Below are positions 1-64,000 of a stretch of DNA of 64,000 nt, one piece after another. The DNA comes from Chitinophagales bacterium (GTDB taxonomy: Bacteria > Bacteroidota > Bacteroidia > Chitinophagales > Chitinophagaceae). The position numbers were made by a program, and so were the translations under genes. The stretch covers positions 1-64,000 of the forward strand of contig JAATFV010000236.1 in assembly GCA_015655015.1 (NCBI GenBank), given 5' to 3'. Within the stretch, counting starts at the first letter, position 1. Every line of letters begins with the position of its first letter. Below the pieces are notes generated by a model, which saw only the letters and a program-made list of their open reading frames with translations, made no database searches and was not told where the DNA came from.

Positions 1-237
1 TACGAGTGCTGGGCCGAGCTGAGGCGTACGGGCCATCCGAAACTGGAACCCTTTACCTTGCACGGAACCAAAATGACGCCCTTCCCGGAGCGGGTGCGTT
101 ATCCCTCCTCCGAGCAAACCAATAATCCGACTAATTTTTCTAAAGTATCTTCGGAGAACAATATGACCTCCAAAATATTCTGGGTGCCGGCCGACAGGAA
201 TGCCAATCTCTATTGGAGCGATTATAATTATAAATAA
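1..237 (+). CDS. SusD/RagB-like outer-membrane lipoprotein, C-terminal end only (5' truncated by window)
   Basis: Frame 1 open from base 1 to TAA at 235-237: YECWAELRRTGHPKLEPFTLHGTKMTPFPERVRYPSSEQTNNP...VPADRNANLYWSDYNYK; typical SusD-like C-terminus (RRTGxP...RxxYPxxEQxxN). Confidence 0.75.
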   Translation, partial: YECWAELRRTGHPKLEPFTLHGTKMTPFPERVRYPSSEQTNNPTNFSKVSSENNMTSKIFWVPADRNANLYWSDYNYK

Positions 238-308
238 GGACCAGTTAATCAGGAAAGCAGTTGATCCGGGACCGGTCGGTTTCCGATAGCTGAGATAAAA
301 TCAATAGT

Positions 309-2918
309 ATGAGGGATTGTATAGTCAGGTACGTAATCTTTACCCTGCTGGGTTTATCAGGCGGTTCACTCGCCGGCCTTGCGCAAAACACCTATCATTT
401 TACAGAGGCCCTGTCCGTTCCGGCAGGCGCCTCCTACGGGCGGGAAGCCCTGTATACCGATCCGCTGGCCTGGCAGCTTTACAGCCATACCCTGCAGAGC
501 CCTGTCGTGCAGGGCGTGTTCGGCGCCGGTGCCAAAGGGCAGAATAGTAGCTGGCAGTCCTTAAAAGCCGACAGCCTGCACAGGTTCCATACCCGGAGCC
601 CCGGCGGCGGTTTTGGGGCGGCTGGCGGCGGCAGCTACCTCTACCTGACCTACGTCTCCGACAGGGAGAAGACGGCCCTGCTGAATGTCAGCGGTGATGC
701 AGCCCTCTTCTTCAACGGCGTTCCGCATGCCGGCGATCCCTACGGTTCAGGTTGGCTCTACCTTCCGGTAAGACTTAAAAAAGGGTTGAATGAACTCTAT
801 ATCCGCCCCTCAGGTCTTGTATCGGCCAGCCTGATCTTTCCCGCCAAAGAAATACAATTGAACACGGAAGACGCTACCGTGCCGGTTGTCCAGGCAGGAG
901 TAGCAGGCAATGACAGCCTCTATGCGGCAGTGGTAGTGATCAATAGTTCCCCCAAACCCCTGAAAGGTTACCGCATCAGATCCACCCTGAATGGCCTCAC
1001 GACCGTTTCGGAATTGCCGGTAATACCGGCCATGGCTACCCGTAAAGTTCCTTTTTCCTTCAATGCCTCTTCCATGACCGCCAAGGGAAACTACAAAGCC
1101 ACCCTGACCCTGCTGACCGGCGATCGTCCCCTCGATGAAAAAGAGCTGTCCCTGGATGCAGCGGCTCCCGGCGAGCAATACAGCACCACCTTTATCAGCG
1201 CTATTGACGGAAGTCTGCAATACTACGCGGTGACGCCTTCTTCGGCGGGCAATGCAGCAAATACCAAAACGGAAACAGAAAAAGGGGCTGTTATGGAGGC
1301 GGCTCCTTCGGGAACCGTATTCGCTCCGGGAACCACTCCTTCTCACACCGTTGCCGCCATCCCCGCAAGATCATCCGGCGGACCCGCGCTCTTTCTGTCT
1401 GTTCATGGAGCGGGCGTAGAAGCTATCGGCCAGGCAAGAGCCTATCGTTCGAAAGACTGGGGCACCCTGGTAGCGGCTACCAACCGGCGTCCCAGGGGAT
1501 TTAACTGGGAAGACTGGGGAAGGCTGGACGCCCTGGAAGTGCTGGCCCTCGCGAAAGAGCGATACCGGCCCGATCCGCAGCATATCTACCTGACGGGACA
1601 TTCCATGGGAGGACATGGCACGTGGTTCCTCGGCGCTGCCTATCCGGACAAGTGGGCTGCTATCGGGGCCTGCTCCGGTTATCCGACCCTGAAGGATTAC
1701 GGCAGCCACGACGGTCTCGTTCCTGACAGCGGCGCCACCCCCGTAGAACGGCTCCTGCTGCGTTCCAGCGACCAGAGTGATGTCATCCGGCTGGCCACTA
1801 ATTATAAATCCCTGGGTGTTTATATCCTGCACGGCGACTCGGATAAAGTGGTGCCCGTAAAATATGCCCGGCAGATGCGCCAGCTCCTGGGAGGCTTCCA
1901 GGCTGACCTGAGCTATTACGAGTACCCTGGCGGCGAACACTGGTTCGGTAACCAATGCGTCGACTGGCGGCCGCTCTTCGATTTCTTTCAATGGCATTCC
2001 CGCAAGCCGGACAGCCTGGTGAATCAGATCGACTTCAGGACAGCAAGTCCGGGTATCTCTGCCTCCTGTTACTGGGCTTCCATACAGCAGCAGTTACATC
2101 CCCTTGCCTATAGCCATATCCAGCTGAGCCGGGATCCTGCCCTGCATACGATCACAGGAATGACGGAAAATATCCGGCTGCTCGGACTGTCGCTGGAAGG
2201 CATTGTGGCCGGCACGAAAATAAAGATCGTACTGGACAGCCTTCCCCCGGTGCTGTATACGACTACGGGTCTTACGGACAGTCTTTTCCTGCTGAGAGAG
2301 CCGCATGCCTGGATCGTATCCACCCGACCGGGAATCCAGCAGAAAAATCCCCTGCGTTACGGCACCCTCAAAGAAGCCTTCAATAACCGGATGGTATTTG
2401 TCTATGGCACTTCCGGCAGCAGGGAGGAAAATGAATGGAGCCTGAACAAAGCCCGCTATGATGCGGAGACCTGGTACTACCGCGGCAACGGCGCCGTCGA
2501 TATCGTCGCTGATAAAGAATTTGCTGCGGACCGGTACGCGGGCCGGGGAGTGATCCTGTTCGGTAATGCCGTCACCAATTCAGCCTGGAAGTCCCTGCTG
2601 GAGGACTGTCCCATCCGCGTGGAAAGAGGCAGGGTCAGCGCCGGCGACAAAAGCTGGGAAGGCGACGACCTGGGCGCCTGTTTTGTCTGGCCGCTCCGGA
2701 ATTCCCCGGTGACCTCCGTCGCCGTCATCGGCGGCAGCGGATTGAAAGGTATGGAAGCCGCCAATGCTAATCAGTATTTTGCCGGCGCCAGCGGCTTTCC
2801 GGACTTCATGATCTTCAGGCTGGATATGCTGCGCCTGGGCAGCGCCGGTCTCGTGACGGCTGGTTTTTTCGACAATGACTGGAAACTTGCGCCGGGGGAA
2901 TGGGAGGAAAATAGATAA
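309..2918 (+). CDS. Secreted alpha/beta-hydrolase, prolyl-oligopeptidase/esterase-like
   Basis: 869 aa ORF with signal peptide; nucleophile elbow GHSMGG; HGDSDKVVP and GGEHWF motifs for Asp/His. Confidence 0.8.
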   Translation: MRDCIVRYVIFTLLGLSGGSLAGLAQNTYHFTEALSVPAGASYGREALYTDPLAWQLYSHTLQSPVVQGVFGAGAKGQNSSWQSLKADSLHRFHTRSPGGGFGAAGGGSYLYLTYVSDREKTALLNVSGDAALFFNGVPHAGDPYGSGWLYLPVRLKKGLNELYIRPSGLVSASLIFPAKEIQLNTEDATVPVVQAGVAGNDSLYAAVVVINSSPKPLKGYRIRSTLNGLTTVSELPVIPAMATRKVPFSFNASSMTAKGNYKATLTLLTGDRPLDEKELSLDAAAPGEQYSTTFISAIDGSLQYYAVTPSSAGNAANTKTETEKGAVMEAAPSGTVFAPGTTPSHTVAAIPARSSGGPALFLSVHGAGVEAIGQARAYRSKDWGTLVAATNRRPRGFNWEDWGRLDALEVLALAKERYRPDPQHIYLTGHSMGGHGTWFLGAAYPDKWAAIGACSGYPTLKDYGSHDGLVPDSGATPVERLLLRSSDQSDVIRLATNYKSLGVYILHGDSDKVVPVKYARQMRQLLGGFQADLSYYEYPGGEHWFGNQCVDWRPLFDFFQWHSRKPDSLVNQIDFRTASPGISASCYWASIQQQLHPLAYSHIQLSRDPALHTITGMTENIRLLGLSLEGIVAGTKIKIVLDSLPPVLYTTTGLTDSLFLLREPHAWIVSTRPGIQQKNPLRYGTLKEAFNNRMVFVYGTSGSREENEWSLNKARYDAETWYYRGNGAVDIVADKEFAADRYAGRGVILFGNAVTNSAWKSLLEDCPIRVERGRVSAGDKSWEGDDLGACFVWPLRNSPVTSVAVIGGSGLKGMEAANANQYFAGASGFPDFMIFRLDMLRLGSAGLVTAGFFDNDWKLAPGEWEENR

Positions 2919-2984
2919 AAAATATTCTGCCGGAGAAGAATTTTTCCGAAATATTGGATAACAGTCCAGATATTGCATTTATTT

Positions 2985-3019
2985 AATAGGATAATCGGAA
3001 TATTTCCGATTATCCTATT
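2985..3019. repeat. Perfect inverted repeat IR1 (16-bp arms, TAT spacer), candidate AbiEi operator and/or terminator
   Basis: AATAGGATAATCGGAA-TAT-TTCCGATTATCCTATT; arms are exact reverse complements; followed by a T-rich tract. Confidence 0.85.
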
Positions 3020-3120
3020 TTTATTTTTCAATATTCTCGTAGAGTTTTCTTCGGAAAGATTTCAAGAATATTCATAAGGTATTGATTATTAATGCAAATA
3101 TTCAAAAATGTTATTTTTTG

Positions 3121-3153
3121 ATAAGATAATCGGAATATTTCCGATTATCTTAT
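3121..3153. promoter_or_regulatory. Perfect inverted repeat IR2 (15-bp arms, TAT spacer) directly upstream of abiEi-like gene; candidate autoregulatory operator
   Basis: ATAAGATAATCGGAA-TAT-TTCCGATTATCTTAT; same core as IR1, 135 bp downstream of it. Confidence 0.85.
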
Positions 3154-3161
3154 TTATTTAT

Positions 3162-3169
3162 TACATTTG
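3162..3169 (+). promoter_or_regulatory. Candidate Bacteroidota -7 element (TAnnTTTG) for the AbiE pair
   Basis: TACATTTG, 3 nt before the ATG at 3173; fits the TAnnTTTG consensus. Confidence 0.5.
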
Positions 3170-3172
3170 CAT

Positions 3173-3811
3173 ATGGAAATCTCTCAAATCATACGGTCCT
3201 ATGCCGCCCAACCTTTGACGCATCAGGTGTTATTATCTTTCTTAAAGAAGTATAGAAGACCGAATGATAAGGTGCATGAATTGATCCGGCAAGGGAAGCT
3301 GGAAGCCATCAAAAAGGGTTTATACATTGCCGGTCCGGCTATCGGAGCAGGAAAACCTGAGCCTTTCCTGGTAGCTAACCATATCCTGGGCCCAAGTTAT
3401 ATTTCTTCCGATACAGCACTTTCCTATTATGAGTTAATCCCGGAACGTGTTTATGAGATATCATCCATGACAATTAAGGCTTCCCGAAGTTTTGAGACCC
3501 CCATGGGTTTATTCAGCTATACACGACTTCCATTGCCCTATTATTCCTTTGGTATCCGGCGGACTAAGTTATCAGATGAGCAATACGCTCTCATAGCCTC
3601 GCCGGAAAAGGCATTGGTTGACAAGATAGTCACTACTTCAGGCCGCCTGTTAAGAAGCATTCAAAGCGCAAAGAGCTATTTACTGGAAGACCTGAGAATG
3701 GACGAAGACAATTTAAAGGAATTTGATACAAAGGCCATGGCAGGATGGCTGCCCGATGCTCCCAAGAAAAATAGTTTATTGATGATTATTAAGATGATCG
3801 AAAGTTTATGA
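3173..3811 (+). CDS. AbiEi-like antitoxin/transcriptional regulator of a type IV toxin-antitoxin system
   Basis: MEISQIIRSYAAQPLTHQVLLSFLKKY..., winged-HTH N-terminus with YISSDTALSYYELIPE; 4-nt overlap with AbiEii-like gene. ORF track starts at TTG 3167; ATG 3173 preferred. Confidence 0.85.
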   Translation: MEISQIIRSYAAQPLTHQVLLSFLKKYRRPNDKVHELIRQGKLEAIKKGLYIAGPAIGAGKPEPFLVANHILGPSYISSDTALSYYELIPERVYEISSMTIKASRSFETPMGLFSYTRLPLPYYSFGIRRTKLSDEQYALIASPEKALVDKIVTTSGRLLRSIQSAKSYLLEDLRMDEDNLKEFDTKAMAGWLPDAPKKNSLLMIIKMIESL

Positions 3812-4662
3812 TTAAGGAGTGGTTGGATACTTACAAGCCTGCGAATAAAACGGAAGCCCTGGCAGCCCTGCGGGAGATCATGCAGGAAATTGCCCTGGCA
3901 GGCCTGCAACGTGCTGGTTTTTTTGAAAAAGCGGCTTTTTACGGCGGAACAGCCTTACGGATATTTTACGGCCTGGATCGTTTTTCGGAAGACCTGGATT
4001 TTTCCCTTTTAGAAGTTAATCCCGATTTTTCCCTGGACCAATACCTGGAAGCCGTTCGCGTTGAATTTGCATCTTTAGGTATGCAGGTATCTATAAAGGA
4101 AAAAGAAAAAACAAATAAAAATAATATTGAATCGGCGTTCTTAAAATCTGAGAGCATATGGAAGGAACTCGTTCTGGAGAGTGTCATTCCGCAAAATGGA
4201 TTGGATGAAATTGCAAACATTAAAATTAAACTGGAGGTTGATACGGCGCCGCCACTGGGATTTGAGACGGAAGAACGACTCCTCCTGCAGCCATTTTCCT
4301 TTTATGTTAAATGTTTTGTCATTTCTGATCTGTTTGCCGGTAAGATGCATGCCCTATTATTCCGAAAATGGAAGAATAATGTAAAGGGCCGGGACTGGTA
4401 TGACCTGGAATGGTATATTAAAAAAGGAGTGTCTTTACATTTGTCCCATTTCCTCTTAAGGGCGCAGGATAGCGGGGACTGGCCTAAAACAACCATCACC
4501 GAAAAAGAATTCCGGGAATTGCTACGTGAAAAAATAGATGTTATTGATATGAATCGTGTAAAGGCGGATATCAGCCGTTTTATTCCTGAGCCCAAAGTGC
4601 TGGATATTTGGTCCGCGAAATATTTTCATGATCTGGCGGATCAGTTAAAGATCATAGAATGA
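3808..4662 (+). CDS. AbiEii/AbiGii-type nucleotidyltransferase toxin
   Basis: FYGGTALRIFYGLDRFSEDLDFSL: hallmark GGTALRxxYGxxRxSxDLDF nucleotidyltransferase motif. Confidence 0.92.
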   Translation: MIKEWLDTYKPANKTEALAALREIMQEIALAGLQRAGFFEKAAFYGGTALRIFYGLDRFSEDLDFSLLEVNPDFSLDQYLEAVRVEFASLGMQVSIKEKEKTNKNNIESAFLKSESIWKELVLESVIPQNGLDEIANIKIKLEVDTAPPLGFETEERLLLQPFSFYVKCFVISDLFAGKMHALLFRKWKNNVKGRDWYDLEWYIKKGVSLHLSHFLLRAQDSGDWPKTTITEKEFRELLREKIDVIDMNRVKADISRFIPEPKVLDIWSAKYFHDLADQLKIIE

Positions 4663-4715
4663 ATGCTTATCCCCCCTTACAGATTCGTCGACCAGATGCC
4701 GGCCTATGAATAAGG

Positions 4716-6083
4716 TTACTTAGCCATATCGATCTTCACTTTCTTATTCTTGATCCGCTCGTTTTTTATCAGCTGCAAAGTCGCACCGATCTTGGACTTC
4801 CGAACGGCGACAAAGGAAAAAAAATCCTTCACCTCTATCAACCCGATATCCTCTTTTTTCAACTGTCCTTTATTGGTGAGGAACCCTACGATATCCACTT
4901 TATTGACCTTGTCCTTTTTACCCGCGCTGACCAGCAGGGTAGACCATTTCGGTTTTTCCGGTATCACGCTTAATTCCGGTAAGACGATCTCCTGTACATC
5001 CGTTTCGGACGCGCCTTCATCGGAGACCCCCTTCTGCCCTGTACTTCTGACAACGTAAGCCGGCAGCCTCTCCTCCGGTCCAAGGATCAGGATCGCTGTT
5101 CCACTGGCCTCCATCCTGGCCGTCCTTCCATTCCGGTGAATAAAAACTTCTTCTGTGTTCGGTAAATGAAAGTGAATGATATAACGGATGTTCGGGATGT
5201 CCAGTCCCCGGGCAGCCAGATCTGTGGTCACAAGGACATTGGAAGTGCCATTCCTGAATTTGCTCAGGGCCCGGTCCCTCTCAGGTTGTTCCATAGCGCC
5301 ATGATAAAAGACATTGATAATGCCTTTCTCCGCCAGTAGTTCACTGGTCCGTTCCACAGACTCCCGGTGATTACAGAATACGATGGCCGACCGGTTGCCT
5401 AAAAAGCAGATCAACCGGAACAACGTGTCCACTTTATCTTTCTCCGGGCTTTTCACCACCTGGATAGCCAGGGCGGCATTCACTTCGCCCGATAAGTAAT
5501 TCAGGGTTACCGGATCTTTCAGCCCGACAAAGGAAGGGATCTCCACGGCATCCGTAGCGGAGGTGAGGATCCTCTTTTGTAAAGAAGTCAATGAAGTTAC
5601 AATAAAAGACATTTCTTCCTCAAAACCCAGTTCCAGGGATTTGTCAAATTCATCCAATACCAGGGTCTCTATTCCTTCCACCTTGATATTCCCCCTGCGA
5701 AGATGGTCTGCCAGCCTTCCCGGCGTCCCAATGATCAGGGCTGGGGCCTGCAGGAGGTTGTTCTCTTCCGTTTCCCGTAAATGACCGCCATAACAGCAGG
5801 TGACCTTAAAGCCCGTGCCCATGCTCTTAAACACCTGTTCGATCTGGATAGCCAGCTCCCGGGATGGGACGATGACCAATGCCTGTGTCTTCAGGTTGGC
5901 CGGATCCAGCAATTGCAGGATGGGTAATAAGAACCCCAGGGTCTTTCCGGAGCCTGTATCGGCCAGCAGGATCAGGTCATTGTCTTTTTTGCCGGCTTCA
6001 AGCGCCGCAACCTGCATCTCATTGAGCGCGTCTATTTTTAAGTGGGCCAATATCTGTTTTATAGAAGGAATATCCTTTTGCAT
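4716..6083 (-). CDS. dbpA: DEAD-box ATP-dependent RNA helicase, DbpA-like
   Basis: Motifs ADTGSGKT, PSRELA, TPGRL, DEFDK, TSAT, HRNGRTAR; C-terminal DbpA-type RNA-binding domain. Start set at MQKDIPS to avoid overlap with the divergent MFS gene. Confidence 0.82.
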   Translation of the reverse strand: MQKDIPSIKQILAHLKIDALNEMQVAALEAGKKDNDLILLADTGSGKTLGFLLPILQLLDPANLKTQALVIVPSRELAIQIEQVFKSMGTGFKVTCCYGGHLRETEENNLLQAPALIIGTPGRLADHLRRGNIKVEGIETLVLDEFDKSLELGFEEEMSFIVTSLTSLQKRILTSATDAVEIPSFVGLKDPVTLNYLSGEVNAALAIQVVKSPEKDKVDTLFRLICFLGNRSAIVFCNHRESVERTSELLAEKGIINVFYHGAMEQPERDRALSKFRNGTSNVLVTTDLAARGLDIPNIRYIIHFHLPNTEEVFIHRNGRTARMEASGTAILILGPEERLPAYVVRSTGQKGVSDEGASETDVQEIVLPELSVIPEKPKWSTLLVSAGKKDKVNKVDIVGFLTNKGQLKKEDIGLIEVKDFFSFVAVRKSKIGATLQLIKNERIKNKKVKIDMAK

Positions 6084-6172
6084 CCTGTAAAGGTAGGCTA
6101 GTTTACGGGGAAATATTTCGACAAAATGCGGCCGGTTTTCGATGAAGAATGATTTTTGCTTTACTTTCAGGA

Positions 6173-7591
6173 ATGAAGAATGCAAATTGGGTATTGGTCA
6201 CCCTGATGCTGGGCACTTCCATGGCAGCCATCGACAGCAGTATCGTGAATGTTTCCCTTCCGGTGATCCGCAATCAGTTCAAAGTGGATATCGATGATGT
6301 AGAATGGGTGATCACCGCCTATATGATCTCTTTTTGTTTGTTCATCCCCCTTATCAACTGGCTGAAAAGAAGGGTCGGGTACTATAACCTGTTCCTGATA
6401 GCGGTGGCCGTTTTTACGATTGGCTCCCTTCTTTGCAGCCTGTCCGGCAGCCTGGGAATGCTGGTGCTGGCCAGGGTGATCCAGGCCAGCGGGGGAGGGG
6501 CGATCTCTCCCACTTCCCTGGCGATCCTGAGCGAGAGCTTTCCGAAAGAAAAGAGGGGCAGCGCTATTGGCTGGTGGGGGATCGGAAATGTCATGGGCCC
6601 GGCGCTCGGACCTACCCTGGGAGGGATACTCACCCACTACTTTGGCTGGGAATCCGTTTTTTATGTCAACCTTCCCATCGGTATTCTTACCATGCTGCTC
6701 AGCATGCGGTACCTGAAATTTCTAAAAACACAGCCCAGGGAACGCGCAAAATTCGATATCGCCGGGTATGCCTTTTTTGCCATTTTCATCGTTTCCGTCC
6801 AATACACGATCTCCCTGATCTCCAAACACCAGTTCATACCCTGGAAAATGCTGGCAGGCATCGGGGTCATAACCGGCTCCCTCTACCTGCTCATCCGGTC
6901 CTCCCGGAAAGACCAGCCTTTATTGGACCTGACGGTATTCCGTTCGGTTAACTTTATCAACTCCACCATTATCATCATCATCCGCTCGATCGCCTTGTTC
7001 GGGGGCATGTTCTTCCTGCCTTTCCTATTGCAGGGACTATTGGGATATACGACCATCCAATCCGGCCTGCTCATGTTACCCAATGCCCTGATGATGCTCG
7101 TCTCCCGACCCTATGCGGGAAAGAAAGCCGATCAGGGGCTCATCCGGAACATCTCTTTGATCGGGATCTTCCTGGTCGCTGTTTCCATGTTCCTCTTCTC
7201 CCGGATCGACGTGGGTTATTCGATAGCGCTGATCATCCTGCCGATGATGGTGCGGGGATTGGGGATGAGCCTCCTGGTGGCTCCCGTCTCCACGGCCCTG
7301 CTCAATTCCGTCAGCCAGGCCCAGACGGCTACTGCTACTTCCATGAACAGCCTGCTGCAGCAGTTAGGCGGCTCCGTGGGAATAGCCATCTTCGGTGTCG
7401 CCCATGACTTTATCTATCAACATTATTTAGGCAAGCACTATTCAGATCCCCTTGCGGAACATTTCGCCTTGCAGGACGGCTTCCTGATAGCGGCTTTCGC
7501 CATTTCCCTGGCCCTGATCCCCGCCTGGGGGCTGCCGGAAAAGAATGTTATCTCTCCATCCGATCCACGACTCGTGACGGAAGAAGGATAA
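6173..7591 (+). CDS. MFS transporter, DHA2 (EmrB/QacA-like) drug exporter family
   Basis: MKNANWVLVTLMLGTSMAAIDSSIVNVSLPVI..., 14-TM-like; motifs LDxTIVNVALP-like and GPxLGPxLGG. Confidence 0.87.
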   Translation: MKNANWVLVTLMLGTSMAAIDSSIVNVSLPVIRNQFKVDIDDVEWVITAYMISFCLFIPLINWLKRRVGYYNLFLIAVAVFTIGSLLCSLSGSLGMLVLARVIQASGGGAISPTSLAILSESFPKEKRGSAIGWWGIGNVMGPALGPTLGGILTHYFGWESVFYVNLPIGILTMLLSMRYLKFLKTQPRERAKFDIAGYAFFAIFIVSVQYTISLISKHQFIPWKMLAGIGVITGSLYLLIRSSRKDQPLLDLTVFRSVNFINSTIIIIIRSIALFGGMFFLPFLLQGLLGYTTIQSGLLMLPNALMMLVSRPYAGKKADQGLIRNISLIGIFLVAVSMFLFSRIDVGYSIALIILPMMVRGLGMSLLVAPVSTALLNSVSQAQTATATSMNSLLQQLGGSVGIAIFGVAHDFIYQHYLGKHYSDPLAEHFALQDGFLIAAFAISLALIPAWGLPEKNVISPSDPRLVTEEG

Positions 7592-7597
7592 GCGCCC

Positions 7598-7632
7598 TCC
7601 CGGAGTGTTAACATTCCCCGGGACAATTTTTT
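7598..7632 (+). terminator. Rho-independent terminator
   Basis: TCCCGGAGTG...CATTCCCCGGGA stem followed by AATTTTTTT. Confidence 0.5.
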
Positions 7633-7741
7633 TCCTCCTCCATCGTTACAGCCTTTTACATTCCAATTTCCGCATCTTGTCCCCCCTAACTTTTTATTAA
7701 CAGTTTCATGAGCTATTCTTGTGGCGGATTAAACCATTATT

Positions 7742-10069
7742 ATGAGGAAAATCAGATCTTTCGTACTTGTTTTTTTACTCAGTTCCCCTATTTTATTGAC
7801 AGCACAATCCCGGCATACGGTCAGCGGCACCGTCCGCGATCAAAAATCAGGAGAGACCCTGATCGGAGCAAGCATCACTCTGCTGGAAGTGCCCCATTCC
7901 TCCGCACTGAGCAACGCTTATGGATTTTATTCCATCAATGCTGTCGCCGGGAATTATAAAATGGTGGTAAGCTTTACCGGTTATGATAATGATACCCTCA
8001 CCGTTGCCCTGACCAAAGACGTCGTGATCCAGGTAGGACTGAGCACCGGCGGAGTGGCTTTGCAGGAAGTGGTTGTATCAGCCAATAGAAACAATAATAA
8101 TGTGAGCAAGCCACTGATGGGCGTACAGAAACTTTCCATCAGCGAGATCAAGGACCTTCCCGTCCTCTTCGGAGAAAAGGACATCCTGAAAACGATCCAG
8201 CTGTTACCCGGCGTACAATCAGGGGGAGATGGAAATAGCGGCTTCTATGTACGGGGCGGAGGTACGGACCAGAACCTCATCCTGCTGGATGAAGCCACCG
8301 TGTACAACCCCTCCCACCTGCTGGGCTTTTTCTCCACCTTTAACTCGGACGCCATCAAGGACGTCACCCTTTACAAAGGAGCCATGCCGGCAGAATACGG
8401 AGGCAGGCTGTCCTCCGTACTGGACGTTAAAATGAATGACGGTAACAATAAAGACTACCATGTCAGCGGCGGCCTGGGACTGATCTCTTCCCGGCTGAAT
8501 GTGGAGGGACCGATCGAGAAAGACAACGGCTCCTTTGATGTCAGCGCCCGAAGGACCTATGCGGACCTCTTTCTCAAGCTCTCCACAGATACCAACACGA
8601 AGAACAGCAGGCTTTATTTTTATGATATCAATGCCAAGGCGAATTACAAGCTGGGCGAGAAAGATCATATCTACCTGTCGGGATATTTTGGAAAGGATGT
8701 CCTTGGCCAGGGCAATACGTTTGGCATAGATTACGGGAATACAACGGCTACTTTCCGGTGGAACCATATTTTCAACAGCCGCCTCTTCTCCAACACCTCT
8801 CTCATCTATAGCAAATACAATTATTCTATCACGATCAATTCCGGCAACAATGATATCGGCATCAACTCCTATATCAGGGACTTCCATTTCAAGGAAGATA
8901 TGCAGTATTATATTAATTCCAATAATAAGGTCAATTTCGGGATAGACGTCATCGACCACACCACTTCTCCGGGCGTGATCTCGGCGTCAGACAACTCCAG
9001 CTTTAACCCCATTTCTATTCAGAACAAGCATGCCCTGGAGAGCGCCGCTTATATTTCTCACGATCTCGCCCTGTCCGACAACCTGAACATCAACTATGGC
9101 CTGCGTGCCAATAGTTTCGCTATCATGGGACCGGGTGACTTCTACACCTATGATAAGAATGGCAACGCCCTCGATACGACTACCTACGCCTCGGGAAAAC
9201 TGGTGAAAAATTATTTTAACCTGGAGCCCCGGTTCTCCGCCAGTTTCAAATTGAATACTTCCAGCTCTGTTAAGCTATCCTATACAAGGACCACCCAGAA
9301 CCTGCACCTGCTGTCCAATTCCACCTCTTCCAATCCCACGGATGTCTGGATCCCCAGCAGCAACAATGTCAAGCCGGAAATATCCGACCAGGTATCGGCA
9401 GGTTATTACAGGAACTTCAGGGACAATGCCTATGAATTTTCTTCGGAAATTTACTACCGCGACCTGCAGAACCAGATCGATTACAAGAACGGGGCGCAGC
9501 TGATCGCCAATCAGAATGTGGAATCACAATTGATCTTCGGGAAGGGTAGGGCATACGGTCTGGAACTGTTCTTTAAAAAGAAAGTGGGCAAGTTAACCGG
9601 ATGGGTCAGCTATACCTTGTCAAAAACCGAACGGAAATTCGACGGAGTGAATAATTTTACCTGGTACCCGGCCAACCAGGACCGGACCCATAATCTTTCC
9701 GTCGTAGGTATCTATAAGGTCAATAAAAAATGGACCCTCTCGGCTGACTTCGTGTATTATACCGGGAATGCCGTCACCTGGCCCAGCGGTAAATACGAGG
9801 TCAACGGACAGATCGCTTTCCTTTACACGGAAAGGAACGGTTACCGGATGCCTGCATACCATCGGCTGGACGTCGGCGCTACCCTGCAGGGTAAAAAGAC
9901 GAAGAAGTTCGACAGCAACTGGAATTTCTCCATCTACAACCTGTATGGCAGAGAGAACCCTTATAGCATCACCTTCGAGCAGGATCCCGGCGACCCTTCG
10001 AAGACGCGGGCAGAGCAGGTCTCCCTCTTCCGTTGGGTGCCCTCCGTTACTTATAACTTTAAATTTTAG
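7742..10069 (+). CDS. TonB-dependent receptor with carboxypeptidase-like regulatory N-terminal domain
   Basis: SGTVRDQKSGETLIGASITL domain, plug domain, beta-barrel, terminal F residue (VTYNFKF). Confidence 0.9.
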   Translation: MRKIRSFVLVFLLSSPILLTAQSRHTVSGTVRDQKSGETLIGASITLLEVPHSSALSNAYGFYSINAVAGNYKMVVSFTGYDNDTLTVALTKDVVIQVGLSTGGVALQEVVVSANRNNNNVSKPLMGVQKLSISEIKDLPVLFGEKDILKTIQLLPGVQSGGDGNSGFYVRGGGTDQNLILLDEATVYNPSHLLGFFSTFNSDAIKDVTLYKGAMPAEYGGRLSSVLDVKMNDGNNKDYHVSGGLGLISSRLNVEGPIEKDNGSFDVSARRTYADLFLKLSTDTNTKNSRLYFYDINAKANYKLGEKDHIYLSGYFGKDVLGQGNTFGIDYGNTTATFRWNHIFNSRLFSNTSLIYSKYNYSITINSGNNDIGINSYIRDFHFKEDMQYYINSNNKVNFGIDVIDHTTSPGVISASDNSSFNPISIQNKHALESAAYISHDLALSDNLNINYGLRANSFAIMGPGDFYTYDKNGNALDTTTYASGKLVKNYFNLEPRFSASFKLNTSSSVKLSYTRTTQNLHLLSNSTSSNPTDVWIPSSNNVKPEISDQVSAGYYRNFRDNAYEFSSEIYYRDLQNQIDYKNGAQLIANQNVESQLIFGKGRAYGLELFFKKKVGKLTGWVSYTLSKTERKFDGVNNFTWYPANQDRTHNLSVVGIYKVNKKWTLSADFVYYTGNAVTWPSGKYEVNGQIAFLYTERNGYRMPAYHRLDVGATLQGKKTKKFDSNWNFSIYNLYGRENPYSITFEQDPGDPSKTRAEQVSLFRWVPSVTYNFKF

Positions 10070-10098
10070 TCCCTCCGGACCTCTAAAAAATTATACGC

Positions 10099-10890
10099 AT
10101 GACAGCAAAAACCACCATAGCCCTTCTGACAACAGCGACAGCCGCGATGTTATTTTATTCCTGTCAGAAGACCGTCACCCTGGACCTGAACACGGCCCCG
10201 GCACAGATCGTCATCCAGGGAGAGATCACCAATACCCCCGGGCCGTATACTGTTACGATCAACCAGTCGACCGCTTTTTATGCCGAAAATACGTTTCCTC
10301 CCATCTCGGGGGCATCCATAAAGATCAGCGATGGCCAGGGCCTGACGGACAGCCTGACGGAAACTTCGCCGGGCGTATATTCCACGCATACCCTGCAGGG
10401 TACTCCGGGTAATACCTATACCTTATCTGTATTCGCTCAGAACAAGCAGTACAACGCTGCCTCTACCATGCCGGCGCCCATCCCATTGGATTCCATCACC
10501 TGGCAGCATGACGGATTCCAGAAGGCGATCTATGCTATCCCTAATTTCCAGGACCCTATCGGAATAAAGAATTATTATCAGTTCCTGGAATATGTCAACG
10601 GACAGCAATTGACAAGAGATTATTTCGTATTCGATGACCGCCTTTCGGACGGGAAATATATCAGCCGTACGTTGCGGAACGACAGCTCCCGGCTGGTCAC
10701 CGGCGCCCAGCTCCAGGTTAAAATGTACACCATCGATGAGAATGTATATAATTATTTCGATCAGCTGGCTCAGTCAACAGGTTTTAATACCTCGGCTTCT
10801 CCTGCGAATCCGGCTACCAATATCAGCAATGGAGCCTACGGTTATTTCAGCGCTCATACCGTTCAGTCGAAGACCGTGACGGTACCATAA
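10099..10890 (+). CDS. DUF4249-type lipoprotein
   Basis: Lipobox LFYSC; QIVIQGEITNTPGPYTVTINQSTAF; directly downstream of a TonB receptor, as typical for the family. Confidence 0.8.
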   Translation: MTAKTTIALLTTATAAMLFYSCQKTVTLDLNTAPAQIVIQGEITNTPGPYTVTINQSTAFYAENTFPPISGASIKISDGQGLTDSLTETSPGVYSTHTLQGTPGNTYTLSVFAQNKQYNAASTMPAPIPLDSITWQHDGFQKAIYAIPNFQDPIGIKNYYQFLEYVNGQQLTRDYFVFDDRLSDGKYISRTLRNDSSRLVTGAQLQVKMYTIDENVYNYFDQLAQSTGFNTSASPANPATNISNGAYGYFSAHTVQSKTVTVP

Positions 10891-10906
10891 GGTAATTTTA
10901 TAGTAT

Positions 10907-11947
10907 ATGGCAAGATCCCGCCGGTTATATTCGGTATTGCTGCACTTCTGTATCTGGGGAGCGCTGCTGTTATGCAGTCTTTTCCTGGCATCCCGGCCGA
11001 TGGAGACCCGGGAGGGGCCACCCAGCATTTTGCAGTTATGCTGGACGATCCTGCCCTTTATCGCCATCTTCTATCTCCATGCCTACTGGCTGATCCCGGC
11101 TTATTTATTCCGGAAAAAAAGAGTGGCCTATGCGCTGGGGGTGATTATAGTAATTGCGGGCGCTGCCTTAATATCTGCGCTGAGTCTGTATATGGGGCCT
11201 CCCACCTCCAGGCCTTATTATCTCGGTGCGCTTAGGAGGGTTTTCCCGGCAGCCTTTTTTGTGGTGGCCAGCGCCAGCCTGGCCGCTTTCCGGCAGAACT
11301 TCCGCCTGGAGAAAGATAGTAAAGAAAAAGAGACCGAACATTTACGGACGGAGCTGTCGTTTCTGCGGGCCCAGGTCAATCCCCATTTCATGCTCAATGT
11401 CCTCAATAGCATGACACTCCTGGCCCGGAAGAAGTCCGACCTCCTGGAGCCGGCCCTGCTGGAACTGGCGGGCCTGATGAATTACATGTTATACGGGGCC
11501 AACAATGAAAAGATCCGGCTGGAAGAAGAAATAGAATACCTCAGGGCCTATATCGACCTGCAAATGCTTCGTTTCAAGGGCGATGTAACCTTGCAGTTCA
11601 ATACCCCCCAGCTGGTTCGGGAAGCGTATATCGAACCGATGTTATTGATCCCCCTTGTGGAAAATGCCTTCAAACATGGCATAGGACTCGTCGAAGACCC
11701 CGTCATCCTCATCGATATCCGGGTGGAGGAAAACAATAGCCTCTCCGTGATCGTGAAAAACAAATACAATCACTTTATCCGGCAGGAAGAAAAGACCTCT
11801 CCCGGCATTGGCCTGATCAATCTGAAAAAAAGACTGGAGCTGATTTACCCGGGAGCATTCAGGTTAACGACGGCAAAAAATTATCAGACCAATACCACGC
11901 TTACGGAAAATTGGTTTGAAATTGCACTAAATATCCCGTTGGTATGA
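10907..11947 (+). CDS. LytS-like sensor histidine kinase (His_kinase family)
   Basis: FLRAQVNPHFMLNVLNSM and LLIPLVENAFKHG motifs; N-terminal TM helices. Confidence 0.9.
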   Translation: MARSRRLYSVLLHFCIWGALLLCSLFLASRPMETREGPPSILQLCWTILPFIAIFYLHAYWLIPAYLFRKKRVAYALGVIIVIAGAALISALSLYMGPPTSRPYYLGALRRVFPAAFFVVASASLAAFRQNFRLEKDSKEKETEHLRTELSFLRAQVNPHFMLNVLNSMTLLARKKSDLLEPALLELAGLMNYMLYGANNEKIRLEEEIEYLRAYIDLQMLRFKGDVTLQFNTPQLVREAYIEPMLLIPLVENAFKHGIGLVEDPVILIDIRVEENNSLSVIVKNKYNHFIRQEEKTSPGIGLINLKKRLELIYPGAFRLTTAKNYQTNTTLTENWFEIALNIPLV

Positions 11948-12666
11948 TCAGATGTATTGCCGTGGACGATGAGACGCCTGCCCTGGATATCCTGGAGGAT
12001 AATATCAGTAAGATCCCTTTTTTACAGCTGGTAAAGAAGTGTAAAAATGCCTATGTCGCCCTGGAAGTACTACAACAGGAACCAATAGACCTTTTATTCC
12101 TGGACATCGAAATGCCGGGCATCAATGGTCTCAGCCTGCTGAAAAGCCTTTCCAACCGCCCCATGGTCATCTTTATCACCGCCTACCGGAAATATGCGAT
12201 AGAAGGATTTGACCTGGATGTGCTGGATTACCTCGTCAAGCCGGTCCCCTTCGGTCGTTTTTTAAAAGCCGCCAATAAAGCCCTCGAATACCAGGGGTTC
12301 AAACAAAAAGAAAGCAGCCCCCCTCCCAACTTTCCTGATTATTTATTTATTCATAGTGAATATCAGCTGACGAAAGTTTTTATTCATGAAATAGCCTATA
12401 TCGAAGGGTTGGGAAATTATATAAAGATCTTCCTGGTGGGCTCCTCCCGGCCCATCCTCTCCAAGTCGAGCATGAAGGCTATCGAAGAAAAGCTGCCCGA
12501 AGGGAAATATGCCCGGGTACACAAATCTTTCATCGTCATGATCGATAAGATCAGCTCCATCCGGAATGAAAGCCTTAAAATAAAGGATACGGAGATCCCC
12601 GTCAGCCGGTTTTACCGGGATAACTTCCTGAAGGGGATCAATGAAAAGAATATAAAGCGGGAATAA
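11944..12666 (+). CDS. LytTR-family response regulator
   Basis: CheY receiver (LFLDIEMPGINGL) plus LytTR DNA-binding domain (IAYIEGLGNYIKIF); overlaps kinase by 4 nt. Confidence 0.92.
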   Translation: MIRCIAVDDETPALDILEDNISKIPFLQLVKKCKNAYVALEVLQQEPIDLLFLDIEMPGINGLSLLKSLSNRPMVIFITAYRKYAIEGFDLDVLDYLVKPVPFGRFLKAANKALEYQGFKQKESSPPPNFPDYLFIHSEYQLTKVFIHEIAYIEGLGNYIKIFLVGSSRPILSKSSMKAIEEKLPEGKYARVHKSFIVMIDKISSIRNESLKIKDTEIPVSRFYRDNFLKGINEKNIKRE

Positions 12667-12683
12667 GCTGGCAGGCGATCGTC

Positions 12684-12739
12684 CGCCCGGGTTCCTCAGC
12701 CGGTGATCATTCGCCCGGGTTCCTCAGCCGGCGATCATT
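12684..12739. repeat. Tandem repeat, 2 copies of 28 nt (plus a partial upstream copy)
   Basis: CGCCCGGGTTCCTCAGCCGGTGATCATT / CGCCCGGGTTCCTCAGCCGGCGATCATT. Confidence 0.9.
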
Positions 12740-12741
12740 AA

Positions 12742-14811
12742 TTGTCCGTTTGCCTTTTAATAATTAAATTCATGTCCCTTATTAAAAGATCGCTTATGCA
12801 GACGGCTATTCATCGCTACTTACCAGTTGTAATTTTGTTCTTTTGCTCGTTCACCGTGGCCTACGCGGGGAGGAGCCCCCGGATCGGAAATGGCCGCACG
12901 GATGCTTCGGCCGGCTCCGATAACCCCAGAATCCGCCTGATCCCCCAACCTGTCTCGGTGACCGAAAAGGCCGGACAGTTCATATTCGACTCCCGGGTAT
13001 CGGTGGCGCATGATAACAGCTCCCTGGACGAAGCTGCTAAATGGTTTGCCTCCCGGATCGCCGCGATGACAGGAATTTCTCCCCAGCAGGGCAGAAAGGG
13101 GAAACAGATCGTTTTGCAATTGGGCATGCCCGACAGGAATCTCTTAGGAAAAGAGGGATATACGCTGACGATCACCTCTGCTACTATCCGCATCCGCGCC
13201 AATGAGCCTGCCGGTATTTTTTATGGCATGCAGACGGTCTTGCAGCTGTTACCTCCATCAAAGGCGGCATCCTCGCTTCCTTTATCCGAAACATCTTCTT
13301 TATCCGAAACACCTTCCGTTAACCAATCGTCTACGAACCCCTCACGATCCGCTTCACCCTCCATTCCCTGCGCCGAGATCACAGACTATCCCCGTTTCGG
13401 CTGGCGCGGACTGATGCTGGATGTCAGCCGTCACTTCTTCACCAAAGAAGAAGTGGAAAAGTATATCGATGAAATGGTTCGTTATAAATATAACATTCTT
13501 CACCTTCACCTGAGTGATGACCAGGGCTGGCGTATCGAGATCAGGAGTCTTCCGCAGCTGACGCAAAAGGGAGCCTGGCGGGTGCGTCGTACGGGCGTCC
13601 GTTGGGGCGAAACGATGCCGGCACTGGCAAACGAACCCACGACGGAAGGCGGTTTCTATACCCAGGAAGAAATGAAAGAGATCATCCGGTATGCACAGGC
13701 CCGTTTTGTCACCATCCTGCCAGAGATCGATATACCGGCCCATAGCCTGGCCCTGATCGCCTCCTATCCCAATCTATCATGTACACAGCAGCAATACAGC
13801 GTGAACGCCGGCTTCCGCAGCCCCACCCGCGATGATAACGCCCTATGTATCGGCAATGACTCTGTTTTCGAAGTCCTCGATAAGATTTTCACGGAGCTGG
13901 CTGCTCTTTTTCCTTTTGAATACATCCATATCGGCGGGGATGAAGCGTACAAAGGTTTCTGGGCCACCTGCCCGAAATGCCAGCGCCGGATGGCGGACGA
14001 GCACCTGGGAAATGTAGAAGAGCTGCAGAGCTATTTTGTGAAACGAATAGAAAAAATATTAAAAAGCAAAGGCAAGAAGCTGATCGGCTGGGACGAGATC
14101 CTGGAAGGCGGCCTGGCCCCGGAAGCGACGGTGATGAGCTGGAGAGGGATGAAAGGCGGGATCACGGCCGCCCGGATGAACCACCAGGTAGTCATGACTC
14201 CCTGGGATTTCTGCTACCTGGATCTTTACCAGGGGGAGAGTAACGCAGAGCCTCCTACCTATGGGATGTGCCGGCTGAAAGATTCCTACACCTACGATCC
14301 TGTTCCGGACAGTGTTGACGAAAAATTAATATTGGGAGGGCAGGGCAATCTCTGGACGGAATCCGTGCCGACTTTCCGGCAAGTGGAATACATGACCTGG
14401 CCGCGCGCGCTGGCGCTGGCGGAAGTTTACTGGAGCCCGAAGGCCGCCCGTAACTGGGATGATTTTACCGGCAGGATGGAGACGGAGTTTGCCCGGCTCG
14501 ATGCCGCGGACATCAAATACGCCCGGAGCGCCTACAATGTCATCTTCGCCCCCAAAAAGGGAGCCGACCGGGGAGAGTTTACCGTAGCACTGTCTACCGA
14601 AATAAAAGGACTGGATATCTATTATACTTTCGATCTTACCAATCCCGATGCCCACTATCCGAAATATACCGGCACGCCTGTTAAATTCCCGATTGGCGCC
14701 ACACAGCTGAATGTGATCACTTATCGCGATGGGAGACCGATCGGACAGCAGGTCAATATTAAGAAGGAGGATCTGGCGAAAAGAGTGGATCAGGGAAGGC
14801 ATGAGTATTAG
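12742..14811 (+). CDS. Beta-N-acetylhexosaminidase, GH20
   Basis: GWRGLMLDVSRHF, HLHLSDDQGWRIEI, HIGGDEAYKGFW catalytic motif; true start may be ATG 12772 or 12796. Confidence 0.92.
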   Translation: MSVCLLIIKFMSLIKRSLMQTAIHRYLPVVILFFCSFTVAYAGRSPRIGNGRTDASAGSDNPRIRLIPQPVSVTEKAGQFIFDSRVSVAHDNSSLDEAAKWFASRIAAMTGISPQQGRKGKQIVLQLGMPDRNLLGKEGYTLTITSATIRIRANEPAGIFYGMQTVLQLLPPSKAASSLPLSETSSLSETPSVNQSSTNPSRSASPSIPCAEITDYPRFGWRGLMLDVSRHFFTKEEVEKYIDEMVRYKYNILHLHLSDDQGWRIEIRSLPQLTQKGAWRVRRTGVRWGETMPALANEPTTEGGFYTQEEMKEIIRYAQARFVTILPEIDIPAHSLALIASYPNLSCTQQQYSVNAGFRSPTRDDNALCIGNDSVFEVLDKIFTELAALFPFEYIHIGGDEAYKGFWATCPKCQRRMADEHLGNVEELQSYFVKRIEKILKSKGKKLIGWDEILEGGLAPEATVMSWRGMKGGITAARMNHQVVMTPWDFCYLDLYQGESNAEPPTYGMCRLKDSYTYDPVPDSVDEKLILGGQGNLWTESVPTFRQVEYMTWPRALALAEVYWSPKAARNWDDFTGRMETEFARLDAADIKYARSAYNVIFAPKKGADRGEFTVALSTEIKGLDIYYTFDLTNPDAHYPKYTGTPVKFPIGATQLNVITYRDGRPIGQQVNIKKEDLAKRVDQGRHEY
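13280..13315. repeat. 18-nt tandem duplication in the GH20 linker
   Basis: CTTTATCCGAAACATCTT / CTTTATCCGAAACACCTT, encoding SLSET-SLSET. Confidence 0.8.
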
Positions 14812-14818
14812 GGCTGCC

Positions 14819-15316
14819 TTACCCCCAATTTCCCAATACCCTTCTCGTAAGCACGATCTCCGCCGTATGATAACTATTATGATCCGCCAGCACCAGCGCC
14901 TCCCGGAACAAGCTCTGCCCGTCCCCATAAGGAAAAGGGGTATAGATCTCCGTACCTGCCTTGTGCAGCAAGGCGATAAACGCTTTCTTATCAGCAGCTA
15001 TCTGATCCAGCGTTGTCTTCCAGGAATGCGCATTCGGCGGCTCCGGATCTTTCGGCCAGTATTCATCGGGCCAATTAGGACTTACATGGTTCGGGTCCCG
15101 GGAGAACTCCAGGATATCCCATTGTGTTATACGGATGTGTTCCGTCAATTGCCAGATACTATAGGCGGATCCTTCCGGGACTACCCCCAGCAGCTTCTGG
15201 GGAACATCCTTCACCGCCTTTTCAAAAGGGGCATGGGCATTGCCTGTCTCTAACAATTCCTGCAGCTCGCTGATGACAAAATGGATAGGATCGGCCGTGG
15301 ATGATTTTGCCTTCAT
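14819..15316 (-). CDS. DinB-family protein
   Basis: Four-helix DinB-like protein: IWQLTEHIRITQWDILEF, ADHNSYHTAEIVLTRR (metal His motifs). Confidence 0.75.
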   Translation of the reverse strand: MKAKSSTADPIHFVISELQELLETGNAHAPFEKAVKDVPQKLLGVVPEGSAYSIWQLTEHIRITQWDILEFSRDPNHVSPNWPDEYWPKDPEPPNAHSWKTTLDQIAADKKAFIALLHKAGTEIYTPFPYGDGQSLFREALVLADHNSYHTAEIVLTRRVLGNWG

Positions 15317-15359
15317 AAGAATTTATTTTTAATAAAGTTACGCAATCGATATGCCATTC

Positions 15360-16376
15360 CTAATGTGCCGGCGCCCCATTCTTTTTCTGGAAACTATAGA
15401 TCAGGTAAAATAAAGCCGGAAGAATAAAAAGACTGCCGATCAACAGGGCCCAGGCGAGGGACTCGATCGTTTTATCATGCCCCTGGTGCTCCAGCAGCGA
15501 CAGCGGCGCTCCATGCTTGAGGATGACGATATTGGGATAATGACGCCAGGTAGTGGTAAGCAGGATCATGGTCACCTGGAACCCCGCCAGCACCCGCAAC
15601 ACTTTCGTTTTATGCCGGTAGAGTAAATACCACAGGAGGATCAGCGACAGGGTGGCTGCCGTAACGGCGATGATGCCGACAGGATTCCCGAATACCCAAT
15701 CCGTCAGGGGAATATGTTCCCAACGGGCGGAGAGGAACACGAGGGCCCCGCTGATGACAGCCGCTATGTTCGTACTTTTCGTCTTGGCGATGAACCGGCG
15801 CCTGTCCGTTTCATTGTCCGTCTCGCCGATCAGGTAAACAGCTGCGAGAAACCCGCATATCGATACCGTGAACAGACCGATAGCAACCGAGAACCAGTTC
15901 AGCCAGCTGAAAATATAGGCATCCGCAAAATTAGTCGCTTCCGGATCGATGCGCCCGGAAACGGCGCTGCCTGCAATAATTCCCAGGAACAGGGGAGTGA
16001 CCACGCTGGCATAGACAAAGATGCGGCTATAGATCACCTGCATGTCGTCTACAACGGCGTCATAGTTCCGGAAAGAAAAAGCCGTTCCCCGGGCAATAAT
16101 ACCCAGCAACATGATCGCCAGCGGTATATGCAGGTGAATGGACATGGTCGTATAAATAGCGGGAAACCCGACAAATAATATTACGATCGTGATGATCAGC
16201 CACATGTGATTGGCTTCCCAGATGGGACCGATGGCCTTATACATCGTTTGGCGCGTCTTGTATTTGTTCTTATCGGAAGTGAACAGCTCTATAATGCCCG
16301 CCCCGAAATCCGCCCCGCCCATTAAAAGGTAAAGGAGGACTGCCAGCCAGAGATACGCGATCACGATATACAGCAT
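15360..16376 (-). CDS. cydB: Cytochrome d ubiquinol oxidase subunit II
   Basis: LLMGGADFGAGIIEL, GPIWEANHMWLI motifs; downstream of cydA. Confidence 0.93.
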   Translation of the reverse strand: MLYIVIAYLWLAVLLYLLMGGADFGAGIIELFTSDKNKYKTRQTMYKAIGPIWEANHMWLIITIVILFVGFPAIYTTMSIHLHIPLAIMLLGIIARGTAFSFRNYDAVVDDMQVIYSRIFVYASVVTPLFLGIIAGSAVSGRIDPEATNFADAYIFSWLNWFSVAIGLFTVSICGFLAAVYLIGETDNETDRRRFIAKTKSTNIAAVISGALVFLSARWEHIPLTDWVFGNPVGIIAVTAATLSLILLWYLLYRHKTKVLRVLAGFQVTMILLTTTWRHYPNIVILKHGAPLSLLEHQGHDKTIESLAWALLIGSLFILPALFYLIYSFQKKNGAPAH

Positions 16377-16396
16377 AGGTCAGTTTTTTAGTGTTT

Positions 16397-17758
16397 TTAA
16401 CGCATTATCGGCAATGATCCCGGCGCAGGATCACCGGGTTGCATGCTGGCAGGGATATCATATAATTTACCCACCATTTTTATCTGGCGGTAGAGCATGA
16501 ATGTTACGATAAAGGCGAGCGAAACATATACCCCTGTAAACAGATAGAAAGAATAAATGATCCCCGGCATCGGAGTAACGGCATCGGCTGTCCGCATAAT
16601 CCCCTGCAGGATCCAGGGCTGACGGCCCACCTCCGTCACGGTCCATCCGGCTTCTACGGCGATAAATCCCAGCGGCGTTATCGCAGCAAAAAGCTGGAGA
16701 AGCCACCGGCTGTTCCTCCAGTGCCTGCGCCTCCATACGGCAAAAAAATACATCAGGGAGATCAGCATCATCAGCATGCCTGCTCCCACCATGATCTGGA
16801 AGGCATAATGCACGATGGGCACGGGGGGCTGGTTTTCCGGGGCAATGCTGTCAAGGCCCTTTACTTCCGAATGAAAATCGCCGTAGGTCATAAAACTTAG
16901 CAGACCGGGAATTTCCAGGGCATAATTGACTTTTTGATTTTTAACGTCGGGGATGCCTCCTATAATGAGCGGCGCGGTTTTCTCCGTATGGAAATGAGCT
17001 TCCATGGCTGCCAGCTTAGCGGGCTGCCGTTTGGCGACATCCTTAGCGGAAATATCGCCGCTTAGCGGCTGTAATATAGCAGCGACGCCGGCAAAGGCAA
17101 CTGCGATCTTAAACGCCTTGGTATGGAATACCACATGCCTGCCTTTGAGGATCATCAGCGCATGGATCCCCGCTACTGCAAATCCCGTGGCGGCAAAAGC
17201 CGCGATACACATGTGCAGGGCCTGTTCGAACCAGGCATCGTTGAACATGGCCTTGATCGGATCGATATTCAGATACTGGCCATTGACATAATCAAAACCG
17301 GAAGGGCTGTTCATCCAGGCATTTGCCGCCACCACTAAGATGCCGGATACCAGTCCGCTGATGCCGACGATCACACCGGTAAACCAATGAAACCACCGAT
17401 TGAACCGGTCCCAGCCGTACAGAAAAAATCCAAGGGCGATCGCCTCGATGAAAAAAGCTGTTCCCTCCAAAGAAAAAGGCATTCCGAAAATAGGACCGGC
17501 ATGTCGCATGAAGGTCGGCCACAACAGGCCAAGCTCGAAGGATAATACGGTTCCCGATACTGCTCCCGTGGCAAAAAAGATGGCCACTCCATGAGACCAG
17601 GCCCTCGTTACATTCTTATAGACAATATTGTTCGTTTTTAGCCAGTAGTAATGTGATACGGCCATGAAAAAGGGCATCACCATCCCTATGCAGGAGAACA
17701 CGATATGAAATCCAAGTGACAAGGCCATCTGAGAGCGGGCGGCTATAAAGTCATTCAT
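16397..17758 (-). CDS. cydA: Cytochrome d ubiquinol oxidase subunit I
   Basis: MNDFIAARSQMALSLGFHIVFSCIGMVMPF; GRQPWILQGIMRTADA. Start placed at MNDF rather than ORF start 17812. Confidence 0.93.
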   Translation of the reverse strand: MNDFIAARSQMALSLGFHIVFSCIGMVMPFFMAVSHYYWLKTNNIVYKNVTRAWSHGVAIFFATGAVSGTVLSFELGLLWPTFMRHAGPIFGMPFSLEGTAFFIEAIALGFFLYGWDRFNRWFHWFTGVIVGISGLVSGILVVAANAWMNSPSGFDYVNGQYLNIDPIKAMFNDAWFEQALHMCIAAFAATGFAVAGIHALMILKGRHVVFHTKAFKIAVAFAGVAAILQPLSGDISAKDVAKRQPAKLAAMEAHFHTEKTAPLIIGGIPDVKNQKVNYALEIPGLLSFMTYGDFHSEVKGLDSIAPENQPPVPIVHYAFQIMVGAGMLMMLISLMYFFAVWRRRHWRNSRWLLQLFAAITPLGFIAVEAGWTVTEVGRQPWILQGIMRTADAVTPMPGIIYSFYLFTGVYVSLAFIVTFMLYRQIKMVGKLYDIPASMQPGDPAPGSLPIMR

Positions 17759-17903
17759 AGATTTGCAGTTTAGGCAAGGGCCGTTAGAGAGACCCGGGCA
17801 ACAGGATAACACCGGATCGGTTGTCGTTGCTCCGCAAAGTTACGATGAAATGATTCATCCCGCTGATGATTTTCAGCAATATTCCGTTGCCCTCCTGCGT
17901 GGT

Positions 17904-19298
17904 CTATAACAACTTTTTCAAAGCGTCTACCAGCGGCGGCCGCCGGCGGTTAGCCCGTATCAATTCGCCGGCCAGCTCTTTTACAAATGCCGCTCCCCCG
18001 GACCAGCCCTGCATTTTTTTCAGCGTCCGGATGATGACCGCATAACTTTCGTTGCCGATATTGTTATCTGCATAGGCCGAGAGCTTGTCTGCATATAAGT
18101 CCAGCAGCTCCTGCGGAAAAAAGGCTGCCAGGGAGGAATAATCATTTCCAGGACGGCCAATCTCAAGTTCCTCATATGCTTCATCCATGAGCTCTCTTGC
18201 CGTCTCTTTATCCTTAGGGATTTCCTGTCTGGTCTCCCCGTTTCCCGTTGGCATAACCCTCCCGTTCCCTGTCGGGATAGTCCCCCCATTTCCACTTTGC
18301 CTGGCCACAGAACCCATATTCACGATCTTTGCCGTTCCAGCAACAGCCTTCGCTGTTCCTGCCGCAGCCTTCTCCATTCCTGCAACAGTCTTCCCTGCCT
18401 GCCCTGCCCGGATAGCCACCGTATCTGCGACGGGCCCTTTCATCAGGAACAGCCAGCTGTCCTGCAGATAGATCTTTTTGTATTTAGCCTTGATATACTC
18501 CTGGTGCGCCTTTATAGAGAGCCGCTCTTTCAATGCGGCCGGGATCCCGGCCGCATACATTTTTTCCAGCAGGGCAAACCCCTTTTGGACGCAATACTCC
18601 GGCCGGTAGCGATTGCTCTGTTCCATAGAAGGAATGAGCTCCGGCACCGTCTCTATGACCGCCAATAGCAGATCCGTCACCCGGTTATAGTTCTTCTCCT
18701 GTATCGCCTGCTCAGCCATTTTCAGCAGCGCATCTACCGGCCTGATAAACTGGGGAAGGCTCTGTTCCCCGATCCCCCCGGTCTTCTCAGCAACCGCTGT
18801 TGCCGCATGCCGGATCCGCATTTCATACAGCACTTTTTCGCGTTCGCCCTCTTCCGCCATGACATAGGCTTCGATCATCTTTCCAAAACCTTTGTCGATC
18901 TCGCTATAATTTGCCAGGAACCCACGCAATAGCTCCTCCGGCAGATGTTTGATAGAAATGGTGGTAGTTGCCGTATTGTCCTTCGCTGCAGGCGGCGCCG
19001 CGGGAAGACCCAACCGCTCTTTCAGGGCATAGAGGACAGCTATGACATGCTTGCAATAGGCAATATCGTGCAGGCAGTCACAGTCAACTTCGTCAATATG
19101 GTCTCCTTCCAAAATCACCGTCACCTCATAAGTCTCTCTTCCCCGGACCCTGGCCTCCCATTCGCCGGGGGCCGTTTCTTTCAATCTATTGACATGTCCT
19201 GTTCTAAAATAATCATGGCCCTTTTTTAATTCATGGTCGGGCTGGTGCTTTTCAAAGTTTTGCAAGGTCATAAGATCAGGGATATTTAGAAAACTCAA
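17904..19298 (-). CDS. SWIM zinc-finger protein
   Basis: CDCLHDIAYCKHVIAVLYAL (CxC...CxH SWIM motif). Confidence 0.85.
   Translation of the reverse strand: MSFLNIPDLMTLQNFEKHQPDHELKKGHDYFRTGHVNRLKETAPGEWEARVRGRETYEVTVILEGDHIDEVDCDCLHDIAYCKHVIAVLYALKERLGLPAAPPAAKDNTATTTISIKHLPEELLRGFLANYSEIDKGFGKMIEAYVMAEEGEREKVLYEMRIRHAATAVAEKTGGIGEQSLPQFIRPVDALLKMAEQAIQEKNYNRVTDLLLAVIETVPELIPSMEQSNRYRPEYCVQKGFALLEKMYAAGIPAALKERLSIKAHQEYIKAKYKKIYLQDSWLFLMKGPVADTVAIRAGQAGKTVAGMEKAAAGTAKAVAGTAKIVNMGSVARQSGNGGTIPTGNGRVMPTGNGETRQEIPKDKETARELMDEAYEELEIGRPGNDYSSLAAFFPQELLDLYADKLSAYADNNIGNESYAVIIRTLKKMQGWSGGAAFVKELAGELIRANRRRPPLVDALKKLL
18331..18393. repeat. Three 21-nt tandem repeats inside the SWIM gene
   Basis: GCCGTTCCAGCAACAGCCTTC / GCTGTTCCTGCCGCAGCCTTC / TCCATTCCTGCAACAGTCTTC; encodes KTVAGME-KAAAGTA-KAVAGTA. 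Confidence 0.85.
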
Positions 19299-19430
19299 GA
19301 TATATAAAAATACCTTTCTCCGGGTCTGCTTTCCGGGGGAGCAAATTATTTTTAGTCTTAATTTTATTCAATATGTTTGCACATACCAACATACTAAAAC
19401 CTTTTTGGAACGATTTTCAACGCACAAGCC

Positions 19431-20783
19431 ATGACCTTTCATAAACGGACGCTGACGACGATCTATCTGATAACGCTGACACTTCTATCGGGGCACACCA
19501 TTGGCCAGCCGGCTGCTGTTTCTCCGGGAGGATCTCCTAAAGATAAAGAGCCGACGGCTAAAGATAAAGAGCTGGCGGCGCGAATCATCCATGATCCCCG
19601 CCTGGACACCATCCAGGCACGGGCCCTGCGTTTGTTGACCGGCTTCACGGCAGGCACGTCTTATGGGGAAGTATGGATCCGTGACTTCAACACGTTCATC
19701 GACGGATCCCTGCAGGTACATCCGAAAGAAGAGGTAAAGAATATGCTGCTCCTGTTCTTTAAAATGCAAGGCAAGGATGGAAATATCCCGGATGGGGCGA
19801 TTCACAAAGAACAAGCTACGGTAGGGTATCAGTATATGTATTCAGACCTGGCGCCCGGCTGGGCGGCCCATAAGAACACCGTAGAGACGGATCAGGAATC
19901 CTCCCTGGTCCAGGCCATGAAAAAATATATCGATCGTACAGGGGACCAGGAGATCCTGCAGGAGAAAATAGGGGGGTATACCGTGCTCCAACGCCTGGAA
20001 TCCGCCCTTTTATTCGTGCGGAAACAACGGTGGTCGGATAAGTATGGCCTGGTGACAGGCGCTACTACGATCGATTGGGGCGATGTGCAGCCCCAGGTAG
20101 GGTGGGGTGTCGTCCTCAACGATAAAACGAAATGGGCGATGGATATTTACGACAATGCGATGTTCTTATCAGCCATCCATGATCTTATCGCTATGATGCC
20201 CGATACCTTTTCTGCCCGGTCCGGCTGGAAGCAGACCGCCGCCGACCTGAAAACCAATATCCGCCGATACCTGTGGGATGCCCGCACTTCGAAATACACC
20301 CCCCATCTTTACCTGGACGGAAGTCCTTTCCCGCCTGAATTTAACGAAAGCAGGATACTGTACACCGGAGGCACCGCCTGCGCCATCCTGGCAGGGCTGC
20401 ATACAAGAAAAGAGATACAGGAGATCAACCGGCAGTTCGTAACGACGGCTGCTAAAGAAAAACATGCCACCATCGGCATCACGGTATATCCGCCGTATCC
20501 CGAAAAGGAATATCCCAATATGAAACCCTATACGTATCAGAATGCAGGGGACTGGACCTGGTTTGGCGGCCGTATGGTGCAGGCCCTGATCGCAAACGGC
20601 CTGGTGAAAGAGGCCTATGCGGAGCTGGACCCGATGTTGGAAAGAGTGTTAAAGAACCATGGTTTTTTCGAATGGTATGATGTTCGCACAGGAGCTCCCA
20701 AAGGCTCAGGCGATTTCAGGGGAGAGGCAGGAGTGTTATATGATGCCATTGTACAGTTGCGGCAGTGGGCGGCCGCTCAATAA
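19431..20783 (+). CDS. Secreted six-hairpin (alpha/alpha)6 glycosidase-like protein
   Basis: Signal peptide; EVWIRDFNTFIDGSL, TIDWGDVQ, YQNAGDWTWFGGRMVQAL motifs. Confidence 0.65.
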   Translation: MTFHKRTLTTIYLITLTLLSGHTIGQPAAVSPGGSPKDKEPTAKDKELAARIIHDPRLDTIQARALRLLTGFTAGTSYGEVWIRDFNTFIDGSLQVHPKEEVKNMLLLFFKMQGKDGNIPDGAIHKEQATVGYQYMYSDLAPGWAAHKNTVETDQESSLVQAMKKYIDRTGDQEILQEKIGGYTVLQRLESALLFVRKQRWSDKYGLVTGATTIDWGDVQPQVGWGVVLNDKTKWAMDIYDNAMFLSAIHDLIAMMPDTFSARSGWKQTAADLKTNIRRYLWDARTSKYTPHLYLDGSPFPPEFNESRILYTGGTACAILAGLHTRKEIQEINRQFVTTAAKEKHATIGITVYPPYPEKEYPNMKPYTYQNAGDWTWFGGRMVQALIANGLVKEAYAELDPMLERVLKNHGFFEWYDVRTGAPKGSGDFRGEAGVLYDAIVQLRQWAAAQ

Positions 20784-20938
20784 TATAATAGTCCATTTTT
20801 TTTGGAGGATTATCCATTTTTACGGGTTTCCTTTGCAGGTAATTTTACGGGCTTATCAAAAAGTATGTTTTTTCTGCGCAGGCAGTATTATCTTACAGCA
20901 CTTTTAGGTAAAAAAAGCTCATAACAACTTCTTGTCAA

Positions 20939-23152
20939 ATGAAACTTAAGTTGAACGTTAACCGCAACCGTCTTCTCCTGTCCCTGTTAGGAATGACGCT
21001 GTTCCTCCTGTCGGAAAGAACCCTTTGTCAAACGGTCACCATTCCCATCGAGACGGCCGGCAATGCCCTCGTCCTGCAGGCAGATAATAACAAGGACCTG
21101 AAAACGATCTATCTCGGCAAACGACTATCCGCCCCCAATGAATATGAACAGGTGCCGGGTGTCTACCACCAGCCCACCGACCCTTCAGGGATCTTCAATT
21201 CTGCGTACACCCCTTCCGGCTCCAGGAACCTGGTAGAGCCGGCGATTACCGTTACCCACGCAGACGGCAATAATTCGCTGGACTTAAGATACATCAGCCA
21301 CCAATCCACCAAAGTTAGCGATGACATCTCCCTGCTGACCATCCGGCTGAAAGATCCTGTTTATGATTTTGAAGTCACTTTATATTATAGATCCTATTAC
21401 AAAGAGGATGTAATAGAACAATGGAGCACGATCCGCCATAAGGAAAAAGGCAATGTGATCCTGCATAAATTTGCCTCCGCCAATTTATACCTGAAAGGAG
21501 AGAGCTATTGGCTGAGACAATATCATGGTGACTGGGCCAAAGAAATGCGACCCGAAGAGTCCCGGCTAACCCACGGTATCAAGACCCTGGATACAAAATT
21601 GGGCACGAGGGCCGACCTGTTCCAGCCGCCGGTATTCATGGTCTCGCTGGACCGGCCGGCCAGCGAGGATGAAGGCACCGTCTTATATGGCGCCATGGAA
21701 TGGAGCGGCAATTTCCGCTTCGACCTGGAAGTGGACGCCCAGGATAACCTGCGGATCATCGCCGGGATGAACAATTATGCATCCCCTTATACCCTGGCTC
21801 CCAATGAAGACTTCTCCACTCCTCCGTTCCTCTATACGTTGTCGGATAAGGGCAAAGGGGCTGCAAGCCGTAAATTGCAGCAATGGGCGAGAAATTACCA
21901 GATCCTGGATGGTAAAGGTTCCAGGCTCACCTTGCTCAACAACTGGGAGTCCACCTATTTTGATTTTAATGAAGCCAGGCTGGCGGAACTTTTAAAGGAC
22001 ACCAAAAAATTAGGAGTAGATCTCTTCCTCCTGGATGACGGCTGGTTCGGAAATAAGTACCCGCGCAATGACGACCATGCAGGGTTGGGCGACTGGCAGG
22101 AGAACAAGAGCAAGCTTCCCAATGGGATCGCCTCCCTGGTGAAAGAAGCGCAGAATAACGGCGTGAAATTCGGTATCTGGATCGAACCGGAAATGGTGAA
22201 TCCCAAAAGTGAGCTATATGAACAACATCCGGACTGGGTCATCAAGCAACCCAAAAGGGATGAATACTACTTTAGGAATCAATTGGTGCTGGATCTCAGC
22301 AATCCCAAAGTTCAGGACTTTGTTTACGGCATCGTAGATGGGCTCTTTACGAAGAACCCTGACCTGGCCTATATTAAATGGGATTGCAATGCGGTGATCT
22401 ACAATGCGAATTCCGCCTTCCTGAAAGATCAGTCGCATTTTTATGTTGACTACGTACGGGGCCTGTACAAAGTATTGGAAAAGATAAGGGCTAAGTATCC
22501 GAAAGTTCCCATGATGCTGTGTTCCGGCGGTGGCGGCCGGGTAGACTACGGCGCCTTGAAATATTTTACCGAATTCTGGCCCAGCGACAATACCGATCCG
22601 CTGGAACGCATCTTCATCCAATGGGAGAATTCTTATTTCTATCCGGCGATCACCTCGTCCAACCATGTGACAGATTGGGGTAAACAGCCTTTGAAATTCC
22701 GTATCGACGTCGCCATGATGGGCAAATTAGGCTTTGATATCGTGGTCAGCAAGCTCAGTCCCAAAGACCTGGAGTTCTGCCAGCATGCGATAAAGACTTA
22801 CAATACCATCAAGCCGATCATCTGGCAGGGCGATCAATATCGTTTGGCAGATCCCGAAACCGGTAATGTTGCTGCTGTCCTGTACCTGGATTCCACAAAG
22901 ACCGCTGGTGTTCTCTTCAACTACCTGGTCAACAGCCGCTATGATGTCGGCAGCAAATTGCCCATTCGTCTGAAAGGACTGGATCCGGTTAAGCAATACA
23001 GGATCTCGGAGATCAACCTCTATCCGGATACGCAGTCTACCATCCCGGACGGGAAAACTTACACAGGGGATTTCCTGATGAAGGTAGGGCTCAATCCTGA
23101 CCTGAGGGCAGGAAGAGCCAGCGTCGTGCTGAAACTGGAGGAAGCAAAATAA
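20939..23152 (+). CDS. Alpha-galactosidase, GH36
   Basis: LFLLDDGWFG, GIWIEPEMVNPKSELYEQHPDW, YIKWDCN, SGGGGRVDYGAL motifs. Confidence 0.93.
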   Translation: MKLKLNVNRNRLLLSLLGMTLFLLSERTLCQTVTIPIETAGNALVLQADNNKDLKTIYLGKRLSAPNEYEQVPGVYHQPTDPSGIFNSAYTPSGSRNLVEPAITVTHADGNNSLDLRYISHQSTKVSDDISLLTIRLKDPVYDFEVTLYYRSYYKEDVIEQWSTIRHKEKGNVILHKFASANLYLKGESYWLRQYHGDWAKEMRPEESRLTHGIKTLDTKLGTRADLFQPPVFMVSLDRPASEDEGTVLYGAMEWSGNFRFDLEVDAQDNLRIIAGMNNYASPYTLAPNEDFSTPPFLYTLSDKGKGAASRKLQQWARNYQILDGKGSRLTLLNNWESTYFDFNEARLAELLKDTKKLGVDLFLLDDGWFGNKYPRNDDHAGLGDWQENKSKLPNGIASLVKEAQNNGVKFGIWIEPEMVNPKSELYEQHPDWVIKQPKRDEYYFRNQLVLDLSNPKVQDFVYGIVDGLFTKNPDLAYIKWDCNAVIYNANSAFLKDQSHFYVDYVRGLYKVLEKIRAKYPKVPMMLCSGGGGRVDYGALKYFTEFWPSDNTDPLERIFIQWENSYFYPAITSSNHVTDWGKQPLKFRIDVAMMGKLGFDIVVSKLSPKDLEFCQHAIKTYNTIKPIIWQGDQYRLADPETGNVAAVLYLDSTKTAGVLFNYLVNSRYDVGSKLPIRLKGLDPVKQYRISEINLYPDTQSTIPDGKTYTGDFLMKVGLNPDLRAGRASVVLKLEEAK

Positions 23153-23243
23153 TAAAATATTATAACGACTTACGAAAATGACCCTTACTTAAAATGTCGC
23201 CCACCTCTGTAATTATCCGTAACTTTATAACAAAGGATTATTT

Positions 23244-23564
23244 ATGGAACAGAGTAAACCCAGGAACTTTGCCGACATCATACAAGGCGACACACCCGTC
23301 CTCGTGGACTTTTCCGCCGAATGGTGCGGTCCCTGCAAAATGATGCCCCCCATTTTAAAGGAGGTAAAAAGCAGCCTCGGCGAAAAGATCACGATCCTGA
23401 AAATGGATATCGATAAGAACCCCAGTGTTGCAAGGGCCTACCAGATCCAGAGCGTACCCACCCTCATCGTCTTTAAAGGAGGCGAAGTTAAATGGCGGCA
23501 AAGCGGCGTCCTGGGCGCCGGACCGTTAAAATCCGTTCTGGATGATATCATAAAAAAAGGCTGA
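23244..23564 (+). CDS. Thioredoxin
   Basis: VDFSAEWCGPCKMMPPIL; SVPTLIVFKGG. Confidence 0.95.
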   Translation: MEQSKPRNFADIIQGDTPVLVDFSAEWCGPCKMMPPILKEVKSSLGEKITILKMDIDKNPSVARAYQIQSVPTLIVFKGGEVKWRQSGVLGAGPLKSVLDDIIKKG

Positions 23565-23713
23565 CTGAATTTACAGTGCCAAAACACCGTGTTTTCACCA
23601 ATGTCGTTGACTGATTATCCATGTATTCTCGACTGCAGCTCAATCAGCAAGATAATCCCGGCCAGCTTGTCTGCGGGAAACCGTGAACGAAGGGTTCGCA
23701 TGGCCTCATTGAT

Positions 23714-25054
23714 ATGCCTGTTACCGGCGGGATAATACATATCGTTGCCCCCGGTACCTGCACGATTACCGCCTCCCAGATCGGTAGTCATACGTATGCC
23801 CCCGCCGCGGATGTTTCGGCCACATTGACTGTCAGCAAGGCCAATCTGCTGATCGCCGCCGTCGATACGGTCAGGAATGAACTGCAGCCCAATCCGGTCT
23901 TTCGACTGGTTTACACCGGTTTTATTAAAGGCGAGACCGTCAACAACCTGCTGACTCCTCCTGTGGTAAACACCACTGCTGATCAGAATTCTCCACAGGG
24001 CGCCTATCCGATCACCGTGACCGGGGCCGGCTCGAACAATTATGCTATCACTTACCAGGGCGGCACCCTGACCGTGATCGGCCAATACCAGTCCGTGACC
24101 TTTGGAGATATGGTGAAGACCTATGGCGATCCTGATTTCGATCCGGGCGCTACGGCCAGTTCCGGACTACCGGTTACCTATATCAGCAGTGATCCCGCTG
24201 TGGCTGTTGTCACGGCAAATGGCACGCTGAAGATCATTGGGGTCGGGATTGACACTATTAGGGCTATCCAGGCCGGAGATGCCAACTGGGCGCCGGCTTC
24301 CCTGACTAAGATCCTAAAGGTGAACAAGGCCAGCCTTACGATCGTGGTAGACAGCAAGTCGAAGGCCCGCAAGTTATCCGATAAGCTGGGTCTCGGCCTT
24401 ACGCTGCGTTACATTCATTCCTGCCTCGCCAGCGGCCAGGTCAACGGTACGAATTACAAGGCTGGCAACGCCATAGCTGCAGATGTGTCGTTGTATTACG
24501 ATGGCCGGAAGAAAACAGGAAATGGTTCGGATAGAGCAGGACAGGGGTGGAGCGGCGGTCTCGTCCTGAGCAATCTCGGCTCGAAGATCTCTTACTCCAA
24601 TGACGCTACGGCCAAAGATTTCCTCCCGGCCAACCTGGGACTTGGTTTTGCTTATCACGGCATCGTAGAAGAATACAACACCTTTACCCTGAGCGGCGAA
24701 GCGAACAAGCTGCTGGTGCCGCTGGCGCCGCCCGACTCCGCCGGACAAGCTGACTATCACGCAATGGGCATCGCCAAAAGCTGGACAAAATCTTTTAGCA
24801 ACAGCGCCTACCGATTTTCCATTGGCGGTGAATACGGCTATAAGGATCTTTTCTTTTTACGGCTGGGATATACCGCTCAGACACAAGAGGCCGGCAATCT
24901 GAAATACTGGACAGCCGGACTGGGCCTTAAATGGACAAGGATGGGCATTGATTTTTCTTACATTGTGCCGTCGGGCAGTGGGGTGACCAGGAATCCCTTG
25001 TCGAATACGTTCAGAGTAGGGCTGTCTTTCGCCATCAGCAGCAATAATAAATAA
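23714..25054 (+). CDS. Chimeric ORF: N-terminally truncated MBG/Ig-like repeats joined to a PorV-like C-terminal half; probable gene remnant
   Basis: First ~215 aa: APGTCTITASQ...TVSKANLLIAA...VTFGDMVKTYGDP...KVNKASLTIVVDSKSK (MBG style); remainder SDKLGLGLTLRYIHSCLASGQVNGTNYKAGNAIAADVSLYYDGR...SYIVPSGSGVTRNPLSNTFRVGLSF (PorV style). No signal peptide. Confidence 0.65.
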   Translation: MPVTGGIIHIVAPGTCTITASQIGSHTYAPAADVSATLTVSKANLLIAAVDTVRNELQPNPVFRLVYTGFIKGETVNNLLTPPVVNTTADQNSPQGAYPITVTGAGSNNYAITYQGGTLTVIGQYQSVTFGDMVKTYGDPDFDPGATASSGLPVTYISSDPAVAVVTANGTLKIIGVGIDTIRAIQAGDANWAPASLTKILKVNKASLTIVVDSKSKARKLSDKLGLGLTLRYIHSCLASGQVNGTNYKAGNAIAADVSLYYDGRKKTGNGSDRAGQGWSGGLVLSNLGSKISYSNDATAKDFLPANLGLGFAYHGIVEEYNTFTLSGEANKLLVPLAPPDSAGQADYHAMGIAKSWTKSFSNSAYRFSIGGEYGYKDLFFLRLGYTAQTQEAGNLKYWTAGLGLKWTRMGIDFSYIVPSGSGVTRNPLSNTFRVGLSFAISSNNK

Positions 25055-25110
25055 ACAGGACACAATCGTTGGCAGAGGTAACAGCGAGTTAACAATGGGC
25101 ACATAACTTC

Positions 25111-25677
25111 GTGCATCCAATTGATGCAATGCCTGATAAACAACATGCTTATTTTTACGCCCTCCGGAACAATGATGAAAATGCTTTTGAGACTTTATTC
25201 CTGCGGCATTATACCAGCCTGGTGAGTTTTGTGAAGGTATTCATGCCGGAGGCACAGGAAGAGGCCAGGGATATCGTGTCGGATGTCTTTGGTCATTTAT
25301 GGACCAACCGGAAGAAAATTACCTTACAGGGATCGCTGAAAGCGTACCTGTATGCCGCCGTCCGCAATAAGACCATCGATCATGCCAGGCGACACAAGGT
25401 CGAGCTCGTCCGGTTACAGGATCAGTTTGATGATATAACCCTAACCGATCATTATACCCCTGAAAAGGAGCTCCTTTATAAAGAAGTCGACTTTAAAATT
25501 GCCCGTTTGATAGAACTTCTCCCTCCCCAGACAAAAATTATCTTCCGGATGAACAGGGACGAAGGGCTGACCTACGAAGAAGTAGCCGATCTCCTGCATA
25601 TCTCGGTCAATACCGTTAAAACACATATGTACCGTGCGCTTAAATTCCTGAAAGAGGAATTCGCAGCTTTCCACTAA
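25111..25677 (+). CDS. RNA polymerase ECF sigma factor (sigma-70 family)
   Basis: Region 2 (EARDIVSDVFGHLWTNR) and region 4 (EGLTYEEVADLLHISVNTVKTHMYRALKFL). Confidence 0.92.
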   Translation: MHPIDAMPDKQHAYFYALRNNDENAFETLFLRHYTSLVSFVKVFMPEAQEEARDIVSDVFGHLWTNRKKITLQGSLKAYLYAAVRNKTIDHARRHKVELVRLQDQFDDITLTDHYTPEKELLYKEVDFKIARLIELLPPQTKIIFRMNRDEGLTYEEVADLLHISVNTVKTHMYRALKFLKEEFAAFH

Positions 25678-25717
25678 AACGCCACGGGCGTTTTGCCCGA
25701 AGGCCCGCCCCTTCCCC

Positions 25718-25734
25718 AATATTAAGTTAATATT
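25718..25734. repeat. 17-bp palindrome between sigma and anti-sigma genes
   Basis: AATATTAA-G-TTAATATT. Confidence 0.7.
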
Positions 25735-25787
25735 AACACTATATGCATTTGTCATGAGTACGATGCATTTTTTCGTCTTATACTCCA

Positions 25788-26816
25788 ATGACGCCACTAG
25801 ACGAACCGGAAATCTATTTATTGATCACGCGCCACCTGGCATTTGAGACCAGCGCTGCTGAAGATGAACAGCTTAGTGAATGGATCGCTCAATCAAAAGA
25901 GAATGAGCTTGCATTTCGACAATTGAAGACGATATGGCTCTCGGGTAGAAGAAATCCCAACGGAGAGGGGGACGCAGCCAGCGCTTTTGCCGACCTGAAA
26001 CACCAGCTGGCCATTGCGGAATATGAGACCGTTACGTCGGCCATGACCCGGAGCAAGTGGTCCAATAAAAGCAAGAGCTGGCTCGTGCTGGCTGCCACTT
26101 CAATGGCGATCGTGGGAATGCTGTTCTTTCTGGGATTTACACAACATTGGTTTTTTGACCAGCCTGTCTACCTGGAAAAAACAGCCGGGGTCCATGAAAA
26201 AGATTCCTGTACCCTGAGTGACGGAACGTTGGTTTGCCTGGCGCCGGGAAGCAGGATCGTTTATCCGGAGAAATTCACTTCCGGTAGCCGCAGCGTTCGT
26301 ATATGGGGACAGGCTTTTTTCAAAGTGACCACCAACCCCCACCAACCATTTATGGTAGCGGGCGGAAGGCTGCTGACAGAAGTGCTGGGAACCTCTTTCC
26401 TCATTTCTGCCTATGACAACCAGGAACAAACTTCGGTCGCGCTGGTGGAAGGGAAAGTAAATGTTACAGACAGCACCCACCGGTTCAATTACCATTTAGA
26501 ACCAGGCAGACAGCTTATCTATAATAACAGCACAAAAGAGACCAGCGTCCGGGATATCGAAGAGAAAGATAATGTGACGGCATGGATGAGCCGGCAGCTT
26601 GTTTTCAACAATATTACCCTGGCGGAAGCTGCCAAACAAATACAGGCTGTATATGGCGTCAGGATGATCTTTGAGAACAAAGCGGCTTCCGGATCCATCC
26701 TGTGGGGCCGGTTCAAAAACAAGACCCTGATCGATATATTAGAAACCATCAAACTGGCCGGTAATATTCAATATACCCTGCAACCTAATAATACGGTGCT
26801 CATTTCAAAAAAGTAA
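25788..26816 (+). CDS. FecR-family anti-sigma regulator
   Basis: TM helix, SDGTLVCLAPGSRIVYPEKF, VLGTSFLISAY, DUF4974-like C-terminus. Confidence 0.92.
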   Translation: MTPLDEPEIYLLITRHLAFETSAAEDEQLSEWIAQSKENELAFRQLKTIWLSGRRNPNGEGDAASAFADLKHQLAIAEYETVTSAMTRSKWSNKSKSWLVLAATSMAIVGMLFFLGFTQHWFFDQPVYLEKTAGVHEKDSCTLSDGTLVCLAPGSRIVYPEKFTSGSRSVRIWGQAFFKVTTNPHQPFMVAGGRLLTEVLGTSFLISAYDNQEQTSVALVEGKVNVTDSTHRFNYHLEPGRQLIYNNSTKETSVRDIEEKDNVTAWMSRQLVFNNITLAEAAKQIQAVYGVRMIFENKAASGSILWGRFKNKTLIDILETIKLAGNIQYTLQPNNTVLISKK

Positions 26817-26845
26817 ATCAGATTAACTAAATACAAGTCTTACAC

Positions 26846-29800
26846 ATGCAAAAGAAATCGTCCGGATTCTTTAGGGGACTGCTATGCCGTTTCCTTACCA
26901 TTACAGGACTGCTGACAGGAGCAGGGCTGGCGCCCGCCCTGGCGCAATCGACAGGAGCAGGACCGGCAGAGACGCCGTGTTCCATAAAGGCAACTGATCA
27001 GCCATTGAAAGTGGTCTTGTCAGCCATAGAAATGCAGACGGATTACAGTTTTGTCACGGTTGATCAAAGCATGCTGCTGGAAAGAAAAGTGTCTGTCAAT
27101 GCCCTGAACAGCAACTTGCAGGTCATTCTGAACCAGCTGTCCAAATCGGCGCAGATCGTTTTTACTCCCAATGGAAAGACTTTTGTGATCAAAGACGCCC
27201 GTTCCAACAACAATCAGAAGCCTCTGCCCCCTGCCAGAACGGTGATCGAGGGACTTGTAATGAGCAGAGACAGCAAGCCGCTGCCAGGTGTCACCGTCGT
27301 AAATATTAATGACAGGGCCGCCAGCTCCTCTACCGGGGAGAATGGCTCGTTCCTGCTGCATGCCAGGAACGGGGATGTATTGAAGATCTCCTTTGTGGGC
27401 TACCAGGAACAAACACTGGTAGTTGGGGATGATAAGCAATACAAAATAGTACTCGATACAGATACCGGGAAAGTATTATCTGAAGTAGTCGTTACGGCGC
27501 TTGGCATTAAAAAAGCGACCAAATCGCTGGGTTATGCCGTGCAGCAGGTAAACGGCGAGACCATGGAGAAGGTGAAGGCGCCTACGGTGACCAGTGCCTT
27601 AACCGGTAAAGTGGCGGGCCTGGATATTGCCAATACCACCGACTTTTTCCAGTCTCCCGGTATCAGCCTCCGGGGGCAAACGCCGCTGATCGTCATAGAC
27701 GGAGTGCCGGACCTCCAGGCGGACGTTTTTAAGATCAACGCGGATGACATCGAAAGCGTGTCTGTATTAAAAGGGACTTCAGCCGCCGCGCTCTACGGTT
27801 CCATCGGTAAGAACGGGGCCATTCTCTATACTACCAAAAGGGGAAAGAAAGGCAAATTCGGGGTGGACATGAATTCTTCCACCCTGATCCAGACTGGCTT
27901 TATCCGCGTACCCAAAGTACAAACTCAATACGGGGACGGATACGAAGGGGTGTATGCCTACGTGGACGGCTCCGGTTCCGGTACCGAAGGCGGGGGATGG
28001 ATATGGGGGCCCAAGCTGGACCAAAAGGATCCCTCCACGCCCAGCGGTTATTACGAGACGCCCCAATACAACAGCCCGGTCGATCCGGCTACGGGGAAGC
28101 TGACACCGCTGCCCTGGTTATCCAGGGGAAAGAACAATCTCAGGAACTTTTTCCAGACGGGCGTTCTTTCCACCAATGACATTTCTGCTTACTGGGGAGG
28201 AGATAACGGGACGTTCCGGGTATCGGCCGCCAATATTTACCAAAAGGGGACCATGCCCAATACCAGCATGAACAATTCCTCTTTTTCCGTGGCGGGCAAC
28301 TATAACCTTACCAGCAAGCTGAGCATGGATGCCCGGATGACATATAACCGGGAGTTCACCCATAATTATCCCACCATCGGTTATGGGGCGCAGAACATTT
28401 TATACAATCTCGTACTGTGGACGGGAGCCGACGTGGATGTGCGGGATTTAAGGAATTACTGGGCTCCGGGAAAAGTGGGCGTACAGCAGAGGAACTATAA
28501 TAATTCCTGGTACAATAACCCTTATTTCGTGGCTTACCAGTACCTGAACGGGTATTATAAGGACAATGCCTTTGGTTCCTTCTCCCTGAATTATGATATC
28601 TCTCCCTCCTTCAGCATCAAGGCGCGTACGGGCATCAACGTGCACGGCTTGCAGCAGACCACCAGGGAAGGCGAAAGTTATATAGGGGTCAGCGGTTCCA
28701 TTTCCCCCGGCAATTACTATGATTCCCGGACCAATTATTTTGATATCACGTCCGATGTCATTGCGAACTACAAGCATACGTTCAGCAGGAACGTCCAATT
28801 GAATGTTCGTTTCGGCGGTTCCAACCAGTACAGCAAATCCGATTATATTTATACGAGGACGGATGGTCTTACCATCCCGGGTGATTTCAACATGAGCAAT
28901 TCTACCAAGGCGTTGTACAGTACGGATACCCTCAATGAAAAGCAGATCAGGAGCGCCTATGCCATTGCGGACCTGGAATTGTACAAGTTTATCTACCTGA
29001 GCGCCACCGGCCGTAATGACTGGGTGTCTACGCTGCCGGTGGCGAACAACTCGTTTTTTTATCCCTCCATCAGCGCATCGGTGGTTTTATCCGATGCCCT
29101 GAAACTGCCGCAGTATATTTCGTTCCTGAAAGTACGGGGCTCTTTATCACAGGTGAACAGCGGCGTTATTGATCCTGCTAAGCCGTATGCCTCCATTCAA
29201 ACCTATGGTATAGGCACCAGATGGAACAATGTGGCCTCGCTTACCGTGGGCTCGCAATTGATTTCCCCCAATTTAATTCCCTCTACGACCCGGTCCTGGG
29301 AAACCGGCCTGGTCCTGGGCTTCCTCAAAAACAGGATCAACCTGGACGCGACCTATTTCCAGAACCGGGAGTTTAACAACTTCACGCCCATAGACCTTTC
29401 CCAGGCTTCCGGTTATGCCACCGAACTGGTTAACGCGGATGTCCACCGGAGAAAAGGCTGGGAATTCATGCTCAGCGGCATGCCTCTGAAAGGAAAGGAT
29501 TTCCAGTGGCATACCAGCTTTAATTTCAGCAATAACCACGTCTGGCTGATCAAATCAACCTATAGCACGGATGGCTATGAGAGGGATCTGAAAGTGGGCG
29601 AACGGATGGATAAAATATTCCCCAATGAAGCCCCCAATTATGTCGGTATGTACGAGACGACGCCCAGGGGGCAGGTCATCTATGGCGCCGATGGCAACCC
29701 CGTGGTAGACCCTTATAACAGATCGGTCGGTTATTCCGATCCTAAATGGATTTACGGATGGCAGAATACCTTTTCCTACAAGCAGTTTTCTTTCAGCTTC

Positions 29801-30313
29801 TCCGTGGACGGCCGCCTCGGAGGCCTGATATATTCCACGACGAACATGAAGATGTGGTGGGGCGGTTCTGCTCCCGGCACAGTCAACCCGCTCAGGGACC
29901 AGGCTTACGAGGGACAAAATACCTTTGTAGGTAAAGGGGTAGTCGTTACTTCCGGCAGCGCGACGTATGATAACCGCGGCAATATCCTTACGGATAACAG
30001 GACGTATGCACCCAATACGACGGCGATCAATTACGTCGCTTTCATGACCAACAGCAATGGCGACCAGCAGGACCATAATTATTTCTATTACAGCGGCACG
30101 TATCTGAAACTCAGGGAAGTGGTGTTTACCTATACCCTCCCTGACAAATGGTTACAGGGAACCCGGTTTTTCACCAATGCCTCTGTCTCTCTGATCGGGA
30201 ACAACCTGCTGTTGCTCTCCAGGATGCCCAACGTGGACCCGGATGCCGGAACGGATAACCTGCAAACCCCTTCTTTAAGAAGTTACGGGCTGAACGTCAA
30301 TCTCAAATTTTAA
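26846..30313 (+). CDS. SusC/RagA-family TonB-linked outer-membrane protein (STN domain present)
   Basis: STN domain, carboxypeptidase-like domain, SVLKGTSAAALYGSIGKNGAILYTTKRGKKG, barrel to terminal F. Confidence 0.93.
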   Translation: MQKKSSGFFRGLLCRFLTITGLLTGAGLAPALAQSTGAGPAETPCSIKATDQPLKVVLSAIEMQTDYSFVTVDQSMLLERKVSVNALNSNLQVILNQLSKSAQIVFTPNGKTFVIKDARSNNNQKPLPPARTVIEGLVMSRDSKPLPGVTVVNINDRAASSSTGENGSFLLHARNGDVLKISFVGYQEQTLVVGDDKQYKIVLDTDTGKVLSEVVVTALGIKKATKSLGYAVQQVNGETMEKVKAPTVTSALTGKVAGLDIANTTDFFQSPGISLRGQTPLIVIDGVPDLQADVFKINADDIESVSVLKGTSAAALYGSIGKNGAILYTTKRGKKGKFGVDMNSSTLIQTGFIRVPKVQTQYGDGYEGVYAYVDGSGSGTEGGGWIWGPKLDQKDPSTPSGYYETPQYNSPVDPATGKLTPLPWLSRGKNNLRNFFQTGVLSTNDISAYWGGDNGTFRVSAANIYQKGTMPNTSMNNSSFSVAGNYNLTSKLSMDARMTYNREFTHNYPTIGYGAQNILYNLVLWTGADVDVRDLRNYWAPGKVGVQQRNYNNSWYNNPYFVAYQYLNGYYKDNAFGSFSLNYDISPSFSIKARTGINVHGLQQTTREGESYIGVSGSISPGNYYDSRTNYFDITSDVIANYKHTFSRNVQLNVRFGGSNQYSKSDYIYTRTDGLTIPGDFNMSNSTKALYSTDTLNEKQIRSAYAIADLELYKFIYLSATGRNDWVSTLPVANNSFFYPSISASVVLSDALKLPQYISFLKVRGSLSQVNSGVIDPAKPYASIQTYGIGTRWNNVASLTVGSQLISPNLIPSTTRSWETGLVLGFLKNRINLDATYFQNREFNNFTPIDLSQASGYATELVNADVHRRKGWEFMLSGMPLKGKDFQWHTSFNFSNNHVWLIKSTYSTDGYERDLKVGERMDKIFPNEAPNYVGMYETTPRGQVIYGADGNPVVDPYNRSVGYSDPKWIYGWQNTFSYKQFSFSFSVDGRLGGLIYSTTNMKMWWGGSAPGTVNPLRDQAYEGQNTFVGKGVVVTSGSATYDNRGNILTDNRTYAPNTTAINYVAFMTNSNGDQQDHNYFYYSGTYLKLREVVFTYTLPDKWLQGTRFFTNASVSLIGNNLLLLSRMPNVDPDAGTDNLQTPSLRSYGLNVNLKF

Positions 30314-30330
30314 CCACTACAATATTTGTT

Positions 30331-31827
30331 ATGAAACAGTTTCGGACTATTTTTTATATTATTCTCACGGCAGGTCTGGCCCTCTCGACCTCCTGTAAGA
30401 AGTTCAGCTATTACCAGACGAATCCCAACCTGCCTACGCAGGCGGACCCCTCCCTGGAATTGGCGAATATCGAGCAAAATGCGTTCGCCACCATCAGTAC
30501 GGATGCGGCTCTCGCGTGCCGTTACCTGGTCTACACGGAAGGCGCCAATCCTTCCCAGTACTACAGTTGGACGCGGAGTGATTTCACACCCTACAGCAAC
30601 ATACAGCAGGTGGTGAAAATGGAGCAGGAGGCTACCCGCACAGGCCAGGTTAATTACCAGTACCTGGGTAAATTCCTGGCAGACTATTACATCATAAACC
30701 TGACACAAACTTTTGGCAGCGTACCCTTCTCCAAAGCGATGCAAGCCATGTACGGGAACGTATCCAAGGCAGCGGTAGCACCCGCTTATGACGACCAGGA
30801 GACCATTTACCTGCAGGTGCTGGGCGACCTGGAGGTGGCTAATGACTCGCTGAATGCTGCTAACGGCCCTATCTCGGGCGACATTATCTATAACGGGAAC
30901 CTGGACCAGTGGAAAATGGCGATCAATGCCTTTGCCCTGCGCGTGCTCATCAGCCTGTCGGAAAAAACAGGCGATGCCAAATTGCAGGTGCAGCAACGGT
31001 TCAACAATATTGTCTCCAATCCGACAAAGTACCCGTTGTTTGGTTCCAACAAGGATAACGCCAAACTGCAATACTATGACGTCAACAGCAATTATTACCC
31101 CTTTTATAACAGCAATAGCCTGAAGACCGATTTTTACCTGGACAGCTCTTTTGTTCACCTGTTGAGAGGACTTAGTGATCCCCGCTTGTTTGTATTCGCT
31201 AAGCCGGCCACTGCCACCGGTCTTCCTGCCGGCGATTTCAATGCCTATGCGGGCGCCCAGGGCAGCGCCTCCTATTCCGACAATATAACGGCTATATCCG
31301 CCGGCTTGATTTCGGCCATCAACAACCGGTATGATAATGATCCGGTCAATGAGCCCAGTGTAGCGCTGGGTTATGCGGAACAGGAATTTACGCTGGCGGA
31401 AGCGGCTGCCAGGGGGTGGATCACCGGCAGCGCCGCCGCCTATTATATGAATGGGGTACAGGCGGCCCTCGATTTCTCCAACTATCAGGGGACCAGCTAC
31501 AGCAGCAGCGACATACAGGCCTACCTCGCCCAACCGGCCGTGCAATTAGCTGGCGCCAACCAGTTGCAGCAGATACTGACCCAGAAATACATCTCCATGT
31601 TCATGAATACCGGCTGGGAACCCTTTTACAACCAGCGGAGAACGGGCATTCCCGTTTTTGAAACCTCGGGAGCCGGTATACTGAACAACGGGAAAGTACC
31701 CAAAAGGTGGATGTACCCGACATTGGAGTACCAGAACAATGGGGTGAACGTGGATTCCGCCGTCAGGGCGCAATATCCCGCCGGGGACGATATCAATGGC
31801 GTCATGTGGATCCTGCAGCCCCAATAG
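30331..31827 (+). CDS. SusD/RagB-like lipoprotein
   Basis: Lipobox ALSTSC; EWEPFYNQRRTGIPVF; follows SusC. Confidence 0.88.
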   Translation: MKQFRTIFYIILTAGLALSTSCKKFSYYQTNPNLPTQADPSLELANIEQNAFATISTDAALACRYLVYTEGANPSQYYSWTRSDFTPYSNIQQVVKMEQEATRTGQVNYQYLGKFLADYYIINLTQTFGSVPFSKAMQAMYGNVSKAAVAPAYDDQETIYLQVLGDLEVANDSLNAANGPISGDIIYNGNLDQWKMAINAFALRVLISLSEKTGDAKLQVQQRFNNIVSNPTKYPLFGSNKDNAKLQYYDVNSNYYPFYNSNSLKTDFYLDSSFVHLLRGLSDPRLFVFAKPATATGLPAGDFNAYAGAQGSASYSDNITAISAGLISAINNRYDNDPVNEPSVALGYAEQEFTLAEAAARGWITGSAAAYYMNGVQAALDFSNYQGTSYSSSDIQAYLAQPAVQLAGANQLQQILTQKYISMFMNTGWEPFYNQRRTGIPVFETSGAGILNNGKVPKRWMYPTLEYQNNGVNVDSAVRAQYPAGDDINGVMWILQPQ

Positions 31828-31884
31828 ACAGTCAGCTGGCCCAATAGGCAGCTAGCCGGATGCAATAGACTGGCTGCCGGCCAG
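31822..31884. repeat. Three degenerate 20-22-nt tandem units beginning at the susD stop codon
   Basis: CAATAGACAGTCAGCTGGCC / CAATAGGCAGCTAGCCGGATG / CAATAGACTGGCTGCCGGCCAG. Confidence 0.7.
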
Positions 31885-31931
31885 AAGAACGAAATACGAA
31901 TGATATAAGACAACTATCGCAAAACAGGTAT

Positions 31932-34424
31932 ATGAAAATGTTATGGCTTTGCTTCTTCGCTGTCCTCCTGCTGACCTCCCGGCTAAACGCCCAGGCTGTA
32001 TCCCCGGATATACAGGTCCCCACCGTTTACCAGCCACGGTCATCGGGAGGCAGTTCCCCGTCAGCCAGGATCCAGCTCCCCAACGGCTGGTTCCTGACCC
32101 CGGCCGGCCAGTCCATCCCCCTGAGCAGCGACCTGCCTCTGAACATGGCGCTGGCCCCGGATGGCATTCATGCAGCGGTGACCAACAACGGCAACGGGAG
32201 ACAGACCATCGATCTTATCAACCTGAAGGAACAGCGGTTGACTTCCTCTGTAACGATCGGTAAGGCCTGGCTGGGACTTGCCTTCAGCAAACGGTTTCCT
32301 TACCTGTATGCTTCCGGCGGCAATGACGACATCATCATCCGTTATACGCTCGACAAAGAGCGGCTGGTGAACAAGGATACCCTGGTCCTCGGCCGACCCT
32401 GGCCCAAAGACAAGATCAGCCCGACCGGGCTCACCCTGGACGAAACGCGCGACCGGTTATATGCGGTGACAAAAGAAGACAATGCCTTGTACGTCTGTGA
32501 TATAAAAACGATGAAGGTCCTGCTGAAAGTTCCTTTTTCCGCGGAAGCTTATACCTGTATATTAAACCCGGTCAAGAGGGAACTGTACATTTCTGCCTGG
32601 GGAGGCCGTAAGATCTGGGTCTGCGATACAAAAAAGAATATCCTGGTGGATTCGGTGGAGACAGAGGATCACCCTACGGACTTGGCTATCGATGCCCGGG
32701 GCCGGTTGCTGTATGTGGCCAATGCCAACTCCAATTCCGTATCCGTCATTGACCTGGCCTCCCGTAAGGTGGTAGAGACGCTCCATACCGCCTTATCTCC
32801 TGACGCGCCCATCGGCTCTACCACCAACAGCCTCGCTTTGTCATCGAAAGACAAGACCCTGTATATCGCCAATGCCGACAACAATTACCTTGCTGTCTTT
32901 GATGTCTCCGATCCGGGCCATAGCCGGCCTACGGGATTTATCCCTGTCGGATGGTATCCTACCTGTGTCCGGACCTGGGGGAAAAACCTCCTGGTGACCA
33001 ACGGGAAAGGAATGTCCTCCGTGCCTAACCCCGACGAACCCAATCCGGGAGCACCCCGGCACAAGAATGGCTACAAAAAGAGCGCCAATACCCCCCAGCC
33101 AAAAGACCAATACATTGGCAGCATGTTGAAGGGGACTTTATCCCTGATACCTGTACCTGCCGACAGCACCCTGGCCGGATATACCAGCCAGGTATATGCG
33201 AATACGCCTTATTCCAAACAAAAGGAAGACCTCGCGCCCGGCGAGGCCGGCAATCCCATCCCCCGGCAGACGGGAGAATCATCGCCGATCAAATATGTGT
33301 TCTATGTGCTGAAAGAAAACCGCACCTATGACCAGGTGTTAGGAGATATGCCCGGCGGTAATGGGGATACCAGCCTTTGTCTTTTCGGCAGCTCCGTCAC
33401 CCCGAATGCACATGCGCTGGCGCAGGAATTTGTTCTCCTGGATAATTTCTATGTGGACGCGGAGGTCAGTGCGGACGGTCATAACTGGTCCATGGCGGGA
33501 TATGCCACCGATTTCGTGGAAAAGAACTGGCCTTACAATTACAGCGGGAGAGGAGGCAAATACGACTTCGATGGCAGCAGACCCATCGCCAACCCCACCA
33601 AAGGGTTTATCTGGAATTATTGCCAGCGGGCCGGCATCTCCTTCCGCAATTACGGGGAATTCATGGACAATGGTTATCCTACCCTGGACCTGCTCAAAGA
33701 AGACGGCCACTATTGTAAAAAATATCCCGGCTGGAACCTGAAGATCCAGGATATCTATCGGGAATCAGTCTTTGAACATGACTTTGACTCTCTGCTACAG
33801 GCCGGAGCCGTCCCCCATTTCAGCACGATCTATCTTCCGAATGATCATACGAGCGGGATGTCGAAGGGAGACTACAGCCCCATTGCCCAGATAGCGGATA
33901 ATGACCTGGCGCTGGGCAGGTTGGTGGAACACCTTTCTCATAGTCCTATCTGGAAAGAGTCCGCGATCTTCGTCCTGGAAGATGATGCCCAGGACGGTCC
34001 CGATCACGTTGACGCACATCGCTCCCCGGCCTTTGTGATCAGCCCGTATATCCGGCGGAATTCGGTGAACCATACGATGTATTCCACCACTTCCATTCTC
34101 CGCACCATGGAGCTGATCCTGGGGCTGCCCCCGATGAGCCAGTATGATGCGGCGGCCACTCCCTTGTGGAGCTGCTTTGACCCGGAGGCGGATACGGCGG
34201 CTTACATATCCCGGCCTGCCGGCGTGAACATCAATACCCGCAATACAGCCTGGACGCCTTCCGCTGCTAAATCCGCTCATTTCGACATGACGAAAGCCGA
34301 TGCAGTCCCGGATGCCCTGCTGAACGAAGTCCTTTGGAAAGCCGTCAAGGGAGAGAACAGCCAGGCGCCCTGGCCCCGCAGAAGCGCCTTTGTGAAGGTC
34401 GGCAAGGAGAAAGACGATGACTAG
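31932..34424 (+). CDS. YncE-like beta-propeller fused to phosphoesterase-family (alkaline-phosphatase-fold) domain
   Basis: YVTN-like repeats (LYVANANSNSVSVIDLASRKV) followed by YVFYVLKENRTYDQVLGDMPGGNGD and ILEDDAQDGPDHVDAHRSP-type metal motifs. Confidence 0.87.
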   Translation: MKMLWLCFFAVLLLTSRLNAQAVSPDIQVPTVYQPRSSGGSSPSARIQLPNGWFLTPAGQSIPLSSDLPLNMALAPDGIHAAVTNNGNGRQTIDLINLKEQRLTSSVTIGKAWLGLAFSKRFPYLYASGGNDDIIIRYTLDKERLVNKDTLVLGRPWPKDKISPTGLTLDETRDRLYAVTKEDNALYVCDIKTMKVLLKVPFSAEAYTCILNPVKRELYISAWGGRKIWVCDTKKNILVDSVETEDHPTDLAIDARGRLLYVANANSNSVSVIDLASRKVVETLHTALSPDAPIGSTTNSLALSSKDKTLYIANADNNYLAVFDVSDPGHSRPTGFIPVGWYPTCVRTWGKNLLVTNGKGMSSVPNPDEPNPGAPRHKNGYKKSANTPQPKDQYIGSMLKGTLSLIPVPADSTLAGYTSQVYANTPYSKQKEDLAPGEAGNPIPRQTGESSPIKYVFYVLKENRTYDQVLGDMPGGNGDTSLCLFGSSVTPNAHALAQEFVLLDNFYVDAEVSADGHNWSMAGYATDFVEKNWPYNYSGRGGKYDFDGSRPIANPTKGFIWNYCQRAGISFRNYGEFMDNGYPTLDLLKEDGHYCKKYPGWNLKIQDIYRESVFEHDFDSLLQAGAVPHFSTIYLPNDHTSGMSKGDYSPIAQIADNDLALGRLVEHLSHSPIWKESAIFVLEDDAQDGPDHVDAHRSPAFVISPYIRRNSVNHTMYSTTSILRTMELILGLPPMSQYDAAATPLWSCFDPEADTAAYISRPAGVNINTRNTAWTPSAAKSAHFDMTKADAVPDALLNEVLWKAVKGENSQAPWPRRSAFVKVGKEKDDD

Positions 34425-34511
34425 CTATTGCCGGAATCCGGCAGCGCCCGATTCTTGCAGAGGTCATGCAAAGAAGATGGTACCTTTGGCTCTAAAACAG
34501 CACAGGGCAAT

Positions 34512-35126
34512 ATGAGTGGTGCCGGCCATCGTTACTTTATTATCAACAAACCTCCCGACATGGTTTCGCAGTTCGTGAGCTCTCACGCCGTACGGCTGCT
34601 GGGCGACCTGGATTTCGATTTTCCGGAAGGTATACATGCCGTAGGCCGGCTGGACAATCATTCCGAAGGATTGTTGATCCTGACAACGAATAAAAAAGTA
34701 ACCCGGTTATTATTCCAGGGCGAAGCGCCGCATAAACGCACCTACCTGGTGAAAGTAAAATATGCGGTGAGTCCGGAAAGTCTCGACCAGATCCGGAAAG
34801 GTATTTCTATCCGGGTGAATGGCGGTGGCCATTATACTACTTCTCCCTGTGAGGCGGAGATCGTGGAAAAACCGGGAGATTTATTGGCCAATGGATATGA
34901 GATGCCGGAGTATATTCCCCACACCTGGTTGAAAATTACCCTGACAGAAGGAAAGTTTCACCAGGTCCGCAAAATGGTCTTCGCTCTTCACCATCGTTGT
35001 GTTCGCCTGATCCGCCTGTCTATCGAAGACCTGGAGTTAGGAGATCTGCCCATAGGCGGTGTGCGGGAAATAGAGGAGGCTGCTTTCTTCCGGTTGTTAA
35101 AGATCGGCTTTTCGCCCGTTTTCTGA
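34512..35126 (+). CDS. rRNA large-subunit pseudouridine synthase (RluE-like)
   Basis: YFIINKPPDMVSQF, HAVGRLDNHSEGLLILT, GKFHQVRKM motifs; start at MSGAGHRY. Confidence 0.88.
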   Translation: MSGAGHRYFIINKPPDMVSQFVSSHAVRLLGDLDFDFPEGIHAVGRLDNHSEGLLILTTNKKVTRLLFQGEAPHKRTYLVKVKYAVSPESLDQIRKGISIRVNGGGHYTTSPCEAEIVEKPGDLLANGYEMPEYIPHTWLKITLTEGKFHQVRKMVFALHHRCVRLIRLSIEDLELGDLPIGGVREIEEAAFFRLLKIGFSPVF

Positions 35127-35130
35127 GGGC

Positions 35131-35481
35131 TTACTCGCGGCTGCTGATCTTTTTCCGATGAGCCACTCCCCACTCGATCATTGCCAGGATCACCGGGCCA
35201 AAAGTCTTGCAATAATCCGTCGACTCATATTCCACCCGGACAGGCGTCTCTGGATAGACCGTCCGGGTGATCAGCTTATTCAATTCCATTTCCTTGAGCT
35301 CCTTCGACAGCATGCGGGTGGTGATTCCCGGTATGCTCCGTTCGATATCGCGGAAGCGCCGGTTGCCATTGCAAATGGAATTGATGATCGGCAGCCGCCA
35401 CTTGCCGCCGATCACATAGATCGTGTCTTGCAATGCCTGAACCTCCCGGGGCTGGTTTCTTACCATGGTCGTTTTTTTCAT
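35131..35481 (-). CDS. HxlR-family transcriptional regulator
   Basis: IGGKWRLPIINSICNGNRRFRDIERSIPGITTRMLSKELKEME. Confidence 0.93.
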   Translation of the reverse strand: MKKTTMVRNQPREVQALQDTIYVIGGKWRLPIINSICNGNRRFRDIERSIPGITTRMLSKELKEMELNKLITRTVYPETPVRVEYESTDYCKTFGPVILAMIEWGVAHRKKISSRE

Positions 35482-35491
35482 AAAGGGATGC

Positions 35492-35528
35492 TGGTATACT
35501 CTGTTATACTGGTTACAAAGTTATACCA
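35492..35528. promoter_or_regulatory. Candidate HxlR operator in the divergent promoter
   Basis: TGGTATA...TATACCA inverted repeat plus GTTATAC direct repeats (35503, 35520); downstream TATCTTTG (35538-35545) -7-like. Confidence 0.5.
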
Positions 35529-35563
35529 TTTGGCGCATATCTTTGTGCCTCAATTTTAAAAAA

Positions 35564-36382
35564 ATGTCTAAAACGATTTTTATTACAGGGACCAGCAGCG
35601 GCCTGGGGAAATTGACCGCGAAATATTTTGCCGGACTGGGATGGAATGTGGCAGCTACGATGCGCCGGCCGGAAGAAGAAACGGAACTGATATCCTATCC
35701 GAATATTAAGTTATTCAGGCTGGACGTAACGGACCTTGAGCAGGTAACCTCCGCTACGTGGGCCGCGATCGACGTCTTTGGAAAAATAGACGTAGTGGTT
35801 AATAATGCCGGCATGGGCACTTATGGCGCATTGGAACTGGCCAAAGAAGAGGATATCGACTGGCAATTTGCCGTCAATACCAGGGGACCGATCAACATCA
35901 TCCGTGCTTTTCTGCCGCATTACCGGGCGAATGGCGGCGGCATGTTCATCAATGTCAGCTCCTTTATGGGTGTTACTACGGCCTTGCCGATAGGATCCTT
36001 GTATAATATGTCCAAATTTGCCCTGGAAGGGCTGACCGAAGGATTGTATTATGAACTGAAACCGCTGAACATCGAACTCCGGCTCATCGAGCAGGGAGGG
36101 TCACATGACAACAACTTCGGGAATAATATCACCTGGAATACCAATCCGGATATAACGGCCTACGAGGAGATCACCGGAAAAGTTAAACACCTTATGGCGA
36201 CTGCCGGTGATGATCTGAAAGACAATCCCCTTGATATCGTAAAAGTAATCGCGGGCCTCGCCACCGGGGAAAGTACGAAGTTTCGAACCGTCATCGGAAA
36301 GATGGGCAACGACCTCGTAGCGCTAAGAAACTCGGTACCCATCGAGCAATACCTGGAGACGATAGCGGCTAATTTCAAATAA
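35564..36382 (+). CDS. SDR-family oxidoreductase
   Basis: ITGTSSGLGKLTA (TGxxxGxG), NNAG, S...YNMSK; start at MSKTIFIT. Confidence 0.92.
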   Translation: MSKTIFITGTSSGLGKLTAKYFAGLGWNVAATMRRPEEETELISYPNIKLFRLDVTDLEQVTSATWAAIDVFGKIDVVVNNAGMGTYGALELAKEEDIDWQFAVNTRGPINIIRAFLPHYRANGGGMFINVSSFMGVTTALPIGSLYNMSKFALEGLTEGLYYELKPLNIELRLIEQGGSHDNNFGNNITWNTNPDITAYEEITGKVKHLMATAGDDLKDNPLDIVKVIAGLATGESTKFRTVIGKMGNDLVALRNSVPIEQYLETIAANFK

Positions 36383-36421
36383 GCAGACGAAAAAAACGCC
36401 GGGGGTAGGACAAGAGAATAA

Positions 36422-37981
36422 TTAAATAACCTCATTTCTATAATCCATCGCTCCTTTTGTAAAGGCCAAAGCCAGCAAATGCACTTCCCTTCCCTGGTGC
36501 AGGAAAGGTTCATGATAACGCATTTTCTTTATTTGCGCCATCGCTTCTTTTAATGAGGAAGCAAGCACTTTTTTTGATTTCGCGTATTTTATTTCAATTA
36601 CGTACACTCTGTCTTTAAATGTAAGCACACTATCCGATCTTCCTATATTAGTATAACTTTCAGAACGCTGGTCAATGCCGGCTAAGTTCATCGTAAGCTG
36701 GAATAGGGCGTGGTAGTGTGATTCGGAAGGCAAATGCGTGTTATAGCCTATTTGCGAAAACAGGATGCGCAGGTTGTCAACGGCCTTGTCGACATCACCT
36801 TTATCAAAGCCATTCCTGATGTTTTTTGCCAGCACATGTATTTGATAATCAGATTGGCCGGTAAAATCAACCAGGATGCTTTCGCTTAACGCGATCCTAA
36901 CTTCTTCATTAGGTATTTGCAGCCAATAAGTAGCAGTTTTAAAGTCAGCTCTTTTTATAGTGAGATAACCTGTTTGAAAGCATAGAGGTACAATGTCCAT
37001 GTTTTCCAACGCCTGTTTGTTCGCGAAATTGATGTTTACTTCTATTTCCTTTTGTAGTAAAAGAGAGAAATCATTTTTACTTTTTAATAGCTTGATCAAA
37101 AAACCGGGTGTTCCTGTATTAAACCAATGCGGCTCAAAGTTTTTTTTATCTAAAAGCAGCAGCACCGAAAAGGGATTATATACAAATGTCTTTCCATTCC
37201 AGCTATAGCCATTATACCAATGTTTTATTTTAGCCAGCATTTCTGTATGAGTGATCTCATATTTTTCTGCCAGAACTGAAATATATTCGCCAAACCCGGT
37301 TTCAAGCTCTTGTTGGGTGTAACCGCAAATGTCCGTGTATTTATCATCTGTGGATATGTCATCCAGGTTATTGAGGCCTGAAAATATCGAAGTCTGGCTT
37401 ATTTTAGACACCCCGGTAAGTAATACGAAGCGTAAGTAAGCGCCCGAACTTTTAATAACGGTATAAAAACCCTGCAGGAATGCACGTATTTCGGTAGCGC
37501 GTTCCAGGTCGATAATGGCGTCTAATATCGGCTTGTCGTATTCATCTATCAATAGTATTACCTGTTTGCCGGTTTTTTCGTAAAGCAAACGAATGAATTC
37601 AGAAAAAATAATAACCGGATCTTCGTAGTCTAATTCAATAGCATAACCAGAAGCTATTCCTTTTAGCCCGACAGCCAGTGATTTTTTTAACGTGTCCAGG
37701 CTTTCAGCATTTCGCGACATATCCAGTAATATAACCGGATATCTCTCCCAATCGATCTTATCATAGATATACAGTCCTTCAAATAGCTCTTTACGTCCTT
37801 CAAATACAGCTTTAATGGTACTTAGCAGCAGGCTTTTGCCAAAACGCCGGGGGCGGCTGAGGAAATAATACCAGCTGCCGCTATCAATTAACCGGTGTAT
37901 GGATGCTGTTTTATCAATATATACACAATCTGCGGATTGCAAATTCTCAAAACTCTGCTGGCCGATGGGTAATTTCTTCAT
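36422..37981 (-). CDS. AAA-ATPase-like / PD-(D/E)XK nuclease-like protein (PF09820 + PF08011 type architecture)
   Basis: MKKLPIGQQSFENLQSADCVYIDKT, SRPRRFGKSLLLST (Walker A), VILLIDEYDKPI (Walker B), VYVIEIKYAKSKK (nuclease-like E-x-K). Start at MKKLPIG, not ORF start 38281. Confidence 0.9.
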   Translation of the reverse strand: MKKLPIGQQSFENLQSADCVYIDKTASIHRLIDSGSWYYFLSRPRRFGKSLLLSTIKAVFEGRKELFEGLYIYDKIDWERYPVILLDMSRNAESLDTLKKSLAVGLKGIASGYAIELDYEDPVIIFSEFIRLLYEKTGKQVILLIDEYDKPILDAIIDLERATEIRAFLQGFYTVIKSSGAYLRFVLLTGVSKISQTSIFSGLNNLDDISTDDKYTDICGYTQQELETGFGEYISVLAEKYEITHTEMLAKIKHWYNGYSWNGKTFVYNPFSVLLLLDKKNFEPHWFNTGTPGFLIKLLKSKNDFSLLLQKEIEVNINFANKQALENMDIVPLCFQTGYLTIKRADFKTATYWLQIPNEEVRIALSESILVDFTGQSDYQIHVLAKNIRNGFDKGDVDKAVDNLRILFSQIGYNTHLPSESHYHALFQLTMNLAGIDQRSESYTNIGRSDSVLTFKDRVYVIEIKYAKSKKVLASSLKEAMAQIKKMRYHEPFLHQGREVHLLALAFTKGAMDYRNEVI

Positions 37982-38045
37982 TATACCACGAAAATACTGG
38001 CATTTTTTTATTTTAACGGAACTCCATAAGGCCAAACTATTTTTT

Positions 38046-38076
38046 TTTGTCGTTTTCCCAACAATTAGTATGTTTG
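38046..38076 (+). promoter_or_regulatory. Bacteroidota-type promoter of the ROK-fusion gene
   Basis: TTTG (38046-49) - 19 nt - TATGTTTG (38069-76). Confidence 0.6.
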
Positions 38077-38135
38077 AACATTCGTACTTATTGTACAGAA
38101 AACGGAAAACCTCACTCCAAACTATGCTCAGACGT

Positions 38136-40892
38136 ATGAATAAAAAGGTGATTTTAGGAGTAGATATCGGTGGATCACATATTTCCGCCGCATTAGTAGA
38201 TGCCACGGATGGTAGATTACTCCAGAATACTTTTTCCAAAGAAAAAGTCGATGCGCACGAAGAAGGCGGTGTTATCATCACCCGGTGGGTTCATACTATG
38301 CGCAGCACGCTGGAGAAAATGCCATCGGCCGATCTGCAGGGAATCGGTATCGCCATGCCCGGGCCTTTCAATTACGAACAGGGGGTAGCTCAGATCGACG
38401 GCGTTCATAAATACGGGGGCCTCTACGGAATGAATATAGGGGCGGCCTTGAAAAACCAGCTGGATATCTGTGATGACTTCCCCCTCGTTTTCGAGAACGA
38501 CGCCGCCTGCTTCGGCCTGGGGGAAAGCTTCTCCGAAGAGGCCGCCTCCTGCCGCAGGATCATCGCGATCACCTTAGGCACCGGTTACGGAGCCACCTTC
38601 ATCGAAGATCACCGCATCCTTAAAGAAGGGGAGGGTATCCCTCCCGGCGGACTATTGTATAATACTCCCTTCGGAGGCGGAATAGCCGAAGACTATATCT
38701 CCGCCAGAGGGATCAGCTCCGAATATGATAAATTATCCGGTAACGGGAAAAAAGAGCCCCGCGAAATAGCAGAGCGGGCCTTCCTGTTTAATGACGCTGC
38801 TGCCCGACAGGTATTTGCGGACTTTGGAGCCAACCTGGCCGCCAGTTTGTTGCCCTGGATCCGGTCTTTTAAAGCGGACGGTATCGTCCTGGGTGGAAAT
38901 ATCAGCCAGGCCCATCCGCTCTTCCTTCCCGCCCTTCGCTCGGTCCTGGAACAGGACCACATTCATTGCAAACTTATCCTTTCCGGAAATATGGAATTAT
39001 CTGCCATCTCCGGAGCCGCTCATTTAATACCTATGGCTACTTTATCAAAGAATAAAAAGGACTGGCGGAAATCCTCCCAACCCCTGATGCCCCAACACGC
39101 TCCAACCGCAACAACTACACCGGGCGGGTACGATCTCTACCCTTTTCGCCGCCTGGACAACGACTCCATCTTTTCAGGATATGCCTCCCTGGCCGAATGG
39201 ATCACCCGTCAAAAGGCCGTGATCATCGATGGCTATATCGGCAACGACTGGACCGCTATACGGGAACAATTAACTGCAGACCTCGATCAACGATCCATCC
39301 GGGTCATCTGGTATGAAACTTTTGCTTTCGAAAAAAACGAACAGCAAATAGAAGAGATGGTCAGTCCCTTCCTCGGAGAACCGGGTGACGTCTGGGGCAA
39401 AAAAACGTCTCTCTCCCTGCAGGATTTCTACCAGGATCGGATTTCGGCTATCCAGCCTGCCAGGAACTATGACTGCACCATCATCATCGGGGTAGGGGCC
39501 GCCTTATGCGGCTGGGACGCTCCCATAGTTTATATCGACCTTCCAAAGAATGAATTGCAATACCGCATGCGTGCAGCCTCCATTACCAACCTGGGCAGCA
39601 CGGCAAGAGTCAGCACCGCTGCTGCCGGTGCCATCCTGGCAAATAGCAGCAACGGTCCTGCGAATCCTTCCCCGGTTATAACGTCCCCTGCGGAAATGTA
39701 CAAACGATATTATTTCGTCGACTGGGTAGTGCTGAACGCCCACCGCCAAAAAATAAAGGATAGGATCGCTATTGTAGCAGATGGCCAATGGAAAGAAGAT
39801 ATCTCCTGGGCTCCCATGTCCTCCATTACAAAAGGCCTGCAGACAGCTGCAAACAACGTGATCAGGGTCCGGCCCTGGTTTGAAGCAGGCACCTGGGGCG
39901 GCCAGTGGTTGAAACGCCATATTCCCACCCTTCCGCAGGACGAGATCAACTATGCCTGGTCCTTTGAGCTGATCGTCCCGGAAAACGGCCTGGTCTTCGA
40001 AAGCGGCGGCAACTTATTGGAATTGTCCTTTGACTGGCTGATGGAACAGGAAACAAGCAACATCCTGGGAAAAGACTCCGCCCGTTTCGGCACGGAATTT
40101 CCCATCCGTTTTGACTTCCTCGACACCTTTGACGGCGGCAATCTCTCCATCCAATGTCACCCCACCCTGAATTATATCCAAAAGAATTTCGGAGAGAACA
40201 TCACCCAGGATGAGACCTATTATATCCTGGATTGTGAAAAGGACGCCGGAGTGTGGCTGGGCTTCCAGGATAACATCTACCCTCAGGAATTCCGGGCCGT
40301 GCTGGAAAACAGCGTAATGGAGAACCAGCCCGTTGACATGGAAAAATATGTACAGCATCATCCTGCACACCGGCATGACCTCTTCCTTATTCCGAACGGC
40401 ACCGTCCACAGCTCAGGAAAAAACAACCTCGTCCTGGAGATCAGCGCTACCCCCTACATCTTTACCTTTAAAATGTACGACTGGCTGCGACTGGACCTCA
40501 ACGGCGAACCCCGCCCTATCAACATCGGGCATGCGTTCAATAACCTTAATTTCGAACGGAAAGGGGAGAAGGTAGAAAAGGAGCTGATCTCTCATCCATA
40601 TTTAATTGAAGAAAAGAACGGCTGCCGGCTAGTTCACCTGCCCACCCATGCCGAACATTTTTATGATGTACATCGCATAGAATTCGAAAAGGAAGCGGAC
40701 ATTGACACCAACGGTAAATGTCATGTTCTCATGGTCGTGGAAGGTCAGTCCGTGTCGGTCCGTACGGCCGGTGGAGAAACACACCGGTTCAGCTATGCGG
40801 AAACTTTCGTCATCCCCGCGGCAGCGAACAGCTACCGGCTGATCAATGAAGGAAATTCACCCATCAAAATAATAAAAGCTTTTATCAAATAA
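38136..40892 (+). CDS. Fusion: ROK-family sugar kinase + uridine-kinase-like middle segment + class I mannose-6-phosphate isomerase-like domain
   Basis: N-term VILGVDIGGSHISAALVD...ITLGTGYGATFIE; middle AVIIDGYIGNDWTAIREQL...; C-term RPWFEAGTWGGQWLKRHI...IQCHPTLNYIQKNFG...DLFLIPNGTVHSSGKNNLVLEIS. Confidence 0.8.
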   Translation: MNKKVILGVDIGGSHISAALVDATDGRLLQNTFSKEKVDAHEEGGVIITRWVHTMRSTLEKMPSADLQGIGIAMPGPFNYEQGVAQIDGVHKYGGLYGMNIGAALKNQLDICDDFPLVFENDAACFGLGESFSEEAASCRRIIAITLGTGYGATFIEDHRILKEGEGIPPGGLLYNTPFGGGIAEDYISARGISSEYDKLSGNGKKEPREIAERAFLFNDAAARQVFADFGANLAASLLPWIRSFKADGIVLGGNISQAHPLFLPALRSVLEQDHIHCKLILSGNMELSAISGAAHLIPMATLSKNKKDWRKSSQPLMPQHAPTATTTPGGYDLYPFRRLDNDSIFSGYASLAEWITRQKAVIIDGYIGNDWTAIREQLTADLDQRSIRVIWYETFAFEKNEQQIEEMVSPFLGEPGDVWGKKTSLSLQDFYQDRISAIQPARNYDCTIIIGVGAALCGWDAPIVYIDLPKNELQYRMRAASITNLGSTARVSTAAAGAILANSSNGPANPSPVITSPAEMYKRYYFVDWVVLNAHRQKIKDRIAIVADGQWKEDISWAPMSSITKGLQTAANNVIRVRPWFEAGTWGGQWLKRHIPTLPQDEINYAWSFELIVPENGLVFESGGNLLELSFDWLMEQETSNILGKDSARFGTEFPIRFDFLDTFDGGNLSIQCHPTLNYIQKNFGENITQDETYYILDCEKDAGVWLGFQDNIYPQEFRAVLENSVMENQPVDMEKYVQHHPAHRHDLFLIPNGTVHSSGKNNLVLEISATPYIFTFKMYDWLRLDLNGEPRPINIGHAFNNLNFERKGEKVEKELISHPYLIEEKNGCRLVHLPTHAEHFYDVHRIEFEKEADIDTNGKCHVLMVVEGQSVSVRTAGGETHRFSYAETFVIPAAANSYRLINEGNSPIKIIKAFIK

Positions 40893-40913
40893 ACAGCTAA
40901 AAAACGATTGCTT

Positions 40914-42317
40914 ATGCCTGACGGGCAAACAACTTTGCATAAAAAATATCTCTTCCTGGTCTGCTTCATCGCGGCCATGGGCGGATTCCTCTTCGGCTTT
41001 GATACGGCGGTGATCTCCGGCGCCCTGTCTTTCGTGGTAGCCGACTTTCATTTCGACGCCCTGATGGAAGGCTGGTTCGTCAGCTCCGCGTTGCTGGGCT
41101 GTATTATCGGCGTGGCCTTCAGCGGAAAGCTCAGCGACGTATACGGCCGGAAAAAAATCATGTTGCTTTCAGCCGGACTCTTCTTTCTGTCCGCCATCGG
41201 CTGCATGCTGGCCGGCAACGCGACGATCCTTATCGGGTTCCGGCTGATAGGAGGACTGGGCATCGGCGTGGCTTCGATGATCTGTCCCCTCTACATCTCC
41301 GAGTTCTCTCCCCCGGCATTCCGGGGAAGAATGGTAGCCCTCTATCAGCTGGCGATCACCATTGGTATCGTGGCCGCGTATTTCTCCAATGCTTACCTGT
41401 TACGGCTTTCAGGCAACGAATCTTTACAGGGCTGGCTGCATTTCCTCATCGTTCAGGATACCTGGCGCTCGATGATCGGCGTGGGGCTTGTGCCGAGTTT
41501 CATTTTCCTGGTTTGCCTCTTCATCGTTCCGGAATCGCCCCGCTGGCTCCTGCTGAAAGGAAAAGAGCAGCTGGCCTTTCAATACCTGGAGAAGCTCAAT
41601 TCCCAGGCCGTCGCCCGCGAAGAGATCCTGTATATTCAGAACTCTTTAAAACAAGACGCCGGCACGCTCGGACAGCTCTTTTCCAAAGCCTACCGTATTC
41701 CCCTGATCATCGGTCTGTCCCTGCCTTTTCTCTCGCAGGTATCCGGCATTAATGCCGTCATCTATTATGGCCCGGCCATCCTGGATAAGGCAGGTTTTTC
41801 TCTCGGGGATGCCCTGGGAGGGCAGGTGATCATCGGTTTCGTCAACGTCCTGTTCACCTTCGTAGCGATCTTTACCGTAGACAAATGGGGGAGAAAGCCC
41901 TTGCTGTTCACCGGCATCGCCGGCGCTGTGATCTCCCTGGTGATCATCGGGATCCTGTTCCGGTCGGACAACGTACAAGGTCCCTGGGTATTGATCTTTA
42001 TCCTGCTCTTCATTGCCTGTTTTGCCTTTTCTTTCGGCCCTGTTTGCTGGATCGTCGTCAGCGAGATCTTCCCGGGCGCTGTCAGAGGACAGGCCATGTC
42101 CCTGGCAACCTTATCGCTGTGGATAGCTAACTTCTTCGTGGGACAGCTGACGCCGATGATGCTCAAGAGTCCGCACTGGGGGCCTTCTGCAACCTTCTGG
42201 ACTTTCGCGGCTCTTTGTGCACCGGGATTCTGGCTTACCTGGAAGCTGATCCCCGAGACAAAAGGAAGATCCCTTGAACAGATCGAACAGGCCTGGAGAA
42301 AGGCAAAGGATATTTAA
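40914..42317 (+). CDS. Sugar porter family MFS transporter
   Basis: GFLFGFDTAVISGAL, GRKKIMLLSAGLF, PESPRWLL, PETKGRSLEQIE. Confidence 0.93.
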   Translation: MPDGQTTLHKKYLFLVCFIAAMGGFLFGFDTAVISGALSFVVADFHFDALMEGWFVSSALLGCIIGVAFSGKLSDVYGRKKIMLLSAGLFFLSAIGCMLAGNATILIGFRLIGGLGIGVASMICPLYISEFSPPAFRGRMVALYQLAITIGIVAAYFSNAYLLRLSGNESLQGWLHFLIVQDTWRSMIGVGLVPSFIFLVCLFIVPESPRWLLLKGKEQLAFQYLEKLNSQAVAREEILYIQNSLKQDAGTLGQLFSKAYRIPLIIGLSLPFLSQVSGINAVIYYGPAILDKAGFSLGDALGGQVIIGFVNVLFTFVAIFTVDKWGRKPLLFTGIAGAVISLVIIGILFRSDNVQGPWVLIFILLFIACFAFSFGPVCWIVVSEIFPGAVRGQAMSLATLSLWIANFFVGQLTPMMLKSPHWGPSATFWTFAALCAPGFWLTWKLIPETKGRSLEQIEQAWRKAKDI

Positions 42318-42387
42318 TAAAGGAGAGCTAAATAATCCAGGCGGGAAAATGTAAAATAAAAAGACCTGGTCGTCAAAATAAATCCTC

Positions 42388-44778
42388 ATGAGAATAGAAC
42401 TAAAGTATTATGTTCTGCTGCCAATATTGCTCCTGGTTACAGGGGCTGCAACCGCACAGGACCTGTTAAAGTATGTCAACCCGGAAATCGGCACGGCGCA
42501 TAGCCGCTGGTTTTTTTATACCCCGGCTGCCGTACCCGAAGGAATGGCTAAGCTGGCCCCCTCGACCAACGGCCATTATGGCAATCCCAGCGGTTGGGAA
42601 GCAGTAGGATATGACACCCGTCAGAACTCTATTGAAGGATTTGTTCACTTCCACGAATGGCAGGTAGGCGGTATCAGCTTTATGCCCACCAATGGGCCGC
42701 TGGTGGTCCGGCCCGGTGAGCTGGATAGCTCCCATAGCGGTTACCGTTCTCAATTTGACCGCAGGAACCAGATCGCAGAACCGGGTTATTATAAGGTGCT
42801 GCTGGACGATTATCATATCACGGCTGAACTGACGGCGACTAAACGGGTAGGTTTTCATCGTTATACCTTCCCGGCCAGTGAACAGTCGCACATCATTCTC
42901 GACATCGGGAACAAACAGGGGGAAAGCGGGGAGGTGACCGATGCCGGCATACACATGATCGACGATAGGCATTTTGAAGGTTTTGTGGATACCTATCCCA
43001 AGTATGTCCACCTCTTCGATCCGGAAGGAAAAGTTTCTATGTATTTTTATGGGGAGCTTAGCAAGAAGCCCGGCAGTGTAGGATCTTTTACAGCGAATGG
43101 CATCACGGAACAAAACAGCTCGGCCAAAGGCAAAGGCGCCGGGTTATTCCTGAACTATACGACCACGGAGAACGAGACCATCGAAATCAAGGTCGGGCTC
43201 TCGTACACCTCCACGGACAATGCCCGGCTCAATTTGAGAGCGGAAGCGGATCTCCTTTCCTTTGACCAGGCCAGGCAAAAAGCACAGGCGACCTGGCAGC
43301 AGGAGCTGGGTAAAATAGTGGTGGAAGGAACAGACGAATCCAATAAAACCAAATTTTATACGGGTTTATTCCATGCCCTGCTGGGCCGTGGGGTCGCCAG
43401 CGATGTAAATGGCGCTTACCCCAAACATGCAGGCCTTACAGGGCATCTGCAGGTCATTGCGGCAGACAAAACAGGCCTTACCAGCAAGCCCGGTTCTGTC
43501 GGCAAACCCGCCTGCAATTTCATCAATACAGACGCCGTTTGGGGCGCCTATTGGAACCTGACCCAGCTTTGGTCATTATCCTACCCGTCTTACTATGAAG
43601 ATTTTGTCCATACCCAGTTACAGATCTACAAAGACAAAGGTTGGTTTGGCGATGGGATCGCCAACAGTGAATATGTATCCGGGGTCGGCACCAACCTGGT
43701 CGGTCTCACCATTGCAGCCGCCTGGCAAGTCGGCATCCGGGATTATGATGGCGACCTCGCTTACCGGGCTGTCAGGGACAACGAGCTGGGATGGAAGAAT
43801 AGAAAGCCAGGTTCCGGTAAAATGGATACCAGGGCGTTTGTAGAATATGGCTATTCTCCATTCCTGGAGGAAGACAGGACCGATTCGACCGGCGCCCATT
43901 TCTCGGCCTCTCACACGCTTGAATACAGCTTCAGCGCTTTTGCCGCCGCCCAGATGGCCCGGTCCCTGGGTAAAAAGGACGATTATGAAAAGCTGATCCG
44001 GTACTCCAATGGCTGGCGAAACCTCTACAATCCTGCCAATAAGCTGCTCCAGCCGAAAAAGGCCGATGGAACTTTTATAGACAAATTCGATCCGTACGCA
44101 CCCTGGCGGGGGTACCAGGAAGGCAATGCCATGCAGTATACTTTTTATGTGCCCCAGAACCCGGCGGCATTAATCTCGACGCTGGGTAAGGATTACTTCA
44201 ACACCAACCTCAATGATATCTTTGAAAAGTCAGAGAAAGATGGTTTTGGCGGGGGGAAGACCATCAACGCATTTGCCGGGATAACTTCCATTTACAATCA
44301 TGGGAATGAGCCCAGCCTGCATATCAGCTGGCTCTTTAATTTCTCCGGCCGTCCCTGGCTGACGCAAAAGTGGACGAGAGCGATCAGCGATGAGTTTTAT
44401 GGCATCGAGCCGATCCATGGATATGGTTATGGGCAGGACGAAGACCAGGGACAGCTGGGGGCCTGGTATATCATGACGGCGCTTGGCCTGTTTGACGTAA
44501 AAGGTTTTACCGATCGCCGGCCAGTCGTCGAGCTGGGCAGCCCGGTTTTTGCGAAGGCTTCCATCCAATTAGGTAATGGAAAAAAACTGACGATCGTAAC
44601 AAAGAACAGCGCTGCTAATAACGTATATGTTCAATCCGCTGAATGGAATGGCCGGCCTTTGGACAATTGCTGGCTCTACAGAGACGAGCTGATGAAAGGC
44701 GGAAAGCTCGTATTTGTGCTGGGTGATCAGCCCAATAAGAGCTGGGGCATTAAAATACCACCGCCTTCCGAACAATAA
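42388..44778 (+). CDS. GH92-type alpha-mannosidase
   Basis: YVNPEIGTA...VPEGMAKLAPSTNG...GFVHFHEWQVGG; ARSLGKKDDYEKL; GYGYGQDEDQGQLGAWYIMTALGLF. Confidence 0.92.
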   Translation: MRIELKYYVLLPILLLVTGAATAQDLLKYVNPEIGTAHSRWFFYTPAAVPEGMAKLAPSTNGHYGNPSGWEAVGYDTRQNSIEGFVHFHEWQVGGISFMPTNGPLVVRPGELDSSHSGYRSQFDRRNQIAEPGYYKVLLDDYHITAELTATKRVGFHRYTFPASEQSHIILDIGNKQGESGEVTDAGIHMIDDRHFEGFVDTYPKYVHLFDPEGKVSMYFYGELSKKPGSVGSFTANGITEQNSSAKGKGAGLFLNYTTTENETIEIKVGLSYTSTDNARLNLRAEADLLSFDQARQKAQATWQQELGKIVVEGTDESNKTKFYTGLFHALLGRGVASDVNGAYPKHAGLTGHLQVIAADKTGLTSKPGSVGKPACNFINTDAVWGAYWNLTQLWSLSYPSYYEDFVHTQLQIYKDKGWFGDGIANSEYVSGVGTNLVGLTIAAAWQVGIRDYDGDLAYRAVRDNELGWKNRKPGSGKMDTRAFVEYGYSPFLEEDRTDSTGAHFSASHTLEYSFSAFAAAQMARSLGKKDDYEKLIRYSNGWRNLYNPANKLLQPKKADGTFIDKFDPYAPWRGYQEGNAMQYTFYVPQNPAALISTLGKDYFNTNLNDIFEKSEKDGFGGGKTINAFAGITSIYNHGNEPSLHISWLFNFSGRPWLTQKWTRAISDEFYGIEPIHGYGYGQDEDQGQLGAWYIMTALGLFDVKGFTDRRPVVELGSPVFAKASIQLGNGKKLTIVTKNSAANNVYVQSAEWNGRPLDNCWLYRDELMKGGKLVFVLGDQPNKSWGIKIPPPSEQ

Positions 44779-44799
44779 AAAACAGGAAATTCATATTTT

Positions 44800-44832
44800 T
44801 TTGGGCTGTAATTCGATCTTTTCCTATATTTG
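44800..44832 (+). promoter_or_regulatory. Promoter of tRNA-Leu
   Basis: TTTG (44800-03) - 21 nt - TATATTTG (44825-32). Confidence 0.6.
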
Positions 44833-44889
44833 CACCCCTGAATGACGGGAAGCCAGCGGCGAAAGCCAATGTCTTTCAACAAGTTAGAT

Positions 44890-44973
44890 GCCCAGATGGC
44901 GAAATTGGTAGACGCACTGTGTTCAGGTCGCAGCGTGGGCAACCGCGTGTAGGTTCGAATCCTATTCTGGGCA
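44890..44973 (+). tRNA. tRNA-Leu (anticodon CAG); CCA not encoded
   Basis: Acceptor GCCCAGA/TCTGGGC, anticodon loop TTCAGGT on CTGTG/CGCAG stem, long variable arm, T-loop GGTTCGAATCC. Confidence 0.95.
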
Positions 44974-44976
44974 CAT

Positions 44977-45011
44977 AATAGCCTTGTAAATAATTGATTT
45001 ACAAGGCTATT
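44977..45011 (+). terminator. Terminator hairpin immediately after tRNA-Leu
   Basis: AATAGCCTTGTAAAT-AATTG-ATTTACAAGGCTATT, perfect 15-bp arms followed by TTTC. Confidence 0.75.
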
Positions 45012-45066
45012 TTCGTTGGGCCTATGTCAAATTTTCCCGCTTTTTTTCGCTTTCTCCCTTATTTAT

Positions 45067-45155
45067 TGACACGTAAATGACACACGCCATGACACACCAA
45101 ATCGCCGGATTTTTACCCATTATTCGGGGGCTTGCCACACGAATTGTCACACACC
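45067..45155. repeat. Cluster of five TG(A/C/T)CACA-type direct repeats downstream of tRNA-Leu
   Basis: TGACACG (45067), TGACACACG (45078), TGACACACC (45090), TGCCACACG (45133), TGTCACACACC (45145); spacings 11, 12 and 12 within sub-clusters. Confidence 0.6.
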
Positions 45156-45347
45156 AGGACAGGGGGTACATTGTTCACTTTGGCACAAAGCCGACACCGA
45201 ACCTACACACGTATTGACAACAGCCTTTACAGGCTGGCAGTCCCTATCCCTGACTCTAAAAAAAGACGAAAAAAAGGTTCGTAAAGGATCCGTTGATTCT
45301 TTCCGCTTTTTATCACTTTTGGGTGCAACCGAAAAAAGAGGCAACCG

Positions 45348-45491
45348 ATGCCTTTATTAGATAACTTTACGGGCGAAACACCTGCTAACTATTTTCTGTA
45401 TTTCAGGCGGGTAATCAAGGCTGGAACAAAAGATAGTTACTGGAGATACAACCCTTCCATACTAAATGCGTTAGTGTTTTGTAGAATTTGA
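45348..45491 (+). pseudogene. Tyrosine recombinase/integrase fragment (SAM-like N-terminal domain) relic
   Basis: MPLLDNFTGETPANYFLYFRRVIKAGTKDSYWRYNPSILNALVFCRI*; resembles the TGxTPxxYFxxFKRVxKxATKDxYxRxNP segment of Bacteroidota integrases; no catalytic domain follows. Confidence 0.6.
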
Positions 45492-45662
45492 GGAGATTGG
45501 ATTCCTGATGTATTAATCCACCGAGCCTTTAATGGATTTCCTGAAAAAAACCAGGGATAAGGAATCATGTCAAATCGCATCACTCTATGATTCTCTTCCG
45601 GAGGGCCTTGCTGCCTATAAAATTTTTTAGAGAAGGATACACGTTAATCTACTTTATCATTT

Positions 45663-46559
45663 TTACACCATTTCTTTTTCAAAGATCTCTTCGATCATCC
45701 GGATCTCGGCGGCATACATCGTTTTTTTACGGGAGCCGAAATAGAGCGTATTTTCAATCTTGCGGAACCCTTCCCAAAGCAGACGGACACGGCCGGAATC
45801 GAGTTCCTTTTTCGACAAGAAGTCGGGAATGACGGCAATGCCGGTACCTCCGCCCAGACAGCGAAGAATGGAACTCATATTAGGAACAATGTAGTTTGGC
45901 CTGAAATCGGGCCGCTTGCCGAAATTTAGGTACCAAAACCGGCGCAGATGTTCCATGTCCCCGGTCGTACCGTACCAGGTTTGTTGTTTCAGCCATTGTT
46001 GTATCCCGGAGAGATCCTTTTGCTTTACCAGATTTTTGAACGAAGTATAAGGCGTTTGCGCACCGCCGATCAATACGATCCTTTCCTTGAAGAACGGCTT
46101 GTAAACCACCCCTTTCGAATCGTCCTTTTGCGGCGTAATGATAAGATCCAGTATGCCATTATGCAGGTCGCTCAGCATTTCCGGATAATCCCCGAATTTG
46201 ATGATCACATTGAATGGCAGGGTAGGAAGGTAGGATTCCAAAGTAAACTGGAAAGTCTCGAAACACATGCCGATACTGATGGTAGATTTTTCCTTTTGAG
46301 TGGTCTTATAAAAGAACTCTTCCGCTTCCTGCAGCTTGCCTATCGGGTCCAGGATATAATTGTATAGAATCTTTCCGCGTTCGGTGGGGACCATTTTCCG
46401 CGACGTGCGGTCGAACAGCTTATAGCCGACGTAGGACTCCAGTGAACTCAAATGCAGACTGACACCGGGCTGCGAGATATACAACGATGCCGCGGCACCT
46501 GTCAGGGATCCGGTATCATAAATCGTTTTGAACGTTCTGAACCATTCCAGGTTGACCAT
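45663..46559 (-). CDS. LysR-family transcriptional regulator
   Basis: FKTIYDTGSLTGAAASLYISQPGVSLHLSSLESYVGYKLFDRTSRKMVPTERG. Confidence 0.93.
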   Translation of the reverse strand: MVNLEWFRTFKTIYDTGSLTGAAASLYISQPGVSLHLSSLESYVGYKLFDRTSRKMVPTERGKILYNYILDPIGKLQEAEEFFYKTTQKEKSTISIGMCFETFQFTLESYLPTLPFNVIIKFGDYPEMLSDLHNGILDLIITPQKDDSKGVVYKPFFKERIVLIGGAQTPYTSFKNLVKQKDLSGIQQWLKQQTWYGTTGDMEHLRRFWYLNFGKRPDFRPNYIVPNMSSILRCLGGGTGIAVIPDFLSKKELDSGRVRLLWEGFRKIENTLYFGSRKKTMYAAEIRMIEEIFEKEMV

Positions 46560-46654
46560 ATCATCTATTATTATTATGATACAAATGTATGATTTATGTT
46601 ATTTTAATAGTGCATAGCGAACGCTTAATTTTGACCCTCTAAAGATTATCTGGC

Positions 46655-47302
46655 ATGGAATCAAAAAAAATATTTGTCATTAACGGGGGGCAGGTCTTCG
46701 GACATGCAGGCGGCCGTTTCAACAAGACGCTATTGGATAATACTCTTAATTTTTTTGGTCGCGCGCCGTTCGAAATCCGGTCGACGGACATCAATCAGGA
46801 GTATGATCCGCTGCAGGAAGTCGCCAACTATGTTTGGGCCGACATCATCATTTACCATGTGCCCATTTGGTGGTTCCAGGTGCCGCACGCCTTGAAAAAG
46901 TACATCGATGTGGTCTTTACGGAAGGCCATCAGAAAGGCATTTACAGAAGTGACGGACGTTCCTCCCTCAACCCGGACATAAATTATGGCACGGGGGGAA
47001 TGCTGCACGGCAGGCAGTATATGGTCACTACTTCCTGGAATGCGCCGGCGGCGGCATTTACCCTGCCGGGTGAATTTTTTAACGGGCGCAGCGTAGATGA
47101 CGGAGTATTGTTCGGTTTTCACCGAATGAATGCCTTTACCGGAATGCAGCCCCTTGAAGGCATTCATTTCCATGATGTGGAGAAAAATGCGGATATTCCC
47201 CGGGATGTGCGGCGCTACCAGGAGCATCTCCGCCGCCTGTTCATCCTTGCCGGCCATAACAACAACATATACCAGGATACAAAAGAACACCTGGAACAGT
47301 AA
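46655..47302 (+). CDS. mdaB: MdaB-like NAD(P)H-dependent quinone reductase (flavodoxin fold)
   Basis: GGQVFGHAGGRFNKTLLD...WADIIIYHVPIWWFQVPHALKKYIDVVFTEGH...TTSWNAP. Confidence 0.8.
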   Translation: MESKKIFVINGGQVFGHAGGRFNKTLLDNTLNFFGRAPFEIRSTDINQEYDPLQEVANYVWADIIIYHVPIWWFQVPHALKKYIDVVFTEGHQKGIYRSDGRSSLNPDINYGTGGMLHGRQYMVTTSWNAPAAAFTLPGEFFNGRSVDDGVLFGFHRMNAFTGMQPLEGIHFHDVEKNADIPRDVRRYQEHLRRLFILAGHNNNIYQDTKEHLEQ

Positions 47303-47353
47303 TATCTGATAGCAGGAATATAATAGCAGGAATATCTAATAGCAGTAATGTCC
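47297..47353. repeat. Tandem CAGnAATAtctnATAG units (14-16 nt) in the gap after mdaB
   Basis: CAGTAATATCTGATAG / CAGGAATATAATAG / CAGGAATATCTAATAG / CAGTAATGTCC. Confidence 0.8.
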
Positions 47354-47376
47354 AAAAATAAAATAAACCAATCGAT

Positions 47377-48183
47377 ATGAGAGCATTTTTTAAAGTTTTC
47401 TTAGTCCTTCTTACTCTCAACATGGCCGTACCCTCTGGTTATGGCCAAAGCGAAATTTCTCTTACCAAATCCGCTAAACACGTGAAAACAACCAAAATAC
47501 TAATGGTCCTGACCTCCTTTGGCGAAGTAAAAAGCAACGGGAAAAAGACCGGGACTTGGCTGGAAGAATTCGCTGCCCCTTATTATGCGCTCACCGATCA
47601 GGGCGTGACCGTCACCATAGCCTCTCCCAAAGGCGGGAAAGCCCCCATCGATCCGAAAAGTCTTCTCCCGGACTACAGCAGCCCCGAGGTGAAGCGCTTC
47701 CTGGCAGATACATTGGCGCAGGCAAAGCTCAACCATACCCTGCCACTGAATACAGTCTCGGCGAAGGATTACCAGGCCGTTTTTTATCCTGGCGGCCACG
47801 GACCCATGTGGGATCTCCCCGATAATCCGTTTTCTATTCGATTGATTATGGCCTTTTACCAGGCGGGCAAACCCGTAGCGCTGGTCTGCCATGGCCCGGC
47901 GGCCCTCAAAAATGTGAAAACCACCAATGGCAATCCTTTGATCAGCGGCAAAAAGGTGACGGGTTTTGCCAATACGGAAGAACTGGCCGGACAGAGTACC
48001 GATATGGCGCCCTTTTCATTGGAAGACATGCTGAAAGCCAGTGGGGCAACCTATGAAAAAGGGGAAGACTGGAAGCCCTTCGTGGTCAGCGACGGTCTGC
48101 TGATCACCGGTCAGAACCCTGCTTCTGCCGAAGGGGTGGCCCAGGCGATCCTGACTGCTCTCCGGGAAAAAGGTGTGCATTGA
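47377..48183 (+). CDS. DJ-1/PfpI-family (type 1 glutamine amidotransferase-like) protein
   Basis: VFYPGGHGPMWDL, KPVALVCHGPAALKNV (nucleophile Cys). Confidence 0.9.
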   Translation: MRAFFKVFLVLLTLNMAVPSGYGQSEISLTKSAKHVKTTKILMVLTSFGEVKSNGKKTGTWLEEFAAPYYALTDQGVTVTIASPKGGKAPIDPKSLLPDYSSPEVKRFLADTLAQAKLNHTLPLNTVSAKDYQAVFYPGGHGPMWDLPDNPFSIRLIMAFYQAGKPVALVCHGPAALKNVKTTNGNPLISGKKVTGFANTEELAGQSTDMAPFSLEDMLKASGATYEKGEDWKPFVVSDGLLITGQNPASAEGVAQAILTALREKGVH

Positions 48184-48238
48184 ACCGGGTGGAACAGCTC
48201 GTCATAAGTTCTTGACAGACGATCTGCAGAAATGCGAA

Positions 48239-48358
48239 TCAACCTTTCCCCCAAAAAGGGAAGGATGAGCCATCGCCTCTGTTCTTCCAGTCCTCATCGA
48301 ACTTACTCAAACTCACTCCATCAACGCCTCCTTTTCCTATAATGGGCCACACCACATC
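48239..48358 (-). pseudogene. Possible reverse-transcriptase (group II intron-type) relic
   Basis: Minus-strand DVVWPIIGKGGVDGVSLSKFDEDWKNRGDGSSFPFWGKG*; GVDGVSxxxFxxDWK resembles the N-terminal RT motif. Confidence 0.25.
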
Positions 48359-48470
48359 TGAACAGGTCAACAAAACTTATCGAAGACACAGCCCCGTTGA
48401 TCAGACAGTTTCAATCAGTAATTTGCCGGCACCGCCGGAAATGCCGTATTTTTCAAGAAGGTAATTTTAA

Positions 48471-48505
48471 GGCGGCTGGTTCGTTTGAAGCAGCCGCCAT
48501 TTTTT
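48471..48505 (+). terminator. Rho-independent terminator with no adjacent ORF
   Basis: GGCGGCTG-GTTCGTTTGAAG-CAGCCGCC followed by ATTTTTT. Confidence 0.7.
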
Positions 48506-48645
48506 GTACCTTAGAAGATCAATCAGAAAAACGAACTCTGCAATTCCGTCGATGCAGAAAATAAAACCCCGAATGCACTTCCTTTTTTTTTCAAAAAAGC
48601 ATCCTTCCATAACACGCAGCGGAAACAGGCCAAATCTTTATAAGC

Positions 48646-48685
48646 CTACTAAATTGGTAGAGTAGTAAATTTTATTCTATCTTTG
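48646..48685 (+). promoter_or_regulatory. Promoter (TTG-N21-TATCTTTG) overlapped by near-palindrome CTACTAA-A-TTGGTAG
   Basis: CTACTAAATTGGTAG at 48646-48660 covers TTG 48654-56; TATCTTTG at 48678-85. Confidence 0.55.
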
Positions 48686-48950
48686 ACTGGTAAAAGATAG
48701 TTTGTATCCAATATATCATGTGTGACAGTTGATTCCAACAGGAGAAGGGCCGGATGTTCATATAGCTATGGAATTCAGCAAGTTGTAAAATTGATAATTT
48801 AAAAATCGTCACGCGGCCAAATTGTCCTGGAAGGCGGGCGCGTCAAGACTTTCACCGAACTATTTGTCTTCTTTACGGGATAATATTGTAAGTGATTGGC
48901 AAATTATTGTTGCTGTTTTATTAAATTTACAACTGACCGACTAATTTCTA

Positions 48951-49553
48951 ATGAGAAGTAACAGTGATTATATCAGTGACGGGCTTTTTATGCAGATAGC
49001 AGATGGAGATGAAAATGCTTTCCGGGAAGTATTTCATTCCTTCAACCAACGCCTGTTCCCTTATGTTCTCAATATCGTTAAATCCAGCGCTGTAACGGAA
49101 GAGATCGTGCAGGAGGTATTTCTTAAATTATGGACAAACAGGCAAGCTGTAGCAGAAATGGATAATCCTGTTGCATGGCTCTTCACCGTAGCAGCCAATC
49201 AGTCTTTTACCTACCTTAAAAGAATTTCTACAGAACAGCGCATCATAGATAAGATCAAACAATCGATGCGCACGTCGGAAAATCCTACGGACGAGTATAT
49301 ATTTTTTAACGAGAGTAAAATTATCTTGCAAAAAGTGGTAGGCGAACTTCCTGCACAGCGCCAGGTTATTTACAAATTAAGCCGTGAGGAGGGATTAAAC
49401 AACCAGCAGATAGCAGACCAATTGAATCTTTCCCCCAACACTGTTAAAAATCAACTAGTTAGTGCACTCAGAACCATCCGCGAACAATTGCAGAAAACAG
49501 CCGGCGCTCTTTTCCTTTTCCTTCTTTATTTATCGTTCTTGATTCATCCATAA
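48951..49553 (+). CDS. RNA polymerase ECF sigma factor
   Basis: VTEEIVQEVFLKLWTNR and EGLNNQQIADQLNLSPNTVKNQLVSALRTIR. Confidence 0.93.
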   Translation: MRSNSDYISDGLFMQIADGDENAFREVFHSFNQRLFPYVLNIVKSSAVTEEIVQEVFLKLWTNRQAVAEMDNPVAWLFTVAANQSFTYLKRISTEQRIIDKIKQSMRTSENPTDEYIFFNESKIILQKVVGELPAQRQVIYKLSREEGLNNQQIADQLNLSPNTVKNQLVSALRTIREQLQKTAGALFLFLLYLSFLIHP

Positions 49554-49667
49554 ATTTATTTTTCTTCCCGATAGTCCTTATCACCTGCCTGATAGTTTAA
49601 TCATTATAGACGAATATATAGCGACCTTTTAATTGGACTATACGATTACCGGAGTACAAACCTACTT

Positions 49668-50864
49668 ATGATTCAAGATCAACGCATTCAATACCTGATT
49701 GAGCGGTATTATAACAATATTGCATCCAATGAGGAGACGGAAGAATTATTCGCGTTGCTGCGCCATGGGGATAAGGATGGAGCCATTCTATCCCTATTAG
49801 AGAAGATATCTGATCATACCGGGCAGCAAAAAGAGGGGTATGATCCGGAGTATTGGGACCCTATGATACAGACTATCCTGGAGCAGAATAAATTTCAGAT
49901 GGCTGAGAAAGGCGCCGCCAGATCTTTATTTACCTGGAAAAAATGGGTTGCAGCAGCGTCCATTCTGCTTATTGCAGGCGCCGCCGGGTATTGGCTGGTT
50001 TTACGACATGCGGTAAAAGCACCTGATGCCGGCATGCTGGTGCAAACGACGGGAGGGTATGATGTGAGACCCGGCGCCAATGGCGCCATACTTACACTGG
50101 CAACAGGTGATAAAGTCGTGCTGAATGGTGCGGACAACAAGGTGCTGCCACAGCAGGGGACCAGTAAACTGACAGACCGCGATGGACAGATTCTGTATCA
50201 TCAGGAGGGAAAGACTACCGAAGAAATGATATACAACACCATGTCGACGCCCATGGGCAGGCAATACCAGTTAGTGCTGGCTGATGGCAGCAAGGTGTGG
50301 CTTAACGCCGGATCATCCATCCGATACCCTGTTAGTTTCTCCGGGATAGAGAGAAGGGTAGCGATTACCGGTGAGGCCTATTTCGAAGTAGCAAAAAATG
50401 CCGGAATGCCCTTCAAAGTGCAGATCAGTGACAAGGCGGAAGTAGAAGTGTTGGGAACACATTTTAACATCAATGCCTACACCGATGAAGCCAGCATTAA
50501 TACCACGCTGCTGGAAGGCTCTGTTCGAATAAAGGCTTTTGATAAAATGCAGCTGCTGGCGCCTGGCGAACAGGTGCAGATGCAGGGACAAAATATCCGG
50601 CTTGTAAAAAATGCGGATATACAACAGGCGGTTGCCTGGAAAGATGGTTTGTTCTCATTTACCGACGCCTCTCTTGAAACAGTGATGAGGCAGTTGAGCC
50701 GATGGTATAATGTAGAAGTGGAATATGCAGGTCCTGTTCCGGCAAGAAAGTTTAACGGAGAGATTGGCAGAACACTTACGTTGTCGCAGGTGCTGAAAGG
50801 GCTCACAAAAGCGCATGTTAAATATAAAATTGAGAACGGTAGCAAAATCACCATTCTGCCTTAG
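49668..50864 (+). CDS. FecR-family anti-sigma regulator
   Basis: TM helix; GGYDVRPGANGAILTLATGDKVVLN; LADGSKVWLNAGSSIRYPVSF; DUF4974-like end. Confidence 0.93.
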   Translation: MIQDQRIQYLIERYYNNIASNEETEELFALLRHGDKDGAILSLLEKISDHTGQQKEGYDPEYWDPMIQTILEQNKFQMAEKGAARSLFTWKKWVAAASILLIAGAAGYWLVLRHAVKAPDAGMLVQTTGGYDVRPGANGAILTLATGDKVVLNGADNKVLPQQGTSKLTDRDGQILYHQEGKTTEEMIYNTMSTPMGRQYQLVLADGSKVWLNAGSSIRYPVSFSGIERRVAITGEAYFEVAKNAGMPFKVQISDKAEVEVLGTHFNINAYTDEASINTTLLEGSVRIKAFDKMQLLAPGEQVQMQGQNIRLVKNADIQQAVAWKDGLFSFTDASLETVMRQLSRWYNVEVEYAGPVPARKFNGEIGRTLTLSQVLKGLTKAHVKYKIENGSKITILP

Positions 50865-51119
50865 CTATATTTTTTGTTGAAACCAATTTGAACTATACTT
50901 ATAGATCGATCAAACGATAATTGCTGGCCGTAAAAGAAAAAACCGGGGTGCAAAGATTGGCGTCCTGTCCCCGGTTGTTAATAAGGTAATTCATGTAAAC
51001 AAGTATGTAATAACTGCTTATTTATTTACCCTAAACACTGCAAAAGTATGCAAATTAAGTTGCCCGGTATGGCATCGGGGGGAATTATTTTTTACCCCCC
51101 ATCCAAAATTTTGTTCGTC

Positions 51120-54100
51120 ATGAAACTTACGACTATTCTGATCATGGCAGCCGTTATGCAGGTGAGCGCAAAAAGCACAGCGCAAACGGTTACCTTATCG
51201 GCCAAATCAGTCCCGCTGCAGGAAGTTTTTTCCGTTATAAGAAAGCAGACCGGGTATGTTTTTTTCTACGATAAGGGTGAGCTGACAGGTACAAATCCTG
51301 TCTCCGTTGATCTGAAAGACGTGCCGCTCCAGGATGCGTTGAATAAGGTGTTATCCGGCCAACCCCTGAGTTATGATATACAGGGCAACACTATTTTTAT
51401 TGTCAAAGTGGAGAAAGCACCCCTGGTGGACAAACCTGTTATGGATCTACCCCCGCCTGTACAGATCAAAGGCCGTGTGGTAGATGATAGCAGCGGCGCC
51501 CCGATAACCGATGTTTCCGTTATCGTGAAAGGAACCAAAGTAGGCGTTAATACCAACCGCGAGGGGGAGTTCTCTTTTTCCTATAACGGAACCGGTAAAA
51601 TTGTGCTCCTTGTAAGCCATGTTGGATACGCGGAAAAGCAGATAGAAGTACAACAGGGCGTTTATGTCACCATTCGCCTTAATATGGCCGATCAAAAGCT
51701 GGCCAATGTGGAGATATCTACAGGGATGTTCAAACGGAAGGAGGAGAGGTTTAGCGGAGCAACCGCAACGTACAGCGGTGAAGACCTCAGACGAGTCGGA
51801 AATCAGAATATCATCCAAAGTCTTAAAGCGCTCGACCCGTCTTTCATCGTCATCGAAAATAATGCAAAGGGATCTAATCCAACCAGCCTGCCCACCATTG
51901 AACTAAGGGGTAAGTCCAGCATCACGACAACTCAACTGAACGATCAGTTCGCATTGGATCCCAACCAGCCGCTCTTCGTTCTGAACGGCTTTGAAACCAC
52001 GTTGGATAAGATAGTCAATTTGGACATCAACCGGGTGGCATCTATCACCATTTTAAAGGACGCTGCTTCGACGGCAATTTACGGTTCCCGGGCAGCCAAT
52101 GGGGTTATCGTCGTTGAAACGCTGGAGCCCGTGCCGGGAAAGTTGCGCCTGCAATATACAGCCGGCAGCAATGTGAACATCCCCGATCTCCGTAGTTACA
52201 ACATGATGAATGCTTCTGAAAAACTTGAATTTGAGCGATTGGCAGGTTTATATGAACCTCGCTATTCCCTGGGATACGAGTTGCAGGAATTGTACAACAG
52301 ACGGCTTGCCGAAGTTAAACGAGGGGTTAATACCTATTGGCTAAGTATACCGGTCCGTACAGCCATCAGCGATAACCATGACCTGTATGTGCAAGGGGGA
52401 AATGAAGAGTTCACCTATGGGATCCAGGGCACAGTTCGTACTGAGCGTGGGGTCATGAAAGGTTCTGAAAATAAGACCTGGGGCGGATCCATAGATCTGA
52501 CATACCGTCATGAAAAAATAAATATAAGTAACTCACTCTATATAGACGGCAAAAATTCCAGCGAATCGCCCTATGGCAGCTTTTCAACATTTGTAGCTGC
52601 CAACCCTTATTACCGGAAGTCCGATGGCTCGGGTGCGATCCCGGTGAATCTGGATACGGTTCTGGTGCCCGGGCTTTATACAACGTCATACACGTATGTT
52701 GCCAACCCACTGTACGATGCTTCCTTAAATAATATAAATAAGACAAAAGGCCTTGCTTTACAAAACTCGCTCAGGGCTAATTTGGACATTTTATCCTATT
52801 TACGCCTAACCGGGTCCTTGCAATTGAAGACGTCCAGCAATACGCAAGTCATTTTTACTCCTCCTGAAAATACAGCCTTCCAAACAACCAGCTATTTGCT
52901 AAAAGGTACATACAGCAGTACAACTACAGAGTTACACGGGTACGACTTTAACATAGGCCTTAACTTTCACCGCACAGTCGGCGCTCATTCGATAACATCC
53001 GATGTTCGCGGACGTCTTGCTGAGGATGTTAACCGCTCCAATGGTTATTCGGCTACTGGTTTTCCTTATGGCACGAATGGCAACCCCTCTTATGCCTATA
53101 GCTATACACCTAACGCTGTACCATCATCCGCGAGCCTGATAAAAAGAAACACCAGTCTCATATCCAATTTGAATTATGGATTCGATAGACGTTACTTTTT
53201 CGATGCTACCTATAGTCTGGATGGCTCTTCCAATTTCGGTTCCAACCGGATTTTTAAGCCATTTTGGTCGGTGGGGGCAGGATGGAATATTCACCAGGAG
53301 GCCTGGTTCAATGTACCCTGGCTTTCTGTACTGCGCTTAAAAGCAAATAGAGGGGTTGCAGGCAATCAGGCATTGGGGCAGTCGACTTCCAACTCCATCT
53401 ATCAGTACATCACCAGCAGCAATATTTTTGGGCAAAGCCTTCAGCGGTCTTCGTTGGGAAACCCGAATCTGGCTTGGCAAACCACCTCCATGAATAGTTT
53501 TGAAGGGTCATTTAGCCTGTGGCATGGCCGCCTGGATGGACGTGCCAATTATTATGTGCATTTGACGGACCCCATGCTGATCAATATCACCGAAATCTTT
53601 CCCTCTTCGGTAGGTATAAGTTCCTCCTATCCTGTCAACCTGGGCAAATTAACCACAAAAGGGTGGGAAGGCACCCTGACAATCGTCCCCTTTGTAAAAG
53701 CAGACAAAGGGATGAAGTGGACCCTATCGATAAACGGGACATTTGGCACTCGTAGCGTATATGGTAACTTTGGCAGTTCACTGGATGCACTTAACAAAGA
53801 ACAAGTAAGCTCTAATGGCTTGATTCGATATCGTGATGGGTATAGCCCCGACGACATTTGGGCGGTTGTATCCAGGGGCATCGATCCGGCCACCGGTAAA
53901 GAAATCTTTCAGAAGGCGGACGGCACTGAAACGTTCGTTTATAATACAGATGATATTGTACGCGTAGGCAACTCCCGCCCGAAAGTAAAAGGTAGTATTG
54001 CGAACTCCTTTACTTATAAAAAATTCTCTGTTTATATAAATGCAGGATATACCTTAGGAGCCTATACGTTTAATAGTACCCTATACAACAAAGTCGAAAA

Positions 54101-54446
54101 CATCAGCGAATCGGAATTGACAAAAAACCAGGACCGGCGGGCACTGTACGGCCGTTGGAAAAAACCGGGTGATATCGCACAGTTTCGGGGCATACAATTG
54201 GCTGCAGATGGAATAACGCCTATAACGAGCCGCTTCATTCAAAAGGACAATCATATTGAATTTAGCAGCATTTCCTTCTTTTGGCGGACAGATAGTCCGG
54301 CCTGGCTAAAAGGGGCCAACGTCAGTTCCTTTTCGGTATCGGTGCAACTCAATGATGTCCTTCGATATGGGAGTATTCTATATGAAAGGGGAACCGAATA
54401 CCCGTTTCAACGGACTGGTACTATTACACTTAACCTCTTCTTTTAA
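51120..54446 (+). CDS. SusC/RagA-family TonB-linked outer-membrane protein (STN domain)
   Basis: MKLTTILIMAAVMQVSAKSTAQTVTLS, STN domain, ITILKDAASTAIYGSRAANGVIVVET, terminal F. ORF track starts at 51048. Confidence 0.92.
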   Translation: MKLTTILIMAAVMQVSAKSTAQTVTLSAKSVPLQEVFSVIRKQTGYVFFYDKGELTGTNPVSVDLKDVPLQDALNKVLSGQPLSYDIQGNTIFIVKVEKAPLVDKPVMDLPPPVQIKGRVVDDSSGAPITDVSVIVKGTKVGVNTNREGEFSFSYNGTGKIVLLVSHVGYAEKQIEVQQGVYVTIRLNMADQKLANVEISTGMFKRKEERFSGATATYSGEDLRRVGNQNIIQSLKALDPSFIVIENNAKGSNPTSLPTIELRGKSSITTTQLNDQFALDPNQPLFVLNGFETTLDKIVNLDINRVASITILKDAASTAIYGSRAANGVIVVETLEPVPGKLRLQYTAGSNVNIPDLRSYNMMNASEKLEFERLAGLYEPRYSLGYELQELYNRRLAEVKRGVNTYWLSIPVRTAISDNHDLYVQGGNEEFTYGIQGTVRTERGVMKGSENKTWGGSIDLTYRHEKINISNSLYIDGKNSSESPYGSFSTFVAANPYYRKSDGSGAIPVNLDTVLVPGLYTTSYTYVANPLYDASLNNINKTKGLALQNSLRANLDILSYLRLTGSLQLKTSSNTQVIFTPPENTAFQTTSYLLKGTYSSTTTELHGYDFNIGLNFHRTVGAHSITSDVRGRLAEDVNRSNGYSATGFPYGTNGNPSYAYSYTPNAVPSSASLIKRNTSLISNLNYGFDRRYFFDATYSLDGSSNFGSNRIFKPFWSVGAGWNIHQEAWFNVPWLSVLRLKANRGVAGNQALGQSTSNSIYQYITSSNIFGQSLQRSSLGNPNLAWQTTSMNSFEGSFSLWHGRLDGRANYYVHLTDPMLINITEIFPSSVGISSSYPVNLGKLTTKGWEGTLTIVPFVKADKGMKWTLSINGTFGTRSVYGNFGSSLDALNKEQVSSNGLIRYRDGYSPDDIWAVVSRGIDPATGKEIFQKADGTETFVYNTDDIVRVGNSRPKVKGSIANSFTYKKFSVYINAGYTLGAYTFNSTLYNKVENISESELTKNQDRRALYGRWKKPGDIAQFRGIQLAADGITPITSRFIQKDNHIEFSSISFFWRTDSPAWLKGANVSSFSVSVQLNDVLRYGSILYERGTEYPFQRTGTITLNLFF

Positions 54447-54456
54447 TTGGCATACC

Positions 54457-55887
54457 ATGAAATTGTATGAAATAGTAATGCGCAGCAGGATATTTTGGAT
54501 TATACTTTGTTTCATCGGCTTATCGGGGTGCAAAAAATACCTTACCCTCAAGCCGGAAGATTCATATACGGATCAGCAGGTATTCAGATCCGAAGCGGCT
54601 ATTCAGCAGACGCTTAACGGCATATACACGGAACTTTGTGACAATGATCTTTATGGATTTCAATTAACCCAATATGCGTTGGAATACCTGGGGCAGCAAT
54701 ATGTAGTGTCCACTTTGTCTAAAGGCCTTCTAACGCAGCTTTATAGTTATGACTTTACCGGAGCAGAAACTGCGGCCCTATTCAATGCGACCTGGACCAA
54801 GGCGTATCAAATCATATCAGAGTTGAATAGCTTCATAAAAAGTCTTAACGCCTACAGCGGCGCCACCCTCACTCAGGAGCATAAGCGCCTGATGCTTGGT
54901 GAGGCAATCGCTATCCGCGCCTTCATTCATTTCGACCTTCTTCGCATATTTGGTCCTGTTTATTCAGTGGATCCGGGCCAGACGTCTATTCCTTACTATC
55001 AAAAACTGACCGATGCGTCGCAGCCTATTCTCCCGGCCAATGAGGCGCTTGGCCTGGTTGTTGCTGATTTTCGGACTGCACTGGACTCGCTAAAAAACGA
55101 CCCGGTTATTACGAAGGGTATTATTATTTCGGAGAATACCGACTTTTATAGCAGCTATCGCAACCGCAGGATGAACTATTATGCGGTCAAGGGACTTCTC
55201 GCGCGAGCCTTGCTCTACGGGGGGCAGAACGAAGAGGCAAATACCCTGGCGAAAGAGGTACTTAATGATGGAGAAAAATGGTTCAATTGGTTGCCCTATA
55301 CGGCAATCATCAGCGCCGGAACAAATCCTGACAGAATCTTCTCGCCGGAGGTGATCTTTGGTATTGATAACCGTAAAATGTATGATAATTTCCAGGCCTA
55401 CTTCACAACGAATACGACAACTCCTGCAAGGGCCGACGAAGACAGGTTGGAGTATACATTCGAATACAATACCAATGACTACCGATACCTGGCAACCTGG
55501 ATATACAATACTCAAAACTGGCGCACCTTCTCCAAATTTGCAGATGTCTCCGATGCGACAGCTACCTGGAGGTACTTTCAGCCATTGTTGAGAAAAAGTG
55601 AGCTTTATTACATCATCGCTGAAACGGAAAGTGACCCGGACATGGCCCTGAAATATCTTAATGCAGTCCGCGAAAATCGCGGGTTGACAGACCTGGACAA
55701 CAGCGCGGATATACCCGGAGAAATTGCTAAAGAATACCAGAAGGAGTTTTTCGGGGAGGGACAATTGTTTTTTTACTACAAACGGTTGAATTTTCCTTAT
55801 TTCCCGGATGGCAGTGATGTTTGGAATGACATATGGGAGCCGTATTATGTGGTTCCCCTGCCACAATCAGAAACAAAATTGCGATAA
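54457..55887 (+). CDS. SusD/RagB-like lipoprotein
   Basis: Lipobox IGLSGC; LTLKPEDSYTDQQVFRSEAAIQQTLNGIY; start at MKLYEIVMRS after susC stop. Confidence 0.93.
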   Translation: MKLYEIVMRSRIFWIILCFIGLSGCKKYLTLKPEDSYTDQQVFRSEAAIQQTLNGIYTELCDNDLYGFQLTQYALEYLGQQYVVSTLSKGLLTQLYSYDFTGAETAALFNATWTKAYQIISELNSFIKSLNAYSGATLTQEHKRLMLGEAIAIRAFIHFDLLRIFGPVYSVDPGQTSIPYYQKLTDASQPILPANEALGLVVADFRTALDSLKNDPVITKGIIISENTDFYSSYRNRRMNYYAVKGLLARALLYGGQNEEANTLAKEVLNDGEKWFNWLPYTAIISAGTNPDRIFSPEVIFGIDNRKMYDNFQAYFTTNTTTPARADEDRLEYTFEYNTNDYRYLATWIYNTQNWRTFSKFADVSDATATWRYFQPLLRKSELYYIIAETESDPDMALKYLNAVRENRGLTDLDNSADIPGEIAKEYQKEFFGEGQLFFYYKRLNFPYFPDGSDVWNDIWEPYYVVPLPQSETKLR

Positions 55888-55903
55888 ACCAGCACTTATA
55901 ATT

Positions 55904-56689
55904 ATGAAAATACAACACTACGTCGGCTGCTTTTTGCTGGTCTCCAGCCTCCTTTATGCTTGTAGGAAAAAAGACCTGCTTACTTATAATACCTCTAATA
56001 GCATCTACTTTTTAATATCGGGCGCGAGCCCTGTTGATCTGGACGGAAAGACCCTCACTACTATCCCTTCAGATGAAGAATTCCTTTCCTTCGGTTGGAA
56101 AGCTGATGACATCGATACGTTGGAAACCAGGATCCCGGTTCGGGTGACCGGCAGTCCTGGTGTTAGTGAACGGCACTTCCGCATCATCGCCGGGGAGGGC
56201 AGCACGGCTGAGTCCGGCAAACATTATGAAGCTTTTCCTGATTCTTACGTGTTCCCTGCGGGCGCTATCGATGATACGATAACGGTTCGCTTGTATCGAA
56301 CAGCGGACATGCAGGTGACGGCAAAGTGGTTGTATTTACAACTGGTAGCAACCCCGGATTTTTCGGTGAACTTCCAGGTCAATACGGCGTATACCAGGAC
56401 CGACGACACTGCTTATTTCAATCCATCGGTTTTCAGAATTAAAATCGATGATATCGTAAGTGTTCCCAAGTATTGGTACACTTCCCTCTTTGGGAAGTTC
56501 TCTAAAACAAAAATTCTGCTTATGGTCTCTGTATTGAATATCAGCGTCGATGATTTTAACGACTACATGAAGATGTCTTCGAGCGGTTCGGTTTACGCTG
56601 ACATCGTATCAAAATATCTGGCAGAACAGAAATTTATTGGCAATACGATCTACGATGAAGATGGATCAGAAATGTCAATGGGTCAGTAA
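55904..56689 (+). CDS. DUF4843-type lipoprotein
   Basis: Lipobox LLYAC; NSIYFLISG... calx-beta-like; position after SusD. Confidence 0.75.
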   Translation: MKIQHYVGCFLLVSSLLYACRKKDLLTYNTSNSIYFLISGASPVDLDGKTLTTIPSDEEFLSFGWKADDIDTLETRIPVRVTGSPGVSERHFRIIAGEGSTAESGKHYEAFPDSYVFPAGAIDDTITVRLYRTADMQVTAKWLYLQLVATPDFSVNFQVNTAYTRTDDTAYFNPSVFRIKIDDIVSVPKYWYTSLFGKFSKTKILLMVSVLNISVDDFNDYMKMSSSGSVYADIVSKYLAEQKFIGNTIYDEDGSEMSMGQ

Positions 56690-56711
56690 ACCGATAAAAA
56701 TTGCAATCAAC

Positions 56712-58214
56712 ATGAAAAAACATATTTATCACTGTCTTATCTTTTTTTGCATGGTTCTTGTGTCCTGCTCAAAGGATTTAGGCCACTACAACTATAACCA
56801 AATAAATGAGGTCAGCATCAGTCTCAGTAACGCTCCCTCTTCTGTATTCCTTGGCGATACACTGCGCGTGTCCCCCGAACTAACGGAAACCATAAATAGC
56901 AATTTGCAGAATTATAGCTTTCGGTGGGCGCTTAATACGGGCGAAGATTTGTCGACGGAACAAAATTTGAACTATAAAGTGACACAGTCCCCCGGAAATT
57001 ACGAATTGGAGTTTTACCTTACGGACAAGACGACAGGGGTCACCTGGCAGCAGCGCGAGGCACTTCTTATAAACACCTCTATATATGAAGGGTATTTGAT
57101 CTTGAATGAAGTGAACGGCAGTTCACGATTGGATATGCTCAGTTACCGGGATGGGGGATTTGTACAATACACGGACGTGCTGGGACAGGTTGGATCGGAA
57201 CTAAAGCTCACAGGCGCCCCTATCAAGGTTGCCAGCCTGCGCAACGGCGGGAATAAGAAGGATAACGCTAATTACAATATCTATATTTTAACAGACCAGT
57301 TAGCGACCCGTATCAGTCCTGAAACCTTTGGATGGACGTCTCAATTGGAGCTTCGTAACCGTTTTCTGGGCAGCGTACCGACCGATTTCCGACCGAAAAA
57401 CTTATTTGTATCCGAGATGGACAATTTTCCTTTTTTTGGCGTCCTGGTCGATGGAAAGTTTATCTATGCCAATCTCTATTCCCCTTTTGTATATTCGCTG
57501 TACGCTAACTATTATCCTGATGACCCCGCCAGTGTGATTCCAATCGCTAACAAGGCCGCTATGGTAGGGGAAAGTATTACTGTCTACGATACGGTCAAAA
57601 GGGTATTCATGAGTTATTCCAATAAGACGTTTCAGCCTATCAACAGTGCCGTCTACTCCTATCCGGAGGGAAAAATATTGGTAGACCTGTTCAATAACAA
57701 CTATTCCTTCGACTCCGATGCCAACGGTTACAGAAAGTCAATTGCCTATGCGATATTGAAAGACCCATCCACGGGTGTATATAGTTTGCTCAGATTCTAC
57801 ATCGGGCAGGAAACCAATTATTACGAGACGATTAATGCCACGGATTTTGATCAGGCTACGTGTTTTGCAGCAAGTCCTGAACTGAGTTACCTGTTCTATG
57901 CGGTAGGCGGTAAGGTCTATGAATATGATATGTCGCTAAAGACAGCCAAGCTGATGCTGGATATGGGAGAAGAGCGGGTTAGTTTATTATCCTTTGTGCC
58001 GTTCTACCAGAACATGGACGGCTCCTCCAATCAAAACTATTCCGATTGGGGAAAATGGTTGACAGTGGGAACGTATAATCCTTCAAAGCCGGAGGGCAGC
58101 AACGGGTCGTTGAGGACCTACCAGGTGCCGCCGGTCAATCAGCCATTGGTTAAAAAACAAGAATGGACAGGATTTGGAAAAATTGTAAGTGTCTCTTACA
58201 GGGAAAGAAGTTAA
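56712..58214 (+). CDS. PKD-like family lipoprotein
   Basis: Lipobox MVLVSC; KDLGHYNYNQINEVSISL and YSFRWALN...NLNYKVTQSPGNYELEFYLTDKTTGV. Confidence 0.78.
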   Translation: MKKHIYHCLIFFCMVLVSCSKDLGHYNYNQINEVSISLSNAPSSVFLGDTLRVSPELTETINSNLQNYSFRWALNTGEDLSTEQNLNYKVTQSPGNYELEFYLTDKTTGVTWQQREALLINTSIYEGYLILNEVNGSSRLDMLSYRDGGFVQYTDVLGQVGSELKLTGAPIKVASLRNGGNKKDNANYNIYILTDQLATRISPETFGWTSQLELRNRFLGSVPTDFRPKNLFVSEMDNFPFFGVLVDGKFIYANLYSPFVYSLYANYYPDDPASVIPIANKAAMVGESITVYDTVKRVFMSYSNKTFQPINSAVYSYPEGKILVDLFNNNYSFDSDANGYRKSIAYAILKDPSTGVYSLLRFYIGQETNYYETINATDFDQATCFAASPELSYLFYAVGGKVYEYDMSLKTAKLMLDMGEERVSLLSFVPFYQNMDGSSNQNYSDWGKWLTVGTYNPSKPEGSNGSLRTYQVPPVNQPLVKKQEWTGFGKIVSVSYRERS

Positions 58215-58239
58215 TTTAACAACATTCAATTTTATTTGT

Positions 58240-59304
58240 ATGAAAATAGTCAGCACGTTAGTCTTTGTTTTTATATTTCATTTTATTCCGGCAGCCCAGG
58301 AAAGGGACACTTACACCATTACAGGTAAAGTAGAATGCGACTCGCCGCGTAACCTTCTGGCAGAGTTGTCCTATCATGTAAAAGGAGTGATGGTCGCCGA
58401 CACCGCCCACATCGTCAACAATCGTTATTATTTTAAGGGTCGGATAAAAGGGCCCTTTTTGCAAGCGGTGCTCAGGCTGATTAATTTAGATGACAAGAAA
58501 GCGGATTATGCCGGAAATATGGACTATAGTACATGGAGGTTCCTGGTATTCATCCTGGAGCCAAGTGACATCACCGTCACACACGCCGGTACGGTTGGTC
58601 AGGAAAAGAACCTGGTTGAAGGATCCAGAGCAAATGATGAGCAAGGTATCCTCATCCGCGAGATACAGGAAAAACACCGGCCGGTAGATGAAGTTTACAT
58701 TGAATTTATAAAAGACCATCCGGCATCCTGGCAGAGCGTGGACCTTTTGCAACAGCTAACCACTCAATTTGATATCAGCGAGACCGTCATGGACAGTTTA
58801 TTCGATGGCTTGGCTGCTAAATTGAAAGCGGCGCCATCTATTGCACTTTTAAAAAAATTGGTTGCCCGGAACGAGCTGCTGAAAATCGGAAAGCCTGCAC
58901 CTGATTTCAGCCAGCAGGATGTAAATAAGAGTCCGGTCAAATTAAGCAACCTTCGCGGTAAGTACGTGCTGATCGACTTCTGGGCAAGTTGGTGCGGGCC
59001 CTGCCGTGCTGAAAACCCTAACCTGGTAAAGGCCTATCAGAGCTATCACAATAAAGGTCTTGAAATACTTGGCATATCGCTGGACGAAGAAAGCAGCAAA
59101 GCTGCCTGGTTGGAAGCTATCCGGACCGATAAGCTGACCTGGAAACAGGTTTCCGACCTGAAAGGAACCGGTAATGAAGCCGCCATTCTTTATAATGTAT
59201 TTACGATCCCATCTAATTTTCTCATCGACCCGAATGGGATTATCGTTGGAAAAAATTTACGCGGGGAGCAGCTGGAACAAAAATTAATGGAAGTATTGCA
59301 CTAA
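58240..59304 (+). CDS. TlpA-like thioredoxin-fold lipoprotein/periplasmic protein (DUF4369-like N-terminus)
   Basis: YVLIDFWASWCGPCRAENPNLVKAY; YNVFTIPSNFLIDPNGIIV. Confidence 0.9.
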   Translation: MKIVSTLVFVFIFHFIPAAQERDTYTITGKVECDSPRNLLAELSYHVKGVMVADTAHIVNNRYYFKGRIKGPFLQAVLRLINLDDKKADYAGNMDYSTWRFLVFILEPSDITVTHAGTVGQEKNLVEGSRANDEQGILIREIQEKHRPVDEVYIEFIKDHPASWQSVDLLQQLTTQFDISETVMDSLFDGLAAKLKAAPSIALLKKLVARNELLKIGKPAPDFSQQDVNKSPVKLSNLRGKYVLIDFWASWCGPCRAENPNLVKAYQSYHNKGLEILGISLDEESSKAAWLEAIRTDKLTWKQVSDLKGTGNEAAILYNVFTIPSNFLIDPNGIIVGKNLRGEQLEQKLMEVLH

Positions 59305-59313
59305 AAGAATGAT

Positions 59314-60234
59314 ATGGCAACATCTCTTAAGCTGGTAAACTTGTCGCACCGTTATAGTACAAGTTGGGCCATTCGTGACATCAATTTTGAAATCGACAGT
59401 AATGGCGTTGTTGGTCTTCTGGGGTCGAATGGCGCCGGGAAATCCACCACGATGAACATCATGTGCGGCGTACTTAGCCAAACCTCCGGAGAAGTTTATA
59501 TCAATGGGATTGATATACGCAAAGACCCGAATGCCGCCAAAAAATATATAGGGTTTCTGCCACAGACCGCGCCGCTGTATGCAGATCTCACCGTTGATGA
59601 GTATTTGACATTCTGTGCTTATATGCGGCTTATGGACAAAGCCAGCGTGGCAAAGGCTGTATCGGAAGCCAAGGACCTTTGCGGGATCGGCCAGCATAGC
59701 AAGCGCCTCATTGGCAACCTGTCCGGGGGATACCGCCAGCGGGTCGGTATCGCCCAGGCGATCATTCACCATCCAAAATTGGTCGTTATGGATGAGCCGA
59801 CCAATGGGCTGGACCCCAACCAGATCATCGAAGTACGCAATCTGATTAAGGATATAGCGCAGGACAGGGTGGTTATCTTTTCTTCACACGTACTCAGCGA
59901 AGTTCAGTTGATATGCAAGGAAATCAAGATGATTGAAAGCGGCCGGCTCGTCTTTTCGGACACCATCGAGTCATTTAACAGTTACATTCAACCCAATAGT
60001 GTACAGTTGCTGCTGGGCAACCCTCCCGCCGAAGCGGATCTGTTAGCATTACCCGGTATCACCAGGGTGGAATTTCTGACTTCTCACCGCATACGTGTTT
60101 TCAACGACGGCGATCTGCCGCTCACGGAGCAGCTGGTAGAACATAGTATAACGTATGGTTGGAGGCTTCAGGAAATTTTCCCCGAGAAGAGCTCGATGAA
60201 TGAAGTATTCGCCCAATTATCTCAAAAAAGTTAA
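59314..60234 (+). CDS. ABC transporter ATP-binding protein (GldA-like)
   Basis: LLGSNGAGKSTTMNIMCG, LSGGYRQRVGIAQAI, LVVMDEPTNGLDPNQ. Confidence 0.93.
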   Translation: MATSLKLVNLSHRYSTSWAIRDINFEIDSNGVVGLLGSNGAGKSTTMNIMCGVLSQTSGEVYINGIDIRKDPNAAKKYIGFLPQTAPLYADLTVDEYLTFCAYMRLMDKASVAKAVSEAKDLCGIGQHSKRLIGNLSGGYRQRVGIAQAIIHHPKLVVMDEPTNGLDPNQIIEVRNLIKDIAQDRVVIFSSHVLSEVQLICKEIKMIESGRLVFSDTIESFNSYIQPNSVQLLLGNPPAEADLLALPGITRVEFLTSHRIRVFNDGDLPLTEQLVEHSITYGWRLQEIFPEKSSMNEVFAQLSQKS

Positions 60235-60240
60235 CCCTTC

Positions 60241-62520
60241 ATGCAAACGATAAAAAAAATTGCCGGAGTAGAATTATATCAGCTCTTTTATTCCCCTATC
60301 GGATGGATACTTATTGCTATTTTAACGATTCAGTGTGGGATTACTTATCATAATTACATAGATGATACGGTAATCATGCAGGACCTTCATTACGAACTTC
60401 CGCCCCTGACTTCTTGGATATTAGGCAGCAGTCAAGGCGCTTTCAATCAGATCGTGCTGAAACTTTTTCTCTTTTTACCGTTGATTACCATGGGCCTTCT
60501 GAGCCGGGAAATCAATTCAGGAACGATCAAGTTGCTGTATTCTTCCCCAATCAGCATACGATCCATCGTACTTGGCAAGTTTCTTGCCATGATGGTCTAT
60601 AACCTGATTTTATTAGCCGTGATTTCTTCGTTGGCTGTCGTGGCGGTTATCCATATACAATCGGCGGATGTTGGCATGTTATTGTCCGGTTTGCTTGGAA
60701 TATACCTGCTGCTTTGCGCTTACTCGGCAATCGGCCTGTTCATGTCCAGCCTCACTTCCTATCAGGTCGTTGCCGCAATTTGTACAATTTCTGTACTGGC
60801 TGTCCTATCTTATATCGGTAGTGTTTGGCAAGACATCGATTTTGTACGTGATCTTACGTATTTCCTGTCCATTTCCGGAAGGACGGAGAAGCTGATCAGC
60901 GGTTTGATAAGCACAAAAGACGTATTTTATTTTATACTGATCATTCTGTTGTTTTTAACCTATACGGTATTCCACCTGTGGACCAAGCGAAAGACCTCTT
61001 CCTGGTTGTTCCGGTTTAACTGGTACGTTATTATTATGGCCGGTACATTGGCGCTGGGCTACCTGAGCTCCAGACCCAGGTTTACTTTTTACTATGACGC
61101 CACGGCAGTAAAGGCGCATACCATTTCGAAAATTAATCAGCAATTGCTGGCCAATACCGGCGATCAGGAATTGAAAGTGACCAACTTCGTAAACCTGCTG
61201 AATGATACCTACGTAAGTGGACAGCCCCGGCAGCGCAATAACGACCTCAGCCGTTGGGAACAATATATCCGGTTTAAAAGCAATACCACGGTGGATTATG
61301 TATACTATTATGATAAGAATATAGTCGGGTCTCATCGGGCAGACAGCCTCAGGGAGATGGCCCAATCCGCTGCACGGTCTTTTCGGACAATTCTTAGCCG
61401 GTTTAAAAGTCCCGATGAGGTCAATGAGATAGATGAATTACGTGAGGAGGGCGACCGTTATGTATCGCGATTAAGCCTGGGTAACAAACACACCTATCTT
61501 CGCTTGTTCGGCGACATGCTGGTATACCCTTCCGAGCGGGAAGTCGGGGCGGCCGTCAAAAGGCTCATTGTCCCCGTACCCGTTGTTGCTTTTTTACAAA
61601 GTGAGCATGAGCGTGCTATTTCGAAATCAGGAGACCGGGACTACAAGCTTACTACGCGTCAACTCAACTATCGCTACGCGCTGATCAACCAGGGCTTTGA
61701 CGTGATCACCGTAGACCCGGGTAGTCCGATACCCGACTCATTGACTACGCTATTCATTGGAGATCCCAGGGTGCCGTTTGCTCCCGGGGCGCTCGCCAAT
61801 ATCCAGTCATACATAGACCGGGGAGGCAACCTGGTGATTGCCGGTGAACCGGACAAACAGGAAATCCTTAACCCGCTCCTGAAATCATTGGGTATCTCGC
61901 TGGAATCAGGCACGGTCGTTCAACCGCATGCTAATCATGCACCTTCATTGATCCTTGCCAGGGTTACCGGACAAGCCGGCAGATACAATCATCAATGGAA
62001 CGATCTCAACCAGCAGAAATCCATTGTAAGTATGCCTGGCGCCGCTGCCCTGTCTTATTCGGATTCGGGGTCATTTACCATTACCCCCTTGCTATATACA
62101 GGGGATTCACTTAGCTGGAATAAAAAGGGACCGTTCTCGATCGACTCTATCCAGATAGCTTTTGATCCTGATAAGGGGGACATTAAGGGACCGCTGGTAA
62201 CTGCGGTACTTGCTGAAAGAACCGTGCGGGGGAAGGCGCAACACATAATTGTAACAGGAGATGCCGATCTGTTCAGTAACACGGAGATAACGAGGAAAAA
62301 TATGGCAACGGAGAACCAGGCGTTTGTTTTATCGCTATTCTATTGGTTATCCGATGGAAAGTTTCCCTTAGATATCGTGACGCCGAAAAACCCGGACATG
62401 CTCCTTAAGTTTACGGAAGACGCAAAAATCAACAAACTTAAAATGGTACAGTTGGGCATCCTGCCGGGCGCCGTGGTGATTTTTAGCACGATCCTGTTGA
62501 TCAGGCGGCGGCGGAAATAA
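60241..62520 (+). CDS. ABC-2 type permease fused to GldG-like auxiliary domain
   Basis: N-terminal 6 TM ABC-2 permease (LSREINSGTIKLLYSSPISIRSIVLGKFLAMM), C-terminal GldG/ABC_transp_aux (YIDRGGNLVIAGEPDKQEILNPLLKSLGI), final TM + RRRRK. Confidence 0.88.
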   Translation: MQTIKKIAGVELYQLFYSPIGWILIAILTIQCGITYHNYIDDTVIMQDLHYELPPLTSWILGSSQGAFNQIVLKLFLFLPLITMGLLSREINSGTIKLLYSSPISIRSIVLGKFLAMMVYNLILLAVISSLAVVAVIHIQSADVGMLLSGLLGIYLLLCAYSAIGLFMSSLTSYQVVAAICTISVLAVLSYIGSVWQDIDFVRDLTYFLSISGRTEKLISGLISTKDVFYFILIILLFLTYTVFHLWTKRKTSSWLFRFNWYVIIMAGTLALGYLSSRPRFTFYYDATAVKAHTISKINQQLLANTGDQELKVTNFVNLLNDTYVSGQPRQRNNDLSRWEQYIRFKSNTTVDYVYYYDKNIVGSHRADSLREMAQSAARSFRTILSRFKSPDEVNEIDELREEGDRYVSRLSLGNKHTYLRLFGDMLVYPSEREVGAAVKRLIVPVPVVAFLQSEHERAISKSGDRDYKLTTRQLNYRYALINQGFDVITVDPGSPIPDSLTTLFIGDPRVPFAPGALANIQSYIDRGGNLVIAGEPDKQEILNPLLKSLGISLESGTVVQPHANHAPSLILARVTGQAGRYNHQWNDLNQQKSIVSMPGAAALSYSDSGSFTITPLLYTGDSLSWNKKGPFSIDSIQIAFDPDKGDIKGPLVTAVLAERTVRGKAQHIIVTGDADLFSNTEITRKNMATENQAFVLSLFYWLSDGKFPLDIVTPKNPDMLLKFTEDAKINKLKMVQLGILPGAVVIFSTILLIRRRRK

Positions 62521-62557
62521 ACAGCCAGTGACATTGAAAATAGCGATTGTTCGGCTT

Positions 62558-62618
62558 TTTGTGTTTATCCATCAGGTGATTTGTGTTATCTATCAGGTGA
62601 TTTGTGTTTTTCCATTGG
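62558..62618. repeat. 21-22-nt tandem direct repeats upstream of araC-like gene
   Basis: TTTGTGTTTATCCATCAGGTGA / TTTGTGTTATCTATCAGGTGA / TTTGTGTTTTTCCATTGG. Confidence 0.85.
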
Positions 62619-62659
62619 CGGGGAATAGCAGATCTTTGGAGTAACAAAAAAGGTCAACT

Positions 62660-63568
62660 ATGGCGGAAGAGATCATCGATATAACATCCATCAGCCGACT
62701 GCACGAACTCAATGGATTTGACAAACCTACGCATCCGCTGATCAGCATCATCGACCTGTCCAAATGGGATATCAGCAAGGCCCTGTTAGGGTCAAAAGTG
62801 ACCCTGGATCTGTATGCCATCGCGATGAAGGATGCCAGCTGCGGATTGGCATATGGCAGGAACTCTTATGACTTTAACGAGGGGGTGCTTATTTTTACTG
62901 CTCCCCACCAGGTATTGACCGTCACTAAGGAACAAAAGTTGGGGGAGGTGCACGGCTGGATGATATTTTTTCATCCGGATCTTATCCGGAATACGGCACT
63001 GGGTAAGGAGATCGATGCGTATCATTTTTTCTCTTACGATATCCATGAGGCGCTGCACCTGTCCGATGCCGAACAGCAGTCTGTCACCGAATGTGTCAAG
63101 CTGATCCAGTCGGAGATCGGCGCGCGGATCGACAACCATAGCCAGCGGGTGATCGTATATACCCTGGAGCTGCTGTTGAACTATTGTTCCCGATACTATG
63201 AGCGGCAGTTCCTGACAAGAGCCGCAGGCAACAAGGATATCGTCAGCCGGTTTGAAAGTCTGTTGAAAGATTATTATAAAGACGGGAAATTCAGCGAAAC
63301 GGGAACGCCGCCCATCGGCTACTTTGCCGAACAAGTCCGCCTCTCCCCCAATTACCTGCGCGACCTGTTAAAGAAGGAGACAGGATTGAGTCCCAAGGAC
63401 CATATCAACAATTTTATCGTAGAAAAGGCTAAGACGCTGTTGCTGGGTTCGGAAGACTCCGTATCGGAGATCGCCTATAGCCTGGGTTTCAATTATCCGC
63501 ACTACTTCAGCCGGCTGTTCAAAACGAGAACCGGTCTGACTCCCCAGCAATATCGGGGAACGAACTAA
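62660..63568 (+). CDS. AraC-family transcriptional regulator
   Basis: C-terminal double HTH: YFAEQVRLSPNYLRDLLKKETGLSPKDHI...VSEIAYSLGFNYPHYFSRLFKTRTGLTPQQYR. Confidence 0.95.
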   Translation: MAEEIIDITSISRLHELNGFDKPTHPLISIIDLSKWDISKALLGSKVTLDLYAIAMKDASCGLAYGRNSYDFNEGVLIFTAPHQVLTVTKEQKLGEVHGWMIFFHPDLIRNTALGKEIDAYHFFSYDIHEALHLSDAEQQSVTECVKLIQSEIGARIDNHSQRVIVYTLELLLNYCSRYYERQFLTRAAGNKDIVSRFESLLKDYYKDGKFSETGTPPIGYFAEQVRLSPNYLRDLLKKETGLSPKDHINNFIVEKAKTLLLGSEDSVSEIAYSLGFNYPHYFSRLFKTRTGLTPQQYRGTN

Positions 63569-63592
63569 TCAAGGCATTTAAAACATAATACA

Positions 63593-64000
63593 ATGAGTAA
63601 TACGATTTTAATCACGGGATCAAGCACCGGCATCGGTCGGGCAACCGTCAGGAAATTTCAGCAGGAAGGTTGGAATGTTATCGCTACGATGCGGAATCCG
63701 GAAAAGGAAACCGAATTGAACAAGCTGGAGCGTGTATTGGTAACGAAATTGGATGTACAGCAGCTGGATTCCATCGACAGCGCGATCAAGGCGGGACTGG
63801 ACGTTTTCGGAAAGATCGATGTGGTGCTTAATAATGCCGGTTATGGGCTGATGGGGACCTTCGAGTCTACGAAACGGGAAAGTGTCAACCGGCAGTTCGG
63901 TGTGAATGTTTTTGGGCTTTTTGATGTCACCAGAGCGATGCTTCCGCATTTCAGGGCGAACAAAAGCGGCTTGTTTATCAACATTACTTCTATCGGCGGT
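63593..64000 (+). CDS. SDR-family oxidoreductase (3' truncated by window end)
   Basis: ATG at 63593: MSNTILITGSSTGIGRATVRKFQQEGWNVIATMRNPEKETELN...DVFGKIDVVLNNAG...FINITSIGG. Confidence 0.93.
   Translation, partial: MSNTILITGSSTGIGRATVRKFQQEGWNVIATMRNPEKETELNKLERVLVTKLDVQQLDSIDSAIKAGLDVFGKIDVVLNNAGYGLMGTFESTKRESVNRQFGVNVFGLFDVTRAMLPHFRANKSGLFINITSIGG

Follow-up and report, generated by a model that had tools for sequence, protein, structure and literature searches.

AbiE is a widespread family of phage-defence toxin-antitoxin systems, few of which, notably examples from Streptococcus and Mycobacterium, have had their regulation worked out. These are type IV systems, in which the toxin is toxic when produced alone, AbiEi neutralises it without contact, and the pair gives phage resistance. 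The locus considered here carries two perfect palindromes, IR1 and IR2, in front of an abiEi-abiEii pair, and raises the question of whether they are the DNA sites through which the antitoxin governs its own genes. The best explanation overall, to which we give a probability of roughly 0.88, is that both are AbiEi operators and that AbiEi would repress abiEi-abiEii by binding them. Coordinates (Table 1) refer to the window, by which we mean the whole 64-kb stretch of DNA that was analysed.

Table 1. Features of the abiE locus in window coordinates
Feature	Position	Strand	Description
IR1	2985-3019	.	Distal; candidate auxiliary AbiEi operator; 16-bp perfect arms; terminator-like on the + strand
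IR2	3121-3153	.	Proximal; candidate main AbiEi operator; 15-bp perfect arms; centre 36 bp before ATG
-7 element TACATTTG	3162-3169	+	Bacteroidota consensus, numbering from PMC6847099; +25 from IR2 centre
abiEi	3173-3811	+	Antitoxin, putative wHTH autorepressor, 212 aa; fold matches SagAbiEi 6y8q, Rv2827c 1zel
Arg29 and recognition-helix (residues 30-39) codons	3257-3289	+	Covary with operator half-site
abiEii	3808-4662	+	Nucleotidyltransferase-type toxin; PF08843 9.9e-34; PADLOC AbiEii PDLC02293 1.3e-120

The abiE genes and their upstream palindromes

Sequence comparison identifies the two genes as an AbiEi-family antitoxin (wHTH N-domain plus C-domain) and an AbiEii/DUF1814 toxin in one operon, the start of abiEii overlapping the stop of abiEi by 4 bp. 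The product of 3173-3811 matches the PADLOC AbiEi model (2.3e-75), and its profile matches both the S. agalactiae AbiEi structure 6y8q (E 3.8e-4) and AbiGi, an antitoxin of the same fold (PDB 9hlo, E=3.9e-4). The best PDB fold matches of its AlphaFold (AF2) model, which has a mean pLDDT of 95.6, are 6y8q and Rv2827c (1zel). A PDB sequence search with the single protein returned nothing relevant; it was the profile search that gave matches. AbiEi has no Pfam match at 0.001 and scores under the NCBIfam AbiEi cut-off, and we therefore regard it as a divergent branch. By gene content the locus is a member of AbiE, and we infer that it works like one. The G+C content of the pair, 36-45% versus 54-59% for the preceding esterase, suggests acquisition from elsewhere. 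No conserved esterase-abiE neighbourhood was seen among the esterase orthologues checked, and in an empty-site comparison from the helicase side the helicase orthologues had differing downstream neighbours. An AbiEi from another order of the same class (L138) is 68% identical to that of the window and has the same predicted leaderless promoter and operator, a likeness that suggests horizontal transfer of the cassette.

IR1 (AATAGGATAATCGGAA-TAT-TTCCGATTATCCTATT) has arms that are 100% complementary around a 3-nt centre, and IR2 (ATAAGATAATCGGAA-TAT-TTCCGATTATCTTAT) is built in the same way. The two have a perfect core in common, and a single arm difference, GG in one and AG in the other, is accompanied by the matching change on the opposite arm, CC and CT. 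Their centres are 135 bp apart, and they are contained in a 52-nt direct repeat of 85% identity that also measures 135 bp from start to start. Coordinates, arms and repeat confirm the original prediction of twin perfect palindromes at this distance with a compensated difference. A 25-bp core that takes in all the half-site bases conserved across the family is complete in both; with three mismatches or fewer allowed, the window contains two occurrences (0.02 expected) and the 8.1-Mb genome none beyond IR1 and IR2. On a weight matrix for half-sites, derived from 54 homologues that are themselves also scored with it, the four half-sites of IR1 and IR2 tie for top among all 9-mers of the window. 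Extra half-sites had also been proposed near 2945 and at 3047-3050; they rank about 269th and about 291st on the same matrix, and we rejected them as operator parts, taking them for noise.

Linkage to abiEi and covariation with its recognition helix

Searches run in independent directions, one from the motif and one from the protein, agree that the palindrome is linked to abiEi. A search of 399 genomes of the order for the exact form ATAATCGGA-N5-TCCGATTAT gave 16 sites. Fifteen of these lie 20 to ~160 bp upstream of a separately found abiEi homologue, the remaining one falls within an unrelated coding sequence, and the reversed pattern, used as a control, has no occurrence in the same genomes. 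From the protein side, 54 of 55 close homologues (AbiEi at least 46% identical) have a site of the same geometry at a fixed position upstream of the gene. A scan that presupposed no motif found a palindrome in 43 of the 55 upstream regions, compared with 26% of shuffles. The conserved half-site is (G)ATAATCGGA, and more distant AbiEi proteins (~41% identity) from another class of the phylum keep a variant, GATAATCGA-N7-TCGATTATC, in the same place, together with Ser29. The claim that the palindromes are AbiEi operators is well supported by this placement and by the real AbiEi/AbiEii pair alongside; the occurrence throughout genomes, away from abiE, that had been named as the finding to speak against it is not seen in the 399 genomes.

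The operator also varies in step with the protein. The recognition helix begins at residue 30 in the AF2 model, and among all 212 columns of AbiEi it is residue 29, just ahead of that helix, that best tracks one base of CGG (z=9.0, 45 non-redundant homologues). Departures from Arg29 occur in at least five branches of the tree, namely a Gln/Glu clade, Phe in L034, His in L077, Ser in L138 and Ser in the distant class, and in each of them at least one half-site of the operator is altered as well. There are exceptions: L053 has Ser29 yet retains CGG, and the operators of L004 and L075 change with residue 29 unchanged. At residue 31, a change from Asn to an aromatic residue or His goes along with AATC becoming ATTC. 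An automatic mutual-information ranking over all columns was noisy and laden with phylogeny, and it gave equally high scores to C-terminal columns such as L160. Covariation of operator and recognition helix is confounded by phylogeny, relatedness being controlled only in part, and is suggestive and not proof. In one sub-clade of eight homologues (L005-L007, L009, L010, L042, L094, L096), whose AbiEi has Gln or Glu at residue 29, the operator is asymmetric (AACCGA / TCAGATT) and its orientation is fixed.

Promoter position, tandem operators and alternative readings

Bacteroidota promoters have the consensus TTTG at -33 and TAHHTTTG at -7, with T at -12 (PMC6847099). Such a -7 element starts exactly 25 bp past the operator centre in 11 strict homologues, the window's included, and in 6 looser ones. 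The predicted +1 in the window is 3174, within the ATG at 3173, which should leave the abiE mRNA without a leader. The end of IR2 is 9 bp short of the -7 element, and IR2 should span the -33 region; the locus thereby has the promoter-overlapping inverted repeat that is typical of AbiE. In a second promoter class the -7 element is found exactly 25 bp before the centre of the proximal operator, a further operator often lies more upstream, and promoter and start site then fall between the operators.

Doubled operators are common among the relatives. A second site (at least 14/18) lies 62-63 bp upstream of the proximal operator in 21 homologues, while control scans never rose above 13/18. The distance is 63 bp in L008-L012, L036, L039, L044, L046, L047, L053, L054, L057, L074, L076, L095, L097 and L101-L103, and 62 bp in L019; several homologues have a Bacteroidota promoter between the paired operators, for example TTTG-N19-TATATTTG in L053. 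The second copy agrees with the proximal site of its own genome at 15.7/18 positions and with those of others at 13.0/18, and thus usually carries its own genome's variant, a pattern that fits both copies being read by one AbiEi. At 10.5 bp per turn, 63 bp corresponds to 6.0 helical turns and 135 bp to 12.9. The window, where the distance is 135 bp, and a single relative with 71 bp depart from this spacing. IR1 is therefore best described as an unusual and probably independent duplication of the operator, and, 135 bp having no counterpart among relatives, a role for it is argued from sequence identity. Cooperative binding and looping between IR1 and IR2, which the original prediction had put forward, would have to act across this atypical distance. 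We regard IR2 as probably the main operator and IR1 as probably an auxiliary one.

IR1 might instead be chiefly an intrinsic terminator of the upstream esterase/SusCD operon, which would leave IR2 alone as the AbiEi operator. We consider this unlikely, though deserving of some weight, and the two roles are not exclusive. IR1 lies 67 bp past the esterase stop codon, its 16-bp stem (only 5 GC pairs) has a predicted stability of -20.5 kcal/mol, and a T-rich tail, TTTTTATTTTTC, follows. A terminator, however, would have no need of the full 25-bp core of IR2 that IR1 contains, many homologues likewise have a second upstream operator, and no similar hairpin follows the esterase orthologues of related genomes. 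The suggestion that the repeats control the esterase/SusCD operon finds no support in those orthologues either, terminator-like as IR1 is.

Much less probable is that the palindromes act as RNA hairpins, that is, as riboregulators or stability elements and not as DNA operators. Perfect symmetry and a compensated arm difference are what such a reading would lead one to expect, IR1 and IR2 are both predicted to fold stably, and members of the 63-bp class would have the proximal site within their 5' leader. In the window's class, however, transcription is predicted to start at the ATG, downstream of IR2, which would therefore be outside the mRNA. The eight-homologue sub-clade conserves its asymmetric site even though the hairpin is broken, and the site covaries with the recognition helix of a protein. 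The compensated G/A difference itself, at 13 bp from the centre, falls beyond the conserved core. In the order, symmetry at that distance is 0.39 versus 0.26 expected and beyond 12 bp is near expectation; the change thus belongs to a weakly constrained flank and is not a family requirement, and we rejected extended symmetry as a rule of the family. In the distant class the arms stay long and their changes are paired (L145 vs L146, for example). A compensated change could be explained without an RNA hairpin, by protein contacts with the dyad and flank or by palindrome-correcting template switching. A dispersed REP-like or mobile-unit element flanking abiE by chance, which the 52-nt direct repeat might bring to mind, has a negligible probability: many abiE-free copies would be required, yet the 8.1-Mb genome holds just the two, and the concentration of copies at abiEi in the 399 genomes already contradicts it.

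Comparison with characterised systems and a proposed mechanism

Autoregulation by AbiEi is known; what we believe to be new here is a compact operator, its fixed spacings and the covariation of its specificity. In S. agalactiae, AbiEi represses its own promoter through inverted repeats (PMC3985639, PMC7319586), and autorepression through inverted repeats is likewise established for Rv2827c (PMC7319586). S. agalactiae AbiE (PDB 6y8q) resembles the present locus in having an abiEi-abiEii pair with a wHTH antitoxin, which is our best fold match, and an AbiEi that binds and represses through promoter-overlapping repeats. Each 'IR' of that system, however, is one monomer-bound 23-bp arm, the two arms being 3 bp apart (PMC7319586), so that each palindrome here would correspond to the whole IR1-IR2 pair of S. 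agalactiae. The conserved 11-bp half-sites there, TGTTGCTTTTA-N27-TAAAAGCAACA, are 38 bp apart (PMC3985639), a geometry that belongs to that one system and not to the whole family and that is absent here, where across 54 homologues conserved half-sites of 9-11 bp are separated by 3-5 bp and lie 14 bp centre to centre. The operator sequence also differs, the promoter here is of the Bacteroidota -33/-7 type, and a 26-nt leader in S. agalactiae contrasts with the leaderless mRNA predicted here.

The twin arrangement more closely recalls Rv2827c-Rv2826c of M. tuberculosis (1zel), where an AbiEi-like autorepressor has two upstream sets of inverted repeats, one of them over the promoter (PMC7319586). 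Those sets are 4 bp apart and show negative cooperativity (PMC7319586), whereas the spacing is 135 bp here and 63 bp in most two-operator relatives. AbiGi (PDB 9hlo) has the same antitoxin fold by profile, but the partner here is an AbiEii-type toxin and not AbiGii. In the openly accessible papers searched, we found no description of a Bacteroidota abiE operator.

From these comparisons we infer the following sequence of events. Two AbiEi molecules would bind each palindrome, one on each half-site GATAATCGGA, with the CGG end read by the N-terminus of the recognition helix in the region of Arg29. AbiEi on IR2 would cover the -33 region and sit directly upstream of the -7 element, and should for that reason obstruct RNA polymerase, so that the leaderless abiEi-abiEii message is repressed. 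A fall in AbiEi would then open the promoter, and antitoxin would be made again. IR1, as an upstream second copy, would most likely serve as extra AbiEi binding, through higher occupancy or AbiEi titration, and may double as a terminator of the esterase operon.

A broader reading joins these elements, and our confidence in it is evenly balanced. Bacteroidota AbiEi proteins would use a compact dyad operator unlike that of Streptococcus, with a small code at the start of the recognition helix in which Arg29 specifies CGG, Gln/Glu, Phe, His or Ser go with altered sites, and an aromatic residue or His at 31 goes with a change of AATC to ATTC. The operator would be locked at exactly +25 or -25 bp relative to the -7 element, and where there are two operators they would stand exactly 63 bp, six helical turns, apart, so that paired sites flank and trap RNA polymerase, and one class would have a leaderless antitoxin mRNA. 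The comparison predicts where and how AbiEi should bind in dozens of Bacteroidota genomes, which residue should set specificity and which promoters should be cross-repressed, and thereby opens to direct test both the specificity of the operators and the question of what doubling them is for.

Other branches of the family have other sites. In other phyla (L020-L033; Deltaproteobacteria, Krumholzibacteriota, Spirochaetes and others) the compact palindrome that precedes the genes of AbiEi relatives is a different one, TATGTCC-N7-GGACATA, and in this set Lys29 pairs with TCCA and Arg29 with TCGA (L020, L021). A divergent Chitinophagales subfamily (L081, L084-L088, L090, L093) has another motif, TTTCTAAAAATC...GTAGAAAAATAGAAA, directly before the start codon; its half-sites are widely spaced and possibly closer to the Streptococcus geometry.
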